Assembly: GCA_021650895.1 (NCBI GenBank)
Contig: CP091278.1
Coordinates: 2,323,659 to 2,387,658, forward strand
Reading direction: 5' to 3'
Source of the DNA: Candidatus Jettenia sp.
Lineage (GTDB): Bacteria > Planctomycetota > Brocadiia > Brocadiales > Brocadiaceae
Length of the DNA: 64,000 bases
This document shows, piece after piece, positions 1-64,000 of this stretch. How positions within the stretch are numbered: position 1 is the first letter of the stretch; the number at the start of each line of letters is the position of its first letter. The notes below the pieces were generated by a model. That model was not told where the DNA came from. It did not search any database and was given only the letters and a program-made list of their open reading frames with translations. The translations under genes were made by a program, and so were the position numbers.

Positions 1-2
1 CA

Positions 3-1097
3 CTCATATATGTTCTGGGAATAGCTGTCGTTTATGCTTCTCTGGGTGTTATTGCTGCTTCTACCGGAGCATTATTTGGCACAGCTCTGCAAAGTCCCTG
101 GGTCATAGGATTCGTGGTGGTGGTGTTTGTAGCGCTTGCCCTGAGTATGTTCGGACTCTATACCTTGCGGGTCCCATCCTTTATCTCTGATCGGCTGGGA
201 ACAAAGACAGGAAAGGGTTTTATTGGGGTCTTCATTATGGGGTTAATTTCGGGAATTGTTGCCTCGCCATGTATCGGCCCCGTACTCGCCAGTCTATTGG
301 TCTATATTGCCAGCACAGGAAATAAATTCCTGGGGTTCTGGATGCTCTTTATTTTTGCCTGGGGATTGGGAGTGCCTCTCATTGTATTGGGAACCTTTTC
401 AGGCGCTATAAAGACATTACCAAAATCAGGTGAATGGATGGTAACCGTAGAAAGGATATTTGGATTACTTTTACTTGGAGTTGCCTTGTATTATGTAAGA
501 TTCATTATATCAGAAAACATCTTTATCATTATTCTGGGATTGTTTTTAATTATTACCGGTGTGTTCTCAGGGGGTTTTGACCGATTGACCAACGAAAGCA
601 CTACCTTCCAGCGAGCAAGGAAGGCCTTTGGTCTCATAGCCTTTATCTTCGGAACATATTTCCTTGTAGGACATCTCATAATCAGAGGGTTTATTTTACC
701 ACCTTTCTCAACATCAACATCTACCCAGGTAGAAACAACAAAGGAGAAGATCGATTGGATATTCGATGAAGAGAAGGGACTACAACAAGCCAAAGCAAGT
801 GATAAGATGGCAATGATTGATTTTTGGGCATCGTGGTGTGCGGCCTGTATAGAGCTCGATAAACTTACCTATACAAATCCGGAGGTTATCGAAGAATTAA
901 AAACATTGGTAAATATCAAGATTGATAGCACTAATACGAACGATCCAAGAGTTAAACAGCTTTGGAATAAATATGGAATTGTAGGCCTGCCTACGGTAGT
1001 ATTTGTCAATAAGGACGGAACGGTACTCAAAGATAAAACTATTACAGGCTTTGTCAATGCTCAGGAATTTCTGCAAATCTTAAAAGATCTGGAATAA
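3..1097 (+). CDS. Thiol:disulfide interchange protein, DsbD-like (5' end outside window)
   Basis: The reading frame is open from the window edge, so the N-terminus is missing. The visible part has about seven hydrophobic helices of the CcdA/DsbD electron-transfer domain. The SPCIGPVLA stretch near base 270 carries the conserved proline-flanked cysteine. A C-terminal periplasmic thioredoxin domain follows, with the redox motif WCAAC near bases 833-848 and the cis-proline loop GLPTVV near 985. DsbD-type proteins carry electrons from cytoplasmic thioredoxin across the membrane to periplasmic thiol reductases, often for cytochrome c maturation. The TlpA-like gene 250 bp downstream would be a plausible partner. 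Identification of the family is secure; the exact substrate is inferred. Confidence 0.9.
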   Translation, partial: LIYVLGIAVVYASLGVIAASTGALFGTALQSPWVIGFVVVVFVALALSMFGLYTLRVPSFISDRLGTKTGKGFIGVFIMGLISGIVASPCIGPVLASLLVYIASTGNKFLGFWMLFIFAWGLGVPLIVLGTFSGAIKTLPKSGEWMVTVERIFGLLLLGVALYYVRFIISENIFIIILGLFLIITGVFSGGFDRLTNESTTFQRARKAFGLIAFIFGTYFLVGHLIIRGFILPPFSTSTSTQVETTKEKIDWIFDEEKGLQQAKASDKMAMIDFWASWCAACIELDKLTYTNPEVIEELKTLVNIKIDSTNTNDPRVKQLWNKYGIVGLPTVVFVNKDGTVLKDKTITGFVNAQEFLQILKDLE

Positions 1098-1170
1098 ATA
1101 TACGGGCACTACAATTTACCATAGTATCTATCAATCTTCTTTACCTTGCATGTATAAAAATTTCAATTCT

Positions 1171-1244
1171 GTAGGGCAACCCTTCAGGATTGCCAGCCCT
1201 GACACTTATTCAAAAGGCGAAGCAAGGCTAAGGCCTTGCTCTAC
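1171..1244. repeat. R1 two-hairpin repeat
   Basis: First hairpin GTAGGGCAACCCTTCAGG followed by a second, oppositely built hairpin around AAGGCTAAGGCCTTGC, ending in CTAC. It is preceded by the TTTCAATTCT flank seen at other copies. It lies between the DsbD-like and TlpA-like genes. Confidence 0.85.
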
Positions 1245-1343
1245 ATCTTAAAGTTATTGAAGGTCTGTTTTAATCATAGAAAGATTTTTTGAGGTTGAGA
1301 TCTTACATTATCTTACGAATATTTTTTACACAAGGAGCACTTT

Positions 1344-1841
1344 ATGAATAAAAAAATAGCTAGATATCTTTGTTTTACTTTTTTATTTGCAACGATCTTA
1401 ATGGCTGTTTCAACAACTTCTTATGCGGAAGATACTATTAAGGAGATAAAACTTGCGGAATTACATACTTTACTCGAGAACAATAAGGGCAAGGTGATAG
1501 TTCTTAATTTGTGGGCAACATGGTGTTCACCCTGCAGGAAAGAGATACCGGGATTTATCAGTCTTTATAAAAAATATAAGGATAAGGGCCTGGAAATTAT
1601 TGGTATTGCCTTTGATGAAAATGGGTCAAAGGTTGTTCCTCCATTCATAAAAAAATTGAATATAAATTATCCCATTTACCTTAGTGGTGGCGATATCGGC
1701 CCCGCATATAATCTCGAAGCTTATCCAACTACTATTATTTACAATAAAAATGGCAGCATGGTTAATCAGCATGCTGGTTACGTATCGGAGCAAGAGCTTG
1801 AGGATGAACTGAGTACATTACTAAAAGATCAGCAAAAATAA
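1344..1841 (+). CDS. Exported thioredoxin-like protein, TlpA/ResA type
   Basis: 165 residues. The N-terminus is a Sec signal peptide with a basic start, a hydrophobic core and a predicted cut after SYA near residue 28. A single thioredoxin fold follows, with the redox motif WATWCSPCRKE (CxxC) near residue 58 and the cis-proline loop AYPTTI near 130. A good ribosome site (AAGGAG, 1335-1340) fixes the start. Proteins of this type reduce periplasmic disulfides, classically the haem-binding cysteines of apocytochrome c. Together with the DsbD-like gene upstream it makes a periplasmic reducing pair. ResA, TlpA and CcmG cannot be told apart here. Confidence 0.88.
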   Translation: MNKKIARYLCFTFLFATILMAVSTTSYAEDTIKEIKLAELHTLLENNKGKVIVLNLWATWCSPCRKEIPGFISLYKKYKDKGLEIIGIAFDENGSKVVPPFIKKLNINYPIYLSGGDIGPAYNLEAYPTTIIYNKNGSMVNQHAGYVSEQELEDELSTLLKDQQK

Positions 1842-1925
1842 AACTGATACCTGGTAAAATGATTCGTAAGGAAGAACCTCGTGTTCGCCCCTGTTGAACT
1901 ATACTAACAAATTGGAAAACTATGC

Positions 1926-2915
1926 ATGAAAGCTTCAAACACATTGCAAAAATCAAATAACCATACGCAGACAACGAGGCCGTGCAACATCCACCTGAAA
2001 CGCACGACCCTGAAAACACTTCAGATAAACGTTGGAAAATTATGCAATCAGACTTGCGAACACTGTCATGTGGATGCTGGTCCGAAGAGAACCGAGATAA
2101 TGACGGCACAGACAGCGGACCGGATATTAGACCTGCTGGCAAATACTCAATCTATAGAACTTGTGGATTTCACAGGGGGTGCTCCGGAACTGAATCCATC
2201 ATTTCGCTCTATGGTTAAACGATCCCGCTCTCTGGGACGGCGTGTTATGGACCGGTGCAATCTTACCGTGCTATCCATCGGAGGGCAGGAGGATTTGGCA
2301 GAGTTCCTGCGAGATAATCAGGTTGAGGTGGTTGCATCGTTACCCTGTTATTCCCGGGAAAATGTTGATAAACAACGCGGGAGAGGCGTCTTTGACAAGA
2401 GTATCGATGCAATACAAAAACTTAACTCCCTGGGGTATGGCCAGGAAGGAAGCGGGCTGGTACTCGATCTGGTCTTTAACCCGGGCGGGGCTTTTCTTCC
2501 ACCATCACAGGAAAAACTGGAAAAACAATACAAGGCGGAATTATGGAAGCAATTCGGAATTGTATTCAATCATTTATATGTAATAGTAAATATGCCAATC
2601 CACCGATGGGAGGAGTATTTAGAGCGCACAGGACAGAAAGAGCGTTATAGAGAACTCCTGGCTAACGCATTTAATCCTCAAACATTAGATACGGTAATGT
2701 GCAGAACACTCATCTCAATTGGATGGAACGGACAACTGTACGATTGCGATTTTAATCAGATGCTTGAAATTCCCATCGGGGGTAAACAGAGGACGCTGTG
2801 GAATATTGAGTCCTTTGAAGAGTTTAGCGAAGGCTCGATTGCTACCTCAGCCCACTGTTTTGCCTGTACTGCTGGAGCAGGGAGCAGTTGTACCGGTTCG
2901 CTAATTCATTACTGA
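1926..2915 (+). CDS. arsS: Arsenosugar biosynthesis radical SAM protein
   Basis: 329 residues. The radical SAM cluster-binding cysteines CNQTCEHC (C40, C44, C47) sit right after an INVGKLC stretch, followed by HVDAGP, the arrangement typical of the ArsS family. The C-terminus is cysteine rich (HCFACTAGAGSSC), as expected for an auxiliary cluster or substrate site. ArsS is the enzyme proposed to transfer the 5'-deoxyadenosyl group to dimethylated arsenic. The gene is 21 bp upstream of an ArsM-like methyltransferase, which supports the call. The start has no strong ribosome site, so a start a few codons downstream is possible. Confidence 0.88.
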   Translation: MKASNTLQKSNNHTQTTRPCNIHLKRTTLKTLQINVGKLCNQTCEHCHVDAGPKRTEIMTAQTADRILDLLANTQSIELVDFTGGAPELNPSFRSMVKRSRSLGRRVMDRCNLTVLSIGGQEDLAEFLRDNQVEVVASLPCYSRENVDKQRGRGVFDKSIDAIQKLNSLGYGQEGSGLVLDLVFNPGGAFLPPSQEKLEKQYKAELWKQFGIVFNHLYVIVNMPIHRWEEYLERTGQKERYRELLANAFNPQTLDTVMCRTLISIGWNGQLYDCDFNQMLEIPIGGKQRTLWNIESFEEFSEGSIATSAHCFACTAGAGSSCTGSLIHY

Positions 2916-2936
2916 AGGAGATAAGAGGCTATTATT

Positions 2937-4088
2937 ATGATAACAGAACAAGCGGTTCGGGAGCGGTATAGCGCTGCAGCAGCGCAGAAGGAAGCAGCGC
3001 TTTGCTGCCCGGTAACATACAATCCCAAATATCTGGAAGTTATTCCTAAAGAAGTACTGGATCGTGATTACGGCTGTGGCGACCCATCTCAATATCTGGC
3101 CGAGGGAGAAACAGTTCTTGATCTGGGATCCGGCGGCGGAAAAATCTGCTTTATTGCGAGCCAGGTTGTTGGCTCATCCGGAAGAGTAATTGGAGTTGAT
3201 ATGAACGACGAAATGCTTGCCCTTGCGCGCAAAGCAAACATTGAGGTCTCAAAATGTTTAGGATATGGCAACGTTGAGTTCCGGAAAGGAAAGATACAGG
3301 ATTTGCGTATCGATAGGGACTTACTTGATGCATGGTTAAAGCAAAATCCCGTAAGAAACGAAGCGGGTCTTTCCGCATTTGAATCTTACATACAACATAT
3401 GAGCGTGGCATCCCCTATGATTCCGGATGGATCGATTGATACGGTAATCAGCAACTGCGTTCTTAACCTGGTTAATCACAAAGACAAGCCATTTCTTTTT
3501 AAGGAAATTTACAGAGTACTGAAACAAGGCGGGCGCGCAGCAATCAGTGATATCGTATCAGATGAACCGATACCAATCGAGCTTCAGCAGGATACAAATT
3601 TGTGGAGTGGGTGTATCTCGGGATCGCTTCAGGAGTATGAATTTCTCAGGGCATTTGAGGATGCAGGGTTTTACGGAATCACCATTGATAAACGTGACGA
3701 GAAACCATGGCGTACCGTTAAGGGGATCGAGTTTCGAAGTATTACTGTATTGGCTTACAAAGGGAAAGAAGGACCATGCTGGGATCATAAAGAGGCCGTT
3801 GTATATAAAGGGCCATTCCGAAACGTCACCGATGACGATGGACATGAATACCCGCGCGGCGTTCGCATAGCTGTATGTCGTAAAACATTTCGCATTCTTA
3901 AACAAAAGCCATATGCAAATCACTTTGAGTTCATAAGGCCGCGAGAGGAAATCTCAGCAGAAAAGGCCCAGCCTTTCCCGTGTACCAACGAGATAATAGT
4001 CAGGTCTTCGCTCGAAACAAAGGGTGATAAATATGCTGCAGCGAATGGAGATGCCGTTTCTTGCTGTGATCCGGGAAGTTGTTGCTGA
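2937..4088 (+). CDS. arsM: Arsenite S-adenosylmethionine methyltransferase
   Basis: 383 residues. The SAM-binding motif VLDLGSGGGK lies at residues 60-69. Three cysteines match the arsenic-binding set of ArsM: C47 in DYGCGD, C174 in ISNCVLNL and C226 in SGCISGS. The protein ends in an extra cysteine-rich tail (SCCDPGSCC) that could bind As(III) or pass it on. It would methylate arsenite stepwise in the cytoplasm. A GGAGATAAGAGG stretch before the ATG provides the ribosome site. It sits between arsS and the glycosyltransferase, so it is probably cotranscribed with both. Confidence 0.9.
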   Translation: MITEQAVRERYSAAAAQKEAALCCPVTYNPKYLEVIPKEVLDRDYGCGDPSQYLAEGETVLDLGSGGGKICFIASQVVGSSGRVIGVDMNDEMLALARKANIEVSKCLGYGNVEFRKGKIQDLRIDRDLLDAWLKQNPVRNEAGLSAFESYIQHMSVASPMIPDGSIDTVISNCVLNLVNHKDKPFLFKEIYRVLKQGGRAAISDIVSDEPIPIELQQDTNLWSGCISGSLQEYEFLRAFEDAGFYGITIDKRDEKPWRTVKGIEFRSITVLAYKGKEGPCWDHKEAVVYKGPFRNVTDDDGHEYPRGVRIAVCRKTFRILKQKPYANHFEFIRPREEISAEKAQPFPCTNEIIVRSSLETKGDKYAAANGDAVSCCDPGSCC

Positions 4089-4162
4089 AGGGATTCTGTT
4101 CCATTCCACAAAAGAAGACGCAGAGACTCGAATTATACATTACCCAATACTCAAGAGAGAAC

Positions 4163-5641
4163 ATGAAATATCCAAAAATTAGCGGAACGCTCAGGGGTAT
4201 TTTGAGAGCAGGCTTTAAAATTATTTTGTGCATCAGTAGGTGCGCTGTTCGTTCGCCGAACCACAAGACAGCCAGTACGCTCATTCTTGAATTTGCAAAA
4301 TATCCAAATCCCGGCCATGTAAAAACACGACTGGCGGTAGAACTGGGCAATGAAGAGGCATGCCGGATTTACTGCAAAATGGCACAAGGAATACATCGAG
4401 AACTTCTCAAACTACAAGAACAAGGTCAAGCGAGTGTCATTGTATACGCAGATGGCGCTGATCACCATGAAATTTCCAACTGGCTTCAGGGAGCGCATGA
4501 TACATGGCTTCAACCCACAGGAGATCTTGGGCAACGATTGGAGTACGGCTTCCGCAAGGCATTCGAAATAGGTTTTCGAACCGTTCTTGCTGTTGGCACA
4601 GATTGTCCCGGCTTAACCGCAGAAAAAATGCAGAAAGCTATCGGGCATCTGGAACGATTTGATATTGCAATTATTCCATCAACAGATGGAGGGTATGTAC
4701 TCATTGGCACAAATTCTTTTCAGCAGAACCTGTTCAAAAATATTACCTGGAGCACAGATAAAGTTTTTGGGCAAACACTACAGCAGGCAAAGGCAAAAAA
4801 TTTATCAGTAGCTCTCCTTGATCCGGAAACCGATGTAGATACCGCAGAAGATTTCAAAATATTTGAGGCGGCATTAAAACCCGACGTATCTGTTATAATT
4901 CCGGTGCTCAATGATCGATGGCAATTACAAGAAACCCTTCATGCATTTTCCTGCGCTCCTAACTTAGGAGAATTTGAAGTAATCGTAGTTGATGGCGGAT
5001 CTACCGACGGTTCCAATGTCGTGGCGCACGGCTTCAATATCCGATGGTTGAGAAGCGCTCCCGGACGTGCACAACAAATGAACACCGGGGCACAATACGC
5101 ACGAGGACATTGGCTTTGGTTTCTCCACGCAGATTGCCGGCCAAGCCTTGAAACAATAAGAAAACTCCCTGGCTTTTTGCGCTCTGCAAGCCTTATGTGG
5201 GGATTTTTTAAACAACAAATATCAGACCCGTCGTTCTGGTTCCGGGTTATAGAGATGGGAAACGAATTTCGCGGGCGAATGTTAAAACTTCCCTACGGCG
5301 ATCAAGCCATTGTAGTTCGCCGCGATTTATTTTTTCAATGCGGCAGTTTCCCGCAGGTCCCTTGCCTGGAAGATGTAATCCTGTCCCGTCGTTTAGCGCG
5401 GATATGCCCTCCCACGGCAATAAATGAAAAGCTACACGTACACCCGCGACACTGGAAACCTCTTGGACCGCTTTTTACCACGATAAGGAACCTGTGTACG
5501 GTATTTCGCTTTGTCGTACTAGGACAATCTCCATCAGATTTGTTAGCATACTATTTGCAATGGAAACAGCCTCGTAATATATCTTCCGCTTCACTTCAGG
5601 ATAACATACCGAAACGCTTAATTCACGAAAGTCACCAATAA
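4163..5641 (+). CDS. Fused arsenosugar-type glycosyltransferase (CofC/DUF2064-like + GT2)
   Basis: About 492 residues from the ATG at 4163; a TTG at 4079 would overlap the upstream gene and give 520. The N-terminal half is a nucleotidyltransferase-like domain (KYPNPGHVKTRL near the start, then GTDCPGL and DGGYVLIG), the TIGR04282/DUF2064 type. The C-terminal half begins at PDVSVIIPVLND and is a family 2 glycosyltransferase (VVDGGSTDGS, FLHADCRP, GDQAIVVRR), the TIGR04283 type. These two families are commonly encoded as separate neighbours of arsM/arsS; here they are one chain. The protein presumably builds the sugar part of an arsenosugar. The exact reaction is inferred. Confidence 0.82.
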   Translation: MKYPKISGTLRGILRAGFKIILCISRCAVRSPNHKTASTLILEFAKYPNPGHVKTRLAVELGNEEACRIYCKMAQGIHRELLKLQEQGQASVIVYADGADHHEISNWLQGAHDTWLQPTGDLGQRLEYGFRKAFEIGFRTVLAVGTDCPGLTAEKMQKAIGHLERFDIAIIPSTDGGYVLIGTNSFQQNLFKNITWSTDKVFGQTLQQAKAKNLSVALLDPETDVDTAEDFKIFEAALKPDVSVIIPVLNDRWQLQETLHAFSCAPNLGEFEVIVVDGGSTDGSNVVAHGFNIRWLRSAPGRAQQMNTGAQYARGHWLWFLHADCRPSLETIRKLPGFLRSASLMWGFFKQQISDPSFWFRVIEMGNEFRGRMLKLPYGDQAIVVRRDLFFQCGSFPQVPCLEDVILSRRLARICPPTAINEKLHVHPRHWKPLGPLFTTIRNLCTVFRFVVLGQSPSDLLAYYLQWKQPRNISSASLQDNIPKRLIHESHQ

Positions 5642-5836
5642 AATCAGGAAAAAATCATGAGCGGTGGCCTGAATCATATAAATTTGTTTTCTTTTGGATC
5701 AGCATCAAGCAACGAATGGAATAACATTCATACCGTATATTTTTATAAACACATAAAACAAATCATAGATATTTGCTTTATCATTATTTAAGCAAATATA
5801 TTGAAACGCTGTATGCACAATCATACATTTTAGATA

Positions 5837-5909
5837 TAGGGCAAGACTTTAGCCTTGCTTCCCGCCAGAATATATACGCCGGGATAGCAGCCCGAAAGGG
5901 TTACCCTAC
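5837..5909. repeat. R1 two-hairpin repeat
   Basis: TAGGGCAAGACTTTAGCC hairpin followed by the partner hairpin CCCGAAAGGGTTACCCTAC. The flank GAATTGAAATTCCTAAACAT and then AAAGAGGCC...GGCGACTT follows, as at other copies. The orientation is reversed relative to the copy at 1171. Confidence 0.85.
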
Positions 5910-6437
5910 AGAATTGAAATTCCTAAACATTTAAAAGAGGCCTTTTCGGCGACTTAAAATACCTATTTTCCCGGCATTGATCTACCCTCTTCACCCCATA
6001 TGCATCAAGCTAAAATATGTAACCAATGAAGAATAACAAACCACCCATAATCTCCCTTGATTCCCCTTTAAAAAACTTATCATTACCCACAAGTTAGGTA
6101 GGGAGCGAAGGCAGAAGCAAGATAAACCACGAAGTACACGAAGAAAGAAGAACGTAGAGAAGCAAGATTTTGCGAAAGATGTAGAGACGCAAGATTTTGC
6201 GTCTTTACAATTGAGGTAGGGGTGTGTTGCTTCGCCTCAAGAAGGGATCGATTATAAAAAGAATTTATTGAGATTTGTAACTCTCTTATTCTTCGTGTAC
6301 TTCGTGTTCTTTGTGGTATTTAAAGATGTGAGTAAGGACAAGTTTTTTAAAGGGGGAAATCCCTTGTTCCCCTTTTTAAAGGGGGTAGGGGTGTGCTGCT
6401 TCATCTCGAGAGGGGATCGATCATAAAAAGAATTTAT

Positions 6438-6487
6438 TGAGACAGGATGAACAGCATTATTATTTTTATCCTGTTCATCCTGTCTCA
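6438..6487. repeat. Long perfect inverted repeat (hairpin)
   Basis: TGAGACAGGATGAACAG at 6438-6454 is mirrored by CTGTTCATCCTGTCTCA ending at 6487, a 17-bp perfect stem with a short AT-rich loop. No gene lies near enough for a clear terminator role; it is more likely one of the dispersed palindromes. Confidence 0.85.
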
Positions 6488-6692
6488 GAAAAACAAAAAT
6501 GAAAGGGATCGAGAGATGTGTTTCGAGATCAACAAAATTCTTTGGCTCTCTCCACATCAGGAAATCCTTGTTTGTATTGAGATTTAGAACTCTCTTATTC
6601 TTCATGTACTTCGTGTTCTTTGTGGTCTCCGCGAGCTTATCTTTACCCATAAGTCAGAAAGGTAAATTTGAGTATTGCGATAAGACGAAACA

Positions 6693-6815
6693 GGGTGGCA
6701 CGGGTAAGCCATGTCCCTGTATGTCTTGAACGGGGATCTTTTGTCCGTGTTGTTCGAATACATCCGTGGATAGGAAATACACCACACTGACAAACAGAGT
6801 TTGTCAGTGCCACCC
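6693..6815. repeat. R2 inverted repeat element, copy 1
   Basis: Bounded by GGGTGGCAC on the left and GTGCCACCC on the right, with an internal TGACAAACAGAGTTTGTCA palindrome next to the right end. The same arrangement recurs at 22971-23069. Confidence 0.75.
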
Positions 6816-6997
6816 AGGAATAAGCTTACAGAGCATAAAAATTTCCAGAGAGACACCTCCCGGCGAGACATCTCTTCATGGTATCCTAAAGATGTGGGTA
6901 ATGATAAGCTCCATGAGGGGGACTAAAGGAGGGTCAACACGTTTGAAATTTCTATACATTTGATTAGGCCTTCGGCAACTTTATTTGTCACCTACAC

Positions 6998-7193
6998 GTA
7001 GGGCAAGGCTTCAGCCTTGCTTCCACGCTTGAGCGTGCACGGGGGACGGCAACCCTAAACAGGCTGTCCGAGAATTCAATCGATCCACAAATGCCATACT
7101 AAATATTGTTATCATGTTAATATTTTGTCAACATATAGTATAGGATTTGTCATGTGAAAGCATTCTCGGACAGCCTGTAAAGGGTTGTCCTAC
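6998..7193. repeat. R1 two-hairpin repeat, interrupted by a MITE
   Basis: The left hairpin GTAGGGCAAGGC...GCCTTGC is intact. The right hairpin, elsewhere CAACCCTAAAGGGTTG, is split at its TAAA loop by the 118-bp insertion at 7060-7177. Confidence 0.9.
7060..7177. mobile_element. 118-bp MITE with 16-bp terminal repeats and TAAA duplication
   Basis: The ends CAGGCTGTCCGAGAAT (7060-7075) and ATTCTCGGACAGCCTG (7162-7177) are perfect inverted complements. The loop TAAA of the R1 hairpin appears on both sides (7056-7059 and 7178-7181), which is the signature of a 4-bp target-site duplication. The inside is AT rich, itself partly palindromic, and codes for nothing. A nonautonomous element moved by a DDE transposase encoded elsewhere is the simplest reading. 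Ends and duplication length are loosely IS5-like, but the family is not established. Confidence 0.85.
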
Positions 7194-7341
7194 GGAATTG
7201 AACTTCCTTAACATCAAGTTATTCTAAAAGTAGTGTATTAGATAAATTACCAAAACTATATTAGCATGGTATTAATTTTGCTTACTAACAATGCACTTTA
7301 TCTCCAAAAACACATAAGACAAACAGGAAGGAGTAGTAAAA

Positions 7342-7947
7342 ATGGCAAAAGATAAGAGAAACGTTTCAGGCATTATCACAGTAAGATCAAAAATGTCATT
7401 ACTTACAATGACTTTAATAATTGGATTTTTGTTAATTTTTGCCGCAGTTGGATCAGCAAAGGATCACGATAATAGTAAGGAACTAAGGATATTCACTGCC
7501 CTTTTAACGGGCGGACAGGAAGTTCCTGATCCGGATCGTCCCAATAATAACAGTAATGCATTTGGAGTAGCATTTATGACTTTGGATGAAAAAACAAATA
7601 TGCTCTGCTATTCAATATCCTTTACGAATGACAAATTGGTAGGAACTGAGACAGCAGCCCACTTTCACGCCCCTGCAAGACCAGGAGAAAATGCACCGAT
7701 TGTGTTTGATATTACTCCGAAAGTAAACCCTATTGGGAGTCCTAAAAATGGGTGTGTAGGCCCACTGAGGAAAAGGCAAAGAGATCAATTGAAAAATGGA
7801 TTGTTTTATATCAATATTCACAGTGGGTCTTTTCCACTCGGAGAAATCAGGGGGCAAGTTATACCGGCAGAGGATATAGATTATGATGTAGATGATAATG
7901 TACGTTTTAAGGAAAAAACCGATGGTAGTTCTGGTGAGAAGCCTTAA
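7342..7947 (+). CDS. Exported CHRD-domain protein
   Basis: 201 residues. A basic N-terminus and hydrophobic segment (about residues 17-38) look like a signal peptide or anchor. Residues 45-170 match the CHRD domain: a TGGQEVP start, a TAAHFHAPA centre and a final FPLGEIRGQV stretch. CHRD domains occur in extracellular proteins of bacteria and in chordin; their bacterial role is unknown. A strong ribosome site (GGAAGGAG) fixes the start. The gene stands alone between repeat-rich gaps. Confidence 0.85.
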   Translation: MAKDKRNVSGIITVRSKMSLLTMTLIIGFLLIFAAVGSAKDHDNSKELRIFTALLTGGQEVPDPDRPNNNSNAFGVAFMTLDEKTNMLCYSISFTNDKLVGTETAAHFHAPARPGENAPIVFDITPKVNPIGSPKNGCVGPLRKRQRDQLKNGLFYINIHSGSFPLGEIRGQVIPAEDIDYDVDDNVRFKEKTDGSSGEKP

Positions 7948-8051
7948 AAACTTCGGTGTGATTCTGCAACCCTCATGAAGGAGCAAAGAAAGTCTCCTCG
8001 CTCTACAATTCATAAAAGAGGCCTTTGGCTACTTTTGTTTTTAATCAAAAC

Positions 8052-8125
8052 GTAGGGCAAGGCTTTAGCCTTGCTTCCCTGCATGAATGTACATGGGGGA
8101 GAGCAACCCTAAAGGGTTGCCCTAC
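8052..8125. repeat. R1 two-hairpin repeat
   Basis: GTAGGGCAAGGCTTTAGCC hairpin, spacer, then CAACCCTAAAGGGTTG and CCTAC. Flanked on both sides by the AAAAGAGGCCT(T)...GGC block typical of R1. It is the intact reference for the interrupted copy at 6998-7193. Confidence 0.88.
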
Positions 8126-8173
8126 AGAATTGAAATTCCTATACATCAAAAGAGGCCTTCGGCGACTCTTTTA

Positions 8174-8239
8174 AGCCACGAATGAACATGAATCTTTTCT
8201 TTTCCTGGTATTCATGTCTATTCGTGTTCATTCGTGGCT
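8174..8239. repeat. Imperfect palindrome, AGCCACGAATG ends
   Basis: AGCCACGAATGAACATGAAT is mirrored by ATTCATGTCTATTCGTGTTC and ATTCGTGGCT. It is noncoding, in the gap after the CHRD gene. Confidence 0.75.
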
Positions 8240-8394
8240 AACTTTGAAATTCCTAAACATTTTAAGAATATTTGGCAAGCATGTTGCTTAATATTTCTAT
8301 TACTTACTCTATAAAGTAAAACAGAGTTTAGAAATATAAATCAATATAATAACCTACTATAATAGGCATTAATTTTCCTTAAAAGGAGGTTAAA

Positions 8395-8865
8395 ATGAAG
8401 AAAAAAGGAATATTAATCATTATTATTTCTCTTCTTACCCTTTCTTTATCAGCTAAGTTGTTTATTCCACGTGAAATTAACTTAAGAGGAAGCGGTGGTT
8501 GGGGAGTAGAAAATAAATATAGCAGGATGTATAATCCAAAAACTGTTGAAATCATTAAAGGAAAAGCAGCCAGTATACATGTAATTACGCCGATACGGGG
8601 AATGTATCAGGGGGTATGTGTAATGGTAAAAAATGGCAAGGAAATAATCCCTATCCATTTAGGCCCGGAATGGTACGTTGAAAATCAGGACTTGGCGGTT
8701 GAACCAAGCGATACTATTGAGATTACTGGCTCAAGAATTAATCTTGATGGAGAGTCTGCCATTATTGCCTCTGAAATAAAGAAAGGAGATAAAAGGATGG
8801 TGCTTCGAGACGACAAAGGTTTTCCACGTTGGAGCGCATGGAGAAGCGCTGTAATTAATAATTAA
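8395..8865 (+). CDS. Small exported protein of unknown function, OB-fold-like
   Basis: 156 residues with a clear signal peptide (basic start, hydrophobic core, end near residue 20) and a strong ribosome site (AAAGGAGG). The mature part has a KGKAASIHVITPIRG... / IPIHLGPEWY / DTIEITGSRI / IIASEIKKGD pattern of beta strands, resembling small periplasmic OB-fold proteins that sit near redox genes. The conserved GPEWY and FPRWSAWR stretches look functional. I do not know the role. The broken membrane protein just downstream (32 bp) may be cotranscribed. Confidence 0.7.
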   Translation: MKKKGILIIIISLLTLSLSAKLFIPREINLRGSGGWGVENKYSRMYNPKTVEIIKGKAASIHVITPIRGMYQGVCVMVKNGKEIIPIHLGPEWYVENQDLAVEPSDTIEITGSRINLDGESAIIASEIKKGDKRMVLRDDKGFPRWSAWRSAVINN

Positions 8866-8897
8866 AGAGAAATGTGTTTCTTTTGAGGATTTCCTCT

Positions 8898-9599
8898 ATG
8901 GCAAAACATACTCTGTATACTATTGGCAGCATTTCCTCCTTCCTGTATGCTGCTATTACCCTTTCTTCTTATATGTACTTGTGGTTTCGGTTTGGCAGTA
9001 TCCTTAAAAGCGACCAGCCCAGTCAGATATTGACAATGATAAATCAGAGGTCTGTTGAGTGGCCAATTGTATGGTGGACAATTACTATTATTCCACACGC
9101 CTTTATTCCTTTATTTTTGGCGGTCTTGAAAGATCTTTGGAAGGATGAGCATACACTAGCCTCACTAGGATTCATGGCCGGTATTGTAGCTCTCATTTTG
9201 GGCATCTTGAGTCCTTTACGATGTATTGCAATTTCGGGAGTTTTGGCTAAGATTTTTGTCAGCGGAAGCGAAATGCAGAGAGCCGCCGCCGATGTGATAT
9301 ACAGGGTAGAGGAGTCTTATGGCAAAGGTATGTATTGTGTCTTTGGTGCTACTTGATTCATAGGCTGGGTAGGCCTGTCAGGCCTCGGAATGATACGTAC
9401 AACTTCACCTGTATTCCCAGAGTGGTTGGGATGGCTGGGCATTATTGTTGGTTCGATGTATCTTTTTGGTATACTGGGAAGACTTATTTGGACTCCTCTT
9501 GGAACGGCCAGAGGGGTTGCCTTTTTTTTCTTTCTTGCCTTTGTCGTATTAACAGGATTACGATTACTCAAGGCATCATTAATTAAGGGTGGCTCCTAA
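8898..9599 (+). CDS. Multi-TM membrane protein interrupted by one in-frame TGA
   Basis: The frame runs 8898-9353, meets TGA at 9354-9356, and goes on in the same frame to 9599 with matching hydrophobic character (…FPEWLGWLGIIVGSMYLFG…). Read through, it gives about 233 residues with six or so membrane helices, resembling DUF4386-like integral membrane proteins with a WLGWL motif near the end. The chosen ATG has GAGGA eight bases upstream. Whether the TGA is a real nonsense change or a base error cannot be told. Function unknown. Confidence 0.65.
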
Positions 9600-9744
9600 A
9601 GAGATACAATTACTCATAATACACAAAAAACTTCCCTCGTCTTTTATGTTACAAAAAATGTATAAGTAGCTTAAAGAGAAATACTCCTGGTCATTGTTCT
9701 CTCACTCTGTAGTTACATGAATCATCCATGAGGCTATTTTTGAC

Positions 9745-9775
9745 AGGAGAGACGTAAAATCTTACGGTCTCTCCT
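9745..9775. terminator. Stable hairpin, possible terminator
   Basis: AGGAGAGACGTAA pairs with TTACG-G-TCTCTCCT with one bulge. There is an A run (CATGAAAAAA) on the 3' side, so on the minus strand a U tract would precede rather than follow the stem. It is therefore not a textbook terminator for either strand. Confidence 0.35.
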
Positions 9776-9909
9776 CATGAAAAAACAGGATCGATGTAGG
9801 ACGAGGCTTTAGCCTTGCCGAGAGCAATTAAGATATACCATAATTCTGATAAAGGTATCTATGGTACTCAAAATACCACTGAATCATAGATGTGTGAGAT
9901 TTCAATTCT

Positions 9910-9986
9910 GTAGGGTAATCTTTTAGAGTTGCTATCTCCCGGCGTAGGTATTCCAAACAGGAGGCAAGGCTAAAGCCTCGCCCTAC
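9910..9986. repeat. R1 two-hairpin repeat (plus half copy at 9796)
   Basis: Preceded by TTTCAATTCT. GTAGGGTAATCTTTTAGAG hairpin, then GGCAAGGCTAAAGCCTCGCC and CTAC. The GCGCCGAAGACCTC flank follows. A single hairpin GTAGGACGAGGCTTTAGCC lies 100 bp upstream. Confidence 0.8.
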
Positions 9987-10066
9987 ATCTTAATATGATG
10001 ATAAAAAGCGCCGAAGACCTCATGTAACTTTATATCTCATTTTGAGTAGTTCCAAAGAACAAATTT

Positions 10067-10987
10067 ATGGAAGCCTCTGACGAATTACATATAGTGACAG
10101 GTGCATTTGGCTATACCGGTAAATATATAACCCAAAAACTCCTTTCTCTGGGGAAAAAGGTCAGAACCATTACCGGACATCCCACACGTTTAAACCCTTT
10201 TGGGAATAGGGTAAGTGCTGTACCGTTCAACTTCGACAATCAAGACGAACTGATCAGAAATTTGCGAGGAGCTGCGACCCTGTACAATACCTACTGGATT
10301 CGTTTCTCACGTGGTGAAGTTACCTTCGATACAGCCGTTGCGAATACGAAGATCCTCATGAAAGCAGCAGAAGAGGCGCATATCCGCAGGGTTGTGCATA
10401 TCAGCATCACAAACGCCTCTGAGGAATCCCCTTTCGCCTATTTTCGGGGAAAGGGAATTCTTGAGAAGGTCATAAGTCAGTCAAAATTATCCTATGCTAT
10501 CATCCGGCCAACGGTACTCTTCGGGCACGAGGATATCCTTATCAACAATATAGCCTGGATCCTTCGTCATTTTCCCCTATTTGCTATTGCTGGATCGGGA
10601 AATTATAAACTACAACCCGTGTTTGTGGAAGATGTGGCAAATATCGCCGTGGAGGCCGGTCAACATGGAGAAAATATGATTATAGATGCAGTCGGTCCAA
10701 ATATTTATTCCTTCAATGAAATGGTTAGGCTCATTGCCAACAAGATCCACAGCAAGGCAATCGTTGTCCACCTGAAACCGAATACGGTACTTTTTTTCTC
10801 AAAATTAATTGGCTACATAGTTAACGATGTGATATTAACCGAAGATGAAATCTATGGGCTGATGTCGAATCTTCTTATCTCAAAAAATCCGTCAACAGGC
10901 CACGTGCGATTGAGTGATTGGTTAACGTATAACGCCGATATTATTGGCACCAAATACGCCTCTGAACTACGCCGGCACTACCGTTAG
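10067..10987 (+). CDS. NAD(P)-binding Rossmann-fold protein (NmrA/atypical SDR type)
   Basis: 306 residues. The N-terminus has a beta strand followed by TGAFGYTGK, a TGxxGxxG dinucleotide-binding motif of extended or atypical short-chain dehydrogenases. A TYWIRFSRG segment, a VVHISITNAS strand and IIRPTVLFG follow, as in NmrA-like and NDUFA9-like proteins. There is no clear YxxxK catalytic pair: Y125 in SPFAYFRGKG is followed by K129, which would just fit. The substrate is unknown. The start is weakly supported (no obvious ribosome site). Transcribed alone. Confidence 0.75.
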   Translation: MEASDELHIVTGAFGYTGKYITQKLLSLGKKVRTITGHPTRLNPFGNRVSAVPFNFDNQDELIRNLRGAATLYNTYWIRFSRGEVTFDTAVANTKILMKAAEEAHIRRVVHISITNASEESPFAYFRGKGILEKVISQSKLSYAIIRPTVLFGHEDILINNIAWILRHFPLFAIAGSGNYKLQPVFVEDVANIAVEAGQHGENMIIDAVGPNIYSFNEMVRLIANKIHSKAIVVHLKPNTVLFFSKLIGYIVNDVILTEDEIYGLMSNLLISKNPSTGHVRLSDWLTYNADIIGTKYASELRRHYR

Positions 10988-11339
10988 ATAATTTTTGTCC
11001 ATATGTACTGTCCAATCTTATTATCATAGTTATTTTGGTTGAATAATCACGTGCCGGGCGAAGCAAGAATTATGCATAAACGTCATAAAACATGACAAGA
11101 TACCTGTTGTGCCTTAAAAATTAAGAGATTGTTAGCATTATATCTGTTCTATTCATTTCGATTAATTCCATTCTTTTGGATTAGTTTTAGCACAAAATTA
11201 GTACAAATTATGTCAAAAAATTTATAAAACACCAATTTCCTTGATAACGGATAACCTGGAACGTTCGACCCTATTCTTTCCCAGAAGAGCAAAAAAAACT
11301 TGAATTCTTCTTCACTTTTGTAATAATATTCTTTAAAAA
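10988..11339. other. AT-rich gap, mostly dispersed repeat R5
   Basis: No gene seen. About 230 bp of it (11104-11335) is copy A of repeat R5, also present near 40.5 and 42.1 kb. Confidence 0.7.
11104..11335. repeat. R5 dispersed repeat, copy A
   Basis: It shares with copy C (42064-42275) the blocks TTAGCACAAAATTAGTACAA and GGATAACCTG, the CTTTCCCA block, and a final TTTTGTAATAAT stretch. The stretch between the blocks is also similar. It lies directly upstream of a decayed gene. Confidence 0.75.
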
Positions 11340-11889
11340 ATGGAAATAAGAAATCTATCTTGGGGAAATCCTACAGAAAATGATTTTGATCTTATTCTCG
11401 ATTTTTATTCTGGTACAAAAATTAATTCGGATCGAACATCTTCAGTTCCCTTAGCACAGTATTGGAAGAACACAAATAACGCAATCACCTTCATCGCTCA
11501 GAAAATAAAACTACAATCAAATAGTGTGTCCATATATTTTGAGTATCCAACGAAATCCGCTGGCAGGAATAAATCTTCCATGTCGGATGTGATGATCGTT
11601 TCAGATAAATGCAAAATTGCAATAGAAGGAAAGTTTACAGAGTATCAAAAGGCGGAGTATGAAAGCATCAAAAAAGGAATTATATCCAATTAATAAAACC
11701 CCATGACAATTTAGAATATTATGCACATATAATAAAAACAATTCAAAATATAAGAGCAGATAAAGAAAATGTATTCCAGAGAATGAAAAATGAGGAAATA
11801 TATAAATTTGGCAAACAAGAAATATTAAAATATGAAACGCATAACGATCGCTTCAACCTGACAACACGGACAAGCCATGTTGTAAGTTA
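11340..11889 (+). pseudogene. Decayed gene, possibly a restriction-type nuclease
   Basis: A 117-codon frame (11340-11693) shows SDVMIVSDKCKIAIEGKFTEY, whose spaced D...E-G-K pattern resembles a PD-(D/E)XK nuclease core. It stops at 11691-11693. A neighbouring frame takes over at once, from about 11683 (IQLIKPHDNLEYYAHIIK...) and runs to a stop near 11889, so the gene is frameshifted. The nuclease reading is tentative. Base composition is very AT rich and there is a mobile-looking repeat upstream, so this may be the remnant of an acquired defence gene. Confidence 0.5.
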
Positions 11890-11938
11890 AGCGCATGGTT
11901 AGATAGAACAACAAATCAAACAACAGGAGATAATCACA

Positions 11939-12310
11939 ATGATCCCGGAAAAACTGCTTGAAATTATGAAACAGGATGGGGTTGTTGCCATTGCGACCCT
12001 GGGAAAGGATGGGCCGCATATGGTCAACACATGGAATAACTACATCAGAATATCACCAGACGGACGATTGTTCATTCCTGCAGGTTACATGTATAAGACA
12101 GAGGCTAACATTGCCTATAACCCCAATGTGCTGATTACGTTGGGAAGCAGCAAGGTTAAGGGCTTGCACGGGGCAGGCGCCGGTTTTTTGATCAAGGGAA
12201 AGGCGGCCTTTATAACATCCGGACCTGATTTTGATTTCATGAAGACAAAGTTCAGTTGGCTGCGAGCCACCCTGGCCGTTACCATCGATTCCGCTACTCA
12301 AACCTGGTGA
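11939..12310 (+). CDS. Pyridoxamine 5'-phosphate oxidase-like FMN-binding split-barrel protein
   Basis: 123 residues, full length for this compact family. The order of elements is typical: VVAIATLGKDGPHMVNTWNNY (first strands), RLFIPAGYMYKTEANI (flavin phosphate contact region), then NPNVLITLGS and GFLIKGKAAF. Such proteins bind FMN, F420 or haem and reduce small molecules; the substrate is unknown. A good ribosome site (CAGGAGATAATCACA before ATG) fixes the start. It converges with the ABC transporter gene downstream. Confidence 0.82.
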   Translation: MIPEKLLEIMKQDGVVAIATLGKDGPHMVNTWNNYIRISPDGRLFIPAGYMYKTEANIAYNPNVLITLGSSKVKGLHGAGAGFLIKGKAAFITSGPDFDFMKTKFSWLRATLAVTIDSATQTW

Positions 12311-12324
12311 AGGCGATTGGACAG

Positions 12325-12391
12325 TTTGTACATTACAGTGTACAAATTGAACCCGCAATGGGTAGGGGCAGGTTTTAAACCTGCCCCCTAC
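12325..12391. repeat. TTTGTACA palindrome plus a GTAGGGGCAGG-type hairpin
   Basis: TTTGTACA...TGTACAAA is followed by AATTGAACCC and a single hairpin GTAGGGGCAGGTTTTAAACC...CCCCCTAC. The same composite (TTTGTAAATTGAACCC then GTAGGGGCAGG hairpin) occurs at about 51177-51236. It sits between two convergent genes, where it could also end transcription. Confidence 0.75.
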
Positions 12392-12418
12392 GGAAATAAG
12401 AGAATCTTTGCTGAGCCA

Positions 12419-14184
12419 TTATCCGACAGACCCTATAAACATCTTATGAAATTGCTCTTCATGAAGCCGATGGTAGAGTCCGTACAACTCCAACAATTCT
12501 TGATGACTTCCAACTTCTACGATTCTTCCGCCATCAAAGACAACAATTATATCTGCCGACTGAATAGTAGAGAGTCGATGGGCTATGATTATGGTTGTTC
12601 GGTTTTGCATTAATCTTTTTAATGCCTGCTGAATCAGATTCTCCGCTTCGGAATCCAGGGAAGAAGTTGCTTCATCGAGAATCAGGATTGGCGCATTTTT
12701 TAAAAAAGCCCGTGCCAGTGCAACGCGCTGTCTCTGCCCACCTGAAAGTTTCAGGCCGTCTTCACCAATTTCTGTTTGATATCCTTTTGGCAGTTTGCAG
12801 ATAAAATTATGGGCATTAGCAGAAATAGCTGCAAGGGAGACTTCTTCTCTCGTAGCATTGGGTTTGCCGAATATAATATTCTCATAAATTGTTCCGGAAA
12901 ACAAAATAGGGTCCTGGGCACTGTAGCAATTTTCCTTCTTAAATAACTTAATTTGAGATCCCGGATATTGAAGCCGTCAATAGTAATTGTTCCTGCCGAG
13001 ACATCATAAAATCTCGGGATAAGTTTGGCAAAAGTAGATTTACCAGAACCACTCGGGCCAACGAGCGCCACGGTACTGTTCGCTGGTATGCGCAGATTGA
13101 TATCCTTCAGGGCAATCTTTGATAATTCATAGGCAAAATAAACATTCGAAAACTCAATCTCGCCCTTCATGGGTCCGCTTTCTCTGGCAGCAGAATGGTC
13201 GACAACTTCTGGCGAAGTATTAAATACCTCAACAATCCTCTCTATCGCAGACTGAGAATTGGCCAAAAGGATATTGAGTTCAGTAAGTCGGTTGAGCGGA
13301 GTATAAAACATACCCAAATAGGCATAAAACGCAGTCAATTCTCCAACGGTAAGATGGCCGTGAATAACCTGCACAGCTCCATACCAGACTACAAGAACAG
13401 GGGCGATAGAAGTTAAAAAACCGATTACAGATGCGGCAGCGGCATTATGCTTTACATTTTCCAACTGATAGGATAAATACTCACGGTTATCCTGAAAGAA
13501 TTTTTTCTCTTCTGACTTCTCCCGTGTGTAAGATTGTATGATGGAAATACCACTGAGCTTTTCATGAACATCTCCGGATATCTCTTCCATCTTTTCACGA
13601 GCCAGTAAACTGGTTTTTCTGATTCGAGCCTTGAAAAGATTGTTTAAGAAAACATAAAAAGGGAAAATAGCGATAGACACCAGCGCCAATTTGTAGTTCA
13701 TGAGAAAAAGAAGAAAAGCAATCAGGAATAACGAGCTTGCGTCCATTACCGTATTCGTAAAGGCAGCGCCTACAAAATTTTGAGCAACCGAGATATCTCC
13801 CAGCAGACGAGATGCAACTGACCCCACCCTGCGCTTCTCATAAAAACTCAGGGACATGCGCTGAAGGTGGACATATAACTCATGCCGTAAATCGAAAATA
13901 AGTCTTTGGCTGGTTCGGTCAGCGAGATAGGATCTTAAATAGGTAACCATAGCCCAAAATGCAAAGATGGCAATCAAGGCCAGCATAGTATAATGTAATT
14001 TTACAATATTATACGAAGAGGGCGACAGCAAACGATCAACCACATCCTTAAAAATCCAAGGAAAGATTATAGGAATGTTGTATTTCAGCAGTCCGCAAAA
14101 GGTAGCTGCTATGATTGACCAGCGATACGGCTTTACATAAGATAAAAATTTCTTCAGTGAAGGACTTATAACAAAATTTAACAT
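12419..14184 (-). CDS. MsbA-like ABC exporter, fused permease-ATPase (frameshifted)
   Basis: Two frames make one gene. Bases 14184 to about 12919 encode six membrane helices and the start of the ATPase (Walker [10 protein letters not shown]). Bases about 12917 to 12419 in another frame encode the signature [14 protein letters not shown], Walker [13 protein letters not shown] and the H-loop AHRLST. One missing C in the CCC run at about 12916-12918 (expected ...[11 protein letters not shown]) breaks it. Restored length is about 588 residues, normal for homodimeric exporters of the MsbA/LmrA type that flip lipids or drugs. The substrate is unknown. The base loss may be a sequencing error. Confidence 0.82.
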
Positions 14185-14403
14185 AGGCTTACTGTATTAC
14201 GAGGCGTGAGTGAATTTGCTGCTAGCAATGCTTACTCAAGGTCTGTATAAATGATTGGATTCGCTACTCGTTAAGAATTTGTTTTTCAAAATGTAAAAAT
14301 AAAACTTCATAGAATAATACACAATATCAGACAATTTGCAACTTCTATTTTTCTTAATTTACCCCTGATTTATTAGCATCATGTATCAGTAAAGAAAAAC
14401 GAT

Positions 14404-15494
14404 TTACAAGAAATAAGCGGTGATGGAAATAATGAGATAGAAGGCCAGTAACAAAAATCCTTCCAACCAATTACTCTTATTATCATGGACGACAAGCCAT
14501 GTGCCGCCGATAGACATGCCCAAGGTAACCAACTCGATCTTATTAAAGATCAGATTAAAATTTTCACCAAAGGCACCAGCGATAAGGACACAAATAGGCG
14601 AAACAAAGAGTGCAATCTGTGCACTGCTTTCTCCGGCAATAGCGAGACTCAGATTGATCTTGTTCTTCATTGCGCTACTGATGGCTACTGAGTGTTCAGC
14701 CACATTGCCAACGAGCGGCAATATAATGAGACCCATAAAAGCTGGCGGGATGTGTGCCGATTCAACAAGAGGCTCAATCTGGTGCACTAATATTTCTGAC
14801 ATATAGACAAGTCCGCCTGTTGCCAAAACCAGGATAGCAAGACTTTTTGCCATACTCCAGCGAGGCGCTGTGGCTTCAATGGCCTCGTGGATAACCCGAG
14901 AAGCCTCTTTATCCTCACGATGGATAATCGTATAAAGCATCCCCACAAAGTAAACTATTAATAGAACTACTGCGATGCTGACGCTGTATTTGTTAATTAA
15001 GAGCAAGCTATCTTCTTTTGCAAAGACCGAGGGTACAGCGAAACACATGGCAGCCATAGAGAGGTGGATGATTGTGGGACCGGTAATTTTAGGACTAAGC
15101 TTTAGCTCTCCAAATTTTATACCCCCGCAAATATACTGAGTCCCAAAATGAGGAGAATATTACCAATGATAGACCCTATTAGTGAATATTTCACAATATC
15201 TATCAGGCCACTCTTAATTGCAAGGATGGCAATAACTAGTTCCGCAGCATTGCCAAAAGTAGCATTGATAATACCAGAAAAGTGTTCTCCCGTTTTTTCA
15301 GAAAGCACCTCTGTGGCCTCGCCTAGAAAGTGGGCAAGGGGCACGAGGACTGCCGAAGCCAGGGCAAAAGTGATAATAGCAGGAAAATGATTGTGGTAGG
15401 CAATAACGGAGACAGGCATTAACAATAACAGATAATGCCAAAGGCTAAATTTTGGGAATAAGGGTAATACCTTGTAATTATCCTTTATAGACAT
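14404..15494 (-). CDS. Ca2+/H+ antiporter, CaCA family (frameshifted)
   Basis: Bases 15494 to about 15125 encode the first half, including HFLGEATEVLSEKTGEHFSG and the alpha-1 motif FGNAAELVIAI. Bases about 15120 to 14404, in another frame, encode the second half with the alpha-2 motif VGNVAEHSVAI. The break lies in a run of five Cs (Gs on the coding strand) at 15121-15125; a sixth restores AGGIKFGELKLS. Corrected length is about 363 residues with eleven or so helices, full size for CAX/ChaA antiporters that expel Ca2+ in exchange for protons. Located 219 bp downstream of the ABC exporter and in the same direction. Confidence 0.85.
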
Positions 15495-15621
15495 GTTATG
15501 AGGAAAACAATACGCGAACCGTATTCAGCGTGAGGTCTTTTACGAAATTACATTTGCTATACAAGGCTACGTATCTTTTGTGAATTTTTCATGATAAATA
15601 ATTACCTCTTATTCCAGTACA

Positions 15622-15700
<79 letters not shown>

Positions 15701-15762
15701 AATTATTTTTCTTCTGTATTCTTTTATCGATTTTATCGTCCGAAGTCAAATAGAATCTTTAT

Positions 15763-17981
15763 TTATTTTTTCTCTATCATTACCTTCTCCGCTCCAATAT
15801 TTCCTTCGCCATCGAATGCATTGATGATAAGGGTGTAATCACCAGGAGCGAGAGGTTTCGTGGTGATTTGAAAAGCCTCTTCTGTACTATCAAAAACACC
15901 GTCCACAGGATAGGCAGAGATCCACTCCTGCCCGTCGGCGGTGTACTGAATCTTTACAATAGAACTGTGGTCATCTTTTGCGGAACCTGAGATGACACAC
16001 CTTCCATCCGCTTTGTCCATAGTGCTCAAAGGCTGGATGACAGGCCTTGAATTATCAACTACCACGGGCGGCGCTGTGTTTTCTGCGCTGAGAGCTGTTT
16101 CGGGCGGGTTGTCGGGTTCGTCGCTCACTACCAATTTGATTTGATATTCTCCGTCAGGCAGGCGCAGGGTATCCCATGCATATGTCCCTTTCTTTTGTGT
16201 ATTTTTATCAATAATTTTCCATGCCTTTTCATCAACGCCCTTATAATACACTACCACCTGTACGGTATCGTTATTTTGATCTTCCACTTCCCATTGAATA
16301 CTTTTTTGCGCTATTTGATAATGTGGCTTTTGGCCAGCAGGTGTCTGCGGTTTTGTTTCCACCTTACCATTTGTCTTAGAGGATTTTTGCAATGAAGAGA
16401 CATCCTTTTCTATCGTAAAACTGATAATTGCAGGGGATGATTTTTTGGAAGATATGATAATGATACCGTGTTGAGCGAAGGAGTAGTCTCGGTATTCGTT
16501 GTCTCTAAAATTGCTTTGTACTGTATAAAACGAGCAGGGCGACTTGTTATTTTCCGGCCAGGGGACAGGTAGGGTGATGACCAATTGTCCCACGTCACAT
16601 CCGGCTTTTCGCAATTCCCCGAACGGGTAGCAAGCATAACGCGTGTGCCCTCAGGCTGTTTGCTTGTCCAGGAAATACAGCCCCAATTTGATAACGTGGC
16701 TGTATCAAGTACGTTTGATAAAAAGGTACCTTCTTTTGCATAAGAAGGAGATATCTTACAGACCTTTCCCATATTCCCCGTGCCAATATACACCTCATCA
16801 TTCTGCGTGCTGAGACAGCAAAGCACCTGTACTTCTTCTACATTTGCCAGGCTGCTAGAGATCTCGTCCTGGTTGATTTTATATATTCCGGAATTATTGG
16901 CGGTAACTGCGTAGAGATTATTCTGCTTATCTAAAGACATGCCAAGGATAAATGCCTGATCGATTTCAAATATTTTTTTAACAAGTCCTTCTCGGGTAAT
17001 TTTATAAATGTAGTTTGGTATGTTTGGAACGCCTGCAACTTTTGATGGCGCACCAATGTCTCTTGATACAGATCTTTGCATTGCCATTGGCATAGGTTGT
17101 ACCATAGGCAGTTCTTCGGGAATGTTCAGATCCCAGGCCAATCCTTCTTTTAAAACTGGGGCAACCGACCCTGCTTGAGGCACCGGCTGGGTTATTGATG
17201 CTGCGGGTACCTGTGCTTGTGCGCCCGATGCTGTTCCGGCATATACATTACCCAACAAATCTATTGCCAGGCAATGAATTTCACTCTCATTTGCATCGTA
17301 GAGTATTTGTGCCTGTCCCGATGGTGCAATCCTATAGATTAAACCGTTCGGTTCTGTTCCGACATAGATAGTATTGTCCTGGTCAAGCAGGACATTTAAC
17401 AGATTCGTTTCTGTGGTATCAAAAAATATTTCTGGGATACCATCGGGAGAAATTTTGAATAGAATACCTCCACTCCCTGTTGCAGCGAAAAGATTTGAAT
17501 TGCTATCTGTTGCCATGTCCCAGATATATGATACCGGCAAGCTGCAAAACACCGATGCCTCGCCACGATTATTTATTTTGTAAATAACCCCTCTGGGTGA
17601 AGTTCCTACGTAAAGATTTCCGTAGGCATCCGTAGCAAGGCTCTGAACATACAGTTCAGGCGATTTGAAAAGTTCTACGGCTTCTGAGCCGTTCTTTATA
17701 AGATGAACCGTTCCGGGATCACCCGTGCCAACAAATACTTGATTTTGTGCATCCGTTGCCATCGACCAGATAAAGGCACTTTTAATCCCGGAGATTTCTT
17801 CTATGCTCGGAGAAAGTTGTATCTCGCCTGTGCTGTGAATAGATACATTTTGGGTAATACCTTTATTAAATTCAGATTCTTTCGATTGTATCCACGTGGC
17901 AGTGGTTGTGCCATCGGCATGCGAAGACAGGAGGATAAAAAAAAACACCATGAACAGCTTTAACACTAAAAAATCTTTCAT
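15763..17981 (-). CDS. Exported beta-propeller protein with C-terminal Ig-like region (frameshifted)
   Basis: A signal peptide (cut near residue 23) is followed by about ten repeats of the form WSMATDAQNQVFVGTGDPGTV... / SLATDAYGNLYVGTSPRG, an NHL/two-component-sensor-type propeller, to about residue 450. A sandwich-fold C-terminal part (WEVEDQNNDTVQVVVYYKG, KPLAPGDYTLIINAFDGEGN) lies in a second frame. One missing C near 16433-16436 separates the frames; restoring it gives YLPKNHPPAIISFTIEKD. Corrected length is about 738 residues. The role is probably surface or periplasmic binding. It follows the S55 protease gene by 17 bp and is surely cotranscribed with it. Confidence 0.75.
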
Positions 17982-17998
17982 AAATTATCCCTTTTATT

Positions 17999-19816
17999 TT
18001 ATTTAACCGATATTGAAATGCTTTGATTCCCGAGTAGCATATACGATGTCGGCACACGCGATATTACTTCATCCAGGAGTGGACCAATCCCGCTTTGGTT
18101 GGAAAAACTCATAATAGAGAGCATCGAAGAAGGAAGCGAAGGGAATCCTTCTCCCTTATAGGTAAGCCCCTTTTTTGGCAGGAGGATACGTACGGTGAGA
18201 TTATTATTTTTTTCCATATTCTCAACATAATGTAAAAGCTGATGGAAATCGACAGGTAAATACCTTCCGGCAGCGCGACCCATATTCAGGGCCTGGCCAT
18301 ACGTAGCATCACAAGCGGTAATATTGAGCGTGCTTCCCGGCAGGGTATCTTCAGGTATTTTCATCATTACCGTTTGATAAAAACTCTCTCCGGTAAATGG
18401 CTTGAGGCATACATCGACTTGTAAGGTATCGCCCGGCTTGACATGCTTTTTATCTACCTTAATGGCCTCAATATAGGCCGTCCTTCGGGTATCAGACACC
18501 TCCATTTTAAGATCAATATGATTCAGTCTTACCTTTTGGAATTGGTTATTCATTATCATAGATAAAGGCTGAATTATATGGGTAAGAGGAAGCCACGACT
18601 GGTCGAGTTCATAAAAAACATTTTCAACAACAATAGGTTCTTCATGCCCCTGGACTTGCATGGAGAGTTTTATATTTACCGATTTCTCCCCTAATTTTCT
18701 TTCTGTAGACAACACGGCGCTTTGGGCTGCCATTAAGATAAGGCTGGGCATTAAGACGTTATTATCAACGATTTCAAAACTATAGGTAAGTTTTTGTGAG
18801 CCTTGAACCTCAATATGGCAAGGTATCATCCTTGATGATTCACCAAGAATACCAGCAATTCCAGGCTTTCTATCCTGACTTATCCGACCTACAATCCCTA
18901 CCGGAGAAGCCATTTTTACCGAATTAGACTGACTTGAAAGAATGGTATAGACATACGCAGATGCCATAGGAAGGCTTGTGGTTCCTGTATGTAAAAATGG
19001 ATGTCCAAATGCAAGGATATGATTTCCTTCCACATACGTTACTGTACCAACAACGGCAGCACTAAGATCGCCTTTAATCAGGACAGCAGCAACCGATGCG
19101 CCCGGAACCAGATCTGCTTTTCCAGACAAATTCGTATGAGAAGCATAACTTCCTCCTTGTATAGGATACAATCCATAATTTCCAAAGAGGGATTGCATAT
19201 CTTGTAAGACCCTATTATCAATGCCAGATATTACTAAAGGGGATAAGATTGGCGTGAGCCTTATAGCATTCGCATCATTCTCCATTATTTTTTGGGGCAC
19301 CAAAGAAGTAACGCGCGGCCCTTTTGCTATATCATCGTGTATGGAAGGTGGCAGCTCCCAATCTATGGGAGCAGACTGTATAGGAACTTCCTGAGCCGGC
19401 GCATGAAGCAGGGAATTCCTCATTTCATTAATCGGGATAACGCCTGCAATAGCCTCCTTAGTAAAAGTCCACCCGTAAGCAAGAGCACCGACTAAACGGT
19501 TGTTAATATACACAGGACTCCCGCTCATACCAGCAATAACACCTGTTTTCTCCAAAGGCCCGCCCGACACCTTTATCAGGATCATATTGCTCTTTGCATC
19601 CCAGTTTCTTAATATCCCCAGCACCTCAATATTAAAGAGACTAATCCGATCGCCGTTGAAAACCGTTTTACCGTATCCTCTCATACCAGGCTGCACCTCA
19701 TCTATATTCATAATCTCTTCCCCGGCAATAAGCGAAGTACTGCTGAAGGGCATAAGAATAGAAAAAGCGCCGAAAAGCATAGAAAAACAAAGGAATAACG
19801 GTATTTTTAATTTCAT
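17999..19816 (-). CDS. Exported SpoIVB-type peptidase (S55 family)
   Basis: 605 residues. A signal peptide covers residues 1-31. The S55 domain begins with VQPGMRGYGKTVFNG. The nucleophile region GMSGSPVYINNRLVGALAYG holds the presumed catalytic serine, and AFGHPFLHTG is a further family hallmark. In sporulating firmicutes SpoIVB cleaves a membrane regulator. In non-sporulating planctomycetes and deltaproteobacteria the S55 domain is found in long exported proteins of unknown target. The second half (about residues 350-605) has no domain I recognise. Operon with the propeller gene downstream. Confidence 0.82.
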   Translation of the reverse strand: MKLKIPLFLCFSMLFGAFSILMPFSSTSLIAGEEIMNIDEVQPGMRGYGKTVFNGDRISLFNIEVLGILRNWDAKSNMILIKVSGGPLEKTGVIAGMSGSPVYINNRLVGALAYGWTFTKEAIAGVIPINEMRNSLLHAPAQEVPIQSAPIDWELPPSIHDDIAKGPRVTSLVPQKIMENDANAIRLTPILSPLVISGIDNRVLQDMQSLFGNYGLYPIQGGSYASHTNLSGKADLVPGASVAAVLIKGDLSAAVVGTVTYVEGNHILAFGHPFLHTGTTSLPMASAYVYTILSSQSNSVKMASPVGIVGRISQDRKPGIAGILGESSRMIPCHIEVQGSQKLTYSFEIVDNNVLMPSLILMAAQSAVLSTERKLGEKSVNIKLSMQVQGHEEPIVVENVFYELDQSWLPLTHIIQPLSMIMNNQFQKVRLNHIDLKMEVSDTRRTAYIEAIKVDKKHVKPGDTLQVDVCLKPFTGESFYQTVMMKIPEDTLPGSTLNITACDATYGQALNMGRAAGRYLPVDFHQLLHYVENMEKNNNLTVRILLPKKGLTYKGEGFPSLPSSMLSIMSFSNQSGIGPLLDEVISRVPTSYMLLGNQSISISVK

Positions 19817-19936
19817 GTAGAAACTCTACCAAATTTAACAATTTGTTGTCAAGGCATAAAAGATGTTGAAATATGTACGCTGAGAACTTAGACTATGGTA
19901 TAATATTATTTTTATAGACTAAAGAAAAATATTACT

Positions 19937-20569
19937 ATGAAGACGATAGTACTGAATGTAAAAGAACAAGGACTCTATTGGAGCCATATAGAAGCAGCGG
20001 CACAGGCATTGAGGATTGGCGAGCTTGTTGCATTTCCTACAGAAACGGTATATGGATTGGGGGCACATAAAGATAATCCTGCGGCTGTAGCACACATCTA
20101 CGAAGTAAAGAACAGGCCGGAAGAGAAGAGACTTACTCTGATGATTGCAGATCGGGATGATATGAAAAAATATATCAATCATGTCCCGAAAACAGCAAAA
20201 AAACTGATGGATCTCTTTTGGCCTGGCGCGCTAACTCTTATTTTTCCCTTGAAGGACGGCTCAAGCCTTGGTATACGACTTCCCGATAATACGATAACGC
20301 GCGATTTGATCCGCGCTGCAAAAGTACCTGTCGTTACAACGAGCGCAAACATCTCCGGCTACCCACCTGCTACAGACGCGCAGCAAGTGCTCATGGATCT
20401 CGGAGGAAAAATTCCCATGATCCTCGATGGCGGTTCAACACGGCTTCGTTCTCCTTCTACGGTGGTAAAGGTACACGGCGAAACGATAGAAATCGTTCGC
20501 CATGGCATTATTTCGGAGCCTGCAATACGAAGTTGTATTGAAAACAATCTGGCAAAGCATACTATGTAA
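19937..20569 (+). CDS. L-threonylcarbamoyladenylate synthase, Sua5/YciO/YrdC
   Basis: 210 residues of a single YrdC domain: VAFPTETVYGLGAHKDN near the start, the KNRPEEKRLTLMI lysine/arginine motif, and the VVTTSANISG motif that binds the nucleotide. It makes TC-AMP from threonine, bicarbonate and ATP for the t6A37 modification of tRNAs that read ANN codons. Length fits a short TsaC/YrdC-type enzyme rather than the two-domain Sua5. rpiB follows 37 bp later, likely in the same transcript; the two are neighbours in many bacteria. Confidence 0.92.
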   Translation: MKTIVLNVKEQGLYWSHIEAAAQALRIGELVAFPTETVYGLGAHKDNPAAVAHIYEVKNRPEEKRLTLMIADRDDMKKYINHVPKTAKKLMDLFWPGALTLIFPLKDGSSLGIRLPDNTITRDLIRAAKVPVVTTSANISGYPPATDAQQVLMDLGGKIPMILDGGSTRLRSPSTVVKVHGETIEIVRHGIISEPAIRSCIENNLAKHTM

Positions 20570-20606
20570 AATACCTATGAAAAGTTTTTATGGATAAACA
20601 CAACAC

Positions 20607-21068
20607 ATGAAGATTGCATTAGCATCAGATCACAGAGGTTTTGATTTTAAAAAACGTGTGACACCTATGTTGACTCAAATGGGACACACGGTTATAGATT
20701 TTGGCACTATGACAGACACCGAATCCGTAGATTATCCGGATTTTGGAATAAAAGCAGCCCGGGCTGTGGGTTCCGGCGAGTGTAACAGAGGCATTCTTAT
20801 CTGCGGCACCGGAATCGGTATGTCTCTTGTTGCTAATAAGGTAAAGGGTGTGCGGGCTGCGCTCTGTCATAATCTTTATACTGTAGAAATGAGCAGAAGA
20901 CATAATGATTCCAATGTGTTATGTATCGGCGCTGATATTGTAGACGAAGAACTTCTGGAGCAAAAGGTTAAACTATGGCTGGAGACCCCTTTTGACGGAG
21001 GAAGACATGCCCGCCGTGTAGAAAAGATTATGGATGCTGAAAACGAAGAGGTAATTAGTCCAGACTAA
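20607..21068 (+). CDS. rpiB: Ribose-5-phosphate isomerase B
   Basis: 153 residues, the usual size. N-terminal ASDHRGFDFK, catalytic cysteine in GILICGTGIGMSLVANKVKG, and the HND/SNVLCIGAD stretch near residue 105 are all family hallmarks. It interconverts ribose-5-phosphate and ribulose-5-phosphate in the pentose phosphate pathway. It lies downstream of the TC-AMP synthase gene. Its last 14 bases overlap the end of the convergent lipoprotein gene. Confidence 0.93.
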   Translation: MKIALASDHRGFDFKKRVTPMLTQMGHTVIDFGTMTDTESVDYPDFGIKAARAVGSGECNRGILICGTGIGMSLVANKVKGVRAALCHNLYTVEMSRRHNDSNVLCIGADIVDEELLEQKVKLWLETPFDGGRHARRVEKIMDAENEEVISPD

Positions 21069-21909
21069 TTACGTGTGCCCCCTTTGGTATTGTGGGGGTA
21101 AATACCCTTGGATTGAATTCCGTGTTGACGGTAATATGAGAAAAAGCTATGCCAAGGGCAGTACTATACTCAGGCCAGCGTGCATCTATCCTCTGGGGTA
21201 TCCTGCATCCGTTATGAGTTATATAATTACTGAATATAGCCTGTAATCGTATCGAACCATCTGTGTTAAACAATTCACACCGAAATACTTCAGCGTTTAC
21301 TCTGTCTATTGATAAGTTTTTTTTAAGGCTGAGATACTCCCTATCCATCTCTAGCTCCAGGAGATGAACCAGCCAATAGGAAGGCCACGTTTCCAGGGCA
21401 GGCCTTTTCCCGGCTAAGTGCTCCTGATAATTAAACAGACTTACTATATCCCCCGGAAATATATTGATACCAAGCGCCTCAATCTTATGAGATGTATTAC
21501 ATGTACCGGTATAGACCTTGTTTTCTACAGGAATATATAACCAAAACTTATAACCATCGGAGACGATATCAAACAGCGTTGTGGCAAATTTAGAACCTAT
21601 TATCCGTAAGCTCCTCGGTTTGTGGTATAATACTAACCCATTACAGCGAAGGGGGCTTTTGAGATCTGGTGTGGAAAGAGTTATATTTACGTTTGAACGC
21701 AATGAGGTAAGATTGGCATTATTGGAAATTAAAATTTCCCATATCTCTTGTAATGAGAGGTCTCGCACCTCTCCCTGGATATCCCTTAAAATATATGATG
21801 TATCCTCCCAGATAGATTTTTGTAAAGCTGGAGCCCTGTAGGTTGCACAGCCAGCTATGAGCGGTACCATGAAGAGAAAAAAACCCCACTTGATATAATA
21901 TGTTTTCAT
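21055..21909 (-). CDS. Outer-membrane-type lipoprotein, LolA/DUF4292-like
   Basis: About 284 residues from the ATG at 21909; an upstream in-frame start at 21948 would add 13. The signal peptide ends in a lipobox (PLIAGC, lipidated Cys near residue 20). The body has alternating strands (LRSNVNITLSTPD, LVLYHKPRSLRIIGSKFATTLFDIVSDGYKFWLYIP) like the half-barrel of LolA-related lipoproteins, which bind acyl chains. DUF4292 or an LppX-like fold is the best guess. Function unknown. It converges on and overlaps rpiB. Confidence 0.72.
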   Translation of the reverse strand: MKTYYIKWGFFLFMVPLIAGCATYRAPALQKSIWEDTSYILRDIQGEVRDLSLQEIWEILISNNANLTSLRSNVNITLSTPDLKSPLRCNGLVLYHKPRSLRIIGSKFATTLFDIVSDGYKFWLYIPVENKVYTGTCNTSHKIEALGINIFPGDIVSLFNYQEHLAGKRPALETWPSYWLVHLLELEMDREYLSLKKNLSIDRVNAEVFRCELFNTDGSIRLQAIFSNYITHNGCRIPQRIDARWPEYSTALGIAFSHITVNTEFNPRVFTPTIPKGAHVISLD

Positions 21910-21972
21910 GATAAATTTATAGGGACTGAAAATTTTCCGTCCTACCACGATTGAAATTTCTTAATGATAGAT

Positions 21973-21996
21973 GTAGGGCAAGGCTTCAGCCTTGCC
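21973..21996. repeat. R1 half element (single hairpin)
   Basis: GTAGGGCAAGGCTTCAGCC...TTGC, preceded by ATTGAAATTTCTTA like other R1 copies. It lies between dapF and the lipoprotein gene. Confidence 0.8.
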
Positions 21997-22012
21997 TCAC
22001 CGCCTGAATACA

Positions 22013-22843
22013 TCAATGCCATTCACCCGTAAACACCTCTGCGGCTGGGCCTGTCATGTAAACGTTCCCATCTTCAGCCCATTCAAGCTTTAAATCACCG
22101 CCTGGCAGATGTGCCAAAATTTTACGTTCGGTCTTTTTATTCAGAACGCCTGCAACGCACACGGCCGAAGCCCCGGTACCACAAGCCAATGTTATGCCCG
22201 AACCGCGCTCCCATGTCCTCATGGTAACTTCTTTAGGGTTGTGGATCTGCACAAAATGAACATTTATCCTTTCCGGAAATATATAATGGCGCTCAATTTC
22301 TATGCCATGTTTTGATATATCAACGAGATCCAAATTATCAACAAAAATAATACCATGCGGATTCCCCATGGAAACGCAGGTAATTCTCCATGACATTCTA
22401 TTGCTTATGGTCAACGGCTCATCAATTACCGATGTTTCCTTGCCAAGCATAGGGATCTCCGATCGCAGAAGCCGGGGTTTTCCCATATTCACCTTTGCAC
22501 CGGATACCCTTCCGTTATCCGTAAAAAGCTCGATGCTTTTAATGCCAGCCAGGGTCTCAACCGTCAGTGGATTATTTCTCGTAATGTTATGATCATATAC
22601 ATATTTTGCAACACAACGCACACCGTTTCCACACATCTGTGCCTCGCTGCCATCAGCGTTAAAAATGCGCATTTTACAATCCGCAACCGTTGATGGCAGG
22701 ATAAGTATGATTCCATCTGATCCAATGCCAAAATGCCTATCGCTCATACTGGGAGCTAACTTCGCCGGTTCTTTTACTTCTTCTTCAAAACAGTTGATGT
22801 AAACGTAATCATTGCCAATACCGTGCATCTTTGTAAATCTCAT
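22013..22843 (-). CDS. dapF: Diaminopimelate epimerase
   Basis: 276 residues from the ATG at 22843 (MRFTKMHGIGNDYVYI, the family's usual N-terminus). The two catalytic cysteines are visible in QMCGNGVRC and LACGTGAS. The enzyme converts LL- to meso-diaminopimelate for lysine and peptidoglycan synthesis. An upstream in-frame start would add 12 residues that do not fit the family. Its presence fits a diaminopimelate-based wall or at least lysine synthesis. Monocistronic as far as can be seen. Confidence 0.95.
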   Translation of the reverse strand: MRFTKMHGIGNDYVYINCFEEEVKEPAKLAPSMSDRHFGIGSDGIILILPSTVADCKMRIFNADGSEAQMCGNGVRCVAKYVYDHNITRNNPLTVETLAGIKSIELFTDNGRVSGAKVNMGKPRLLRSEIPMLGKETSVIDEPLTISNRMSWRITCVSMGNPHGIIFVDNLDLVDISKHGIEIERHYIFPERINVHFVQIHNPKEVTMRTWERGSGITLACGTGASAVCVAGVLNKKTERKILAHLPGGDLKLEWAEDGNVYMTGPAAEVFTGEWH

Positions 22844-22970
22844 AAACTTATTCCTATCAGATTTATAGTAAATATACAAAGAGATATAAGAACTGTTCCT
22901 TATTTTATTTTTTTCGCGCTTCTTGATTTTAACAGCAATTCCTAAGGATTCAAGTTAATGTTTAGTCCAA

Positions 22971-23069
22971 GGGTGGCACGGACAAACTTTGTTTATCCGT
23001 ACTTGTTTCTATACCCACGTGGGTAGGGAATATAACACACTGACAAACAGAATTTGTCAGCGCCGCCCT
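22971..23069. repeat. R2 inverted repeat element, copy 2
   Basis: GGGTGGCACGGACAAAC on the left; TGACAAACAGAATTTGTCAG and CGCCGCCCTG on the right. The central GGTAGGGAATATAACACAC recalls GGATAGGAAATACACCACAC of copy 1 at 6693-6815. Confidence 0.75.
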
Positions 23070-23130
23070 GAAAACCACTTGTATAAAATAAAAATTCCTG
23101 CTGTATTTCTATAATTTCCGTACGACAACC

Positions 23131-24810
23131 TTAGCGAACTCTCAATGGAAAATCTATCTTTTTTTTCACACCTTCTTTAAGTTCTACCATCTGGGTGGTA
23201 CTCACAAAACCCTTCTTTGTTACAGAGATACTGTACCTATCCGCATCGAGATCCTTAAATCTAAAAAATCCATTCTCATCGGTAACTATTGTCTTGAAAG
23301 GCTTACTCTTCGCATAAGTCCCTTTTAGTCTTACCCGTGCAAAGGCAACAGGTTTGCCGCTGGCAAAGGAGCCTACATGCCCGTAAATCTTACCTTTCGG
23401 CGGTGCGGTGTTACATAGCATCTCACTTCCATAGACAGTGCCCGCACTATTCTGGGCGACAATTCTGTAGTAATATGTCTTTCCTGCCTTTAAGCCGCTT
23501 ATGCGAACATTTATTAAGGTATCATCAGCCCTTCCTTCAATGCTTTGTACCGATGATTTACTGTTGTAAGATCCACTCACTGTACCGTATTGAAACCAAG
23601 CTGTTGTTGGCAGTCCCTTTGCATTCACCACTCCATGAAGTGTCGCCAGATTTGTTGTTATGTTCGTTGTAGGACCTGTTACTACGGTAGGAATATTATC
23701 GGGATAAGATGTTACGGTTATCATATGCGTTTCTATATTCCCGGCGCCGTCCGTAACTTTTATGGTTATCATATTGTTTCCGCTTGATAGAGGTATGTCT
23801 GAAGTAGTCCAATCAACGGTTTTATTTTCTGTTACGCCGCCTTCTTCGCCGATATTCCAGATTACACTATTTACTCCGCTTATACTATCTGAGGCACTGC
23901 CGCTAATAACTACCGTATCGCTGGTCGTGCTATAGGTGGAATTCGTGGTAGGACTGATAATCGTTATTGATGGTGGTGTTGTATCCAGCATAATAGAATC
24001 GCTACTTTTGTCGGATACATTCCCGGCGGCATCCTTATACCATACATATACAGTAATACGGCCATCCCCATCGCTTAAGGTAAACGGAACATCTTCGGTA
24101 AACTTTTCAGTATATGCAGCATAGGGAGGAACCGATATCCAGCCGGGCGCCAAAGCAGACGGCACAATAGGGTTTGTAGAGAGATAATAACCCATGATGC
24201 CTATATCATCGCTAGCGGAAAGGTTTAAAGTAATGGTAGAAGCGTTGGTATAGTAGGCTTCCTTGTTAATGCTTATAGAACCAGCAGGCGGGGTTATATC
24301 TGTCGTGATATATGGCTTAACATGTATGGTGGTGAGCAATAGCTCGTCTCCATAACTGATACCAGCTTCATTTTGTGCTACAAGCCGGTAATAGTATGTC
24401 GTTCCCGGAAGTAATCGAATTACCCTGGTGTTTACCGTTGTATCGCTTGTCCCAATTACATTCTGTGTTGAGAACGTATTTAAGGATAATCCATTGATAA
24501 CACGGTACTGAAACCAGACTTTTGTTTCTAATCCATTAGCGTTTACCGTTCCACTGAGCGTTGCTGAGTTATGGGTAATGCTCGAAGCTGGACCGGTAAT
24601 TGCCCTTGGCGCGCTTGCAGCAGGTTGTTGATTATAGGCCGGAGATTGCGCATCATAAACGACCAATTGTAATAAGGGCAAACCATATACTAACGGGTTA
24701 GTGGCTGCGAATAGTACACACAATAAAGATACACCGGCCAGGCAACACAAGAAGCAACAGGTAAAAATCCTCCTCGTGACCAGTACAATACCAAATACTA
24801 TATTTCTCAT
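23131..24810 (-). CDS. Exported modular protein with fibronectin III-like and CarboxypepD_reg-like domains
   Basis: 559 residues. A hydrophobic N-terminus (about 15-37) serves as a signal peptide or anchor. Two related modules (SATLSGTVNANGLETKVWFQY... and LATLHGVVNAKGLPTTAWFQY..., each ending TTYYYRLVAQN or KTYYYRIVAQN) are fibronectin III-like. Between them are bacterial Ig-like segments (TPPSITIISPT, NNMITIKVTDGAGN). The C-terminal 90 residues (KIYGHVGSFASGKPVAFARVRL...) form a carboxypeptidase-regulatory-like beta sandwich. This architecture suggests a cell-surface adhesin or scaffold. No catalytic domain is seen. Confidence 0.8.
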   Translation of the reverse strand: MRNIVFGIVLVTRRIFTCCFLCCLAGVSLLCVLFAATNPLVYGLPLLQLVVYDAQSPAYNQQPAASAPRAITGPASSITHNSATLSGTVNANGLETKVWFQYRVINGLSLNTFSTQNVIGTSDTTVNTRVIRLLPGTTYYYRLVAQNEAGISYGDELLLTTIHVKPYITTDITPPAGSISINKEAYYTNASTITLNLSASDDIGIMGYYLSTNPIVPSALAPGWISVPPYAAYTEKFTEDVPFTLSDGDGRITVYVWYKDAAGNVSDKSSDSIMLDTTPPSITIISPTTNSTYSTTSDTVVISGSASDSISGVNSVIWNIGEEGGVTENKTVDWTTSDIPLSSGNNMITIKVTDGAGNIETHMITVTSYPDNIPTVVTGPTTNITTNLATLHGVVNAKGLPTTAWFQYGTVSGSYNSKSSVQSIEGRADDTLINVRISGLKAGKTYYYRIVAQNSAGTVYGSEMLCNTAPPKGKIYGHVGSFASGKPVAFARVRLKGTYAKSKPFKTIVTDENGFFRFKDLDADRYSISVTKKGFVSTTQMVELKEGVKKKIDFPLRVR

Positions 24811-25182
24811 AATCCTCCTAACTCTTTTTAGAGAAAAAGCAATTTTGCTTTGCTTAATCTACGATGATTGAAAACGGCGTTTATGAGTAGGGTGAATTTA
24901 GCGAAGCGAATCCACCGCATGAATATTCATACGGATTACACAGTATCTTTACATGAACGCCTCTGTACTGTCTTGATTAAATATACCAATTTTGTTATCC
25001 TAACGGTAATCCTCAGGGTATTTCTATGGTATTTTACGGAGCGACATGCCACATTAATTTATTGTAAATGTCTACACCTGGGTTTGCACTCTATATTTAA
25101 TCTTAATGAGATGAACAGGTATAAGTCTAGAGAAAAGATTTAGGATTAATTTGATACTACTATCGCTGCTTTGGGAGATCAC
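24811..25182. other. Gap with one R4 palindrome
   Basis: The only recognisable element is the R4 palindrome at 24887-24920. A 91-codon open frame across the gap translates this repeat and has no family features, so I do not call a gene. Confidence 0.65.
24887..24920. repeat. R4 palindrome, copy 1
   Basis: GTAGGGTGAATTTAGCGAAG followed by CGAATCCACC. It matches, in inverted form, GGTGGATTCGCTTCGCTTAA at 53601. Confidence 0.75.
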
Positions 25183-25932
25183 ATGTCAATTAAAGAAAAT
25201 TTGGAACGAGTGAAGCAAAACATTGCCCATGCCGCTATAAAGGCAGGGAAAAAACCAGAAGATATTACTCTCGTTATGGCTACCAAGACGGTAGATTCTG
25301 AACGGATACGCGAGGCCATTCGGGAAGGTGGACATATTATCGGAGAAAATAAGATCCAGGAGGCCCTGAAGAAATATGAAACACTAAAAAATGAGGATGC
25401 GGAATGGCACTTTATCGGCCATCTCCAAACGAACAAGGTCAAGGACGTCCTGAAATTTGCAGATATGATCCATTCTGTAGATCGATTACCTTTAGTTGAG
25501 AAATTGGATCATCGACTTCAGCAAGAGGGTCGCTCCATGGATATTCTCATTCAGGTTAATACTTCTCATGAGGAGAGCAAATATGGCATAGCGCCAGAAG
25601 AAGCAATTTCTCTCGTAAAACAGACTGCCAAATACGAAACGTTAAAGATATATGGGCTCATGACCATCGGTCTGTTCACAAAGGACGAAATAAAAATTCG
25701 CGCTTGTTTTAAAGTGCTGAAAGAGATACATGATGCTATTATCAAAGAGGGCATTGACAGGGTACAAATGAAGTATCTTTCTATGGGCATGTCAGGTGAC
25801 TATCAGATAGCAATTGAGGAGGGCGCAAATATGGTACGTATCGGCACTGCCATCTTCGGCGCCAGAAATACCCCGGATGCCTATTATTGGCCTTCTGAAA
25901 AGACGGATAAAGATCGGGCGGAATTATTATAA
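25183..25932 (+). CDS. Pyridoxal phosphate homeostasis protein, YggS family
   Basis: 249 residues from the ATG at 25183, which has GGGAG six bases upstream. The PLP-binding lysine is in ITLVMATKTV; HFIGHLQTNKV and the SMGMSGD phosphate loop are family hallmarks, as is the final RIGTAIFG. YggS proteins bind PLP without catalysis and keep vitamin B6 and amino acid pools balanced. It is followed by the PqaA-like gene 85 bp away. Confidence 0.93.
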   Translation: MSIKENLERVKQNIAHAAIKAGKKPEDITLVMATKTVDSERIREAIREGGHIIGENKIQEALKKYETLKNEDAEWHFIGHLQTNKVKDVLKFADMIHSVDRLPLVEKLDHRLQQEGRSMDILIQVNTSHEESKYGIAPEEAISLVKQTAKYETLKIYGLMTIGLFTKDEIKIRACFKVLKEIHDAIIKEGIDRVQMKYLSMGMSGDYQIAIEEGANMVRIGTAIFGARNTPDAYYWPSEKTDKDRAELL

Positions 25933-26017
25933 CTATACAGTTTGGATACGTTTATTTTTCCTGAAAAAGGCCTTTGCTTTTTTCCTTCTTTTTAAAAAGG
26001 AATTATAAGGAGTTTGT

Positions 26018-27370
26018 ATGTATCTGTTTAAAAATATAATTATTCGTTACTCCTGGTTAGTTAAAGGCAACATCGCTTTTTTCATTCTGATATTTATCCC
26101 CATATTTTTTATTACACCTGTACATTCACAGACACTAGAAAAATATGTTTACCAGAAGGATAACTGTTTTCAGTGGAAGTGTATCGAACAGAAAAAAATG
26201 CGTGATGCTACGGTCAGCCATTTAGAAATGATATCGCAAACATGGCAAGGTCTGTCCTGGAACCACCATCTACAGGTGCTTCGGCCTAATGTTGTGCGTC
26301 ATCCTGAGATTGCGTTTCTATTTGTTACGGGAGATGGTGATGGAAACAGAGATCTCGAATTATTATATCTGATTGCCCAAAGGGCAGGAGCCGTTGCTGC
26401 TGTTATTACTAAAATTCCTAACCAACCACTTTTCGATAATCTTAAAGAAGATGCGTTAATTGCCTATACCTTCGATCAATATTTGAAAACAGAAGATGAA
26501 ACATGGCCATTACTGTTCCCGATGGTTAAAAGTGTCGTTTATGGAATGGATGCAATTCAAGCATTTGTTCGGAAAGAATATCATCAAAAGGTTGATACAT
26601 TTGCAGTCTCTGGCGCCTCTAAACGTGGCTGGACTGCATGGCTTACCGGCGCTGTTGACTCACGGGTTGTAGCTATCGCTCCCATGGTCATCGATATGTT
26701 AAATATGAAAGCGCAGACCGAGTGGGCAAAAAAGATGTATGGCAGACAAAGCGAACAAATTTCTGATTATACCAATCTCAATCTTGTTGAGCGCATGGAT
26801 AGCCCTCTTATGGTTAAATTGCGGGAATGGGTAGACCCTTACAGCTATCGACAGCGCTATACTATGCCGAAGTTGCTTCTTCTTGGAACAAACGATCCCT
26901 ACTGGGTTGTTGATTCTCTCCGCCATTACTGGAATGATTTGCCGGAACCTAAATTGGTTTATCAAACTCCCAATGCTGGTCATAACCTCGGAGATGGTAA
27001 AGATGCATTACAGACATTAGCAGCCTGGTTTCAAATGATTGCTGATGGTCAGAAACTGCCGAAAATAGAGTGGCAGATAAAAGACGGCGCTGATGGTCCG
27101 GTCAGAATTACTATGAGAGCAAACCAGCCAGTAAAAAAATTCCAGCTATGGACTGCTCTATCCGATGATCGTGATTTCCGCACCGATATTTGGTCAAACT
27201 GTGAATTGGAGATAGAAAAAAACCCTCTTCAGGCCTCTGTGGATATTGCAATGCCCCGAACAGGCTTCAAAGCCTTCTTTGCAGAAGCAGAGCTTATTTC
27301 TCCGGCAGGTGATACTTATAAACTTTCCACACAGGTTCAGGTTGTTCCTGATAACATCAACAAGCGCTAA
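26018..27370 (+). CDS. PhoPQ-activated pathogenicity-related (PqaA-like) exported protein
   Basis: 450 residues. A membrane-spanning signal or anchor lies at about residues 18-37. The body is an alpha/beta hydrolase-like fold: FLFVTGDGDG (strand with D/G turn), AVSGASKRGWTAWL (a nucleophile-elbow-like GxSKRG), PKLLLLGTNDPYW and NAGHNL with a histidine late in the chain. This is the PF10142 family, named from Salmonella PqaA; its enzymatic role is not settled. A ribosome site (TAAGGAG) fixes the start. Confidence 0.85.
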   Translation: MYLFKNIIIRYSWLVKGNIAFFILIFIPIFFITPVHSQTLEKYVYQKDNCFQWKCIEQKKMRDATVSHLEMISQTWQGLSWNHHLQVLRPNVVRHPEIAFLFVTGDGDGNRDLELLYLIAQRAGAVAAVITKIPNQPLFDNLKEDALIAYTFDQYLKTEDETWPLLFPMVKSVVYGMDAIQAFVRKEYHQKVDTFAVSGASKRGWTAWLTGAVDSRVVAIAPMVIDMLNMKAQTEWAKKMYGRQSEQISDYTNLNLVERMDSPLMVKLREWVDPYSYRQRYTMPKLLLLGTNDPYWVVDSLRHYWNDLPEPKLVYQTPNAGHNLGDGKDALQTLAAWFQMIADGQKLPKIEWQIKDGADGPVRITMRANQPVKKFQLWTALSDDRDFRTDIWSNCELEIEKNPLQASVDIAMPRTGFKAFFAEAELISPAGDTYKLSTQVQVVPDNINKR

Positions 27371-27757
27371 ATATAATTAATAGTATTAACTATTACACCG
27401 TCAACTTAATTTATTATAATAGACTCTCTCGTATGTGTCATTGCGAGGGGTATTTCCCCGAAGCAATCTCTTTTGAAATGTCCAGGGGATTGCTTCGGAC
27501 AATACCCTCGCAATGACACAGCCCCATGCAGTTGAACCGATACAAATCGTATTATCATGAATTATATTGACAGTGTACTATCCTTACATAGATTCTGTCC
27601 AGGCAGAAAGGAGGCCTCTTCAATAAAAATGAAGACCTATTATTTCTAAAATAAGAGGATAAGACTTGAATATATAGGGTTTTATGGTAGACTTTTATGT
27701 TCAAATAGTATACGAGTTGAAATTACATCTTAACAATACTGCGCATGAGGAAAAATA
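27371..27757. other. Gap with one R3 palindrome
   Basis: No gene seen. The R3 element (27436-27518) is the main feature. A weak hairpin with TCTTCA/TGAAGA arms lies near 27618-27643. Confidence 0.65.
27436..27518. repeat. R3 inverted repeat (TGTCATTGCGAGGG ends)
   Basis: TGTCATTGCGAGGGGTATT and CCGAAGCAATC on the left arm are mirrored by GGATTGCTTCGG and AATACCCTCGCAATGACA on the right. I have seen this kind of CATTGCGAG...AAGCAATC palindrome widely dispersed in bacterial genomes. Confidence 0.85.
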
Positions 27758-28119
27758 ATGAAAAGGCATAAATCTTTTATCGTTATAGTTGCAAGTATCT
27801 TTTGTACCTTGTTATTTCACGGATGCTCGAAACAACCTGCTTTGTCTGAAAAAGGCGGCATTTGGGCCGTATATGAGAGGGAATGCCAGAAATGCCACAG
27901 AGCAGATGGAAAAGGCGGCCTTATTGGCCGATTCATTTTAAGATTCCAAATTTTGCAAATACCAAATGGCAAGATAACGCTTCCGACTCAAGATTGATTA
28001 TTTCGATAGCTAATGGGAAGAGAAAAATGCCCGGCTATAAAGGAAAGTTAAAGGATGAGGAGATTGTTGACCTTGTCAAAACATGTGTGAGAAGTTTTTA
28101 TCCGCCACCAGAGCAATAA
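27758..28119 (+). CDS. Small c-type cytochrome lipoprotein (frameshifted)
   Basis: The start codes for a signal peptide with a lipobox-like LLFHGC (Cys near residue 23). The haem motif CQKCH follows near residue 46. After a missing C near 27928-27929 the protein continues in another frame as HFKIPNFANTKWQDNASD... with KMPGYKGKLKDEEI, where the methionine is the likely distal haem ligand. Corrected length is about 120 residues, a class I single-haem cytochrome tethered to a membrane. Anammox genomes are rich in such proteins. Confidence 0.75.
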
Positions 28120-28217
28120 GTAATAGAATCCTATTGATTTTACAGCACTTTAAGATAAAATTTGATCTTATATTTTAATTATTTTGCTTGCTTAACGGTT
28201 AAGCTATTGGAGAAACC

Positions 28218-28574
28218 ATGCTACGGGAGATGTGCAAATCCAAAATTCACGCCGCAACAGTAACGGAAACGAATCTCAATTACAATGGCAGCATTACCAT
28301 TGATAAAGCCCTTCTTGAGGCAGTAGATATCTTGCACTACGAACGTGTTCAGGTCCTTAATGTTAATAATGGAACACGGGTAGAGACCTATGTCATTGAA
28401 GGAGAGCATAGTTCTGGCGTCATTTGCTTAAATGGAGCTGCAGCACGATGGGCACAACCAGGCGATCGGGTCATTATCATTTCTTATTGTCTCGTGGAAG
28501 ATAAAGAGGCACGGAACTGGAAACCAAAAATTATTCTCGTAGATGGGAATAACAAACTCACAAAAATGCTCTAA
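28218..28574 (+). CDS. panD: Aspartate 1-decarboxylase precursor
   Basis: 118 residues. The self-cleavage site is visible as NYNGS (Gly24-Ser25), where the serine becomes the pyruvoyl cofactor. [10 protein letters not shown] is the conserved start and [19 protein letters not shown] the conserved middle. The enzyme makes beta-alanine for pantothenate and CoA. A GGAG ribosome site precedes the ATG. lgt starts three bases after the stop, so the two are cotranscribed. Confidence 0.95.
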
Positions 28575-28576
28575 TC

Positions 28577-29437
28577 ATGAGAAAAACCTTATTCGAAATT
28601 CCCATACCTTTTCTTCAGAAAAGCATACCTATTTATTCCTATGGCTTTATGCTGATGATCGCTTTTCTCGTAGCCATTTTCATTGCCCGCCAGAGGGCAA
28701 AAAAGGAAAACATAGATCCCAATAAGATTTCTGACCTTGGAATATACATAGTCTGTGCAGGGATCTTCGGCGCCAGGCTTTTTTTTGTTATCCAATTTTT
28801 TGATAATTATAAAAACGACCTCTTAGGTATTTTTAAAATATATGAAGGTGGTTTGGTTTACTACGGAGGATTATTTGCTGGTATTATCGCAGCATGTATC
28901 TTCATCAAGAAGTATCAATTACCTTTCCTTAAGATCCTGGATATTATTGCGCCTTCTGTTGCATTAGGATTAGGCATTGGCCGAATTGGATGTTTCCTGA
29001 ATGGATGCTGCTTTGGGAAACTTGCATCACATATACCCTGGGCAATTGCATTCCCAAAAACACTAGACAAAATGGGCATGGTTGATGGCAGCCCTGCCTT
29101 TCTTCATCAATACGAACTTGGATTGATCCGTCTCTCCGATACGCATGCTCTTCCTATACACCCTACACAAATCTATTCATTTCTTTCAGATATCGTACTC
29201 TTCTTTATTCTCAGTACATTCTTCAAATATCGGAGAAGAAACGGAGAAGTGGTTCTGCTCTTCGGAATTATATATCCCGTTATAAGATTCTCTATGGAAT
29301 TACTACGGGGAGATAATCCGTTGCTCTTCGATAGTTTTACCATAGCTCAAATTATCAGTATTTCCCTGTTCCTTGTTTCATTGCCACTTTTTATCGTTCT
29401 CCGTCTTAAAACATCTGGAATTCGCAATGCGGTATAG
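28577..29437 (+). CDS. lgt: Prolipoprotein diacylglyceryl transferase
   Basis: 286 residues with seven or so membrane helices. Hallmarks: YGFMLMIAF near the start, YYGGLFAG, the signature GLGIGRIGCFLNGCCFG and HPTQIYSF. The enzyme transfers diacylglycerol from phosphatidylglycerol to the lipobox cysteine of prolipoproteins. Substrates in this window would include the lipoproteins at 21.0 and 27.8 kb and the CusB-like adaptor. Tightly linked to panD. Confidence 0.94.
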   Translation: MRKTLFEIPIPFLQKSIPIYSYGFMLMIAFLVAIFIARQRAKKENIDPNKISDLGIYIVCAGIFGARLFFVIQFFDNYKNDLLGIFKIYEGGLVYYGGLFAGIIAACIFIKKYQLPFLKILDIIAPSVALGLGIGRIGCFLNGCCFGKLASHIPWAIAFPKTLDKMGMVDGSPAFLHQYELGLIRLSDTHALPIHPTQIYSFLSDIVLFFILSTFFKYRRRNGEVVLLFGIIYPVIRFSMELLRGDNPLLFDSFTIAQIISISLFLVSLPLFIVLRLKTSGIRNAV

Positions 29438-29465
29438 CCAAAAAGTACCGTTAGCAACAGAGAAT

Positions 29466-30782
29466 TTAGATATCTGTGTCTGCTCCATCTGATAAAGACG
29501 TTCCCCGTATCTGAATATCGCTATCCATCATACGCAATTTATGAATAAGCCTACTTTCTACAAGGAGTTTAAACGTAACGCTTTGTTCATGAAACTGACT
29601 GTTTATGATATGGGCATGCTCGTGAAGATACGCAATCAACTTTCCATTACTCGGACTGCATGAGAGTTCTATCTCCATGAAATTTTGCTCCAATTCCCCT
29701 TCTATTCTCCGTTTTAGATCTTCTATTCCCCGTTGTGTTTTTGCAGAAATCATAACACAATCGCCATAGCGATTCCGAAGCAGAGGCACAATCGATTCAT
29801 TTGTTATGGTATCTATTTTATTAAACACCATGATTACGGGTTTGTTATCACATCCTAGCTCTTTCAACACGGTATTCACCGCGTCGATTTGTTCCTGGAC
29901 TACCGGTGAACTAATATCCACGACATGAAGCAGCAAATCAGCATGCCGGGCTTCTTCGAGTGTAGCTTTAAATGATGAAATCAGATGATGCGGTAGTTTC
30001 TGTATAAAACCGACGGTATCACTAACTAAAACTTTTTTCCCATTTTCTAGTCTACACATACCCGTTTTCGTATCGAGCGTTGCAAAAAGCTTATCCTCTA
30101 CAAGCGTATCAACATCTGTTAACGCATTCATTAACGTAGACTTTCCGGCGTTGGTATATCCTACGATAGATACTGTGAAAAACTCCTTCCGTGAAGAAAC
30201 AAGCCGTTCCTGTCTTTTTTCCACTTCGTATAATTTCTTTTTGAGATACTGAATTTTTCTGGATATGATGCGCTTATCCACCTCTAATTGCTTTTCACCA
30301 GGCCCTCTTGTTCCAATACCACCTTCGATTCTGGAGAGATGTGTCCACATCCGCTTTAATCTGGGTTTTGTATACTCTAACTGAGCCAATTCGACCTGGA
30401 GTTTTGCCTGAAATGTCTTTGCACGGGTGGCAAATATGTCCAGGATTAATTCGCTTCTGTCTATTACTTTTTTACCGATTACCTTTTCCAAATTTCTCAC
30501 CTGAGCCGGAGTAAGATCATCATCACAAATAAGCACATCAGCATCCAATTCCTTTGCAGCATTTGCCAATTCCAATGCTTTTCCTTTTCCAAGATAATAC
30601 ACCGGATCGATACTTATTCTATTTTGAATTGCCGTATGGACAACGCGTGCGCCTGCAGTTTCTGCCAACCGCTGGAGCTCTTCCAGTGGTGCTTCACCTC
30701 CATTACGATTTCCGGATAACATAACCCGAAATAAAATAGCGCGTTCAGCCCTCACGGTGAATGCGGTCTCTTTTAATTTCAC
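29466..30782 (-). CDS. hflX: Ribosome-associated GTPase HflX
   Basis: 438 residues starting at a GTG (30782). The N-terminal HflX domain includes NRISIDPVYYLGKGKALELA and the glycine-rich IEGGIGTRGPGEKQLEVD linker. The G domain has P-loop GYTNAGKSTLMNAL, DTVGFIQKLPH (G3) and NKID (G4). HflX rescues or splits stalled ribosomes under stress. It converges with lgt with a 28-bp gap. Confidence 0.93.
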   Translation of the reverse strand: MKLKETAFTVRAERAILFRVMLSGNRNGGEAPLEELQRLAETAGARVVHTAIQNRISIDPVYYLGKGKALELANAAKELDADVLICDDDLTPAQVRNLEKVIGKKVIDRSELILDIFATRAKTFQAKLQVELAQLEYTKPRLKRMWTHLSRIEGGIGTRGPGEKQLEVDKRIISRKIQYLKKKLYEVEKRQERLVSSRKEFFTVSIVGYTNAGKSTLMNALTDVDTLVEDKLFATLDTKTGMCRLENGKKVLVSDTVGFIQKLPHHLISSFKATLEEARHADLLLHVVDISSPVVQEQIDAVNTVLKELGCDNKPVIMVFNKIDTITNESIVPLLRNRYGDCVMISAKTQRGIEDLKRRIEGELEQNFMEIELSCSPSNGKLIAYLHEHAHIINSQFHEQSVTFKLLVESRLIHKLRMMDSDIQIRGTSLSDGADTDI

Positions 30783-30860
30783 CTAAACACAGTCTCCCTG
30801 TATAAAAAATCTTTCATGCATATAACATATAAATAAGGGGGCTTGTCTGCATACGATACA

Positions 30861-31592
30861 TTACTCACTATAAACCTGATTTAAAACGATCCTTGCATCC
30901 ACTGTTTTTATGCCTTTTTGATAAACAAGAACGGGATTTAGATCTATTTCACTTATCTCTTCCAGAGAAGTCATAATCCTCGATATCTGTAAAATCGTTT
31001 GGGTTAACGCAAGAACATCCAGGGGTTCTGTACCTCTGAAGCCCCTTAATACTTTAGCTCCTTTCACATCATAGATCATATCTAAAGCCTCTCGCTCTTC
31101 TACCGGGGCAATGCGAAAAGATACATCTTTAAAAATTTCCACAAAAATACCACCCAGTCCAAACATAACAACCGGGCCAAATTGGAAATCTCTCAACCCG
31201 CCAATAATAACTTCTGCAGAAGGCGCAGCCATCTCCTCAATGAGAATTCCATAGATCCTTGCATTTGGTTGTCTTTTCTTTACACTTCTTATGATCTCAT
31301 CGTATGAGGTTCTTATACCTTCCTCATTTCTTACATCAATTTTTACACCACCTACGTCTGTCTTATGGCTAATATCAGGTGAGACAATCTTTAAGACAAC
31401 AGGATATCCGAGAAACTCGGCTGCTTGTACAGCATCTGCAACAGAAGATACAACTCTATACCTTGTACTTGCTATTCCAAAAGTATTGATAAATTCTTTA
31501 GCCTCAGGCTCGAGCATTGGCCGTTTTTGCTGCCGTGTTTTTTGAATGATACCTTGTGCTGTTTTTACATCGTTCGTTGAAGCCGTGTTCAT
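30861..31592 (-). CDS. ADP-forming acyl-CoA synthetase beta subunit-like (ATP-grasp)
   Basis: 243 residues of a single ATP-grasp_5 domain. KIVSPDISHKTDVGGVKIDV is the signature with the ATP and phosphohistidine contacts; IYGILIEEM, GPVVMFGLGGIFVE and EIDLNPVLV complete the fold. It corresponds to the beta subunit of ADP-forming acetyl-CoA synthetase, which forms ATP from acyl-CoA. The alpha subunit (CoA-binding and ligase domains) is not adjacent, so it must be encoded elsewhere or the protein acts alone. Confidence 0.87.
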   Translation of the reverse strand: MNTASTNDVKTAQGIIQKTRQQKRPMLEPEAKEFINTFGIASTRYRVVSSVADAVQAAEFLGYPVVLKIVSPDISHKTDVGGVKIDVRNEEGIRTSYDEIIRSVKKRQPNARIYGILIEEMAAPSAEVIIGGLRDFQFGPVVMFGLGGIFVEIFKDVSFRIAPVEEREALDMIYDVKGAKVLRGFRGTEPLDVLALTQTILQISRIMTSLEEISEIDLNPVLVYQKGIKTVDARIVLNQVYSE

Positions 31593-31964
31593 AAAATTTC
31601 TATAAATTTCGAAGGAGCATGGGTTTTACCGTAAATTTCTATTCTTTCATACTGTTTATTATAACGTTACATCCTAAAATCTTCAAATGATATATCATGC
31701 GCAAGAGAGCTTTCAAATTAGCCACGGATAAAAGCTAATCGCAACATAGAGCCAGAAAGTGGTTGAAAAAACGACCATTTCTATAGATAATGATAAGCGT
31801 AGACATTTTTCTTCCTAACAGTTAAATTAAAAATTTCTGTCAATGGTTATACTATGCTAGATAAGTTACTATGGGTATGGTGGGGTAGTTTCTCAATAAA
31901 GTGTTGTTCAGGTTCAATAATCAGAGTTTATAAAACACTTCCTTTGGTCTTCGTAGAGTAAAAC
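31593..31964. other. Gap with no recognised element
   Basis: AT-rich divergent promoter region between the ATP-grasp gene (minus) and the HAD-HerA fusion (plus). I see no repeat, RNA or gene. Confidence 0.6.
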
Positions 31965-33680
31965 ATGCGATACTATGCTCTTGCTTGTGATTATGATGAG
32001 ACGCTGGCCTCGAAAGGCCAGGTTGATGAAAAGACTTTAGCGGCACTTGAGCGTTTGAAAAATTCTGGCAGAAAACTAGTGCTGATCACAGGCCGTATAT
32101 TAGAAGAACTTATTCACATCTTTCCTCAGATCAGTATGTTTGATAGAGTTGTAGCTGAGAATGGGGCGTTACTCTATAGACCGGCAACCAGAGAGGAGAG
32201 GCTTTTAGGAGAAACACCACCAGAAGAATTTATTCAGGAGCTTCGTAAAAGAGGTATAGATCCGCTTTTTGTAGGCCAATCAATCGTTTCTACTTTACGA
32301 CCACATGAGACCACGGTGCTTGAAGTAATCCGCGATCTTGGACTTGAAATTCAACTCATCTTTAACAGAGACGCGGTAATGATGCTTCCCTCGGGCATTA
32401 ACAAAGCCACAGGGCTGAGCGTAGCATTATATGAACTTGGCTTATCTTCCCATAATGTTGTTGGTATAGGCGATGCCGAGAATGATCACTCTTTCCTTAA
32501 TGTATGCGAGTTTTCGGTAGCAGTTGCTAATGCCCTTCCTAAGTTGAAAGAACATGTCGATTTTGTTACTCATTCAGACCACGGTGAAGGTGTTACTGAA
32601 CTGGTTAACAAACTTATTATCAACGATCTTGATGAGTTTGAACCGCAGTTGGACCGACACGTAATTTTACTTGGTAAGCGTAAGGATGGACAAGAGGTAC
32701 GAATTAAACCTTACGGTTTGAGTATTTTACTCTCCGGAACGTCTGGAAGTGGAAAATCGACTTTTGCAACGGGTTTTTTAGAACGCGTAGCTGAGCATGG
32801 ATACCAATTTTGCATTATCGACCCTGAGGGAGATTATCTGACATATGACAACGCCGTCGTAATGGGGAATAGCAAGCAAGCGCCAAGCGTAGATGAGGTA
32901 ATAAAACTCCTCGATAAGCCTGAACAAAATTGTGTAGTAAATATGCTCGGAATTACCCTTGCGGATAGGCCAGCATTTTTTGAGGTTCTTTTATCCGCTC
33001 TTTTAGAGCTGAGATCGAGGACGGGGAGACCTCACTGGATAATAATAGATGAGACGCACCATATGTTACCATCATCCTTAACCCCTCCCGAATCACTTAT
33101 AATTCCTAAGGACTTGAGCGGAATGTTATTCATTACTGTTCATCCTGATCACCTTGCCCGTGTCATATTATCAGAAATCAGTGTAATAATAGTTATAGGA
33201 GAATTTCCGGGACAGGCCATTCGCGCCTTTAGTGAAATTCTCGGACAAACTCCGCCGTCGGTCCCGGTAAGCAGACTTAAGCCAGGAGAAGCCATAGCCT
33301 GGTGGAGAAAACCGGAAGCCAGCCCATTTTGGTTTCGCAGTATTCCTCCGCGGTCTGAACGCAGACGTCATCTTCTTAAATATGCTGAAGGAAAATTAGG
33401 CACAGATAAAAGTTTTTACTTCCGAGGTCCGGAAAAAAAGCTTAACCTGCGTGCTCATAATCTTATACTATTTATGCACTTAGCTGATGGTATTGATGAT
33501 GATACCTGGATGTTTCACCTTCAAAGAGGAGATTATTCCCGATGGCTTCATGAAGCTATAAAAGACGATGATCTCGCACACGAAGTGAGACGCATTGAGC
33601 AAACAAAGGACATCTCACCTGATAAGAGCCGCTCCTTGATAAGAGAGAAGATTGAAAAACGTTACACGGGTCCTGCGTAA
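31965..33680 (+). CDS. Fusion of HAD-IIB phosphatase and HerA-like P-loop ATPase
   Basis: 571 residues. Residues 1-215 form a Cof/HAD-IIB phosphatase with motif I DYDET (Asp9, Asp11), motif II VLITGR and motif IV GIGDAENDHSFL. A P-loop domain follows, with Walker A GTSGSGKST (258-266), a FCIIDPEGDY strand as in HerA/FtsK-type ATPases and Walker B WIIIDETHH (358-366). The C-terminal 100 residues have a FHLQRGDYSRWLHEAIKDDDLA stretch like DUF5752-type domains. The combination suggests a sugar-phosphate or trehalose-type phosphatase controlled by ATP, but no substrate can be named. Motif I has E where most members have G. Confidence 0.75.
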   Translation: MRYYALACDYDETLASKGQVDEKTLAALERLKNSGRKLVLITGRILEELIHIFPQISMFDRVVAENGALLYRPATREERLLGETPPEEFIQELRKRGIDPLFVGQSIVSTLRPHETTVLEVIRDLGLEIQLIFNRDAVMMLPSGINKATGLSVALYELGLSSHNVVGIGDAENDHSFLNVCEFSVAVANALPKLKEHVDFVTHSDHGEGVTELVNKLIINDLDEFEPQLDRHVILLGKRKDGQEVRIKPYGLSILLSGTSGSGKSTFATGFLERVAEHGYQFCIIDPEGDYLTYDNAVVMGNSKQAPSVDEVIKLLDKPEQNCVVNMLGITLADRPAFFEVLLSALLELRSRTGRPHWIIIDETHHMLPSSLTPPESLIIPKDLSGMLFITVHPDHLARVILSEISVIIVIGEFPGQAIRAFSEILGQTPPSVPVSRLKPGEAIAWWRKPEASPFWFRSIPPRSERRRHLLKYAEGKLGTDKSFYFRGPEKKLNLRAHNLILFMHLADGIDDDTWMFHLQRGDYSRWLHEAIKDDDLAHEVRRIEQTKDISPDKSRSLIREKIEKRYTGPA

Positions 33681-34183
33681 TTAAATACCCCTATCAAACT
33701 TCTGCACGTTTATAAAAATCATATCGGTTTTGTGTTCCATAACGACCTAAGGAGTTAATTGAAATTAATGTTCACAGTCTGTAGATTATTCTGTTCTTTT
33801 AGGGTATTTAAACTAAATTTACAAACAACAAATACTTTCCTATGAGATTATCTACATATTTTCTACAATGAATTAAGTCATACATCTTATTATATTACAA
33901 TGATTTAATACTCATTTTACGCTCTATGATCATTACATAATACTTTTACGATTTTTTTAAAATATATAATCTATAAATATGAATACCTGTTTATGAAACA
34001 GGAGTTGACGTAGGGCAAGGCTTTAGCCTTGCAAAGGTGCTTGAAGAAATAACAGATAATCAAAAAACTTGTATTGTAGATGAAGAGACATTATAATCTT
34101 GAGTCGGTTTATAGGAAATTTGACTTATAAACACGATACCGTCTGTTTAGCACAATACCCTTACATTAACAACAGAATAAAAT
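33681..34183. other. 503-bp AT-rich gap with one R1 half element
   Basis: No gene seen. A single R1 hairpin lies at 34010-34032; the rest is low-complexity AT. Confidence 0.65.
34010..34032. repeat. R1 half element (single hairpin)
   Basis: GTAGGGCAAGGCTTTAGCC...TTGC, without the second hairpin. Confidence 0.8.
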
Positions 34184-34840
34184 ATGTATATGTATAGGAA
34201 ATATATTCTTTATTCCACGATCTGTTTATTTATAATTACTTATATCTTCATGAAATATATTTCCTCAGTGTCTGCAGACGAACAAGATAAATTGTTTTGG
34301 GATAAAAGATACGGAACGGAGGCTTTTATTTACGGCAAAGAACCTGTTGAATTTCTGAAAGAGCATATTGATATCCTGCCTAGGGGAAGGGCATTGGATA
34401 TTGCTATGGGTGAGGGGCGTAATGCTGTATTTCTTGCAAAGAATGGATTTGATGTGGATGGTTGTGATATATCAGAAGTGGCTATTAATAAGGCGCAAAA
34501 ATTAGCAAAAGAAAATAACATAAATATACGCGCATTTGTAGCTGACATGGAAACTTACAAATTGCCTAAGAATACCTACGATGTAATAGCGTGCTTTTAC
34601 TATTTACAAAGGGATCTTATTCCCCAGATTAAAGAAGCCCTTAAACCCGGCGGAATGATTATTTATGAAACCTATACGATAGAAAATAAAGAACGTGGTT
34701 TTGAAGGGCCTAAAAACAAAGATTATCTGTTAGAATCAAATGAACTTTTACATTTTTTCACAGACCTCAAAATAGTTTACTATCGGGAACTCATTATAGA
34801 CAATAAAAAAGCTGTCGCAAGCTTGATTGCAAAAAAATAA
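34184..34840 (+). CDS. SAM-dependent methyltransferase with N-terminal membrane segment
   Basis: 218 residues. The first 30 form a hydrophobic helix (YILYSTICLFIITYIFMKYI) that looks like a signal anchor. The rest is a class I methyltransferase of the TehB/thiopurine type: FWDKRYG, then GRALDIAMGEGRNAVFLAKNG (SAM motif I), DGCDISEVAI (acidic end of strand 2) and ALKPGGMIIYETYT. The substrate is unknown. A methyltransferase that may face outside the cytoplasm would lack SAM, so the segment is more likely an anchor with the catalytic part inside. UvrD follows five bases later. Confidence 0.78.
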   Translation: MYMYRKYILYSTICLFIITYIFMKYISSVSADEQDKLFWDKRYGTEAFIYGKEPVEFLKEHIDILPRGRALDIAMGEGRNAVFLAKNGFDVDGCDISEVAINKAQKLAKENNINIRAFVADMETYKLPKNTYDVIACFYYLQRDLIPQIKEALKPGGMIIYETYTIENKERGFEGPKNKDYLLESNELLHFFTDLKIVYYRELIIDNKKAVASLIAKK

Positions 34841-34845
34841 AACCT

Positions 34846-37031
34846 ATGTTTCTATTAAAAGATATTACTGAAAATCAGCGTGAAGCTGTTACTCATATGG
34901 AAGGCCCTCTCCTCATCATAGCGGGAGCCGGTAGCGGCAAAACCCGTGTAATTACACGTCGCATTGGTTACCTGGTATCACAGGGTATAAATCCATATAA
35001 CATATTAGCCATCACCTTCACAAATAAAGCAGCCGATGAAATGTGTGAACGCATAAAACAATTCCTATCACAAAAAGGACTGTGGATATCCACCTTCCAC
35101 AAAATGTGTTCACGGATACTCAGAAATAATATCGAAAGACTGGGATACTCAAAAGACTTTAGTATCTACGATACCACTGATCAACTGAACCAAATTAAAT
35201 CCATTATGGCAGAACTCCAGTTTGACACTGCTCAATGGAAACCTCGTACGATAGCAAGCACTATCAGCCACGCTAAAAATAAACTCATAAATCCTGAAAC
35301 CTTTGCGTCTACCGCATCAGGATATTATAATCGTATTGTCGCTCAAGTTTATACAAAATACCATGCAGTCCTCAAGACTAACAATGCCCTTGATTTTGAT
35401 GATCTACTCATCAAAACTATAGAACTATTTAAGACACATACCGATATTTTAGAGATGTACCAGGAAAAATTTAAGTTCGTTCTCGTTGACGAATACCAGG
35501 ATACTAATTACACTCAGTATACCATCACACGAATGCTTGCCAGTAAATACAGAAACATCTGTGTAACAGGCGACCCTGATCAGTCCATCTATGGATGGCG
35601 TGGAGCGGACATCAGAAATATTATGGATTTTGAAAAAGATTATCCAGACGCTAAAGTCGTGCTGCTAGAGAAAAACTATCGTTCTACAAAGCGTATTCTT
35701 CATGCAGCCTCCAGCGTAATCCAGCAAAACAGATACAGAAAACAAAAGAAACTTTGGACAGAGAATGTAGAGGGTGAAAAAATCAAGGTAATCCATTGTG
35801 AGGATGAACACGGAGAAGCGGAAGAAATTGCAAAGTCAATTAGAATGCTTAATACAAAAGGGGTAAAGTACTCGGATATTGCATTATTCTATCGTACCAA
35901 CGCTCAATCTCGAGTTCTTGAAATATCTTTAAGAAATCACGGGATCCCGTATAGGATCATTGGTGGTGTAGAATTTTATCAAAGAAAAGAGATTAAAGAT
36001 GTATTGTCTTATCTCAGACTCTGTATTAACCCTCAGGATAGAATAGCACTGGAACGCACGATCAATACACCCACACGAGGTATAGGAAATACCACCATAA
36101 AAAAACTGGAAGACTGGGCAACAGCACAAAACACCAGCCTCTTCAATGCCTTACAGCAAGTCAGTTTAATACCAGAAATTAAAGGGCAAGGTACTTTATC
36201 CATAAAAAAATTCACCGAACTCATTTTACATCTGCAACAATTACCAAAGTCACCTGTGGAAAATATCATTAAACAGGTCATTCAAGAGACAAGATATATA
36301 GAGTTTCTGAGAGAATCTGGAGAAAAAGAATCAAAAGACCGTATTGCGAACGCGGAAGAACTTGTTAATGCTGCTTACGAATATGACATGAACTATTCTG
36401 AAGGTACCTTACAAGGATTTTTAGAAGAAGTAGCCCTGGTTTCTGATGTCGATGAACTACAAGAAGATACCCGGGCAGTGACCCTTATGACATTCCATAC
36501 CGCTAAAGGATTGGAATTTCCCGTTGTTTTTATTACCGGTATGGAAGAAAAGTTATTGCCACACGCGGAATCTACGGATTCAGATGATAAGATCGAAGAA
36601 GAACGAAGGCTCTGTTATGTAGGAATTACCCGGCAATGAGTGAGCTCTTCCTTACCCATACCAAGAGGCGGATGCGATATGGACAAATGAATTTTTGTGT
36701 CCCATCCAGATTTTTGGATGAGATTCCAAAAGAAATTGTAATTCACGTTGATAAAACAAATTATAGTTACGCTGATGATACTTACAACAAAAGCAATTCA
36801 TCGTATGATACAGCGTTTAATACGGATGATATAACTATCCCTGACGATCCGTTAAAAGAAAATTTGGTACCCATTTCAAGCGGGGAGATTGTTAGGCACC
36901 CTGTTTTTGGCATAGGAAGGGTGCTTGAGGTTTCTGGTAGCAAAGATAAGATATGTGCCAAGATCAATTTTAATGTTGGTGGAATAAAGAATCTTATGCT
37001 AGCATATGCAAAGTTAGAAAAGATACGGTAA
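34846..37031 (+). CDS. UvrD/PcrA-type ATP-dependent DNA helicase (frameshifted)
   Basis: Superfamily 1 helicase: Q-motif LTENQREAV-like start, Walker A AGAGSGKTRV (about residues 27-36), motif II VDEYQDTN, motif III TGDPDQSIYGWRGAD, motif IV region NYRST, motif V TFHTAKGLEFPVVFI and motif VI RRLCYVGITR. The frame breaks in motif VI at 36632-36633, where one more G restores ITRAMSELFLTHTKRRM. The remainder runs to 37031, about 728 residues in all. The C-terminal tail (IVRHPVFGIGRV...) resembles the PcrA tail that binds RNA polymerase. It acts in repair and in clearing conflicts. The break may be a sequencing error. Confidence 0.88.
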
Positions 37032-37056
37032 AAGATATTTATAAGGAATATTTTCC

Positions 37057-38232
37057 ATGGGAAAAATATATATGGATAATGCCTCGGGTACACCGATGCA
37101 TTCCAAAGTAATAGAAATCATTACTCAATTCCTACACAAGGGATTTGGAAACCCCTCCAACTTGCATCAATTCGGAAGGGTTACCAATGAAGCTTTACAG
37201 GAGGCAAGAGGGCAAGTAGCGAATCTTATCAATGCAAAACCCAATGAGATTATATTTACCTCCAGCGGTACTGAGGCCAATAACTTTGCTTTAAAAGGTC
37301 TACTGGCTGCTCATAAAAAAAAGGGAAACCACGTTATTACATCGCAGATTGAACATTTCTCTGTGCTTAATCCCTTAAAATCTCTGGAAAAATCGGGATA
37401 TACAGTTACCTACTTACCCGTTGATAAATATGGAATGGTAAATCCCGCTGATATCAAAAAAGCCATTACCCCTACAACAACATTGGTATCCATTATGTAT
37501 GCAAATGGTGAGATTGGGACTATCGAGCCAGTTAAGGAGATTGGAGCTATAGCAAAAGAGAACAGCATTCTTTTTCATACAGATGCCGTTGCTGCAGTGG
37601 GAAATATACCCATTGACGTTAAGGATACTCACATTGACGCCCTCAGTATGTCGGCAAATCAATTTAACGGTCCAACAGGAGTTGGGGCGCTTTACCTCAG
37701 GGAAGGAGTAAGGATACTTCCTCTCATAGAAGGTGGAGTGCAGGAGGGCGGGCGCAGGTCAGGAACAGAAAATAGTATCGGTATTGTTGCTATGGGTAAA
37801 GCAGCCGAACTAGCAAAACAAGAGATGTCAGAAAGGGTAAATAAAGTCCAGAAGCTGAGGGATCTATTAAGAGAAGGTATTTTAAAAAATATTAGTCATG
37901 TTTACGTTAACGGACATGCAACGAATCGTATGCCCGGAAACCTCAGTTTATGCATAGAGTATATTGAGGGCGAATCTATTTTATTATTTCTGGATATGCA
38001 GGGGATTGCCATCTCCAGTGGTTCTGCATGTACCTCGAGGTCACTGAAGGCGTCGCACGTTATCATGGCTACAGGTGTTGATGCTGCGCTTGCTCAGGGG
38101 ACAGTGCTTTTTAGTTTGGGAGTCAACAATACCGAGGACGATGTTACCTATGTTTTGGAAAAACTGCCATCCATTGTTGAGCGTTTAAGGCAAATGTCTC
38201 CTCTGTATAGTCAGAAACAGATGAAAAATTAG
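37057..38232 (+). CDS. NifS/IscS-like cysteine desulfurase homologue lacking the PLP lysine
   Basis: 391 residues of aminotransferase class V fold: YMDNASGTP start, SSGTEANNFAL, IEHFSVLNP (His100 over the cofactor ring) and the cysteine loop SSGSACTSRSL (persulfide Cys). The PLP-binding segment reads SANQFNGPTGVGALY where family members read S-x-H-K-x-x-GPKGxGALY, so the lysine is Gln202 and the histidine Asn201. The glutamine normally in HxDAxQ is Ala179 (HTDAVAAVG). The gene is otherwise intact and heads an operon with nifU/iscU and a TusA gene. Archaeoglobus IscS is a known homologue without the lysine. It may be a sulfur carrier or scaffold rather than a normal desulfurase. Confidence 0.85.
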   Translation: MGKIYMDNASGTPMHSKVIEIITQFLHKGFGNPSNLHQFGRVTNEALQEARGQVANLINAKPNEIIFTSSGTEANNFALKGLLAAHKKKGNHVITSQIEHFSVLNPLKSLEKSGYTVTYLPVDKYGMVNPADIKKAITPTTTLVSIMYANGEIGTIEPVKEIGAIAKENSILFHTDAVAAVGNIPIDVKDTHIDALSMSANQFNGPTGVGALYLREGVRILPLIEGGVQEGGRRSGTENSIGIVAMGKAAELAKQEMSERVNKVQKLRDLLREGILKNISHVYVNGHATNRMPGNLSLCIEYIEGESILLFLDMQGIAISSGSACTSRSLKASHVIMATGVDAALAQGTVLFSLGVNNTEDDVTYVLEKLPSIVERLRQMSPLYSQKQMKN

Positions 38233-38254
38233 AATAATTAATAAGGAGTTTTGT

Positions 38255-38689
38255 ATGCAATACAGTCCAAAGGTTATGGATCATTTTGCTAATCCCCGGA
38301 ATGTGGGAGATTTCTCTGATGCCGATGGCGTGGGAGAGGTTGGAAATCCTGCTTGTGGCGATATTATGAAGATGTCTATCAAGGTTAAGGACAATGTAAT
38401 TGTCGATGTAAAGTTCAAGACGTTCGGCTGTGGTGCAGCCATTGCTACCAGTAGTATTTCTACAGAAATGATTAAGGGAAAGACCTTAGATGAGGCCTTA
38501 AAACTTACCAACAAGGCAGTAGCAGAGGCGTTAGGGGGACTACCCCCGGCTAAAATGCATTGCTCTGTGCTTGCCGAAGAGGCAATTGAGGCTGCCATAG
38601 ACGATTATCTCAAGAAGACTACGGGCAAAGGCCTTGAGAAGAAGAAAGAGCTTCCACACGATGAACACCACGAGCACGAGAAGGCTTGA
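38255..38689 (+). CDS. Fe-S cluster assembly scaffold, IscU/NifU N-terminal type
   Basis: 144 residues. Three cluster cysteines are in place: NPACGD, FGCGAAIATSS and KMHCSVLAEEA. The last differs from the usual MHCSxLG pattern only slightly. The C-terminus carries an acidic/histidine tail (DEHHEHEKA) that might bind metal. It assembles 2Fe-2S clusters with sulfur from its NifS partner, encoded 22 bp upstream. An AAGGAG ribosome site precedes the ATG. Confidence 0.92.
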   Translation: MQYSPKVMDHFANPRNVGDFSDADGVGEVGNPACGDIMKMSIKVKDNVIVDVKFKTFGCGAAIATSSISTEMIKGKTLDEALKLTNKAVAEALGGLPPAKMHCSVLAEEAIEAAIDDYLKKTTGKGLEKKKELPHDEHHEHEKA

Positions 38690-38749
38690 AAAAGAAATAA
38701 ATATTGATAATTCCTTTCCATGTAAATATAAACAAATGTGGATTATATT

Positions 38750-38980
38750 ATGAAAGCAGATGAAACATTAGATTGCTTTGGGCTTATGTGCCCTATGCCT
38801 ATCTTTAAGACGGCAAATAAAATCAAAGATATTGAAACAGGTAAGGTGCTTGAGATTATTGCCACAGACGAAGGCATAAAGAAGGATATTGTTTCCTGGT
38901 GTAATACCACAGGGAATGAGCTATTGGGTATCGAAGAAGCAGAGGGAGAGATTCATGTTTTTATTAAAAGGCTAAGATAG
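38750..38980 (+). CDS. TusA-family sulfurtransferase
   Basis: About 76 residues from the ATG at 38750; a GTG at 38738 would add four. The hallmark CPMP (in DCFGLMCPMPIFK) carries the persulfide cysteine, and the C-terminal half (EIIATDEGIKKDIVSWC) matches the SirA/TusA fold. TusA proteins relay sulfur between proteins for tRNA thiolation, molybdopterin or dissimilatory sulfur pathways. It is the third gene of the nifS-nifU-tusA run. Confidence 0.9.
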   Translation: MKADETLDCFGLMCPMPIFKTANKIKDIETGKVLEIIATDEGIKKDIVSWCNTTGNELLGIEEAEGEIHVFIKRLR

Positions 38981-39114
38981 ATATAGCCAAAACCCTCATG
39001 TAAAAGATTTTTATCATCATATCTTATTCCTTGAAAGTAGGAATCCATGCGGGCAATAATCTATGTGTGGATTCTTACTTTTGCAAAGTGCAAAAAGCTA
39101 TTCGCCTTACCTTG

Positions 39115-39222
39115 CTATAGTGATCTCAAAACAAAATGTCACATACAGCAAGCAGGTTTTCTCAGGAAATATAGAGCTTCTAAAGACTATAAAAGCGACA
39201 TTTTGTTTTACTATTACTATAG
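39115..39222. mobile_element. Candidate 108-bp MITE
   Basis: Left end CTATAGTGATCTCAAAACAA with AATGTC, right end GACATT and TTGTTTTACTATTACTATAG, inverted complements over 26 bp with four mismatches. It is noncoding inside. TA steps lie in the ends themselves, so no separate target duplication can be defined. Confidence 0.5.
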
Positions 39223-39277
39223 TTCAACGGAAGACTCTTGAACCGGCGAAGCCGCTACTGAAGGCAGCTTAAACCTC

Positions 39278-40438
39278 TTGAAGAAAGAACATCAAATCAA
39301 ATCGCAGCATTATTTGAGGCATATCGACAAGCTTCATGAAGTACTGCAAGAACCCCGTTTATACGATTTTCTGGCTCATCGGTATTCTCACTACGAGATT
39401 CTTGAGCGTTGTGGAAAAATATATCCGGTTGCCATTCTCGATAAGACACTTCGTAAAGCTACCGATCATGATCCAATAGTTGTTGCTCCAAAAAAATGGA
39501 ATTTGGAAACGACGGGGTTTATAATCAAGGATCCGGCGTATCGGACGTTTCTTGAGTTGATTGGAAATTTGATTATACCAAACGAAACATACCGGATGGT
39601 TAATATTAAGCAAACTACACATGGAGCAACGATCCATTGTGATATAGGACGGTATGACTGCATGATAGATACGTGCGACTGTTTGGGGTGGGAGGTCTTG
39701 AAAGTGTTGTCTGAAGCCTCACGCTGGCAAACCATGTCATTTGGGGAACTCTTTGAAAAGCTCAAGCTAAGAACGTATTTGCATGCACAGGTTAAAGACC
39801 CTCTCGTAAATGGAACGAGAAGAAGCGTTGCCATTGCAGTTTCTGTATTGACATCTTTCTTCCATGGAGATGAGCTAAGGTTTTTCCTTGGCTGCAAATC
39901 GACAAAAGGACTCAATGCTGGACAGACACATGTTATACCTTCATTTATGTTTCAACCAGAACAGGGGTATAGGAATGAAGAGTTTTGTCTGCTCCATAAT
40001 GTTCGACGGGAGTTCCTGGAAGAATTGTTTGGAGTGAAAGCTCCGAAAGGCGCCTCCTATCGCTGGTTCTTTCAGCACAAACCTATTCAATATCTGGATA
40101 AGATGCTAGAGGCTGGGGAAGCAGAGCTGTGGCTTACTGGTGTGGTCGTAAACCTTATGAATTTGCGTCCGGAAATTTGTATGCTGCTTCGCATCAAAAC
40201 TCCCCAGTGGTATGCAATTCACTCTTCAGTCCATACGAGACCCGGTGAGCGTATTCAGATAAATGAAGAGTTTGCAACGATACACGAGTGCAGAGGAAGC
40301 CGTAGAGAATCCGTACCCAGGAAATTCGATAGTGATGCGGAATTATTTCATAGTGCATCTCTAAACCCAGGAGATATCGTTCCCCCTGGTGCAGCGGCAT
40401 TCTGGTTGGGTGTCGATGCCCTGCGAAAATTGCCTTAG
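39278..40438 (+). CDS. Uncharacterised protein with a degenerate Nudix-like box
   Basis: 386 residues from a TTG start (39278). There is no signal peptide or membrane segment. A stretch near residues 250-262 (VRREFLEELFGVKAP) recalls the REUXEEXGU core of a Nudix box, but the upstream glycine and glutamate are not correctly spaced. I have seen similar REFLEELFG proteins annotated as transcriptional regulators in actinobacteria, without proof. It is the first gene of the accessory island and has repeats on both sides (MITE-like at 39.1 kb, R5 at 40.45 kb). Confidence 0.5.
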   Translation: MKKEHQIKSQHYLRHIDKLHEVLQEPRLYDFLAHRYSHYEILERCGKIYPVAILDKTLRKATDHDPIVVAPKKWNLETTGFIIKDPAYRTFLELIGNLIIPNETYRMVNIKQTTHGATIHCDIGRYDCMIDTCDCLGWEVLKVLSEASRWQTMSFGELFEKLKLRTYLHAQVKDPLVNGTRRSVAIAVSVLTSFFHGDELRFFLGCKSTKGLNAGQTHVIPSFMFQPEQGYRNEEFCLLHNVRREFLEELFGVKAPKGASYRWFFQHKPIQYLDKMLEAGEAELWLTGVVVNLMNLRPEICMLLRIKTPQWYAIHSSVHTRPGERIQINEEFATIHECRGSRRESVPRKFDSDAELFHSASLNPGDIVPPGAAAFWLGVDALRKLP

Positions 40439-40450
40439 GCCAAGCCAGGA

Positions 40451-40575
40451 GTTTACAAAACACTAATTCTCGGGTAATCGATAACCAGGAATGATTTGAC
40501 GCTGTTCTTTTCCAGGAAAAACCGAAAAAAAGCTGGCATTCTTCTTTACGTTTATAATATTATTTTCCTTATTTA
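40451..40575. repeat. R5 dispersed repeat, copy B (shorter)
   Basis: Starts at TTTACAAAACA and includes CGGGTAATCGATAACC, GTTCTTTTCCAGGAAAAACC and CTTTACGTTTATAATAT. It matches the right half of copies A and C; the TTAGCACAAAATTAG block is absent. Confidence 0.7.
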
Positions 40576-40661
40576 TATAGATAGATTCATTAGAATTATG
40601 GTATATCTTGGTTTGCGATCCAATTATCACAAAGGGTATATTCTCAAATAAACGGCTTTGA

Positions 40662-41264
40662 TTAGATCGCTTCTCCAAGTCTACGGATCCATAATTTTTG
40701 AAGCTGGTCGAGATTTCCCGCGTCACCGGCTCGTAGCGCTTCGAGATATTCACGACGCTTTTCAGGGTCCGTGGGCGCGGTTTCGACGGGGGGCAGGGCA
40801 AGCTTGTAAAGAAGGGCAGCAAGCATCAATCGACCGATGCGACCGTTGAAATCTTTGAAGGGATGAACCCATTGAAATCGCCAGTCCACCCAAGCAAGAA
40901 ACGCCGCTATCTCGGGCAGATTGTCATCATCCACATGTCGCAAACGCTCGGCTAAATCGTCGCAGAAAGACTGCACGAGAAGCGGCACTTTGTAATAAGC
41001 TGGTGGCTCCAGTGTTCCAACTTTCACGTCCGCTATACGAAACCGTCCGGCCCATTCGGGGAAAAGGTGTCCGGCGAGTTCCCGGTGTCTCTGGCAAAGC
41101 CAATTGGGCGTGATAATGATCTCGTGGGGTGGAGTTTGCAAAAGTTGAGCAAGTATACGAGCAAGCGAGACGGCAAGCCTCTCTGAGACTTCCGTATAGG
41201 TAAGTGTACCCTCATTCGTCTCAAACGACCGAGTTGATCCTAGCTTTCCTGTTTCTTCGTCCAT
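40662..41264 (-). CDS. Fic-family toxin (AMPylase-type)
   Basis: 200 residues. The Fic motif reads HPFKDFNGRIGR (catalytic His near residue 138), close to the consensus HPFx[D/E]GNGR, with F in place of the first G. WRFQWVHPF is the conserved lead-in. Fic toxins transfer AMP or another nucleotide to target proteins such as gyrase. The ATG lies inside the last codons of the upstream antitoxin-like gene (25-base overlap), so translation is likely coupled. Class I arrangement, with inhibitor encoded first. Confidence 0.85.
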   Translation of the reverse strand: MDEETGKLGSTRSFETNEGTLTYTEVSERLAVSLARILAQLLQTPPHEIIITPNWLCQRHRELAGHLFPEWAGRFRIADVKVGTLEPPAYYKVPLLVQSFCDDLAERLRHVDDDNLPEIAAFLAWVDWRFQWVHPFKDFNGRIGRLMLAALLYKLALPPVETAPTDPEKRREYLEALRAGDAGNLDQLQKLWIRRLGEAI

Positions 41265-41467
41265 TGGTTTGTTTGATTTAATAAGATTTTAAGGCGAGTT
41301 ACTGTAATCGGTTCGCCTTCAAATGTCATTGATTGGGCCACTCGTTCCAGCAGGACTTCTCGGTGGGCAGCGATAACCGTGCCCGGTGTTTTGTGCTGAG
41401 CCCTCCATTGACGAAATTTGGTTGCTAACGCATCAAGATCGATGGGCCCGCTATTATTTGTTGTCAT
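41240..41467 (-). CDS. Fic antitoxin, VbhA-like
   Basis: 75 residues from the ATG at 41467; the frame is open upstream to 41632 but those codons look noncoding. It contains QSMTFEGEP, matching the inhibitory helix motif (S/T)xxxE(G/N) whose glutamate blocks ATP binding in the partner Fic protein. In class I systems (such as VbhA/VbhT) this motif sits on a separate small protein encoded just before the toxin, exactly as here. Confidence 0.7.
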   Translation of the reverse strand: MTTNNSGPIDLDALATKFRQWRAQHKTPGTVIAAHREVLLERVAQSMTFEGEPITVTRLKILLNQTNQWTKKQES

Positions 41468-41628
41468 AACGTGCATTCTTGCTAAGAAATTACCTTTTTC
41501 ATCACGGTGCAATGTTAAATAAAAACGAAGAAGATTGCGAACTATTTTCATTCTTCTCAGATACAGGAAATACGAAAGATGATTGAGAATGGTAAGAAGA
41601 AAAACAGGGTCAAAGACAGAAAAACAGA

Positions 41629-41970
41629 TCACACCTTGATTAGTGATTTAATTTCTTCTGATCGTTTATGAATTTCATTATCTTTCGATATCTTTGGTTT
41701 CGTAATAGTTACCCGCCGACTTATGGAAGAATAACCAAGACCAAACAAATTGCCAATCTCTTGATTATTATACCACCCCATGCTCCACAAAAGAAAGATC
41801 AATAAATCACGATTGTGTTTATCTGAATCGCATATCCTGGCGGATTGTAAGAAATCATTCGTATTGCATTGTAAGACCTTTGCAGCTTTCTTTAGGATAG
41901 TTTTAGGATTGGCATCTCTTAAAATCTTAAAACGTGCCGCTTCTGATTCTATACGCCATTGTCTTGACAT
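41629..41970 (-). pseudogene. C-terminal remnant of a REP-associated tyrosine transposase (RAYT-like)
   Basis: 113 codons. NRDLLIFLLW and the helix-turn-helix stretch NQEIGNLFGLGYSSISRRVT match the C-terminal DNA-binding part found in IS200/REP-associated transposases with a DnaA-like or HTH tail. The N-terminal Y1 catalytic domain (HUH motif and tyrosine) is not encoded upstream, so the gene is truncated. RAYTs are the enzymes that spread REP-type palindromes; this chromosome is full of such palindromes. Confidence 0.55.
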
Positions 41971-42063
41971 GTCATATCTAACTCTTTTGATAATCTAAGA
42001 AAAACGATCATCTCTTTGCAGGGTGCAGCAATGCTTTATTAAGTCTTTGATATTGGACTGGTT

Positions 42064-42275
42064 TCCTGTTTTACCTTAAAATTAAGGGATTGTTAGCGTT
42101 CTATCAATTCTATCCTTTGGATTAATTTAGCACAAAATTAGTACAAATTATGGTATATGAATTTACAAAACATCAATTCCCGGATAATGGATAACCTGAA
42201 ACGATTCAACCCCGTTCTTTCCCAAGAAAAACCGAAAAAAGCTTGCATGTTTCTTTACTTTTATAATATCACCCC
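42064..42275. repeat. R5 dispersed repeat, copy C
   Basis: Shares TTAAAATTAAGGGATTGTTA, TTAGCACAAAATTAGTACAA, GGATAACCTG and CTTTACTTTTATAATATC blocks with copy A at 11104. Confidence 0.75.
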
Positions 42276-42350
42276 TTATTTATTTCTTAAAAAAAAGATT
42301 TCTTATCACCTCTTCACGAGATATACTTTGAAATGGAACAAGAGTATTTT

Positions 42351-42509
42351 ATGCTGATCTCGCGATCTCGTATAAGGCGACATGATAAAAAGTACAAAGA
42401 GACATACGTCGTGGTGTCTGGAGTGCTTATCAATATAGTACTTGCCATATCAAAGGTATGTTATATGTACTATAAATCTGTATTCTGCATAGTATGCGGA
42501 CCGATCTAA
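42351..42509 (+). pseudogene. N-terminal fragment of a cation diffusion facilitator-like gene
   Basis: A 52-codon frame begins with a basic stretch (RRHDKKYKET) and continues YVVVSGVLINIVLAISKV, which resembles the start and first membrane helix of CDF metal transporters (typically ...VTLVGAVVNLLLAIxKI). It then loses similarity and stops at 42507-42509, about 10 bp before GC-rich DNA begins. Together with the metal-efflux genes nearby, a truncated CDF gene is a reasonable but unproven reading. Confidence 0.4.
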
Positions 42510-42599
42510 TTAATGTTCAGCAGCGGAGCGGTGTGCTTGCTTGTGGCATTCACGGCAGTAGATCGCCGCTCGCCGACAGGAGGCTTGATACAAGGGCAC

Positions 42600-43946
42600 A
42601 TGTGGGGATTTGAACTTGCCATCATGGTAACTATGATTGGCATCAACAGCGTTTTTGCAGCGTACGAAATTGCCTTGGCGTCCGTGAGCCTCGCCCGACT
42701 ACGGAGACTCACGGATGATCACCGCAGCGGGGCGAAAGTCGCTCTGTACATGAAGCAGAACATGGAGGCGAGCCTGGCCGTTGTCCAATTGGGGATTACG
42801 CTGGTTGGCGCTATCGCGGCGGCTGTCGGCGGGACCGGCGCTGCGGAGGATGTGGCCCCTGCTCTTATTAGCCGCTTGGGCGTTTCGGAGGGTACGGCTG
42901 AGGTTCTGGCCATTGCACTTGTGGTTGTCCCTCTTACCGTCGTGACAATCATCGTCGGAGAGTTGATACCGAAGGTATTCGCGCTGCGCAATGCGGAGAG
43001 GGTGTGCCTAACCCTCTCGCCCTTCATGCGTTGGTTCTCCTTCAGTGTCTGGCCTGCCGTGTGGCTGTTTGAAACGGTCGTCATGGGTGTCATGTCGTGG
43101 GGTGAGCGCCGCCTTGGCTCGGGCGATGCGGGTAAGCCTAAGACGGTGGAGCTTCAAGAACTCCGCGCCATAGCCGCTATGGCCCGCGCCTCGCGGCTTA
43201 TTGGGCACCGGGAGGAGTGTATTATTCTGGGAGCGATGGAGATGCAGTCACGCTCAGTCCGCACTATCATGCTCCCGGCTGAACATGTGACCACACTCGA
43301 TGCAAACGCCTCACTGGCGGACAATCTGATCACGGCACACCTCGACATGCATACACGCTTTCCCGTCGTCGCACGGAAGGGCGACCCGCAGACTATCATC
43401 GGCTATGCAAACTTCAAGGACATCATTACCACTATGCGCCTGGTCCCACGGGAACCTACGTTCCGTTCCATCATTCGCCCGATTCTGTCCCTCAAGGATG
43501 ACGAACGGATAGCCGTATGCCTTGAGCAGATGATGCGTGAGCACACACACATCGCCTTGGTGCGTGACGCTAACAGCAGAGTGGTGGGGATAGTTACTCT
43601 TGAAGACATCCTGGAGGAATTGGTAGGCGAGATTGAGGACGAGTACGATCGCCTTCCTGCCCACATTGTCGAATCTGGTTCCTCCTGGGTTGCAGGTGGC
43701 GGGGTTTCCATTGATCGATTGAAAGCCATAACCGGCATCGACCTAAGTATCGATCCCCCAGCGGCCGGTGCTCGTACGCTCAATGATTGGGTCAGCGGTC
43801 ATCTGGGAAGGGAAGTTCGCGGAGGCGATGTTATCGAAAGGGGTGCTTTGCGAGTTGTAGTTCGCAAGGTCCGCCGGAAGAAAGTCCAAGAAGCCCAGGT
43901 GAGCCGGTTTGAGCAAGAGCTGCCGCTGAACAAGGCGACGCAATAG
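42600..43946 (+). CDS. CNNM/CorC-HlyC-type membrane protein (hemolysin family)
   Basis: About 448 residues from the ATG at 42600 (an in-frame ATG at 42513 gives 477). The DUF21 membrane domain (FELAIMVTMIGINSVFAAYEIALASVSLARLRRL) is followed by a CBS pair (residues about 230-360: RSVRTIMLPAEHVTTLD..., VVGIVTLEDILEELVGEIEDEYD, the CBS2 end) and a C-terminal CorC_HlyC domain. These proteins transport or regulate Mg2+/Co2+. The codon use is clearly richer in G and C than all neighbours (roughly 55-60% by eye against about 40%), so recent transfer is likely. Confidence 0.85.
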   Translation: MWGFELAIMVTMIGINSVFAAYEIALASVSLARLRRLTDDHRSGAKVALYMKQNMEASLAVVQLGITLVGAIAAAVGGTGAAEDVAPALISRLGVSEGTAEVLAIALVVVPLTVVTIIVGELIPKVFALRNAERVCLTLSPFMRWFSFSVWPAVWLFETVVMGVMSWGERRLGSGDAGKPKTVELQELRAIAAMARASRLIGHREECIILGAMEMQSRSVRTIMLPAEHVTTLDANASLADNLITAHLDMHTRFPVVARKGDPQTIIGYANFKDIITTMRLVPREPTFRSIIRPILSLKDDERIAVCLEQMMREHTHIALVRDANSRVVGIVTLEDILEELVGEIEDEYDRLPAHIVESGSSWVAGGGVSIDRLKAITGIDLSIDPPAAGARTLNDWVSGHLGREVRGGDVIERGALRVVVRKVRRKKVQEAQVSRFEQELPLNKATQ

Positions 43947-44447
43947 ACTGATGAGGTATGATGGCTATCGGAGACGCTACGGCTCTCCAGCCTCGCCGGT
44001 TGCTGAGCTAAGCATAATATTTGAGAGTTATTTATATCAATCATACTAACTCGTCCACTGTGACGTTCAATGATAGTACAATCGCCGTGACTTGTCAATT
44101 CCTTGATATAAAAAATACATACGCCAAAAACTCCAGTTTTTGTTTCTTGAAAAGCATAAACACGAACACATCCATTGTACCATTACCCATGATCACTGGC
44201 ACAAACATGATGATGAGCAGCATGCCTATGTTCTGCCTGATGTACCACATGGTTTATAGCATTCTCATTCTCATGAGCATGAAGAAATATCACACACATA
44301 AACATTTGCCTGGCTTGAACCACAGACATAAACATAATAAATAAATGCCTATCTGGACAAGGCAATACCTGGCAGGGAAATTCTCCTACACCACCAATGA
44401 ATATTTTTTTGATGTATCTATTTCCTAAAAGTTAACCCTAATAAGTA
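43947..44447. other. Gap with a histidine-rich coding remnant
   Basis: The first about 60 bp keep the high GC of the CNNM gene; AT-rich DNA resumes near 44010. The remnant at 44129-44343 is the only coding trace. No repeat or RNA seen. Confidence 0.55.
44129..44343 (+). pseudogene. Decayed tail of a histidine-rich metal-binding protein
   Basis: One frame reads EKHKHEHIHCTITHDHW then HKHDDEQHA, meets a TAG (about 44254) and goes on HSHSHEHEEISHT. After a shift of frame it ends HKHLPGLNHRHKHNK at a stop near 44343. The unusual His density held across two frames is not chance. It looks like the C-terminal tail of a metal transporter or chaperone that has lost its body, and it lies between the CNNM gene and metal efflux genes. 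Confidence 0.5.
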
Positions 44448-47400
44448 TCACCATTTTTCATTTGTGACATTTAAAATGTAGTAAACAATAGGAACAATAA
44501 ATATATTTAAGAGGGTAGAACTGAGTAATCCTCCTAATATCACGATTGCCATTGGGCTTTGTATTTCATTTCCAGGCAAGTCACCTGTTATTATTAAGGG
44601 AATCAATGCCAGGTACGTAGTTAAAGCAGTCATCAAAATCGGGTTTAGTCTGTCTAAAGAGCCTTTTATAACAGTTTCATATAAAGCAACACCTTGACTT
44701 TGCAATGCCTGATAGTGTGAAACCAATAAGATCCCATTACGTGTTGCTATTCCAAACAGTGAAATAAATCCAATGATCGATGGAATACTTATGATTTCTC
44801 CGGTAAACCAAATGCTTAAGACACCACCTATCAGCGCCAAAGGTAAATTGAGAAAAACAATTCCTGCAAGCTTGATATTTTTAAATTCCTGATAAAGCAA
44901 AAGGAATATGATGAATAAAGACATGAAAGAGGTGAAGAATAATATTTTCGATGCCTTAGCCTCACTTTCAAATTGTCCTCCGTACTGAATGTAGTAGTTT
45001 TCCGGCAACTGAATAGTATCATGTATTTTTTCTTTGATTTTGTTTACTACGCTTTTTAAATCACGCCCGGCTATATTGGCCGAAACCACAATTTTTCGCT
45101 GTACATTCTCCCGGTTAATGGTGCTGGGACCTGTTGTCGAAACAATATCAGCTACATAATGTAACGGAATTTTGGATGTTGAATTTTGAATTTTGGATTG
45201 TTGGTCTGGATTGATATTGGTATCAATTAAAACGTTACGGATATTTTCTATTTTGCCTCTGTTCTCATCATTAAATCGTAATACCAAATCAAAACTTTTG
45301 TTGCTTTCAAAAACCTGAGATACTTTTTCGCCCGCAAAGGCGACATCAATGAATTCGGTAAATTGACCTATTGAAATGCCATATTTGGCCAGCATATTCC
45401 GTTTTGCTTTTATTTGTACCTGAGGAATTTCAATTTGCTGCTCTACGCTAATATCCACAAGTCCCTCTATGCCTTCAATGTTGCGTTGTATCTGATTGGC
45501 AAGAGAAAACATTTTCGATAAGTCTGTCCCGAAAAGCTTAATGGCAATGTTGGCCCTTGTGCCTGAGAGCATATGGTCAATACGGTGTCCTATGGGCTGC
45601 CCGATGGTGATGTCCGCTTCAGGAACTGCGCTTAATTTTTCCCGAACGTCCTTCATGAATTCTTCCTTGCTTCTTTCTGTCAAAACAAAGGGGGCATCGA
45701 TTTCGGCGGCATTTACACCTTGCGCATGTTCGTCTAATTCGGCCCTTCCTGTTCTGCGTGAAGTAATTGAGATTTCGGGCACAGACAACAGGATATTTTC
45801 AATCTTGTTTCCAATTTTATTTGATTCTTCGAGTGATATACCCGGCATGCTGACAGTACTTACCGTTAAAGCGCCTTCGTTAAATTCAGGCAAGAAACTT
45901 CGCCCCAAACTAAACATGAGAAAAATCGCCACAAGGAACACCACGATGGATACTCCGAGTACGGTCTTTTTAATTCTCATTACTTTTTTCAATGCGGAAT
46001 TATAATATCGGTGAAGCCATCTTTCCGTCCAGCTTCCTTTTGCTTGTTTTAAAAGCATTTTATCATTGGTAAGCATAAAACTGCAAAGCACCGGGGCAAG
46101 CGTTACCGCAACAATGAGGGATGCAAACAGAGAAACGATAAAGGAGATGCCCAGGGGCTGCAACATTCTACCCTCCATCCCACCAAGAAAAAACAAGGGG
46201 ATAAAAGCAACGATGATGATAAGGGTCGCATTAACGATTGAAGACCGAATCTCTTTAGAAGCATCGTAAACGATAACACGTGCGCTTTTTCGACTTTCAA
46301 TACTTTTTTGTGCATTTTCCTTCAGGCGCTTAAAAACGTTTTCCACAGTAATAATAGCATCATCTACTACCATGCCAATAGCTATTGCCATCCCGCCGAG
46401 AGACATGGTATTGATGGTTAACCCCAAAAATTTAAGGGTAATAATGGAAACGATAAATGAAAGAGGAATAGCAATAAGGGAAATAATGGTGGTTCGGAAA
46501 TTCATTAAGAACAGGAACATAGTTATAACGACAAAGAAAGAACCCTCCATGAGCGCTTTTTTGATATTGCTTATAGAAGCCTGAATAAAATCTGCCTGAC
46601 GGAATATTTTGGTGTTAATTTTGATGTCAGAAGGCAAGGTTTTGGCAATCTCTGTAATAGCAGTATCAATTTTTTCTGTAAGTTCCAGGGTGTTAGTGCC
46701 TGGTTGTTTTGCTATGGTTATGATAATTGCCGGACTTGCTTTCAGTGAACCATCACCGATTTTAGGGATTGCCCTGCCTATTTTAATCTCTGCAATATCC
46801 TCTATTTTTATCGGAACATTATTGACAACCTTAATTACGGCATTGCCTATTTCTTCCACCTTGTTTGTTCTTCCAATACCTCTGATGATGTATTCATTAC
46901 CAAATTCGTTCATGAAGCCACCTGAAGCATTCAGATTGCTTTCTTTGCTTGCCTTCAGCAATTCGTTTAAAGAGATGTTGTAATGTTTCATTTTTTGAGG
47001 TGATGCAAGTATCTGGTATTGCTTGAATTCTCCGCCAATTACCATTACCTGTGATACTCCTCCTATCGCTAATAACCTTAGCCGGATGTTCCAGTCAGCA
47101 ATGGTTCTTAAATCCATTAGGGACGTGCTATCCGATGATAAACCAATAAGCATAATTTCCCCCATGATGGACGATTGAGGCGCAAGCGTAGGGTTTCTAA
47201 CTCCCAGTGGTAGTTTTTCGGCAATGGTAGTTAGTTTTTCGCCCACTATTTGCCGTGCCTTAAAAATGTCCGTTCCCCACTCAAATTCTATCCAAACAAT
47301 GGAAATTCCTGCGGCAGACGATGATCTTACCCTGCGTACATTGGTGGCACCATTGACTGCTGTTTCAATCTGAAAGGTTACTAATTTTTCGACTTCTTCC

Positions 47401-47573
47401 GGAGCCATTCCATGCGCTTCGGTTAACACTACTACCGTTGGGGCAGTAAGATCAGGAAATACATCAACTTCCATTTTGGAGGCCGTGTAAGTACCCGCTA
47501 TCAAAAGCAGCGCTGATGCCGCTATAATTATTAATCGATTATGTAAGGAGTATTCTATAATTCTATTTAGCAT
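44448..47573 (-). CDS. Heavy-metal efflux RND pump, CusA/CzcA type
   Basis: 1041 residues, normal for the HME-RND family. N-terminal helix IIIAASALLLIAGTYTASKM, porter region FPDLTAPTVVVLTEAHGMAPEEVEKLV, and the TM4 proton-relay motif region GMAIAIGMVVDDAIITVENVFKRL with adjacent aspartates. A second repeat ends IGFISLFGIATRNGILLVSHY. The pump drives metal cations from periplasm or cytoplasm to the outside using protons. Ion specificity cannot be read here. A stretch at about residues 793-804 is a repeat-derived insertion (see findings). The operon includes the adaptor upstream; no outer-membrane channel gene is seen. Confidence 0.9.
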   Translation of the reverse strand: MLNRIIEYSLHNRLIIIAASALLLIAGTYTASKMEVDVFPDLTAPTVVVLTEAHGMAPEEVEKLVTFQIETAVNGATNVRRVRSSSAAGISIVWIEFEWGTDIFKARQIVGEKLTTIAEKLPLGVRNPTLAPQSSIMGEIMLIGLSSDSTSLMDLRTIADWNIRLRLLAIGGVSQVMVIGGEFKQYQILASPQKMKHYNISLNELLKASKESNLNASGGFMNEFGNEYIIRGIGRTNKVEEIGNAVIKVVNNVPIKIEDIAEIKIGRAIPKIGDGSLKASPAIIITIAKQPGTNTLELTEKIDTAITEIAKTLPSDIKINTKIFRQADFIQASISNIKKALMEGSFFVVITMFLFLMNFRTTIISLIAIPLSFIVSIITLKFLGLTINTMSLGGMAIAIGMVVDDAIITVENVFKRLKENAQKSIESRKSARVIVYDASKEIRSSIVNATLIIIVAFIPLFFLGGMEGRMLQPLGISFIVSLFASLIVAVTLAPVLCSFMLTNDKMLLKQAKGSWTERWLHRYYNSALKKVMRIKKTVLGVSIVVFLVAIFLMFSLGRSFLPEFNEGALTVSTVSMPGISLEESNKIGNKIENILLSVPEISITSRRTGRAELDEHAQGVNAAEIDAPFVLTERSKEEFMKDVREKLSAVPEADITIGQPIGHRIDHMLSGTRANIAIKLFGTDLSKMFSLANQIQRNIEGIEGLVDISVEQQIEIPQVQIKAKRNMLAKYGISIGQFTEFIDVAFAGEKVSQVFESNKSFDLVLRFNDENRGKIENIRNVLIDTNINPDQQSKIQNSTSKIPLHYVADIVSTTGPSTINRENVQRKIVVSANIAGRDLKSVVNKIKEKIHDTIQLPENYYIQYGGQFESEAKASKILFFTSFMSLFIIFLLLYQEFKNIKLAGIVFLNLPLALIGGVLSIWFTGEIISIPSIIGFISLFGIATRNGILLVSHYQALQSQGVALYETVIKGSLDRLNPILMTALTTYLALIPLIITGDLPGNEIQSPMAIVILGGLLSSTLLNIFIVPIVYYILNVTNEKW

Positions 47574-47584
47574 GGTAGTGGTAG

Positions 47585-47705
47585 AAATTTTAAATTTTGG
47601 ATTTTAAATTTTGAATTATTGGTTTTTCATTCAACATTGTAGAAATTTTGAATTTTGAATTATTGGTTTTTCATTCAGCATTCAACATTCAACATTTAAC
47701 ATTTC
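47585..47705. repeat. ATTCAA/AATTTTG direct-repeat tract
   Basis: GAATTATTGGTTTTTCATTC appears twice about 45 bp apart, each preceded by AAATTTTGAATTTTGAA-like sequence, then a run of ATTCAACATTCAACATTTAACA. A shorter similar tract is at 48068-48104. Confidence 0.8.
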
Positions 47706-48047
47706 TCTTGAGATGTTTTGACAATTGCAGTAAGAATGTTGATGAGTTGTTCTATATCATTAAGATGGGTATTGAAATCAATATTTGAAAGTTTGCTTTT
47801 GTCAAGCAATCTTATCCAGCACCTTGTTTCTCTCGCTTCTTTGGGATGCAATAGACATTTTTGCAGTAAAATCCTTTTTAGACATAGCCGCAGTTGCTTC
47901 CTCAACATTAGCTCCAATGCTCGTTCCACTTCGGAGTAGTTGTTTTGAAAGCACAAATTCCTTTTCAATAATTAATTGTTTGTATAGCTCAATGATTTGT
48001 AAGGCGAAATTAAATGATTTATCAAGAATTATATTTCCCTTTTTCAT
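47696..48047 (-). CDS. Four-helix-bundle protein (23S rRNA intervening-sequence protein family), frameshifted
   Basis: Bases 48047 to about 47850 encode FNFALQIIELYKQLI, LSKQLLRSGTSIGANVEEA and KKDFTAKMSIAS, the typical S23/IVP family opening (LxxQLxRSxxSIxANIxEA). One extra C in the CCC near 47847-47849 shifts the frame; the rest (KEARETRCWIRLLDKSKL... to the stop at 47696) is in another frame. Corrected length is about 116 residues, normal for this family. Such genes were first found inside 23S rRNA intervening sequences and also occur alone; the role is unknown. Here it sits between the adaptor and pump genes. It has its own ribosome site (AAAGGAG). Confidence 0.75.
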
Positions 48048-48102
48048 TTTTATAAGTTCTCCTTTATCATCTAAAATTTAACATTCATAATTCAAAATTT
48101 CG

Positions 48103-49635
48103 TTAATGTTCATGCCCATGAGCAGGCATTTTACCTGACATTGTTGCTAATTTTATTTGGTAGGCTCCTTTCGTGACAACCCTTTCTCCCTCCTTTATAC
48201 CCACTAATACCTGTACATTCATACCATCACTGACTCCGATTTTTAATTCACGCTTTTGGAATCCTTCGCCTGATGTTTGCACATAGGCAAAGTAATTTTC
48301 CTGTTCCTCTATGAGTGCTGAATAAGGAATTACTAAAGCATCTTTCATTACAGTAGTTTTTAAAAATACTTCTACGAATGAGCCAGGGATGATTTCACCA
48401 TTATTGTCAATCTCGAAGTTTACGGGAATATAATAAGCGTTAGTGTCAGCGCTTTTCCCATATGAAACGAGCTTGCCATTTAAGCTATCAGTACTATATA
48501 TTTTACTGTCATTAGCAGTTATGAAATTTGCTGATGAAATGCTATTGAGTTTTGAGAAATACTTTTGAGATAATTCGGCTTTTAAAATGAGTTTGCGGTT
48601 TTGGGAAACGATGGCGATGGGCTGCCCGATTTCAACATGCTCTCCTTCGCTTATTATCACATTTTTTATATACCCTTGTATTGGCGATGTGATTTTATGT
48701 CCGTCAGCAGTATAGTTTGTTTCAATCGTGTGAAAAGTGGTTTGAGCATTTTTGTATCAGAGTTGTGTTTCCTGAAAAGATTTTTGTGAAATGACATGAT
48801 CTTTCACCAATTTCTTGGCCCTTGCAAAATCTATTTTGCTTTTTTCATAATTATTTTTTGCCTCTTTGTATTTCGTGTCTACATTACCTTCTGTTAAACC
48901 GGCTCCTGAAATGATACATAATGTTTCACCTGCATTTACCGCAGAACCAATTAGTTTTTTATTGTTTCCGAATGTTATGACACCTTTGCTTTTTGCTATT
49001 ATCGTTGTCTCGTCTCCAGGTGCAGGCAAGACTTGTCCTGTAGTTTTGATTATTTCAGTAAAGGGTTGTCTTCTTACTTCCCTATTGGCAAAATCAATCT
49101 TCCATGCCTGTTCTTTTAAATAAACAATTTCTTCGCCGATTGTTTGTTCTTGTTGATTTATGAGTGCAGCTTGTGTGTCAGAGTAAACAGTGATCTTTGC
49201 TATGGTTATTTTGTCGGAAAACTCCTTAGTTTGAATGTCAAAGACCAACTGATATGTGCCGGGATTTTCAGGATTCAATGCCAATCGAAAAATGCCTGGG
49301 GATGATGGTTCTTCGGCTTTGTCAGTTAATTGTGTCTCGTTTCCGATCAGGCTAACTGTTACGGAACCTTCTGTTACTGCTTTGAAGGTTTCTCCTAATT
49401 GTGTAAAGTGGGCAGCAAACTTTGAGGTTTCCCCTGCGATCAAAGGTTTAAACTCTACAAATAGTTCCGATTTGTCTGTGTAAAGCGTGTAAGCAAGCGG
49501 TTCAAGCTCTCCGCCTGTATGTACTTCATCTCCGTGCAAATGCCCGTGTTCTGCATCACCGTGTTTATGATTGTCATCTTTACAGCCTGCTAATAAGCCT
49601 GCAACGATGATACATGAAATAATTGCTTTATTCAT
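48103..49635 (-). CDS. RND periplasmic adaptor (HlyD/CusB family) with one in-frame TGA
   Basis: The signal peptide ends with a lipobox (VAGLLAGC) followed by a histidine-rich N-terminus (KHGDAEHGHLHGDE) that could bind metal. A barrel/lipoyl part with GEIVYLKEQAWKID and VLPAPGDETTIIAKSKGVI follows, then a coiled-coil hairpin ending SFQETQL. A TGA at 48757-48759 stops it, but the same frame continues YKNAQTTFHTIETNY..., VISEGEHVEIGQPIAIVSQ and so on to 48103. Read through it is about 510 residues, normal for this family. The TGA replaces what is usually an arginine codon (one-base change from CGA). A strong GGAGGAG ribosome site precedes the ATG. Confidence 0.8.
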
Positions 49636-49912
49636 ATCTCCTCCTATTTAATATCAGGGTATTGTCAAAACCTAACCACAGAGAACACAGAGAAAAACTT
49701 TTAAAATAATAATGTCATGCAGAACCTTTTTCATCTTTTAAAAAGAATTACTGCCAATATTTATCATCTGTGTCCACTGTGGTGAATCGCTTATTTTAAT
49801 TCAAAAAATAGCGGGTATTTACTTCCGTTAAGAAAAATAGAGACAAAAATGACGCTATTTTCCGAAAGAAAACAAATTTGCGAACAAAGTGAAATGTAGT
49901 AATACGGTTGAT

Positions 49913-50320
49913 TTAGATAAGATAGGTAGAATTGAATTGATATAATCTCGTAGAATAATATCGATCTGGAGGTAAATGGTGGAAGATTTTTGAAGTAAAC
50001 CAGGGAATTTGATTATCCCGCTGAAGTGAAAAACAGAGGGGTAAATGGTGTTTTAGGGTAAGACTGATATTTTGAGAAACAGATGTGTTTCCTGATAAAT
50101 AATCGAAAGACAAAATATTCTTTACGTCTCTATGTTCCGTTTCTCCTAATCCATGACCTCCTAACCCATGGTCTCCATTCGTGTGATGGACGTGAACAGT
50201 ATTATGTTCAAAATGAATTTCGTGTTCATGTTCCAAAAGCTCACCCATTGTTGCATTTGATAGACAAAATGCAATGGCTATTAATATTAAGTAAAGTTTG
50301 ATTGGTCTTATTTTTATCAT
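49913..50320 (-). CDS. Small exported histidine-rich protein of the metal efflux locus
   Basis: 135 residues. A signal peptide (LYLILIAIAFCLSNA, cut near residue 24) is followed by a metal-ligand-rich stretch HEHEIHFEHNTVHVHH then GDHGLGGHGLGETEH. The C-terminal 60 residues show no family. Location just upstream of the adaptor gene in the same direction suggests a periplasmic metal-binding or sensing accessory. I do not recognise the family. Confidence 0.6.
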   Translation of the reverse strand: MIKIRPIKLYLILIAIAFCLSNATMGELLEHEHEIHFEHNTVHVHHTNGDHGLGGHGLGETEHRDVKNILSFDYLSGNTSVSQNISLTLKHHLPLCFSLQRDNQIPWFTSKIFHHLPPDRYYSTRLYQFNSTYLI

Positions 50321-50464
50321 AAAGGATTGGAGAACAAAACAATAAAAAATTTTCGAAAATAATATTAATTCATACTATATTGCAGTGTCAACAAACTTTT
50401 CATAAATTAATTACAAAATCGAATCTTGCCTATAGAAGGGTTTGTTGATATAAAAGATGGTGTT

Positions 50465-50497
50465 GTTATAATAATAACATTGTGTTACTATTATAAC
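50465..50497. promoter_or_regulatory. Inverted repeat upstream of an exported-protein gene
   Basis: GTTATAATAATAAC, five bases, GTTACTATTATAAC: arms complementary except for one position. It ends 37 bp before the ATG at 50535, a fitting place for an operator; it could also be just AT-rich palindromic DNA. Confidence 0.4.
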
Positions 50498-50534
50498 ATA
50501 TATTAAATTGTCTTTGCTAGAGAAAGGATTTAAA

Positions 50535-51158
50535 ATGAAACTAATTGCCGTTATTATTAGTGTGATGGCACTATTCATGAATAGCGTAGTAGCTCAGGCA
50601 GAAACAAAGGTATGGAATTTTGATAATGACAAAGTTGATGCGATTGCAAAGGACTTTACCTCTGAAGTAGGTGAATGGAAAGTGACTGTCGATGATACGG
50701 CCCCTTCAAAACCCCACGTATTGGCACAGTTAGCAAAAAATTCTGGTTCAACGTTTAACCTTGCTCTGGTAAACAATACAAGTAAAAAAGATGTGGATCT
50801 ATCGGTACAAATAAAGCCATTAGCAGGAGATGAAGATCAGGGCGGTGGACTTGTCTGGAGGGCAAAGGATGCGAATAATTATTATATTGCACGTTATAAT
50901 CCATTAGAGAATAACTACCGTGTTTACAAGGTTGTAAATGGAAAACGAACACAATTGCAAAGTGCAGAAATCAAATACAAGAAAGGCTGGCATACGCTTC
51001 GAGTAACTATGGTAGATAACCATATCGAGTGCTATTATGATGGAAAGAAGCATCTGGAGGTAAAGGATTCAACTTTTCCAGAGGTTGGCAAGATTGGTTT
51101 ATGGACAAAGGCCGATGCCCGGACGTATTTTGATAATCTCATGCTTAACGGTGAATAG
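50535..51158 (+). CDS. Exported LamG/DUF1080-like beta-sandwich protein
   Basis: About 207 residues from the ATG at 50535 (AAAGGA upstream; a TTG 27 bases earlier is less likely). A signal peptide of 22 residues ends QAEA-like. The mature part has alternating strands with GGGLVWRAKDANNYYIARYN and EVGKIGLWTKADARTYFDNL, the concanavalin-like fold of DUF1080/LamG proteins, which often bind or cleave sugars. No catalytic residues can be assigned. Stands alone. Confidence 0.75.
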   Translation: MKLIAVIISVMALFMNSVVAQAETKVWNFDNDKVDAIAKDFTSEVGEWKVTVDDTAPSKPHVLAQLAKNSGSTFNLALVNNTSKKDVDLSVQIKPLAGDEDQGGGLVWRAKDANNYYIARYNPLENNYRVYKVVNGKRTQLQSAEIKYKKGWHTLRVTMVDNHIECYYDGKKHLEVKDSTFPEVGKIGLWTKADARTYFDNLMLNGE

Positions 51159-51207
51159 GAGCCCCTTACGGGTTCAAGTTTGTAAATTGAACCCATAGAG
51201 TTGCATA

Positions 51208-51236
51208 GTAGGGGCAGGTTTCAAACCTGCCCCTAC
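51208..51236. repeat. Single hairpin, GTAGGGGCAGG type
   Basis: GTAGGGGCAGGTTTCAAACC...CCCCTAC, preceded by TTTGTAAATTGAACCC as at the 12.3-kb copy. Confidence 0.8.
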
Positions 51237-51290
51237 TTCTTAAATTCAAAGCGTTATGGAAATATCAAAATGAAGGGTTCAGGTTGCAAA

Positions 51291-51393
51291 CCAATGTCAT
51301 TAAGTTAAGAATTATGTGAACCAAAACAACCCCCTTTGTCCCCCTTTTCTAAGGGGGAATTTTATGGCAGGTTGCTTAACTTAATGACATTGG
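51291..51393. mobile_element. Candidate MITE with 19-bp perfect inverted ends
   Basis: Left end CCAATGTCATTAAGTTAAG (51291-51309) and right end CTTAACTTAATGACATTGG (51375-51393) are perfect complements. The interior holds a CCCCCTTTGTCCCCCTTTTC and AAGGGGGAA palindrome known from other dispersed repeats. It splits a GGTTGCAAACC palindrome. No clear target duplication beyond the palindrome itself. Confidence 0.6.
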
Positions 51394-51474
51394 GTTGCAA
51401 ACCTGAACCCGCGGGGGTTATATATCTTTGGTTCATAGGGTTTGTGCTGTTATTACCCTAATAAGGTTTTTAGG

Positions 51475-52296
51475 ATGACTTTTAGAAAAAGATTGTTGGC
51501 AGTGTTGTTCTGTATCTCCGGACTATTATTGGCGGTAGAACGCCCTGTATTTGCCATAAGGCCCTATCAAATAGCAGATGATGCAGATGCTGAAGCTCCC
51601 GGTCTTTGGGAACTTGAATATGGTTTTGTATTAGAGAGGCTGAGGTCCGAGGATTCAAAGGTGATACGATTTGAATTTCCAGGTGAGGTTGATTTGGATT
51701 ATGGCTTGCCCTGGAATGCGGAGATTGGATTTGATTATAGGGCTCAAGCCTTGCTGCTAGAAAGAGAAGATGATTTGGTAGAACCGGTGAGTGAATTTGC
51801 CATTTTCTACAAACAGGAATTCAAGACCTGGGAATTCGATATATTCGACATACAGATAGGGGGAGAAATAGGGATAGATTTTCCAACGACACGGGAAAGG
51901 CGTGAGACAGATAGGCTCAATTTACCGGCTTTTATTGCTGTAAGTTTGTGGGATGTATATGATACGTTTAGCCTGCATTTTCTTGTAGAAGGAGAAGTTA
52001 TAGAGCTGGGAGGGCAGGATGATTTTAGATTGGCCTTTGGCACCTTTATGGATTATCCATTTCCCTTGTATAAGGATTTGCGATTTATTGCCGAATACGG
52101 AACTGAAAAGTTTGAGGAAGAACCACGTCTGCATCTTGTTCTTGCAGGAATAGATTGGATAAATCCTTTTAATGTTATCAAGGTAATGGGAGGGGAAGGG
52201 ATAGAATTCGATATAGCACCGTTCTTTTGGTTTACAGAGAATGAGAGTGTTGTTGAATGGGGCATAACTGCCGGGTTTGAATGGGCATTTCCCTAG
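51475..52296 (+). CDS. Exported beta-rich protein, probable outer-membrane transporter-like
   Basis: About 273 residues from the ATG at 51475; a TTAGG just before it is a weak ribosome site. Signal peptide of about 27 residues. The mature part is built of short amphipathic strands (LWELEYGFVLERL, NAEIGFDYRAQ, FDIQIGGEIGIDF, FRLAFGTFMDYPF) and ends in a hydrophobic aromatic strand (WGITAGFEWAFP), as in outer-membrane barrels. It may belong to a transporter-like family of unknown substrate. Function not known. Confidence 0.6.
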   Translation: MTFRKRLLAVLFCISGLLLAVERPVFAIRPYQIADDADAEAPGLWELEYGFVLERLRSEDSKVIRFEFPGEVDLDYGLPWNAEIGFDYRAQALLLEREDDLVEPVSEFAIFYKQEFKTWEFDIFDIQIGGEIGIDFPTTRERRETDRLNLPAFIAVSLWDVYDTFSLHFLVEGEVIELGGQDDFRLAFGTFMDYPFPLYKDLRFIAEYGTEKFEEEPRLHLVLAGIDWINPFNVIKVMGGEGIEFDIAPFFWFTENESVVEWGITAGFEWAFP

Positions 52297-52339
52297 ATGA
52301 AATAGTTTTTCGGTTTTAATGTATAGGACTTTCAATTAC

Positions 52340-52412
52340 GTAGGGCAACCCTTTAGGGTTGCTGTTCTTCGTGTACATTCGGGCGGGGAGCAAGGCTAAA
52401 GTCTTGCCCTAC
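52340..52412. repeat. R1 two-hairpin repeat
   Basis: TTTCAATTAC flank, GTAGGGCAACCCTTTAGGG hairpin, then CAAGGCTAAAGTCTTGCCC and TAC. The GAGTTGCCGAGGCATAATTT flank follows. Confidence 0.88.
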
Positions 52413-52476
52413 GTTTTGATAAGAGATAAGAGTTGCCGAGGCATAATTTAATGCTTAGGAAATTCAATGTTCTGTT

Positions 52477-52568
52477 GTAGGGGCGAACCTTGTGTTCGCC
52501 CTTACTCAGCGCAATTCAAAACGTTTGTATTTATTTCCCGTTTGGGCGAACACAAGGTTCGCCCCTAC
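52477..52568. repeat. R1-like element with GTAGGGGCGAACC hairpins
   Basis: Two hairpins of a variant sequence, GTAGGGGCGAACCTTGTG... and ...CACAAGGTTCGCCCCTAC, arranged as an inverted pair. The TCGCCGAAGG flank follows and ends 24 bp before the ChrB start. Confidence 0.82.
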
Positions 52569-52613
52569 ATGAGTGTTATAAAAAAGTCGCCGAAGGTATA
52601 ATTGAATATAACT

Positions 52614-53597
52614 ATGAATAAATGGATACTTCTTACACATCAAATTGCACAAGACGCACCAAAACTTAGAGTAAAGGTCTGGCGAAGTCTAAAAAAACTG
52701 GGAGCCGTACTTTTCAAAAATGCCGTATATTTACTCCCTTATACGAAGGAACATGAAGAGAGTATGCAGTGGATTTGTAAACAAATTAGGGACAGTGGAA
52801 GTGATGCATCGCTCTTTATTACTGAATCAATGGATAAAAAGCACAATGAAGAGATCATCAAAACCTTTCAGGAATCCTGTAATAAGGAGTATCTTCCATT
52901 AATTGATCAATGCAATGATGTGCTAAAACAAATAGAACAGATAGAAGGGACAGAAGGTGTAACAGACCGTTTTGGAGAAGATTTGAAAAGGAAATTAAGC
53001 GAGATAATAAAAGGTGCTGATGAGGTAGCAAAGATCGATTTCTTCCATGCCCCACAGAGAGAAGTGCTCCTGAAAAAAATTGAATCTATACGCCAGAAGA
53101 TAGAAAAATGGTCTAAAAAAATGAAAGAAGAAGTACCTGTAATCAATAAAGTTTATCAAAAAAAGGATTTTCTGGGTAAAAAATGGGTGACGCGAAAGGA
53201 TATTTACATCGACCGTTTAGCATCTGCCTGGCTTATCAGGAGATTTATAGATTCAAATGCGAAGTTCACTTTTATATCCAAAGGAGAAAATAACCTGCCA
53301 AAAAATACTGTACCTTTCGATATGTATGGCGCAGAATTTACCCATCATGGCGATGATTGTACCTTTGAAACCTTAATCAAAGCGTTTGATTTAAAAGATC
53401 CTGCTCTACGACCAATTGCGGAAATTGTGCATGATATAGATTTGAAAGATAATAAATATGATCGCAAAGAGGCCGATGGAATAGATCAAATTATTACCGG
53501 GCTTAGCAAAAAACTCAATAACGATAATAAGTTATTGGAGAAGGGTATGGAGATCTTTGATGCCCTCTATCAAAATTACTCTTCAAACTATGAGTGA
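52614..53597 (+). CDS. ChrB-like chromate resistance protein
   Basis: About 327 residues from the ATG at 52614 (a TTG at 52602 is in frame). The N-terminal half starts WILLTHQIAQDAPKLRVKVWRSLKKLGAVLF, the ChrB N-terminal domain; a coiled stretch follows. The C-terminal half has WVTRKDIYIDRLASAWLIRRFID, FDMYGAEFTHHGDDCTFE and IAEIVHDIDLKD, the ChrB C-terminal domain (PF09828 type). In proteobacteria ChrB senses chromate and controls the ChrA pump. No chrA is next to it here. An R1-type repeat lies directly upstream. Confidence 0.82.
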   Translation: MNKWILLTHQIAQDAPKLRVKVWRSLKKLGAVLFKNAVYLLPYTKEHEESMQWICKQIRDSGSDASLFITESMDKKHNEEIIKTFQESCNKEYLPLIDQCNDVLKQIEQIEGTEGVTDRFGEDLKRKLSEIIKGADEVAKIDFFHAPQREVLLKKIESIRQKIEKWSKKMKEEVPVINKVYQKKDFLGKKWVTRKDIYIDRLASAWLIRRFIDSNAKFTFISKGENNLPKNTVPFDMYGAEFTHHGDDCTFETLIKAFDLKDPALRPIAEIVHDIDLKDNKYDRKEADGIDQIITGLSKKLNNDNKLLEKGMEIFDALYQNYSSNYE

Positions 53598-53600
53598 TAT

Positions 53601-53630
53601 GGTGGATTCGCTTCGCTTAATCCACCCTAC
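53601..53630. repeat. R4 palindrome, copy 2
   Basis: GGTGGATTCGCTTCGCTTAA then TCCACCCTAC, the inverted form of the copy at 24887. Confidence 0.8.
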
Positions 53631-53696
53631 CGCAAACACGCATAAATAAGATGAAAATTTTCTATACAATCAAGACAAAGAAAGGAGATAACAGAT

Positions 53697-53765
53697 ATGC
53701 CACCACTTGAGGATCATTTTAAAAATAGCAAAGAAAATCTGCAGTACTTTGGGCTTTTTCAATGA
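53697..53765 (+). CDS. Very small coupled reading frame (22 codons)
   Basis: A strong ribosome site (AAAGGAG) precedes the ATG by ten bases. It encodes a 22-residue peptide starting MPPLEDHF and ends in a TGA that overlaps the next ATG (ATGA). No known family. It could be a leader peptide or a tiny subunit for the iron ABC transporter that follows. Confidence 0.45.
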   Translation: MPPLEDHFKNSKENLQYFGLFQ

Positions 53766-53872
53766 CAAACAATACCAGAGGAGTATCTCCATTTATTGCC
53801 CTTTTGTTGATAGTATCGTCATTTATTTTTGTACTAAAAGTACCAGAAAAACAAAGAGAGGTGAAATTATGA
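53762..53872 (+). CDS. Small single-span membrane protein upstream of FbpA (36 codons)
   Basis: It starts in an ATGA overlap with the 22-codon frame and ends in an ATGA overlap with the FbpA-like gene. The 36-residue product has one hydrophobic helix (SPFIALLLIVSSFIFVLKV) and a charged tail (PEKQREVKL). The double coupling argues that it is translated. Function unknown; a small membrane subunit is plausible. Confidence 0.5.
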   Translation: MTNNTRGVSPFIALLLIVSSFIFVLKVPEKQREVKL

Positions 53873-54867
53873 GATTTATTATCTTGGTGATTTTAGTTCC
53901 ATTACTCTTCCTAAGAATATGCCTCGGAGGAGAGGTAGTTGTTTATACCTCAGAAGATAAGGTCTTCTCGGAACCTATTCTTCAACAGTTTGAGAAAAAG
54001 ACAGGGATAAAGGTTCGAGCTATTTATGATACGGAGGAGACAAAGAGTACCGGTTTGGTTAACCGCCTGATTGCTGAGAAGGATAATCCACGGGCTGATG
54101 TATTCTGGAGCGGGGATCCGGTACGGCCTGTGTTGCTTGAGATGAAGGGGATAACAACACCCTATATTTCTAGTTCAGCAGTAGATATCCCGGAAATTTA
54201 CAAGGATAATGAGGGACATTGGACTGGTTTTTCCGCGCGTGCCCGCATTATTCTTTACAATACAAGTCTTATAAGTACGGATGAGAAGCCATTATCCCTG
54301 TTTGACCTTACAAAGCCAAAATGGAGAGGGCAGGTTGCCATCGCAAACCCATTATTTGGGACCACCTCCATACATATGGCAGCCCTGTTTATCACATTGG
54401 GCGATGAGAAGGCAAGGAAATTTCTCCAAGACTTAAAGGCAAATGGTGTAAAAATCGTCTCATCGAACGGTGAGGTAAAACGACTTGTTGCAAGAGGAGA
54501 GGTTACGGTGGGTCTTACCGATACTGATGATGCGAATGTTGCTATTCAGGAGGGAAGTCCGGTAAAGATAGTGTTTCCGAACCAACAGGATATGGGTACG
54601 CTTATTATGCCGAATATGGTTTGTCTTATAAAGAATAGCCCAAATCCAGAAAACGGAAAAAAATTAATTGATTTCCTTTTGAGTAAAGAAGTTGAAAAAA
54701 GTCTGGCATGGGCGCCCTGTGCACAAATGCCACTGAGATACGATGTACGAACACCCGCAGATGTTGTAACAATTAATGCCATAAAAGGTATGGATATTGA
54801 TTACCATGCAGTTGCACAAAAACTTGACGAGATCGGTGAATTTCTCAAGCAGTGGGCAGGTTATTAA
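53869..54867 (+). CDS. fbpA: Iron(III)-type ABC transporter substrate-binding protein
   Basis: 332 residues from the ATG at 53869, which has AGAGAGGTG upstream. Signal peptide of about 20 residues. The mature part matches the Fbp/FutA extracellular solute-binding family: GEVVVYTSEDKVFSEPILQQFEKKTGIKV, DVFWSGDPVRPVLLE, FSARARIILYNT and PKWRGQVAIANPLFGTT. The two adjacent iron-binding tyrosines of true FbpA are not clearly present. Another small cation or anion ligand is therefore possible. Operon with permease and ATPase. Confidence 0.83.
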   Translation: MRFIILVILVPLLFLRICLGGEVVVYTSEDKVFSEPILQQFEKKTGIKVRAIYDTEETKSTGLVNRLIAEKDNPRADVFWSGDPVRPVLLEMKGITTPYISSSAVDIPEIYKDNEGHWTGFSARARIILYNTSLISTDEKPLSLFDLTKPKWRGQVAIANPLFGTTSIHMAALFITLGDEKARKFLQDLKANGVKIVSSNGEVKRLVARGEVTVGLTDTDDANVAIQEGSPVKIVFPNQQDMGTLIMPNMVCLIKNSPNPENGKKLIDFLLSKEVEKSLAWAPCAQMPLRYDVRTPADVVTINAIKGMDIDYHAVAQKLDEIGEFLKQWAGY

Positions 54868-54891
54868 TTTATGTTTGAGAAATTCAATTCT

Positions 54892-54942
54892 GTAGGACAA
54901 ACCTTTAGGTTTGCCTTTTGCAAGGCTAAAGCCTTGCCCTAC
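54892..54942. repeat. R1 repeat, compact copy
   Basis: GTAGGACAAACCTTTAGG and then CAAGGCTAAAGCC hairpins with a short spacer, TTTGAGAAATTCAATTCT flank on the left and GTTGCCACCGAAGG flank on the right. Confidence 0.8.
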
Positions 54943-55018
54943 TACGTCGATATCGTTTTTACGAGTTGCCACCGAAGGGCCGCCTCATTTAATAAATTTT
55001 AGAATATACTATTGAAAG

Positions 55019-56647
55019 ATGCAAAAAAGGTTAACATTGGGTTTTTTCTTTACGTTGTTTATCTGCACCACATTCATACCAATTGTGTGGATGTTCGGAA
55101 GCTCTCTCTGTGAGGATGGTAGGTTTTCATTTGTTTATTACAGGGATATTTTTTTAACACAAAGGTATGTAAGGGTTATCCTTAATAGTCTTATCCTTGC
55201 TTCTATTACAACCGCGTTGTCTTCGCTTGCAGGCGTTCCCGCAGGATTTTTTTTAGCGAAAACAAACCTTCCCCTGAAAAATGTCTTTAAAATATGTTTT
55301 CTTATCCCATTTATTATACCATCTTATATAGTGGGTATTGCCTGGGCAAATTTATTAGGAAGGACAGGGTTTTTGAATACCTTCCTATCTCAATATACGC
55401 CGCTCTCCCCTGAGTCAATCTCAAACCGTATATATAGTTTGTATGGTGCTTCGTTTATTCTTTCGATAAATCTCTTTCCTGTCGTAATGTTAATGACTGA
55501 ATATGCTCTAAAAAATGTAAATCCACGGCTTGAAGAAAGTGGCCTTATAGCAGGGAGTATTTTTCAGGTAGTACGACAAATTACGTTACCCTTAGTTGCC
55601 CCTGCCATTCTTTCAAGTATGATGATTGTTTTTATACTGTCACTTTCTGAGTTTGGCATACCATCGTTATTGCAGGTTAATGTACTTACCACCCAGATAT
55701 TTACCCAGTTTAGTGCCTTTTATAATGAGAAGGCTGCAACGGCAAGTGCCTTTCCACTCATAGGAATTACCATCATCCTCATGATATTAGAGCAGGTTTA
55801 TTTCCGGGGAAAGTCGTTTGAGATATTGGAAAGAAGGGCTTCACATGGTACGATACACTATCAAGAAAGATGGCTTACTGTGACAGGTATACTCTTCTGT
55901 ACCTTTATTTTCATTCTCTGTGTTGTTGTTCCTCTTACTACCCTTATGGTAAGCAGTAAAACAGTATCGGCATATTATGATGCATTTCATTTAGCGAAGA
56001 ATGGTATCAAAAATACTGTCCTTTACGGCTCTCTCGGGACTACATTTCTTACCGTTGTGGGTTTCTTTTTGGGTTATCTTTCAGAAAAAGTCCAATCAAA
56101 ATTGAGAAACAGTATAGCACCATTTATTTGGCTATTCTTTGCAGTGCCTGCAACGGTGATAGGTGTCGGACTCATTAAGGTCTGCAATAGGCCTGAAGGT
56201 ATATTCCAGTTTATCTATGGTTCCTTATGGATCATTATTTGGGGGTATGGAGCACGTTTTTTGCCATTATCAAGCCGTATTATGGCGAATTACTTTAAGC
56301 AAATTCCCAACTCGATGGAGGAAGCAGGTATAGTAACCGGTGCCCCGTGGTTCCATATTTTAAAGAAAATTATCGTACCTTTACAAGGGTATGGGATAGT
56401 CGCTGCATGGTTGATTTCCTTCATGTTTTGTGTTGGAGAATTGGGTACAACGATATTGGTATACCCACCGGGACACGAAACGCTTCCGATAACACTATTC
56501 ACGGTGATGGTAAACAGTCCGGCAAGTATTGTTTCAGCGCTTTCTCTTATCATTGTGGTAATGACGTTATTACCTCTCGGTATTTTCCTTGCTGCATCAA
56601 GATATTTCCTAAAAACCGAAATAAAAGGTAGCGGAGTCCTACGGTAG
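55019..56647 (+). CDS. fbpB: Iron(III)-type ABC transporter permease
   Basis: 542 residues with twelve or so helices in two homologous halves, as in FbpB/SfuB. The two EAA loops are visible as EESGLIAGSIFQVVRQITLPL near residue 180 and EEAGIVTGAPWFHILKKIIVPL near 440. It moves the ligand delivered by the binding protein across the inner membrane. An R1 repeat separates it from fbpA. Confidence 0.88.
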   Translation: MQKRLTLGFFFTLFICTTFIPIVWMFGSSLCEDGRFSFVYYRDIFLTQRYVRVILNSLILASITTALSSLAGVPAGFFLAKTNLPLKNVFKICFLIPFIIPSYIVGIAWANLLGRTGFLNTFLSQYTPLSPESISNRIYSLYGASFILSINLFPVVMLMTEYALKNVNPRLEESGLIAGSIFQVVRQITLPLVAPAILSSMMIVFILSLSEFGIPSLLQVNVLTTQIFTQFSAFYNEKAATASAFPLIGITIILMILEQVYFRGKSFEILERRASHGTIHYQERWLTVTGILFCTFIFILCVVVPLTTLMVSSKTVSAYYDAFHLAKNGIKNTVLYGSLGTTFLTVVGFFLGYLSEKVQSKLRNSIAPFIWLFFAVPATVIGVGLIKVCNRPEGIFQFIYGSLWIIIWGYGARFLPLSSRIMANYFKQIPNSMEEAGIVTGAPWFHILKKIIVPLQGYGIVAAWLISFMFCVGELGTTILVYPPGHETLPITLFTVMVNSPASIVSALSLIIVVMTLLPLGIFLAASRYFLKTEIKGSGVLR

Positions 56648-56693
56648 TACGATCATTTATGGTAATAAATTTATGTTTAGGAATTTCAATTAC

Positions 56694-56767
56694 GTAGGGC
56701 AACCCTTTAGGGTTGCTATCCCCTGTGCACGTTCAGGCGGGGAAGCAAGGCTAAAGCCTTGCCCTAC
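56694..56767. repeat. R1 two-hairpin repeat next to the fbpC start
   Basis: TTTCAATTAC flank, GTAGGGCAACCCTTTAGGG hairpin, CAAGGCTAAAGCC and CCTACG; flank AGTCACCGAGGAATAATTTAAC runs straight into the ATG at 56808. Confidence 0.88.
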
Positions 56768-56807
56768 GTTTTGAAAGAAATGAAAGTCACCGAGGAATAA
56801 TTTAACT

Positions 56808-57842
56808 ATGAATATGCTTGAAGTAAAGCACGTAATAAAAATCCTTGGTAAAAAGGAGGTTGTGAGAGGTGTTTCCTTTGAGGTTGAGAGGGGACAACTG
56901 CTGGCCCTTTTAGGTCCTTCCGGATGTGGAAAGACGACAACGCTAAGAATGATTGCAGGTTTAGAAGTACCCGATTATGGTGAGATTTGGATTGATGGGA
57001 CACTTGCCAGTGGCAGCCAAAAGGTAGTGATGTCCCAAAAAGAACGTCATATCGGAATGGTATTTCAAGACCTCGCCCTCTGGCCGCATATGACGGTGTA
57101 TAAGAACATAGATTTTGGGCTAAAGGCAATTGGGCTTACAAGGGCTGAGAGACAAAAAAGGATTGAGGCTGTTCTCTGCAAGGTTAATATGAAAAAATAT
57201 GCCAACGAGTATCCATCGAGACTTTCAGGGGGACAACAACAGCTCATTGCCATTGCAAGAGCCATTGTTACAGAGCCCAAGTTACTCCTCATGGACGAAC
57301 CCTTATCGAATATTGATGTGCAATTGCGTGATGATATTAGAAAGGAAATAAAACGTATTCAGCAGGAGACGGGGATTACTACAGTTTATGTAACTCACGA
57401 CCAGGAAGATGCATTTCTCTTGGCTAATAAGATAGCAATAATGAATACAGGAGTAATAGAACAGGTGGATAGTCCTGAAGGGATTTATTTTTCTCCGAAA
57501 ACATTTTTTGTGGCCAATTTTGTGGGAGAATCAAATATCTTACCAGTAAGAATACTGAGGAGAGATAGAGTATCAGCCCCATGGGGAGAATTCGTGTGTA
57601 ACACAAAAGATCATGAGAGGGGAGATGCTTTTCTCTTTTTCAGGCCGCATCAAGCATTGATTGAGGAGAACGGCTATTATGAGGGTATAATTACGAGTCG
57701 AGATTTTATAATAGGAAAATATAGATATCATATTTCAATCTCGGGATCGGGATGTGAGATTACCTTGTACGACCAAGGGGTTCACGAAATAGGCAAGCCG
57801 GTGAGGTTTTCTATGAAAGAAATGAGGATATTGTTTGCTTAA
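56808..57842 (+). CDS. fbpC: Iron(III)-type ABC transporter ATP-binding protein
   Basis: 344 residues. Walker A GPSGCGKTTT, signature LSGGQQQLIAIARAI, Walker B LLLMDEPLSNID and H-loop VTHDQEDAF. The C-terminal 100 residues form a TOBE-like domain. It powers uptake by the fbpA/fbpB system just upstream. An R1 repeat lies in its leader, with its GAGG perhaps acting as ribosome site. Confidence 0.9.
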   Translation: MNMLEVKHVIKILGKKEVVRGVSFEVERGQLLALLGPSGCGKTTTLRMIAGLEVPDYGEIWIDGTLASGSQKVVMSQKERHIGMVFQDLALWPHMTVYKNIDFGLKAIGLTRAERQKRIEAVLCKVNMKKYANEYPSRLSGGQQQLIAIARAIVTEPKLLLMDEPLSNIDVQLRDDIRKEIKRIQQETGITTVYVTHDQEDAFLLANKIAIMNTGVIEQVDSPEGIYFSPKTFFVANFVGESNILPVRILRRDRVSAPWGEFVCNTKDHERGDAFLFFRPHQALIEENGYYEGIITSRDFIIGKYRYHISISGSGCEITLYDQGVHEIGKPVRFSMKEMRILFA

Positions 57843-58357
57843 CAATTTTGATTGTGATACTTATGAAAATAGAGATATGATTTAACACGAGCTTGAGGTA
57901 TTACCATTATCCTGCGAGGAATCTTTTTTGTGTATATCCCTATATATTTTTTTATACTCTTCTTCTCTTTGCTTGTTTAATCGAAGCATAGCAAATAGAA
58001 AAGCCACAAAAGCGCATCCGAATATAATTCCTATCACCAAGAGCATGGCTTAACACCTTTTTCCAAAAACAGTTAGATTGTTTTTCTCTTTATGCAACAA
58101 TGGTTCGTTATGTTATCGTGTAATATTGCAAGGCACTACAAGGCAGCCCGTAGAGCATTACATATATCATTTTTGATCATCTTTGTAAATTTCAATTTTT
58201 ATAATTTTCAAAATTCGTCATTTCTCTATGATACCGTATGATAAAAATAGCTTTATTTGTTGAAATATGTGCGTATGAAAATGTGATAAATTATTTGAAT
58301 ATAAGAGGTATTTTCAATATAATATGGGTTTATTGTTATGCTTAAACTAATACATAA
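57843..58357. other. 515-bp gap, one small gene on the minus strand
   Basis: Apart from the 54-codon frame at 57882-58046 I see only AT-rich DNA and no repeat; it likely holds the divergent promoters of that small gene and kdsB. Confidence 0.55.
57882..58046 (-). CDS. Small membrane protein (54 residues)
   Basis: A single hydrophobic helix at residues 1-21 (LVIGIIFGCAFVAFLFAML) is followed by a highly charged tail (NKQREEEYKKIYRDIHKKD) and a serine-rich end. An AAGGTG ribosome site lies just upstream of the ATG (58046). The topology resembles small accessory subunits of membrane complexes, but no family can be named. Confidence 0.5.
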   Translation of the reverse strand: MLLVIGIIFGCAFVAFLFAMLRLNKQREEEYKKIYRDIHKKDSSQDNGNTSSSC

Positions 58358-61591
<3,234 letters not shown>

Positions 61592-61725
61592 AATTAAACA
61601 CTCCTTTTCTTGATGATTTTCAATTGCATTCTGAGGTTATGGATGCTAGTATTTAGTCCTAACTCAAAGTAGGGGATACGTTGGAATATGATTCTGCATA
61701 ACGTATGTTCTAATGCAGCAAGGGA

Positions 61726-61741
61726 TGTTTCACGTGAAACA
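61726..61741. promoter_or_regulatory. parS site (perfect), upstream of parB
   Basis: TGTTTCACGTGAAACA, an exact 16-bp match to the classical bacterial parS palindrome, in the gap between parB and the divergent ABC-2 permease. Confidence 0.95.
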
Positions 61742-61761
61742 TACTAAGTTTTAGCTAGTGT

Positions 61762-62598
61762 ATGAAATTTTTTTATATTTGCAAGATTTTTTTTATGAAT
61801 GGATGCATTTTTTCTATTGCCGTTAACACGATACGAGAAGTTACACGGCAATCGATGTTTTACTTTATTATATGCGGTGGAATTTTGCTGATATTTCTAT
61901 CTTTCTTCTTTACCTTGTTTGCCTTTGGGGAAGAAACAAGGATGATACAAGAGATGGGAATATCGACAATTATGATCTGCTGTCTGTGCCTTGCCTCGTT
62001 AAGCGCAACAATTACCATATCTAGTGAACTGGAAAAAGGGACAATGATGACCTTGTTGTGCAAGCCGGTAAATAAAAAATCCATCCTTTTCGGTAAGTTT
62101 TTTGGCATACTAACTATTGTTTTCCTGTCCTGCGGAATGATGGGACTTTTTTTAACTGCCTCGTTGAGCATCAAAGATTCTTTGGAATATCATAAAGGAT
62201 TGTTAAGCTCCTTTGCTGATATTGGCTATTCTATATTTTTTGAGTTAGTATGCTCTTTTTTTCAAGCAGCCATAATTTGTTCAATTGCAATTGCAGGATC
62301 CCTCTATATCCCTATGGTATCAAATTTGAGCTTGTGTCTGTTTATCTATGCTATGGGGAATTCAACGTATTTTTTCCAAAAGCTGTTTCAGGGCAATGAA
62401 GAAGGTTTCCCTTGGTATGCATCAATTTTCTTTATATTTTTCCCGAACCTTAGTGGTTTAAACGCCATTGGCACAGGAATCGGATTCCAGAAGTTTAGTC
62501 TCGCCTATGTAGCATTGTTAATAATATATGCTATTCTGTATATAACGCTTGTTATAATGTTAACGTGTGAGTTTTTTAATAAGAAAGAATGTAAATAA
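61762..62598 (+). CDS. ABC-2 type transporter permease
   Basis: 278 residues (or about 267 from an ATG at 61795). Six membrane helices. The ISSELEKGTMMTLLCKPVNKKSILFGKF stretch, between helices 2 and 3, is typical of NosY/ABC-2 permeases. The ATPase partner would normally be adjacent but is not seen within this window. Substrate unknown. It is divergent from parB and its 5' region contains parS, 20 bp upstream of the start. Confidence 0.75.
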   Translation: MKFFYICKIFFMNGCIFSIAVNTIREVTRQSMFYFIICGGILLIFLSFFFTLFAFGEETRMIQEMGISTIMICCLCLASLSATITISSELEKGTMMTLLCKPVNKKSILFGKFFGILTIVFLSCGMMGLFLTASLSIKDSLEYHKGLLSSFADIGYSIFFELVCSFFQAAIICSIAIAGSLYIPMVSNLSLCLFIYAMGNSTYFFQKLFQGNEEGFPWYASIFFIFFPNLSGLNAIGTGIGFQKFSLAYVALLIIYAILYITLVIMLTCEFFNKKECK

Positions 62599-62634
62599 AT
62601 GAAAGGCGGGATGTCTGTAGGAAAGGATGTGTGA

Positions 62635-63366
62635 TTGATCTACGGTATAATAGGTGATATTCATAGTAATTATGATGCCTTAACAGCGGTTATTAATGAG
62701 CTTCGACTAGAACAAGTCGATAAGATATTATGTGTCGGAGATATCATTGGCTATGCCGCTGAACCAGTAAAGTGCATAGATTTGCTCCGTGAGCTAAATT
62801 GTATAAGCGTAGCCGGAAACCACGATTATGCCGTGGTGGGGAAATTCCCCCTAGGTTATTTCCATGCTGATGCAAGATCTGCCGTTTTATGGACAGCAAA
62901 ACAACTTTCCGATGAGCATATAAGTTTTTTAGAGAATTTACCCTTGATTGAAAAATTAGAAGGTATTACCCTTGTCCATGGAGCATTAAACCACCCGGAA
63001 TTTTTTGATTATATAATAACAGGTCCTGATGCACAATTAAACCTCGATATTTTAAAAACGCCGGTTTGTTTCTATGGCCATACTCATGTGCCGTTAGGAA
63101 TTCTTTTAGATAAAGGAGGGACTATGCATATTGAGAGAGGGAATATTTTTGACTTAAATGGCGCAGAAAAGGCACTGATAAATGTAGGAAGTGTAGGACA
63201 GCCACGGGATTGGGATCTCAGGGCTTCTTGTGCTATTTACTACGTAGAAGAAAAGATGGTAAAAATTAAGCGTGTAAAATATAACATCAACGAAGCCGTA
63301 GAGAAGATATATTCAGCGCATTTGCCAGGGATAAACGCCTTGCGGTTAAGGGAACATATTATTTAA
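62635..63366 (+). CDS. Metallophosphoesterase (YfcE/diadenosine-tetraphosphatase-like)
   Basis: 243 residues from a TTG start with GAAAGGA just upstream. The five metal motifs are clear: GDIHSN, GDIIGY, GNHDY, then VHGAL and YGHTHVP. The fold is the calcineurin-like phosphodiesterase of the YfcE/PrpE type; the substrate is unknown but could be a phosphodiester or dinucleoside polyphosphate. It follows the ABC-2 permease by 36 bp. Confidence 0.9.
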   Translation: MIYGIIGDIHSNYDALTAVINELRLEQVDKILCVGDIIGYAAEPVKCIDLLRELNCISVAGNHDYAVVGKFPLGYFHADARSAVLWTAKQLSDEHISFLENLPLIEKLEGITLVHGALNHPEFFDYIITGPDAQLNLDILKTPVCFYGHTHVPLGILLDKGGTMHIERGNIFDLNGAEKALINVGSVGQPRDWDLRASCAIYYVEEKMVKIKRVKYNINEAVEKIYSAHLPGINALRLREHII

Positions 63367-63550
63367 TACTATTGATATAGATAGTGTGCATCTTATCGAA
63401 ATAAGGGCAGAAAAAACGAGTACATAAAATACTTATATACCGCTTCACACTCTAGTTGAATATTCAACTATTTATCTTGAATAGTCTTAGATATGTTTTG
63501 TACCATAAAGTTTATTAAGCTGTTTTTCTATAGAGTAAATATGGCTAAAT

Positions 63551-64000
63551 TTACAGATGGATCAGGTTGGCCGATTCTATATGACCCAGCTTCTCAATCT
63601 CTTGGAGGCATTCTAAGGGCAATGGTGCATCTACATTTAAAATTGTAATAGCGTTGCCGCCAATCTCTTTCCTTCCAAATGCCATCTGTGCTATATTTAT
63701 TTTTTTACGACCGAGAAGAGATCCAATATCACCAATCAAGCCTGGTTTATCTTTTCCAAAAAGAACAAGCATGTGTTCGTTCAGCGAAGCTTCTACACCG
63801 TAGCCGTTGATATCAACAATTCTTGGCTCATTCTTACCAAATACTGCTCCTGAGATTGTCAGTTCATCTTTTGTTGTAGTTATTTTTGCAGTTACCAAAC
63901 TAGTAAAATCGCTGATAATATTACTCGTAGTTACATCAACCTTAATACCACGCTCCGCTAAAAGAATAGGCGCACTAACAAGATTGACACCGTCTTCAAG
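63551..64000 (-). CDS. serA: D-3-phosphoglycerate dehydrogenase, C-terminal part (5' end outside window)
   Basis: The frame is open to the right edge (LEDGVNLVSAPILLAERGI... at the edge). It encodes the end of the type 1 intervening (ASB) domain and a complete ACT domain (MLVLFGKDKPGLIGDIGSLLGRKKINIAQM...GNAITILNVDAP). This C-terminal arrangement is that of long SerA enzymes, which start serine synthesis and are often inhibited by serine through the ACT domain. The catalytic half lies beyond the window. Confidence 0.92.
   Translation of the reverse strand, partial: LEDGVNLVSAPILLAERGIKVDVTTSNIISDFTSLVTAKITTTKDELTISGAVFGKNEPRIVDINGYGVEASLNEHMLVLFGKDKPGLIGDIGSLLGRKKINIAQMAFGRKEIGGNAITILNVDAPLPLECLQEIEKLGHIESANLIHL

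Follow-up and report, generated by a model that had tools for sequence, protein, structure and literature searches.

Palindromic targets have been attributed to some members of the IS1182 family in a review by Siguier et al., as cited in two later papers (PMC5678879; PMC4923244). In the available parts of those papers, IS1272 replaces inverted repeats without a duplication, with duplication of the loop appearing only as a possible "pathway c" of the model (Wan 2017, PMC5678879), and stem-loops are deleted by IS1272/TnSha1 (Furi 2016, PMC4923244). Because IS1272 loses its target, the point at which IS1182 transposases attack a palindrome must be guessed from this case. REPs are another kind of palindromic target and, as far as the accessible text goes, are used by insertion sequences (ISs) of five families, IS3, IS4, IS5, IS110, and IS256, with a direct repeat of 3 bases for ISPsy8 and 6 for ISRm22 (Tobes and Pareja 2006, PMC1525189). 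GTAG repeats have been reported from several phyla, including the PVC superphylum, according to the available portion of PMC3733652. No earlier description of the element treated below was found among the matches listed for the open-access literature on IS1182 with a MITE, stem-loop or palindromic target, and on Jettenia repeats.

The insert and its host repeat

The window is the whole 64,000-nt stretch of DNA analysed, taken from the genome of a Jettenia-like anammox planctomycete (3.82 Mb, single contig); its relevant features are collected in Table 1. As described in a first-pass annotation, positions 7056–7181 comprise an insert of 118 bp, with inverted ends that are perfect over 16 bp, and a TAAA on either side. 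The insert is too short for a transposase gene, and CAGGCTGTCCGAGAAT matches the reverse complement of the opposite end at 16 of 16 positions. It lies between the two TAAA copies within the second hairpin of a repeat, R1, built from two oppositely oriented stem-loops and reading GTAGGGC at both outer ends. An intact paralog with a TAAA loop does exist downstream, as claimed in that annotation, although the 8106–8125 given there is slightly off: the symmetric hairpin around the TAAA occupies 8103–8120.

Table 1. Coordinates of the R1 repeats and of the inserted element in the window.
Feature	Positions	Strand	Basis or remark
R1 repeat interrupted by the MITE	6998..7193	+	Pair of oppositely oriented, GTAG-tagged palindromes; sequence on either side of the insert aligns with the uninterrupted copy 8052-8125
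First hairpin of the interrupted R1, empty (GCAAGGC-TTCA-GCCTTGC)	7003..7020	+	Sequence; strict hairpin scan
Left loop copy, TAAA	7056..7059	.	Sequence; intact paralog has a single TAAA at 8110-8113
118-bp MITE, related to IS1182-family elements	7060..7177	.	Further copies in own genome and two Jettenia genomes
Left terminal inverted repeat (TIR) CAGGCTGTCCGAGAAT	7060..7075	+	Exact match
Right terminal inverted repeat	7162..7177	-	Exact match
Right loop copy, TAAA	7178..7181	.	Sequence
Uninterrupted R1 paralog; loops 8064-8067 and 8110-8113	8052..8125	+	Sequence, alignment, folding
Uninterrupted R1, orthologous empty site of a Ca. Jettenia ecosi MITE	5836..5909	+	Loop TTTA 5848-5851; shared flank CGCTGTATGCACAATCATAC at 5807-5826

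Folded as single-stranded DNA, the 26-nt hairpin gave z = -4.5 and the whole R1 as one long hairpin z = -5.5; another R1 copy (5835–5912) folded more weakly (z = -1.4). The MITE-bearing region folded with z = -8.3. An Rfam search of the 5–10 kb portion of the window returned no family. A further intergenic inverted repeat of 20 bp, which is not R1, is found at 8174–8239 (AGCCACGAATGAACATGAAT, 95% complementary). Two TIR-like sites at 31400 (left) and 33237 (right), each with 3 mismatches and spaced 1853 bp apart as in an IS, were rejected as chance matches; they lie in or over coding frames that we take, from their translations, to be ATP-grasp-like and HAD-like, respectively, and a domain search around 31400–33237 found no transposase domain.

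R1 is a GTAG-tagged, dimeric palindrome present in many copies, which fits a REP/REPIN-like repeat and is consistent with the GTAG-tagged REP dimers. The genome contains 12 Y1_Tnp (RAYT-type) matches, and R1-type GTAG hairpins occur in three of the corresponding 12 stretches, and two of the three coincide. About 40 R1 copies, from 40 scored of 346 first-look candidates, were aligned by BLAST within the genome, and nearly all are uninterrupted. The insert is thus not a conserved part of many R1 copies, the possibility named in the first-pass annotation as the one that would refute it.

Related copies and a candidate parent

The 16-bp end, at up to 2 mismatches, occurs 36 times in the genome and once for a reversed-pattern control, so the element is not a chance structure. 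Besides the window MITE, the same genome carries four 118-bp copies at 92–97% identity, a copy belonging to a sister subfamily, and another whose end is degenerate. The survey set comprised 76 two-ended MITE copies from nine genomes (this one and eight relatives): 48 from Ca. J. ecosi (G001), spread over several subfamilies, 10 from a third Jettenia genome (G002), 12 from this genome, and 6 from other genera, one per genome. These dispersed copies, 55 of them between exact 4-nt direct repeats, bear out the identification of the insert as a MITE with the element ends first proposed. One insertion common to this genome (L247) and J. ecosi (L220) has flanks of 105 bases per side that are 100% identical, where the same two species compared elsewhere share 84–99% identity; a recent transfer is possible. 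Another copy (L198) lies within a second MITE, with an ATAG duplication.

No intact parent IS was found in this genome, where domain and protein searches recovered only transposase remnants. Two decayed IS1182 remnants, at 2.684 and 2.777 Mb, contain DUF772/DDE_Tnp_1_6 pieces, and both keep a right end with a TIR like that of the MITE, after which comes TTTAGCCTTGCC, one half of an R1 hairpin; a PF05598 match is located at 1947278–1947475. Full-length ISs with the same termini, for which the first-pass annotation had proposed a search, are found in relatives. The congener G002 has a 1881-bp element (L145) with ends CAGGCTGTCCGAGAA(A/T) and an intact 533-aa transposase, which scores 378 bits against the curated IS1182 model NF033551 (cut-off 270) and exceeds the cut-offs for DUF772 and DDE_Tnp_1_6. 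This element is seemingly located in MITE-like sequence. The MITE ends are common to IS1182-family elements of 1.7–1.9 kb, and identical or almost identical ends are found in Thermodesulfovibrionia, Aminicenantes, and Atribacterota records (L275, L277, L280); transposase matches are present in 20 of 33 genomes of the family. Judged by these shared ends, the parent of the MITE is likely an IS1182-family insertion sequence. Exact 4-nt direct repeats flank two of the eight two-ended full-length IS copies (L275, L280) and are absent from L145, L147, L148, L151, L156, and L277; the parent may differ in behaviour from the MITEs, or those IS copies may be rearranged. IS1182 relatives in other genera often adjoin GGGGTC...GACCCC palindromes (L277, L279, L281, L282, L286), possibly the REPs of the genomes concerned.

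Target sites, empty sites and inverted loop pairs

An R1 arm abuts the 4-nt site on at least one side in 57 of the 76 MITE copies and on both sides in 51, and in the flanked copies the arm ends at the 4-nt loop. The arm test covers the 9 nt next to the site, so that an insertion elsewhere in R1 scores as "no arm"; when the 19 such rows were read by eye, only L190, in an R1-like hairpin with a 5-nt loop, was seen to be of this kind. At the exact insertion point, 35/76 copies restore a strict R1 hairpin, against 0.0095 expected from the window rate of 8 loops per 64 kb. A perfect stem of at least 4 bp surrounds the 4-nt gap in 44/76, against 0.54% of 182,103 control positions, a conservative control because these were drawn from the fetched, repeat-rich loci. 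R1 is a strongly preferred target, yet neither obligatory nor the sole one. Most of the 19 copies without an arm lack a good palindrome; a few are in GGGGTC-type half palindromes and one is the copy inside a MITE (L198). The loop preference suspected from the window copy thus holds for the majority, whereas the idea that the target might always be the R1 loop fails for these 19.

The 4-nt flanks are exact direct repeats in 55/76 copies, reverse complements of each other in 14/76, and neither in 7/76, so the 4-bp duplication first described for the window copy is the rule but not universal. TAAA/TTTA accounts for 40 of the 55 direct repeats, while four of them (TTAA, TATA) are self-complementary, which makes direct and inverted flanks indistinguishable.

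Flanks of 10 of the 18 fetched J. ecosi loci were searched in this genome and in G002. For six loci (L257, L258, L260, L261, L272, L273), both flanks could be aligned to an ortholog in one or both of these genomes, and L265 came close; no clean empty site was obtained for L256, L259, and L267. At L272 and L273, J. ecosi has TTTA-MITE-TTTA and both relatives have an intact hairpin with one TTTA. Empty orthologs with a single loop copy were L309/L311 for L273, L301/L303 for L272, and L317 for L265. The J. ecosi C52 copy, which on the window strand also reads TTTA-MITE-TTTA, is matched by empty sites in the window (5836–5909) and in G002 (L169). The hairpin being intact at the orthologous empty sites, with its loop present once, R1 predates the insertions compared. 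The same order had been claimed for the window copy, which has no usable ortholog, as the region has been lost from J. ecosi and this R1 is absent from G002; here its paralogs suggest that R1 probably came first. An insertion in J. ecosi upstream of a gene that we take to be CHRD-like was at one stage read as a reciprocal insertion into the window MITE's own R1. This reading was dropped because G002 places that insertion in the neighbouring R1 (5836–5909), J. ecosi having lost the intervening DNA. Elsewhere, apparently one R1 loop carries a subfamily A MITE in G002 (L304) and a subfamily B MITE in J. ecosi (L192/L259), and is empty in this genome (L300). That L259 represents an independent second insertion into one loop is only suggestive, the J. 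ecosi left flank not being alignable.

The presence of R1 arms next to most copies (57/76) would also be expected if the insert were a built-in, immobile part of a longer R1 variant. This is refuted by the orthologous empty sites together with the 4-nt duplication, by the 15/76 copies that have their own exact direct repeat and no R1 arm, and by the occurrence of the same ends on transposase-bearing elements, and we give it virtually no credence. Very probably, an IS1182-family DDE transposase acts in trans on the insert, a non-autonomous MITE, and joins it preferentially at the 4-nt loop of a palindrome, usually R1 in Jettenia, where staggered transfer and gap filling duplicate the loop. The transposase would recognise the CAGGCTGTCCGAGAAT ends and mobilise the MITE in trans, a step that we infer. 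The ends would be joined preferentially at the 4-nt loop of a palindrome able to extrude as a hairpin or cruciform, the usual target in Jettenia being the loop of the GTAG-tagged REP palindromes. A strand transfer with a 4-nt stagger, on the 5′ side of the loop on both strands, would then leave gaps whose filling duplicates the loop. The sequences themselves establish the ends, the 4-nt duplication, the single-loop empty sites, the preference for R1, and the ends held in common with an intact IS1182 transposase gene of the same genus. Evidence against it comprises the 19/76 copies without an R1 arm, the 14/76 with inverted and 7/76 with unmatched loops, and the direct repeats at only 2/8 ISs.

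In related genomes most sister copies occupy a loop of this type, suggesting that the mobilising enzyme reads the hairpin. The explanation given above would include recognition of a folded structure and not of the R1 sequence as such; structure and sequence are confounded, since R1 is one sequence family. The transposase could instead read the R1 (REP) sequence, with the loop as the axis of a palindromic recognition sequence. Most sites do belong to one family, C-TWWA-G within GCAAGGC...GCCTTGC, and REP-targeting ISs have a fixed insertion point, which for ISRm22 is the axis of the palindrome in the available text of PMC1525189. Against sequence recognition, the five ISs of the same group in other genera and phyla adjoin the unrelated GGGGTC...GACCCC palindromes, and R1 loops with the arms CAAGGC, CAAACC, and CAACCC are all used. 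We consider sequence recognition a credible but less than even prospect.

The 14 copies with reverse-complementary loop flanks (TTTA|TAAA) are found in J. ecosi (L181, L183, L188, L192, L196, L202, L203, L216, L225), G002 (L230, L233), and this genome (L252–L254). These inverted pairs point to a folded hairpin on which repair or template switching took place. For L257 and L258, each of the two flanks has its ortholog at an empty site with one loop copy, and yet the loops read TTTA|TAAA. The R1 interior is missing from L196 and L202 (L260 and L261 in the wider stretches), where the left flank has turned into an inverted copy of the right; this recalls the stem-loop replacement of IS1272. One tentative account is that the IS1182 transposase enters an extruded hairpin or cruciform and that gap repair at times precedes unfolding of the target, a flank end copying the loop of its own strand to produce an inverted duplication. 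Direct pairs, inverted pairs, and loss of the interior, as with IS1272, would then be three alternative results of a single structure-directed mode of insertion.

Mixed loops could also be produced by homologous recombination between MITEs residing in separate R1 loops, a process also proposed for the imperfect repeats of ISRm22 in the accessible part of PMC1525189. By reading of the flanks, two different inner arms are joined in L252 and L254 and two different outer arms in L225. The flanks of L257 and L258 match one single-copy site with no second locus, and recombination between loci is thus refuted for these two; it is improbable as a general account but may hold for a minority.

The folded-target repair account has another rival, which bears on that account only: the inverted pairs could arise after insertion by quasipalindrome correction, through template switching in the long inverted repeat formed by R1 arm, loop, and TIR, and not as a step of transposition. 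Template switching at quasipalindromes is documented in the literature, so far as the portions available to us show, and L260 and L261, with their missing interior and inverted left flank, agree with it. In G001, the TIRs match perfectly in 9/9 inverted and 18/38 direct copies (Fisher p = 0.006), which a single conversion tract spanning loop and TIR would predict. The association is not significant over all genomes (p = 0.13), and TIR perfection is confounded with subfamily because the inverted share differs between subfamilies (A 4/21, B 5/11, C+D+E 0/16). Nor are inverted copies visibly older, the subfamily B members L192, L202, and L203 showing 98.6–99.3% identity to their nearest kin; inverted and direct copies are about equally close to their kin. 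Our judgement on quasipalindrome correction is evenly balanced.

Comparison with IS1272 and REP-targeting insertion sequences

In Jettenia, dozens of insertions, many with near-identical kin, keep their target, so that the point of attack is marked at the loop boundary and orthologous empty sites show the state before insertion for comparison with the one after it. Repair or template switching on a folded hairpin seems to have left a natural record in the inverted loop pairs, and this is directly testable. The match between MITE and REP loop suggests how one selfish repeat, the REP, becomes a safe landing site for another.

GTAG-tagged REP dimers and REPINs, in the available parts of PMC3733652 and PMC3116915, resemble R1 in their GTAG outer ends, opposed stem-loops, and high copy number; they are the counterpart of the target and not of the MITE, and the words "anammox" and "Kuenenia" are absent from the accessible text of PMC3733652. 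The REP-targeting elements IS1397, ISKpn1, ISPsy8, ISRm22, and ISPpu9 resemble the MITE in that they enter repeated extragenic palindromes at one defined position and are flanked by a direct repeat, as far as PMC1525189 is available. They belong to other families ("IS1182" does not occur in that portion of the text), whereas the Jettenia insert is a MITE. With IS1272, as portrayed in the parts of the sources at hand, the present parent and MITE share the IS1182 transposase family, 16-bp inverted ends, and inverted-repeat or stem-loop targets. IS1272 replaces the stem-loop without a duplication, whereas the Jettenia MITEs have an exact 4-nt duplication in 55/76 copies and keep the R1 stem arms. 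The MITEs therefore depart from stem-loop replacement of the IS1272 type; the IS copies are less clear in this respect (direct repeats in 2/8), and L260 and L261 have lost the interior of their R1.

What the first reader, a model, noticed from the sequence alone, without database searches (positions are those of the whole stretch)
37057..38232. NifS-like protein without the PLP lysine, still in an Fe-S operon
At the expected S-x-H-K position the protein has SANQFNGP: Lys becomes Gln202, the adjacent His becomes Asn201, and the cofactor-binding Gln is Ala179 (HTDAVAA). The persulfide cysteine loop and the IEH histidine remain, the frame is intact, and scaffold and TusA genes follow at once. Codons read directly: TCG GCA AAT CAA TTT. 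Archaeoglobus IscS is a published precedent for a lysine-less IscS that works with IscU. This operon may therefore use a non-desulfurase scaffold or accept sulfide instead of cysteine sulfur.
Basis: partly seen in the sequence, partly recalled or inferred. Interest (0 to 1): 0.6.

Follow-up and report, generated by a model that had tools for sequence, protein, structure and literature searches.

The report
Iron-sulfur builder without its catalytic lysine
In this anammox bacterium a gene that looks like a sulfur-extracting enzyme has lost the amino acids needed for that chemistry but is kept intact beside its iron-sulfur scaffold gene; the same has happened across many bacteria and archaea, usually next to a sulfur-carrier gene (TusA) that may supply the sulfur instead.

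Summary
The 391-aa NifS/IscS homologue (37057-38232) has Gln202 for the PLP lysine, Asn201 for the adjacent His and Ala179 for the PLP Gln. It has also lost the substrate Arg (Leu351). The Cys325 loop, His100 and the IscU-docking residues remain. It is not an error: about 30 orthologues in the family share the changes, and dN/dS is low (0.04-0.10). The complete genome holds other intact desulfurases and no SUF scaffold. Lysine-less IscS is already known from Archaeoglobus fulgidus (no desulfurase activity; loop Cys ligates the cluster on IscU).

New here: the type forms a broad bacterial clade (anammox, Nitrospirota, others) besides the archaeal one. Where flanks are visible, tusA lies beside 125 of 176 degenerate iscS genes and 0 of 80 canonical ones; A. 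fulgidus itself has tusA-dsrE-iscS-iscU.

Best explanation: a non-desulfurase IscS that docks IscU, offers Cys325 as ligand or persulfide relay, and receives sulfur from TusA. Loss of desulfurase chemistry is strongly supported; the TusA route is inference. Phylogeny-corrected statistics lack power, and one versus two origins is undecided (AU 0.035 and 0.076).

The parts
37057..38232 (+). Lysine-less NifS/IscS homologue (391 aa), class V aminotransferase fold
   Evidence: Aminotran_5 E 7.8e-80; best NCBIfam model TIGR03402 at 519.8 bits, below its cut-off 530.75; model pLDDT 91, TM 0.9 or more to NFS1, E. coli IscS, A. fulgidus IscS
37354..37356 (+). His100 codon, equals E. coli IscS His104, retained
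37507..37509 (+). Gly151 codon, where E. coli IscS has Asn155
37591..37593 (+). Ala179 codon, where E. coli IscS has the PLP-contacting Gln183
37657..37662 (+). Asn201-Gln202 codons in place of His205-Lys206 (PLP Schiff-base lysine)
   Evidence: conserved in all family orthologues
38029..38031 (+). Cys325 codon, the loop cysteine (E. coli Cys328, A. fulgidus Cys321), retained in all 191 degenerate loci
38107..38109 (+). Leu351 codon in place of the conserved Arg of the (I/L)R-F-SLG motif
38255..38689 (+). iscU: scaffold with Tyr3, Cys37, Asp39, Cys63, LPPxK, His105 and Cys106 (E. coli numbering) all retained
   Evidence: (TIGR03419 210 bits, cut-off 187.9)
38738..38980 (+). tusA-family sulfurtransferase (GTG start as listed; ATG at 38750 possible), CPxP motif present
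   Evidence: (PF01206 E 4e-23)
34846..37031 (+). uvrD/pcrA-type helicase directly upstream, read as two frames because of a 1-base difference from relatives; conserved upstream neighbour

Best explanation
The protein is an IscS-fold partner of IscU that can no longer take sulfur from cysteine, because the Schiff-base lysine, its neighbouring His, the PLP-contacting Gln and the substrate Arg are all gone. It still docks IscU and offers the mobile-loop Cys325 as a fourth cluster ligand, a persulfide relay, or both, as shown structurally for A. fulgidus IscS. The sulfur for the cluster comes from a protein-bound donor, most likely the co-encoded TusA (with DsrE in Archaeoglobi), loaded elsewhere, in anammox for example by the intact NifS or from sulfide assimilation. 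Shown here: residue losses, conservation, operon, link to TusA. Published for the relative: no desulfurase activity, Cys ligation. Inferred: transfer from TusA to IscS/IscU.
For: Residues and codons. Same changes in all family orthologues; dN/dS 0.04-0.10 where dS is not saturated, about the level of the intact NifS (0.02 and 0.09). Loop Cys kept in 191 of 191 degenerate loci. IscU-contact residues E309, G310, E311, R379, S384, P385 and L386 of E. coli IscS (contact regions from PMC2854127) are kept or nearly so, and the partner IscU has every ligand and Tyr3. The genome has an intact NifS beside a full NifU and no SufB/D, so general cysteine desulfuration is covered elsewhere. tusA within 1.5 kb: 125/176 degenerate, 0/80 canonical; at under 80% identity 47/63 against 0/53. 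tusA is downstream in anammox, upstream in archaea and many Nitrospirota. A. fulgidus: one of two iscS copies lies in tusA-dsrE-iscS-iscU, and the only other class V protein found is aminotransferase-like, not a desulfurase. A. fulgidus IscS lacks desulfurase activity and its Cys321 ligates [2Fe-2S] with three IscU cysteines (PMC7585200; PMC9769115; PMC8617193).
Against: No biochemistry on any bacterial member. 51 of 176 degenerate loci with both flanks seen have no tusA close by, including a second family of the order (probably Scalinduaceae), where iscU is unlinked too. TusA-contact residues known from E. coli IscS are not conserved in degenerate proteins, nor in canonical ones, so docking cannot be argued from sequence. 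In E. coli, TusA accepts sulfur from IscS and competes with IscU (PMC11302665), the reverse direction. Phylogenetically independent contrasts are too few (1 to 3 pairs) to test the association. Residues that still frame PLP (His104, Asp180, Ser203 equivalents) are retained.
Confidence: 0.55

Rival explanations
1. Same non-desulfurase co-scaffold, but the sulfur is free sulfide; TusA is a neighbour for another use (tRNA or cofactor thiolation).
For: Sulfide is the Fe-S sulfur source in Methanococcus maripaludis, which lacks a desulfurase (PMC10500019). 51/176 degenerate loci lack a nearby tusA, among them Methanoperedens relatives that keep iscSU adjacent.
Against: 0/80 canonical loci have tusA while 125/176 degenerate ones do, in two different gene orders; a generic neighbour should also occur beside canonical iscS. 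The anammox genome has a second tusA in a sulfite reductase/cysteine synthase cluster for other uses.
Confidence: 0.25
2. It keeps a PLP- or PMP-dependent activity by unusual chemistry, or binds cofactor non-covalently, and acts on another substrate.
For: His100, Asp176, Ser199 and Thr72, which frame PLP, are kept. From my own recollection of the A. fulgidus crystal paper (PDB 4hvk; not read here), PMP was found in the pocket.
Against: Gln, His, Lys and substrate Arg tend to be lost together in both clades, and the lysine position is free to vary (Q, D, T, E, R, N, S, P, A, M, I), which is not how a new catalytic residue behaves. No new conserved lysine.
Confidence: 0.1
3. A regulatory pseudo-enzyme: it heterodimerises with the intact NifS or titrates IscU/TusA rather than building clusters.
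For: The genome also has intact NifS proteins.
Against: It has its own iscU in the operon; and several archaeal genomes, A. fulgidus among them, carry only lysine-less IscS and no canonical partner to regulate.
Confidence: 0.08
4. A decaying gene or a sequencing error.
For: The uvrD gene just upstream does have a 1-base difference that breaks its frame.
Against: Same residues in every family orthologue; strong purifying selection; intact frame and high-confidence fold.
Confidence: 0.02

Closest known systems
Archaeoglobus fulgidus IscS (PDB 4eb5, 4eb7, 4hvk, 4r5f) in the IscS-IscU complex
   Same: Lysine lost, with Gln->Ala, His->Asn and substrate Arg->Leu; loop Cys kept; iscU next door; the other A. 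fulgidus copy has tusA-dsrE upstream.
   Different: Asp instead of Gln at the lysine position; archaeal clade, tusA upstream; about 45% identity. No bacterial member has been tested, as far as I found.
Methanosarcina acetivorans IscS1
   Same: Reported as lacking the essential lysine and PLP-binding residues, with iscU1 adjacent (PMC7585200).
   Different: Archaeal; formed inclusion bodies when expressed, so untested; not aligned by me.
Canonical IscS/NifS cysteine desulfurase (E. coli IscS, human NFS1, the window genome's own NifS at L002)
   Same: Fold, loop Cys, IscU-docking residues.
   Different: The window protein lacks Lys, His, Gln, Asn and substrate Arg of the active site; it has tusA beside it, never seen beside the canonical genes sampled.
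Nitrospirota MHKL-type IscS (L066, L067 and others)
   Same: Same bacterial clade; Gln and substrate Arg lost; iscU and tusA downstream.
   Different: Keeps the lysine and His; loop reads SGSTC; may be an intermediate form.

Membership tests
Active cysteine desulfurase (NifS/IscS) | Class V aminotransferase fold, Aminotran_5 | tested here: met
Active cysteine desulfurase (NifS/IscS) | Schiff-base lysine (E. coli Lys206) | tested here: not met
   Gln202
Active cysteine desulfurase (NifS/IscS) | PLP-contacting Gln183 and substrate-binding Arg354 | tested here: not met
   Ala179, Leu351
Active cysteine desulfurase (NifS/IscS) | Persulfide-forming loop cysteine | tested here: met
   Cys325
Active cysteine desulfurase (NifS/IscS) | Score above the curated NCBIfam NifS cut-off | tested here: not met
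   519.8 against 530.75 bits; an archaeal and a Nitrospirota degenerate relative do pass it, so the cut-off does not separate the types
Active cysteine desulfurase (NifS/IscS) | PLP-dependent release of sulfur from cysteine | not testable with these tools
   needs purified protein
A. fulgidus-type lysine-less IscS | Lysine lost with the loop cysteine kept | tested here: met
A. fulgidus-type lysine-less IscS | Adjacent IscU with all cluster ligands | tested here: met
A. fulgidus-type lysine-less IscS | Common descent with the archaeal lysine-less clade | tested here: inconclusive
   Separate clades on both trees; holding them together costs about 30 log units, AU p 0.035 and 0.076
A. fulgidus-type lysine-less IscS | Loop cysteine ligates the [2Fe-2S] cluster on IscU; no desulfurase activity | not testable with these tools
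   published for A. fulgidus only
E. coli-type ISC operon | iscR-iscSUA-hscBA-fdx neighbours | tested here: not met
   Neighbours are uvrD upstream, iscU and tusA downstream, then an ORF without Pfam match; E. coli operon. Whether the chaperones lie elsewhere was not searched.

The most novel reading that the evidence does not exclude
A cysteine-desulfurase-independent way of feeding IscU, widespread in anaerobic bacteria and archaea: TusA (with DsrE in Archaeoglobi) delivers persulfide sulfur to a catalytically dead IscS whose loop cysteine relays or ligates it, so sulfur flows from TusA to IscS, opposite to the E. coli direction. It may have arisen twice with the same set of active-site losses.
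Probability: 0.4. Interest if true: 0.8.

Novelty: new variant of a known kind. Interest (0 to 1): 0.6.

Why it matters
The A. [quoted passage not shown] The conserved residue set, its spread over anammox, Nitrospirota and archaea, and the tusA(-dsrE) linkage show that the lysine-less form is a maintained protein type, and they name a candidate sulfur donor that can be tested with purified proteins. It also shows that automatic annotation can name such proteins cysteine desulfurases although they lack the catalytic lysine, which affects predictions of how anaerobes obtain sulfur for Fe-S clusters.

Tried and rejected
Sequencing error or decay: rejected by orthologues and dN/dS. A replacement lysine in the pocket: none found. 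E. coli TusA-contact residues as evidence of docking: uninformative, since they vary in canonical proteins too. A phylogeny-corrected test of active-site loss against tusA: too few independent pairs. One clade of all degenerate proteins: disfavoured but not cleanly rejected (AU 0.035 with 69 rows, 0.076 with 82 rows). Papers: the 2022 minimal-ISC evolution paper is not held; searches for earlier reports of the tusA link or of lysine-less IscS in anammox or Nitrospirota found none, but only open-access papers are held.

Full report
1. Observation. The window lies in a complete 3.82 Mb genome (G000, 99.9% complete) whose nearest named relative among the fetched contigs is Candidatus Jettenia ecosi (L043, 98% identity in this protein). 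The ORF 37057-38232 encodes 391 aa. In an alignment with E. coli IscS (sequence from NC_000913), Lys206 is Gln202, His205 is Asn201, Gln183 is Ala179, Asn155 is Gly151 and Arg354 is Leu351, whereas His104, Asp180, Ser203 and Cys328 are conserved as His100, Asp176, Ser199 and Cys325. That Arg354 binds the substrate carboxylate and that Gln183 and His205 contact PLP is general knowledge of the family, not tested here.

2. Not an artefact. Of 33 genomes in the family, 30 (the window's own included) have a full or nearly full orthologue (74-100% identity), two have fragments, and one 58%-complete genome has none. All those examined, and 22 contigs from a second collection (partly the same genes), keep Ala179, Asn201, Gln202, Cys325 and Leu351. 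Nei-Gojobori dN/dS between the window and relatives is 0.08-0.10 within the genus and 0.04-0.07 across genera where dS is not saturated; the intact NifS gives about 0.02 and 0.09 within the genus, and IscU has no amino-acid change there. The AlphaFold model has mean pLDDT 91 and matches human NFS1, E. coli IscS and A. fulgidus IscS with TM-scores of 0.91-0.97 to the query.

3. Surroundings. iscU follows after 22 bp and tusA 48 bp after iscU. The IscU has every ligand-type residue and Tyr3. uvrD lies 25 bp upstream and keeps that place in most of the family and in a second family of the order. No terminator-like site was found in the region. The genome has three other NifS-type proteins with intact active sites: L002 beside a full-length NifU, L003 fused to a molybdopterin-oxidoreductase-like protein, and L001, SufS-like, behind a ThiF/MoeB-like gene. 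There are two NifU_N proteins, two TusA proteins and no SufB/D core (with all 14 control genomes positive).

4. How far the type extends. In the order, f3 (unnamed; probably Scalinduaceae) has an orthologue with 60-63% identity (xSNQ/xGSQ) still behind uvrD, and a second lysine-less paralogue (TSHT, ASQP, TSQS) near thioredoxin genes; its iscU (67-76% identical to the window's) lies elsewhere. Elsewhere, lysine-less forms occur in Nitrospirota (AHQL, AHQV), Dehalococcoidia, Desulfohalobiaceae, Troglogloeales, Krumholzibacteriota and Coatesbacteria, and in Hadarchaea, Bathyarchaeota, Methanoperedens relatives, Methanothrix, Thermoplasmata and Archaeoglobi-like genomes (SSND/SSNE) (organism names from record titles, G genomes unnamed). 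Over all loci sampled, 191 are degenerate (lysine lost, or Gln and Arg both lost) and 91 are canonical QHKR; the loop Cys is kept in all 191. Some loci are the same gene from two collections.

5. Phylogeny. With the active-site columns removed, the degenerate proteins form two groups separated by canonical enzymes: a bacterial clade containing the window protein (support 100/100; 99) and an archaeal one containing A. fulgidus (SH-aLRT 89; in the smaller tree A. fulgidus itself strays, with one archaeal clade not rejected). Forcing one clade of all degenerate proteins costs 29-32 log-likelihood units, AU p 0.035 and 0.076. Convergent loss of the same residues is therefore favoured but not established. 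Nitrospirota MHKL proteins, which keep the lysine but have lost Gln and Arg, sit inside the bacterial clade; either the lysine was lost more than once there or it was regained.

6. TusA. A tusA gene on the same strand within 1.5 kb occurs at 125 of 176 degenerate loci with a determined state and at 0 of 80 canonical loci. After dereplication at 80% identity the counts are 47 of 63 and 0 of 53, Fisher p 7e-19, a figure that ignores relatedness. The gene is downstream in anammox and some Nitrospirota and upstream in archaea, other Nitrospirota and Desulfohalobiaceae, so the linkage was formed more than once or rearranged; parsimony needs 10 changes of the tusA state on the tree. Phylogenetically independent pairs number only one to three, too few for significance. 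The tblastn detection threshold depends on database size and undercounts (for example L259 is positive and negative). Pfam confirms the TusA assignments in five other loci, and a DsrE protein in the Hadarchaeum locus.

7. A. fulgidus. G475 contains an IscS that is 376/377 identical to the crystallised chain (L289) and a second copy (L232) in the order tusA-dsrE-iscS-iscU, with another DsrE-like ORF downstream (the DsrE calls here are by eye from similarity to the Hadarchaeum protein). Its only other class V hit is an aminotransferase-like protein without the desulfurase features. Three similar genomes checked (G547, G460, G382) show the same picture. So in such archaea the lysine-less IscS is the only NifS-type protein found.

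8. Mechanism. Published work on A. fulgidus gives no desulfurase activity and ligation of the [2Fe-2S] cluster by three IscU cysteines and IscS Cys321, which aligns with Cys325 here. The window protein has the same losses and keeps the same cysteine and IscU-contact residues, so I infer the same role. The added step, that TusA brings the sulfur, rests on gene linkage. In E. coli, TusA takes sulfur from IscS and competes with IscU, so the proposal reverses the known direction. Free sulfide is the main rival.

9. Verdict. The feature is real and conserved. Membership in active cysteine desulfurases fails on three tested residues; it works like A. fulgidus IscS, but common descent with it is undecided. 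The kind is known; the broad bacterial clade and the tusA linkage are what I did not find described in the open-access papers searched.

Noticed in passing
window 36590-36650: The uvrD/pcrA gene upstream is split into two frames by one base fewer than in two same-genus relatives; a sequencing indel or a recent frameshift.
   Followed up: partly
L003 (G000:C1:3235283-3239365); also G016, G018, G020, G021, G024, G320 and others: An intact NifS domain is fused to the C-terminus of a molybdopterin-oxidoreductase-like protein (open frames of about 1,130-1,177 aa in relatives, 681 aa here), an unusual fusion that may sulfurate its own cofactor.
   Followed up: no
L225 (G000:C1:795500-801500): Second tusA in a cluster with a DsrE-like protein, a sulfite-reductase-like protein, cysteine synthase and a JAMM/MPN-like protease, next to Rieske and cytochrome b genes; looks like a protein-thiocarboxylate route to cysteine (functions by eye, not by Pfam).
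   Followed up: no
L131, L135, L132 and relatives: A second lysine-less NifS paralogue in the order (TSHT, ASQP, VGHA at the motif), near thioredoxin and CcdA-like genes, or with iscU in L132; the lysine position varies freely.
   Followed up: partly
L066, L067, L263, L265 and relatives: Nitrospirota IscS with the lysine and His kept but Gln->Met, Arg->Leu and loop SGSTC, with iscU and tusA downstream; a possible intermediate or a different function.
   Followed up: partly
P0002 and L066:5272-6420: NCBIfam TIGR03402 'cysteine desulfurase NifS' accepts these degenerate proteins above its cut-off, so they would be annotated as active enzymes.
   Followed up: yes
window 31965-33680: A HAD-type hydrolase fused to a HerA/DUF87-like ATPase domain.
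   Followed up: no
window 39278-40438: A 386-aa ORF after tusA with no Pfam match; found next to tusA in the same-genus relatives only (77-89% identity in the parts seen).
   Followed up: no
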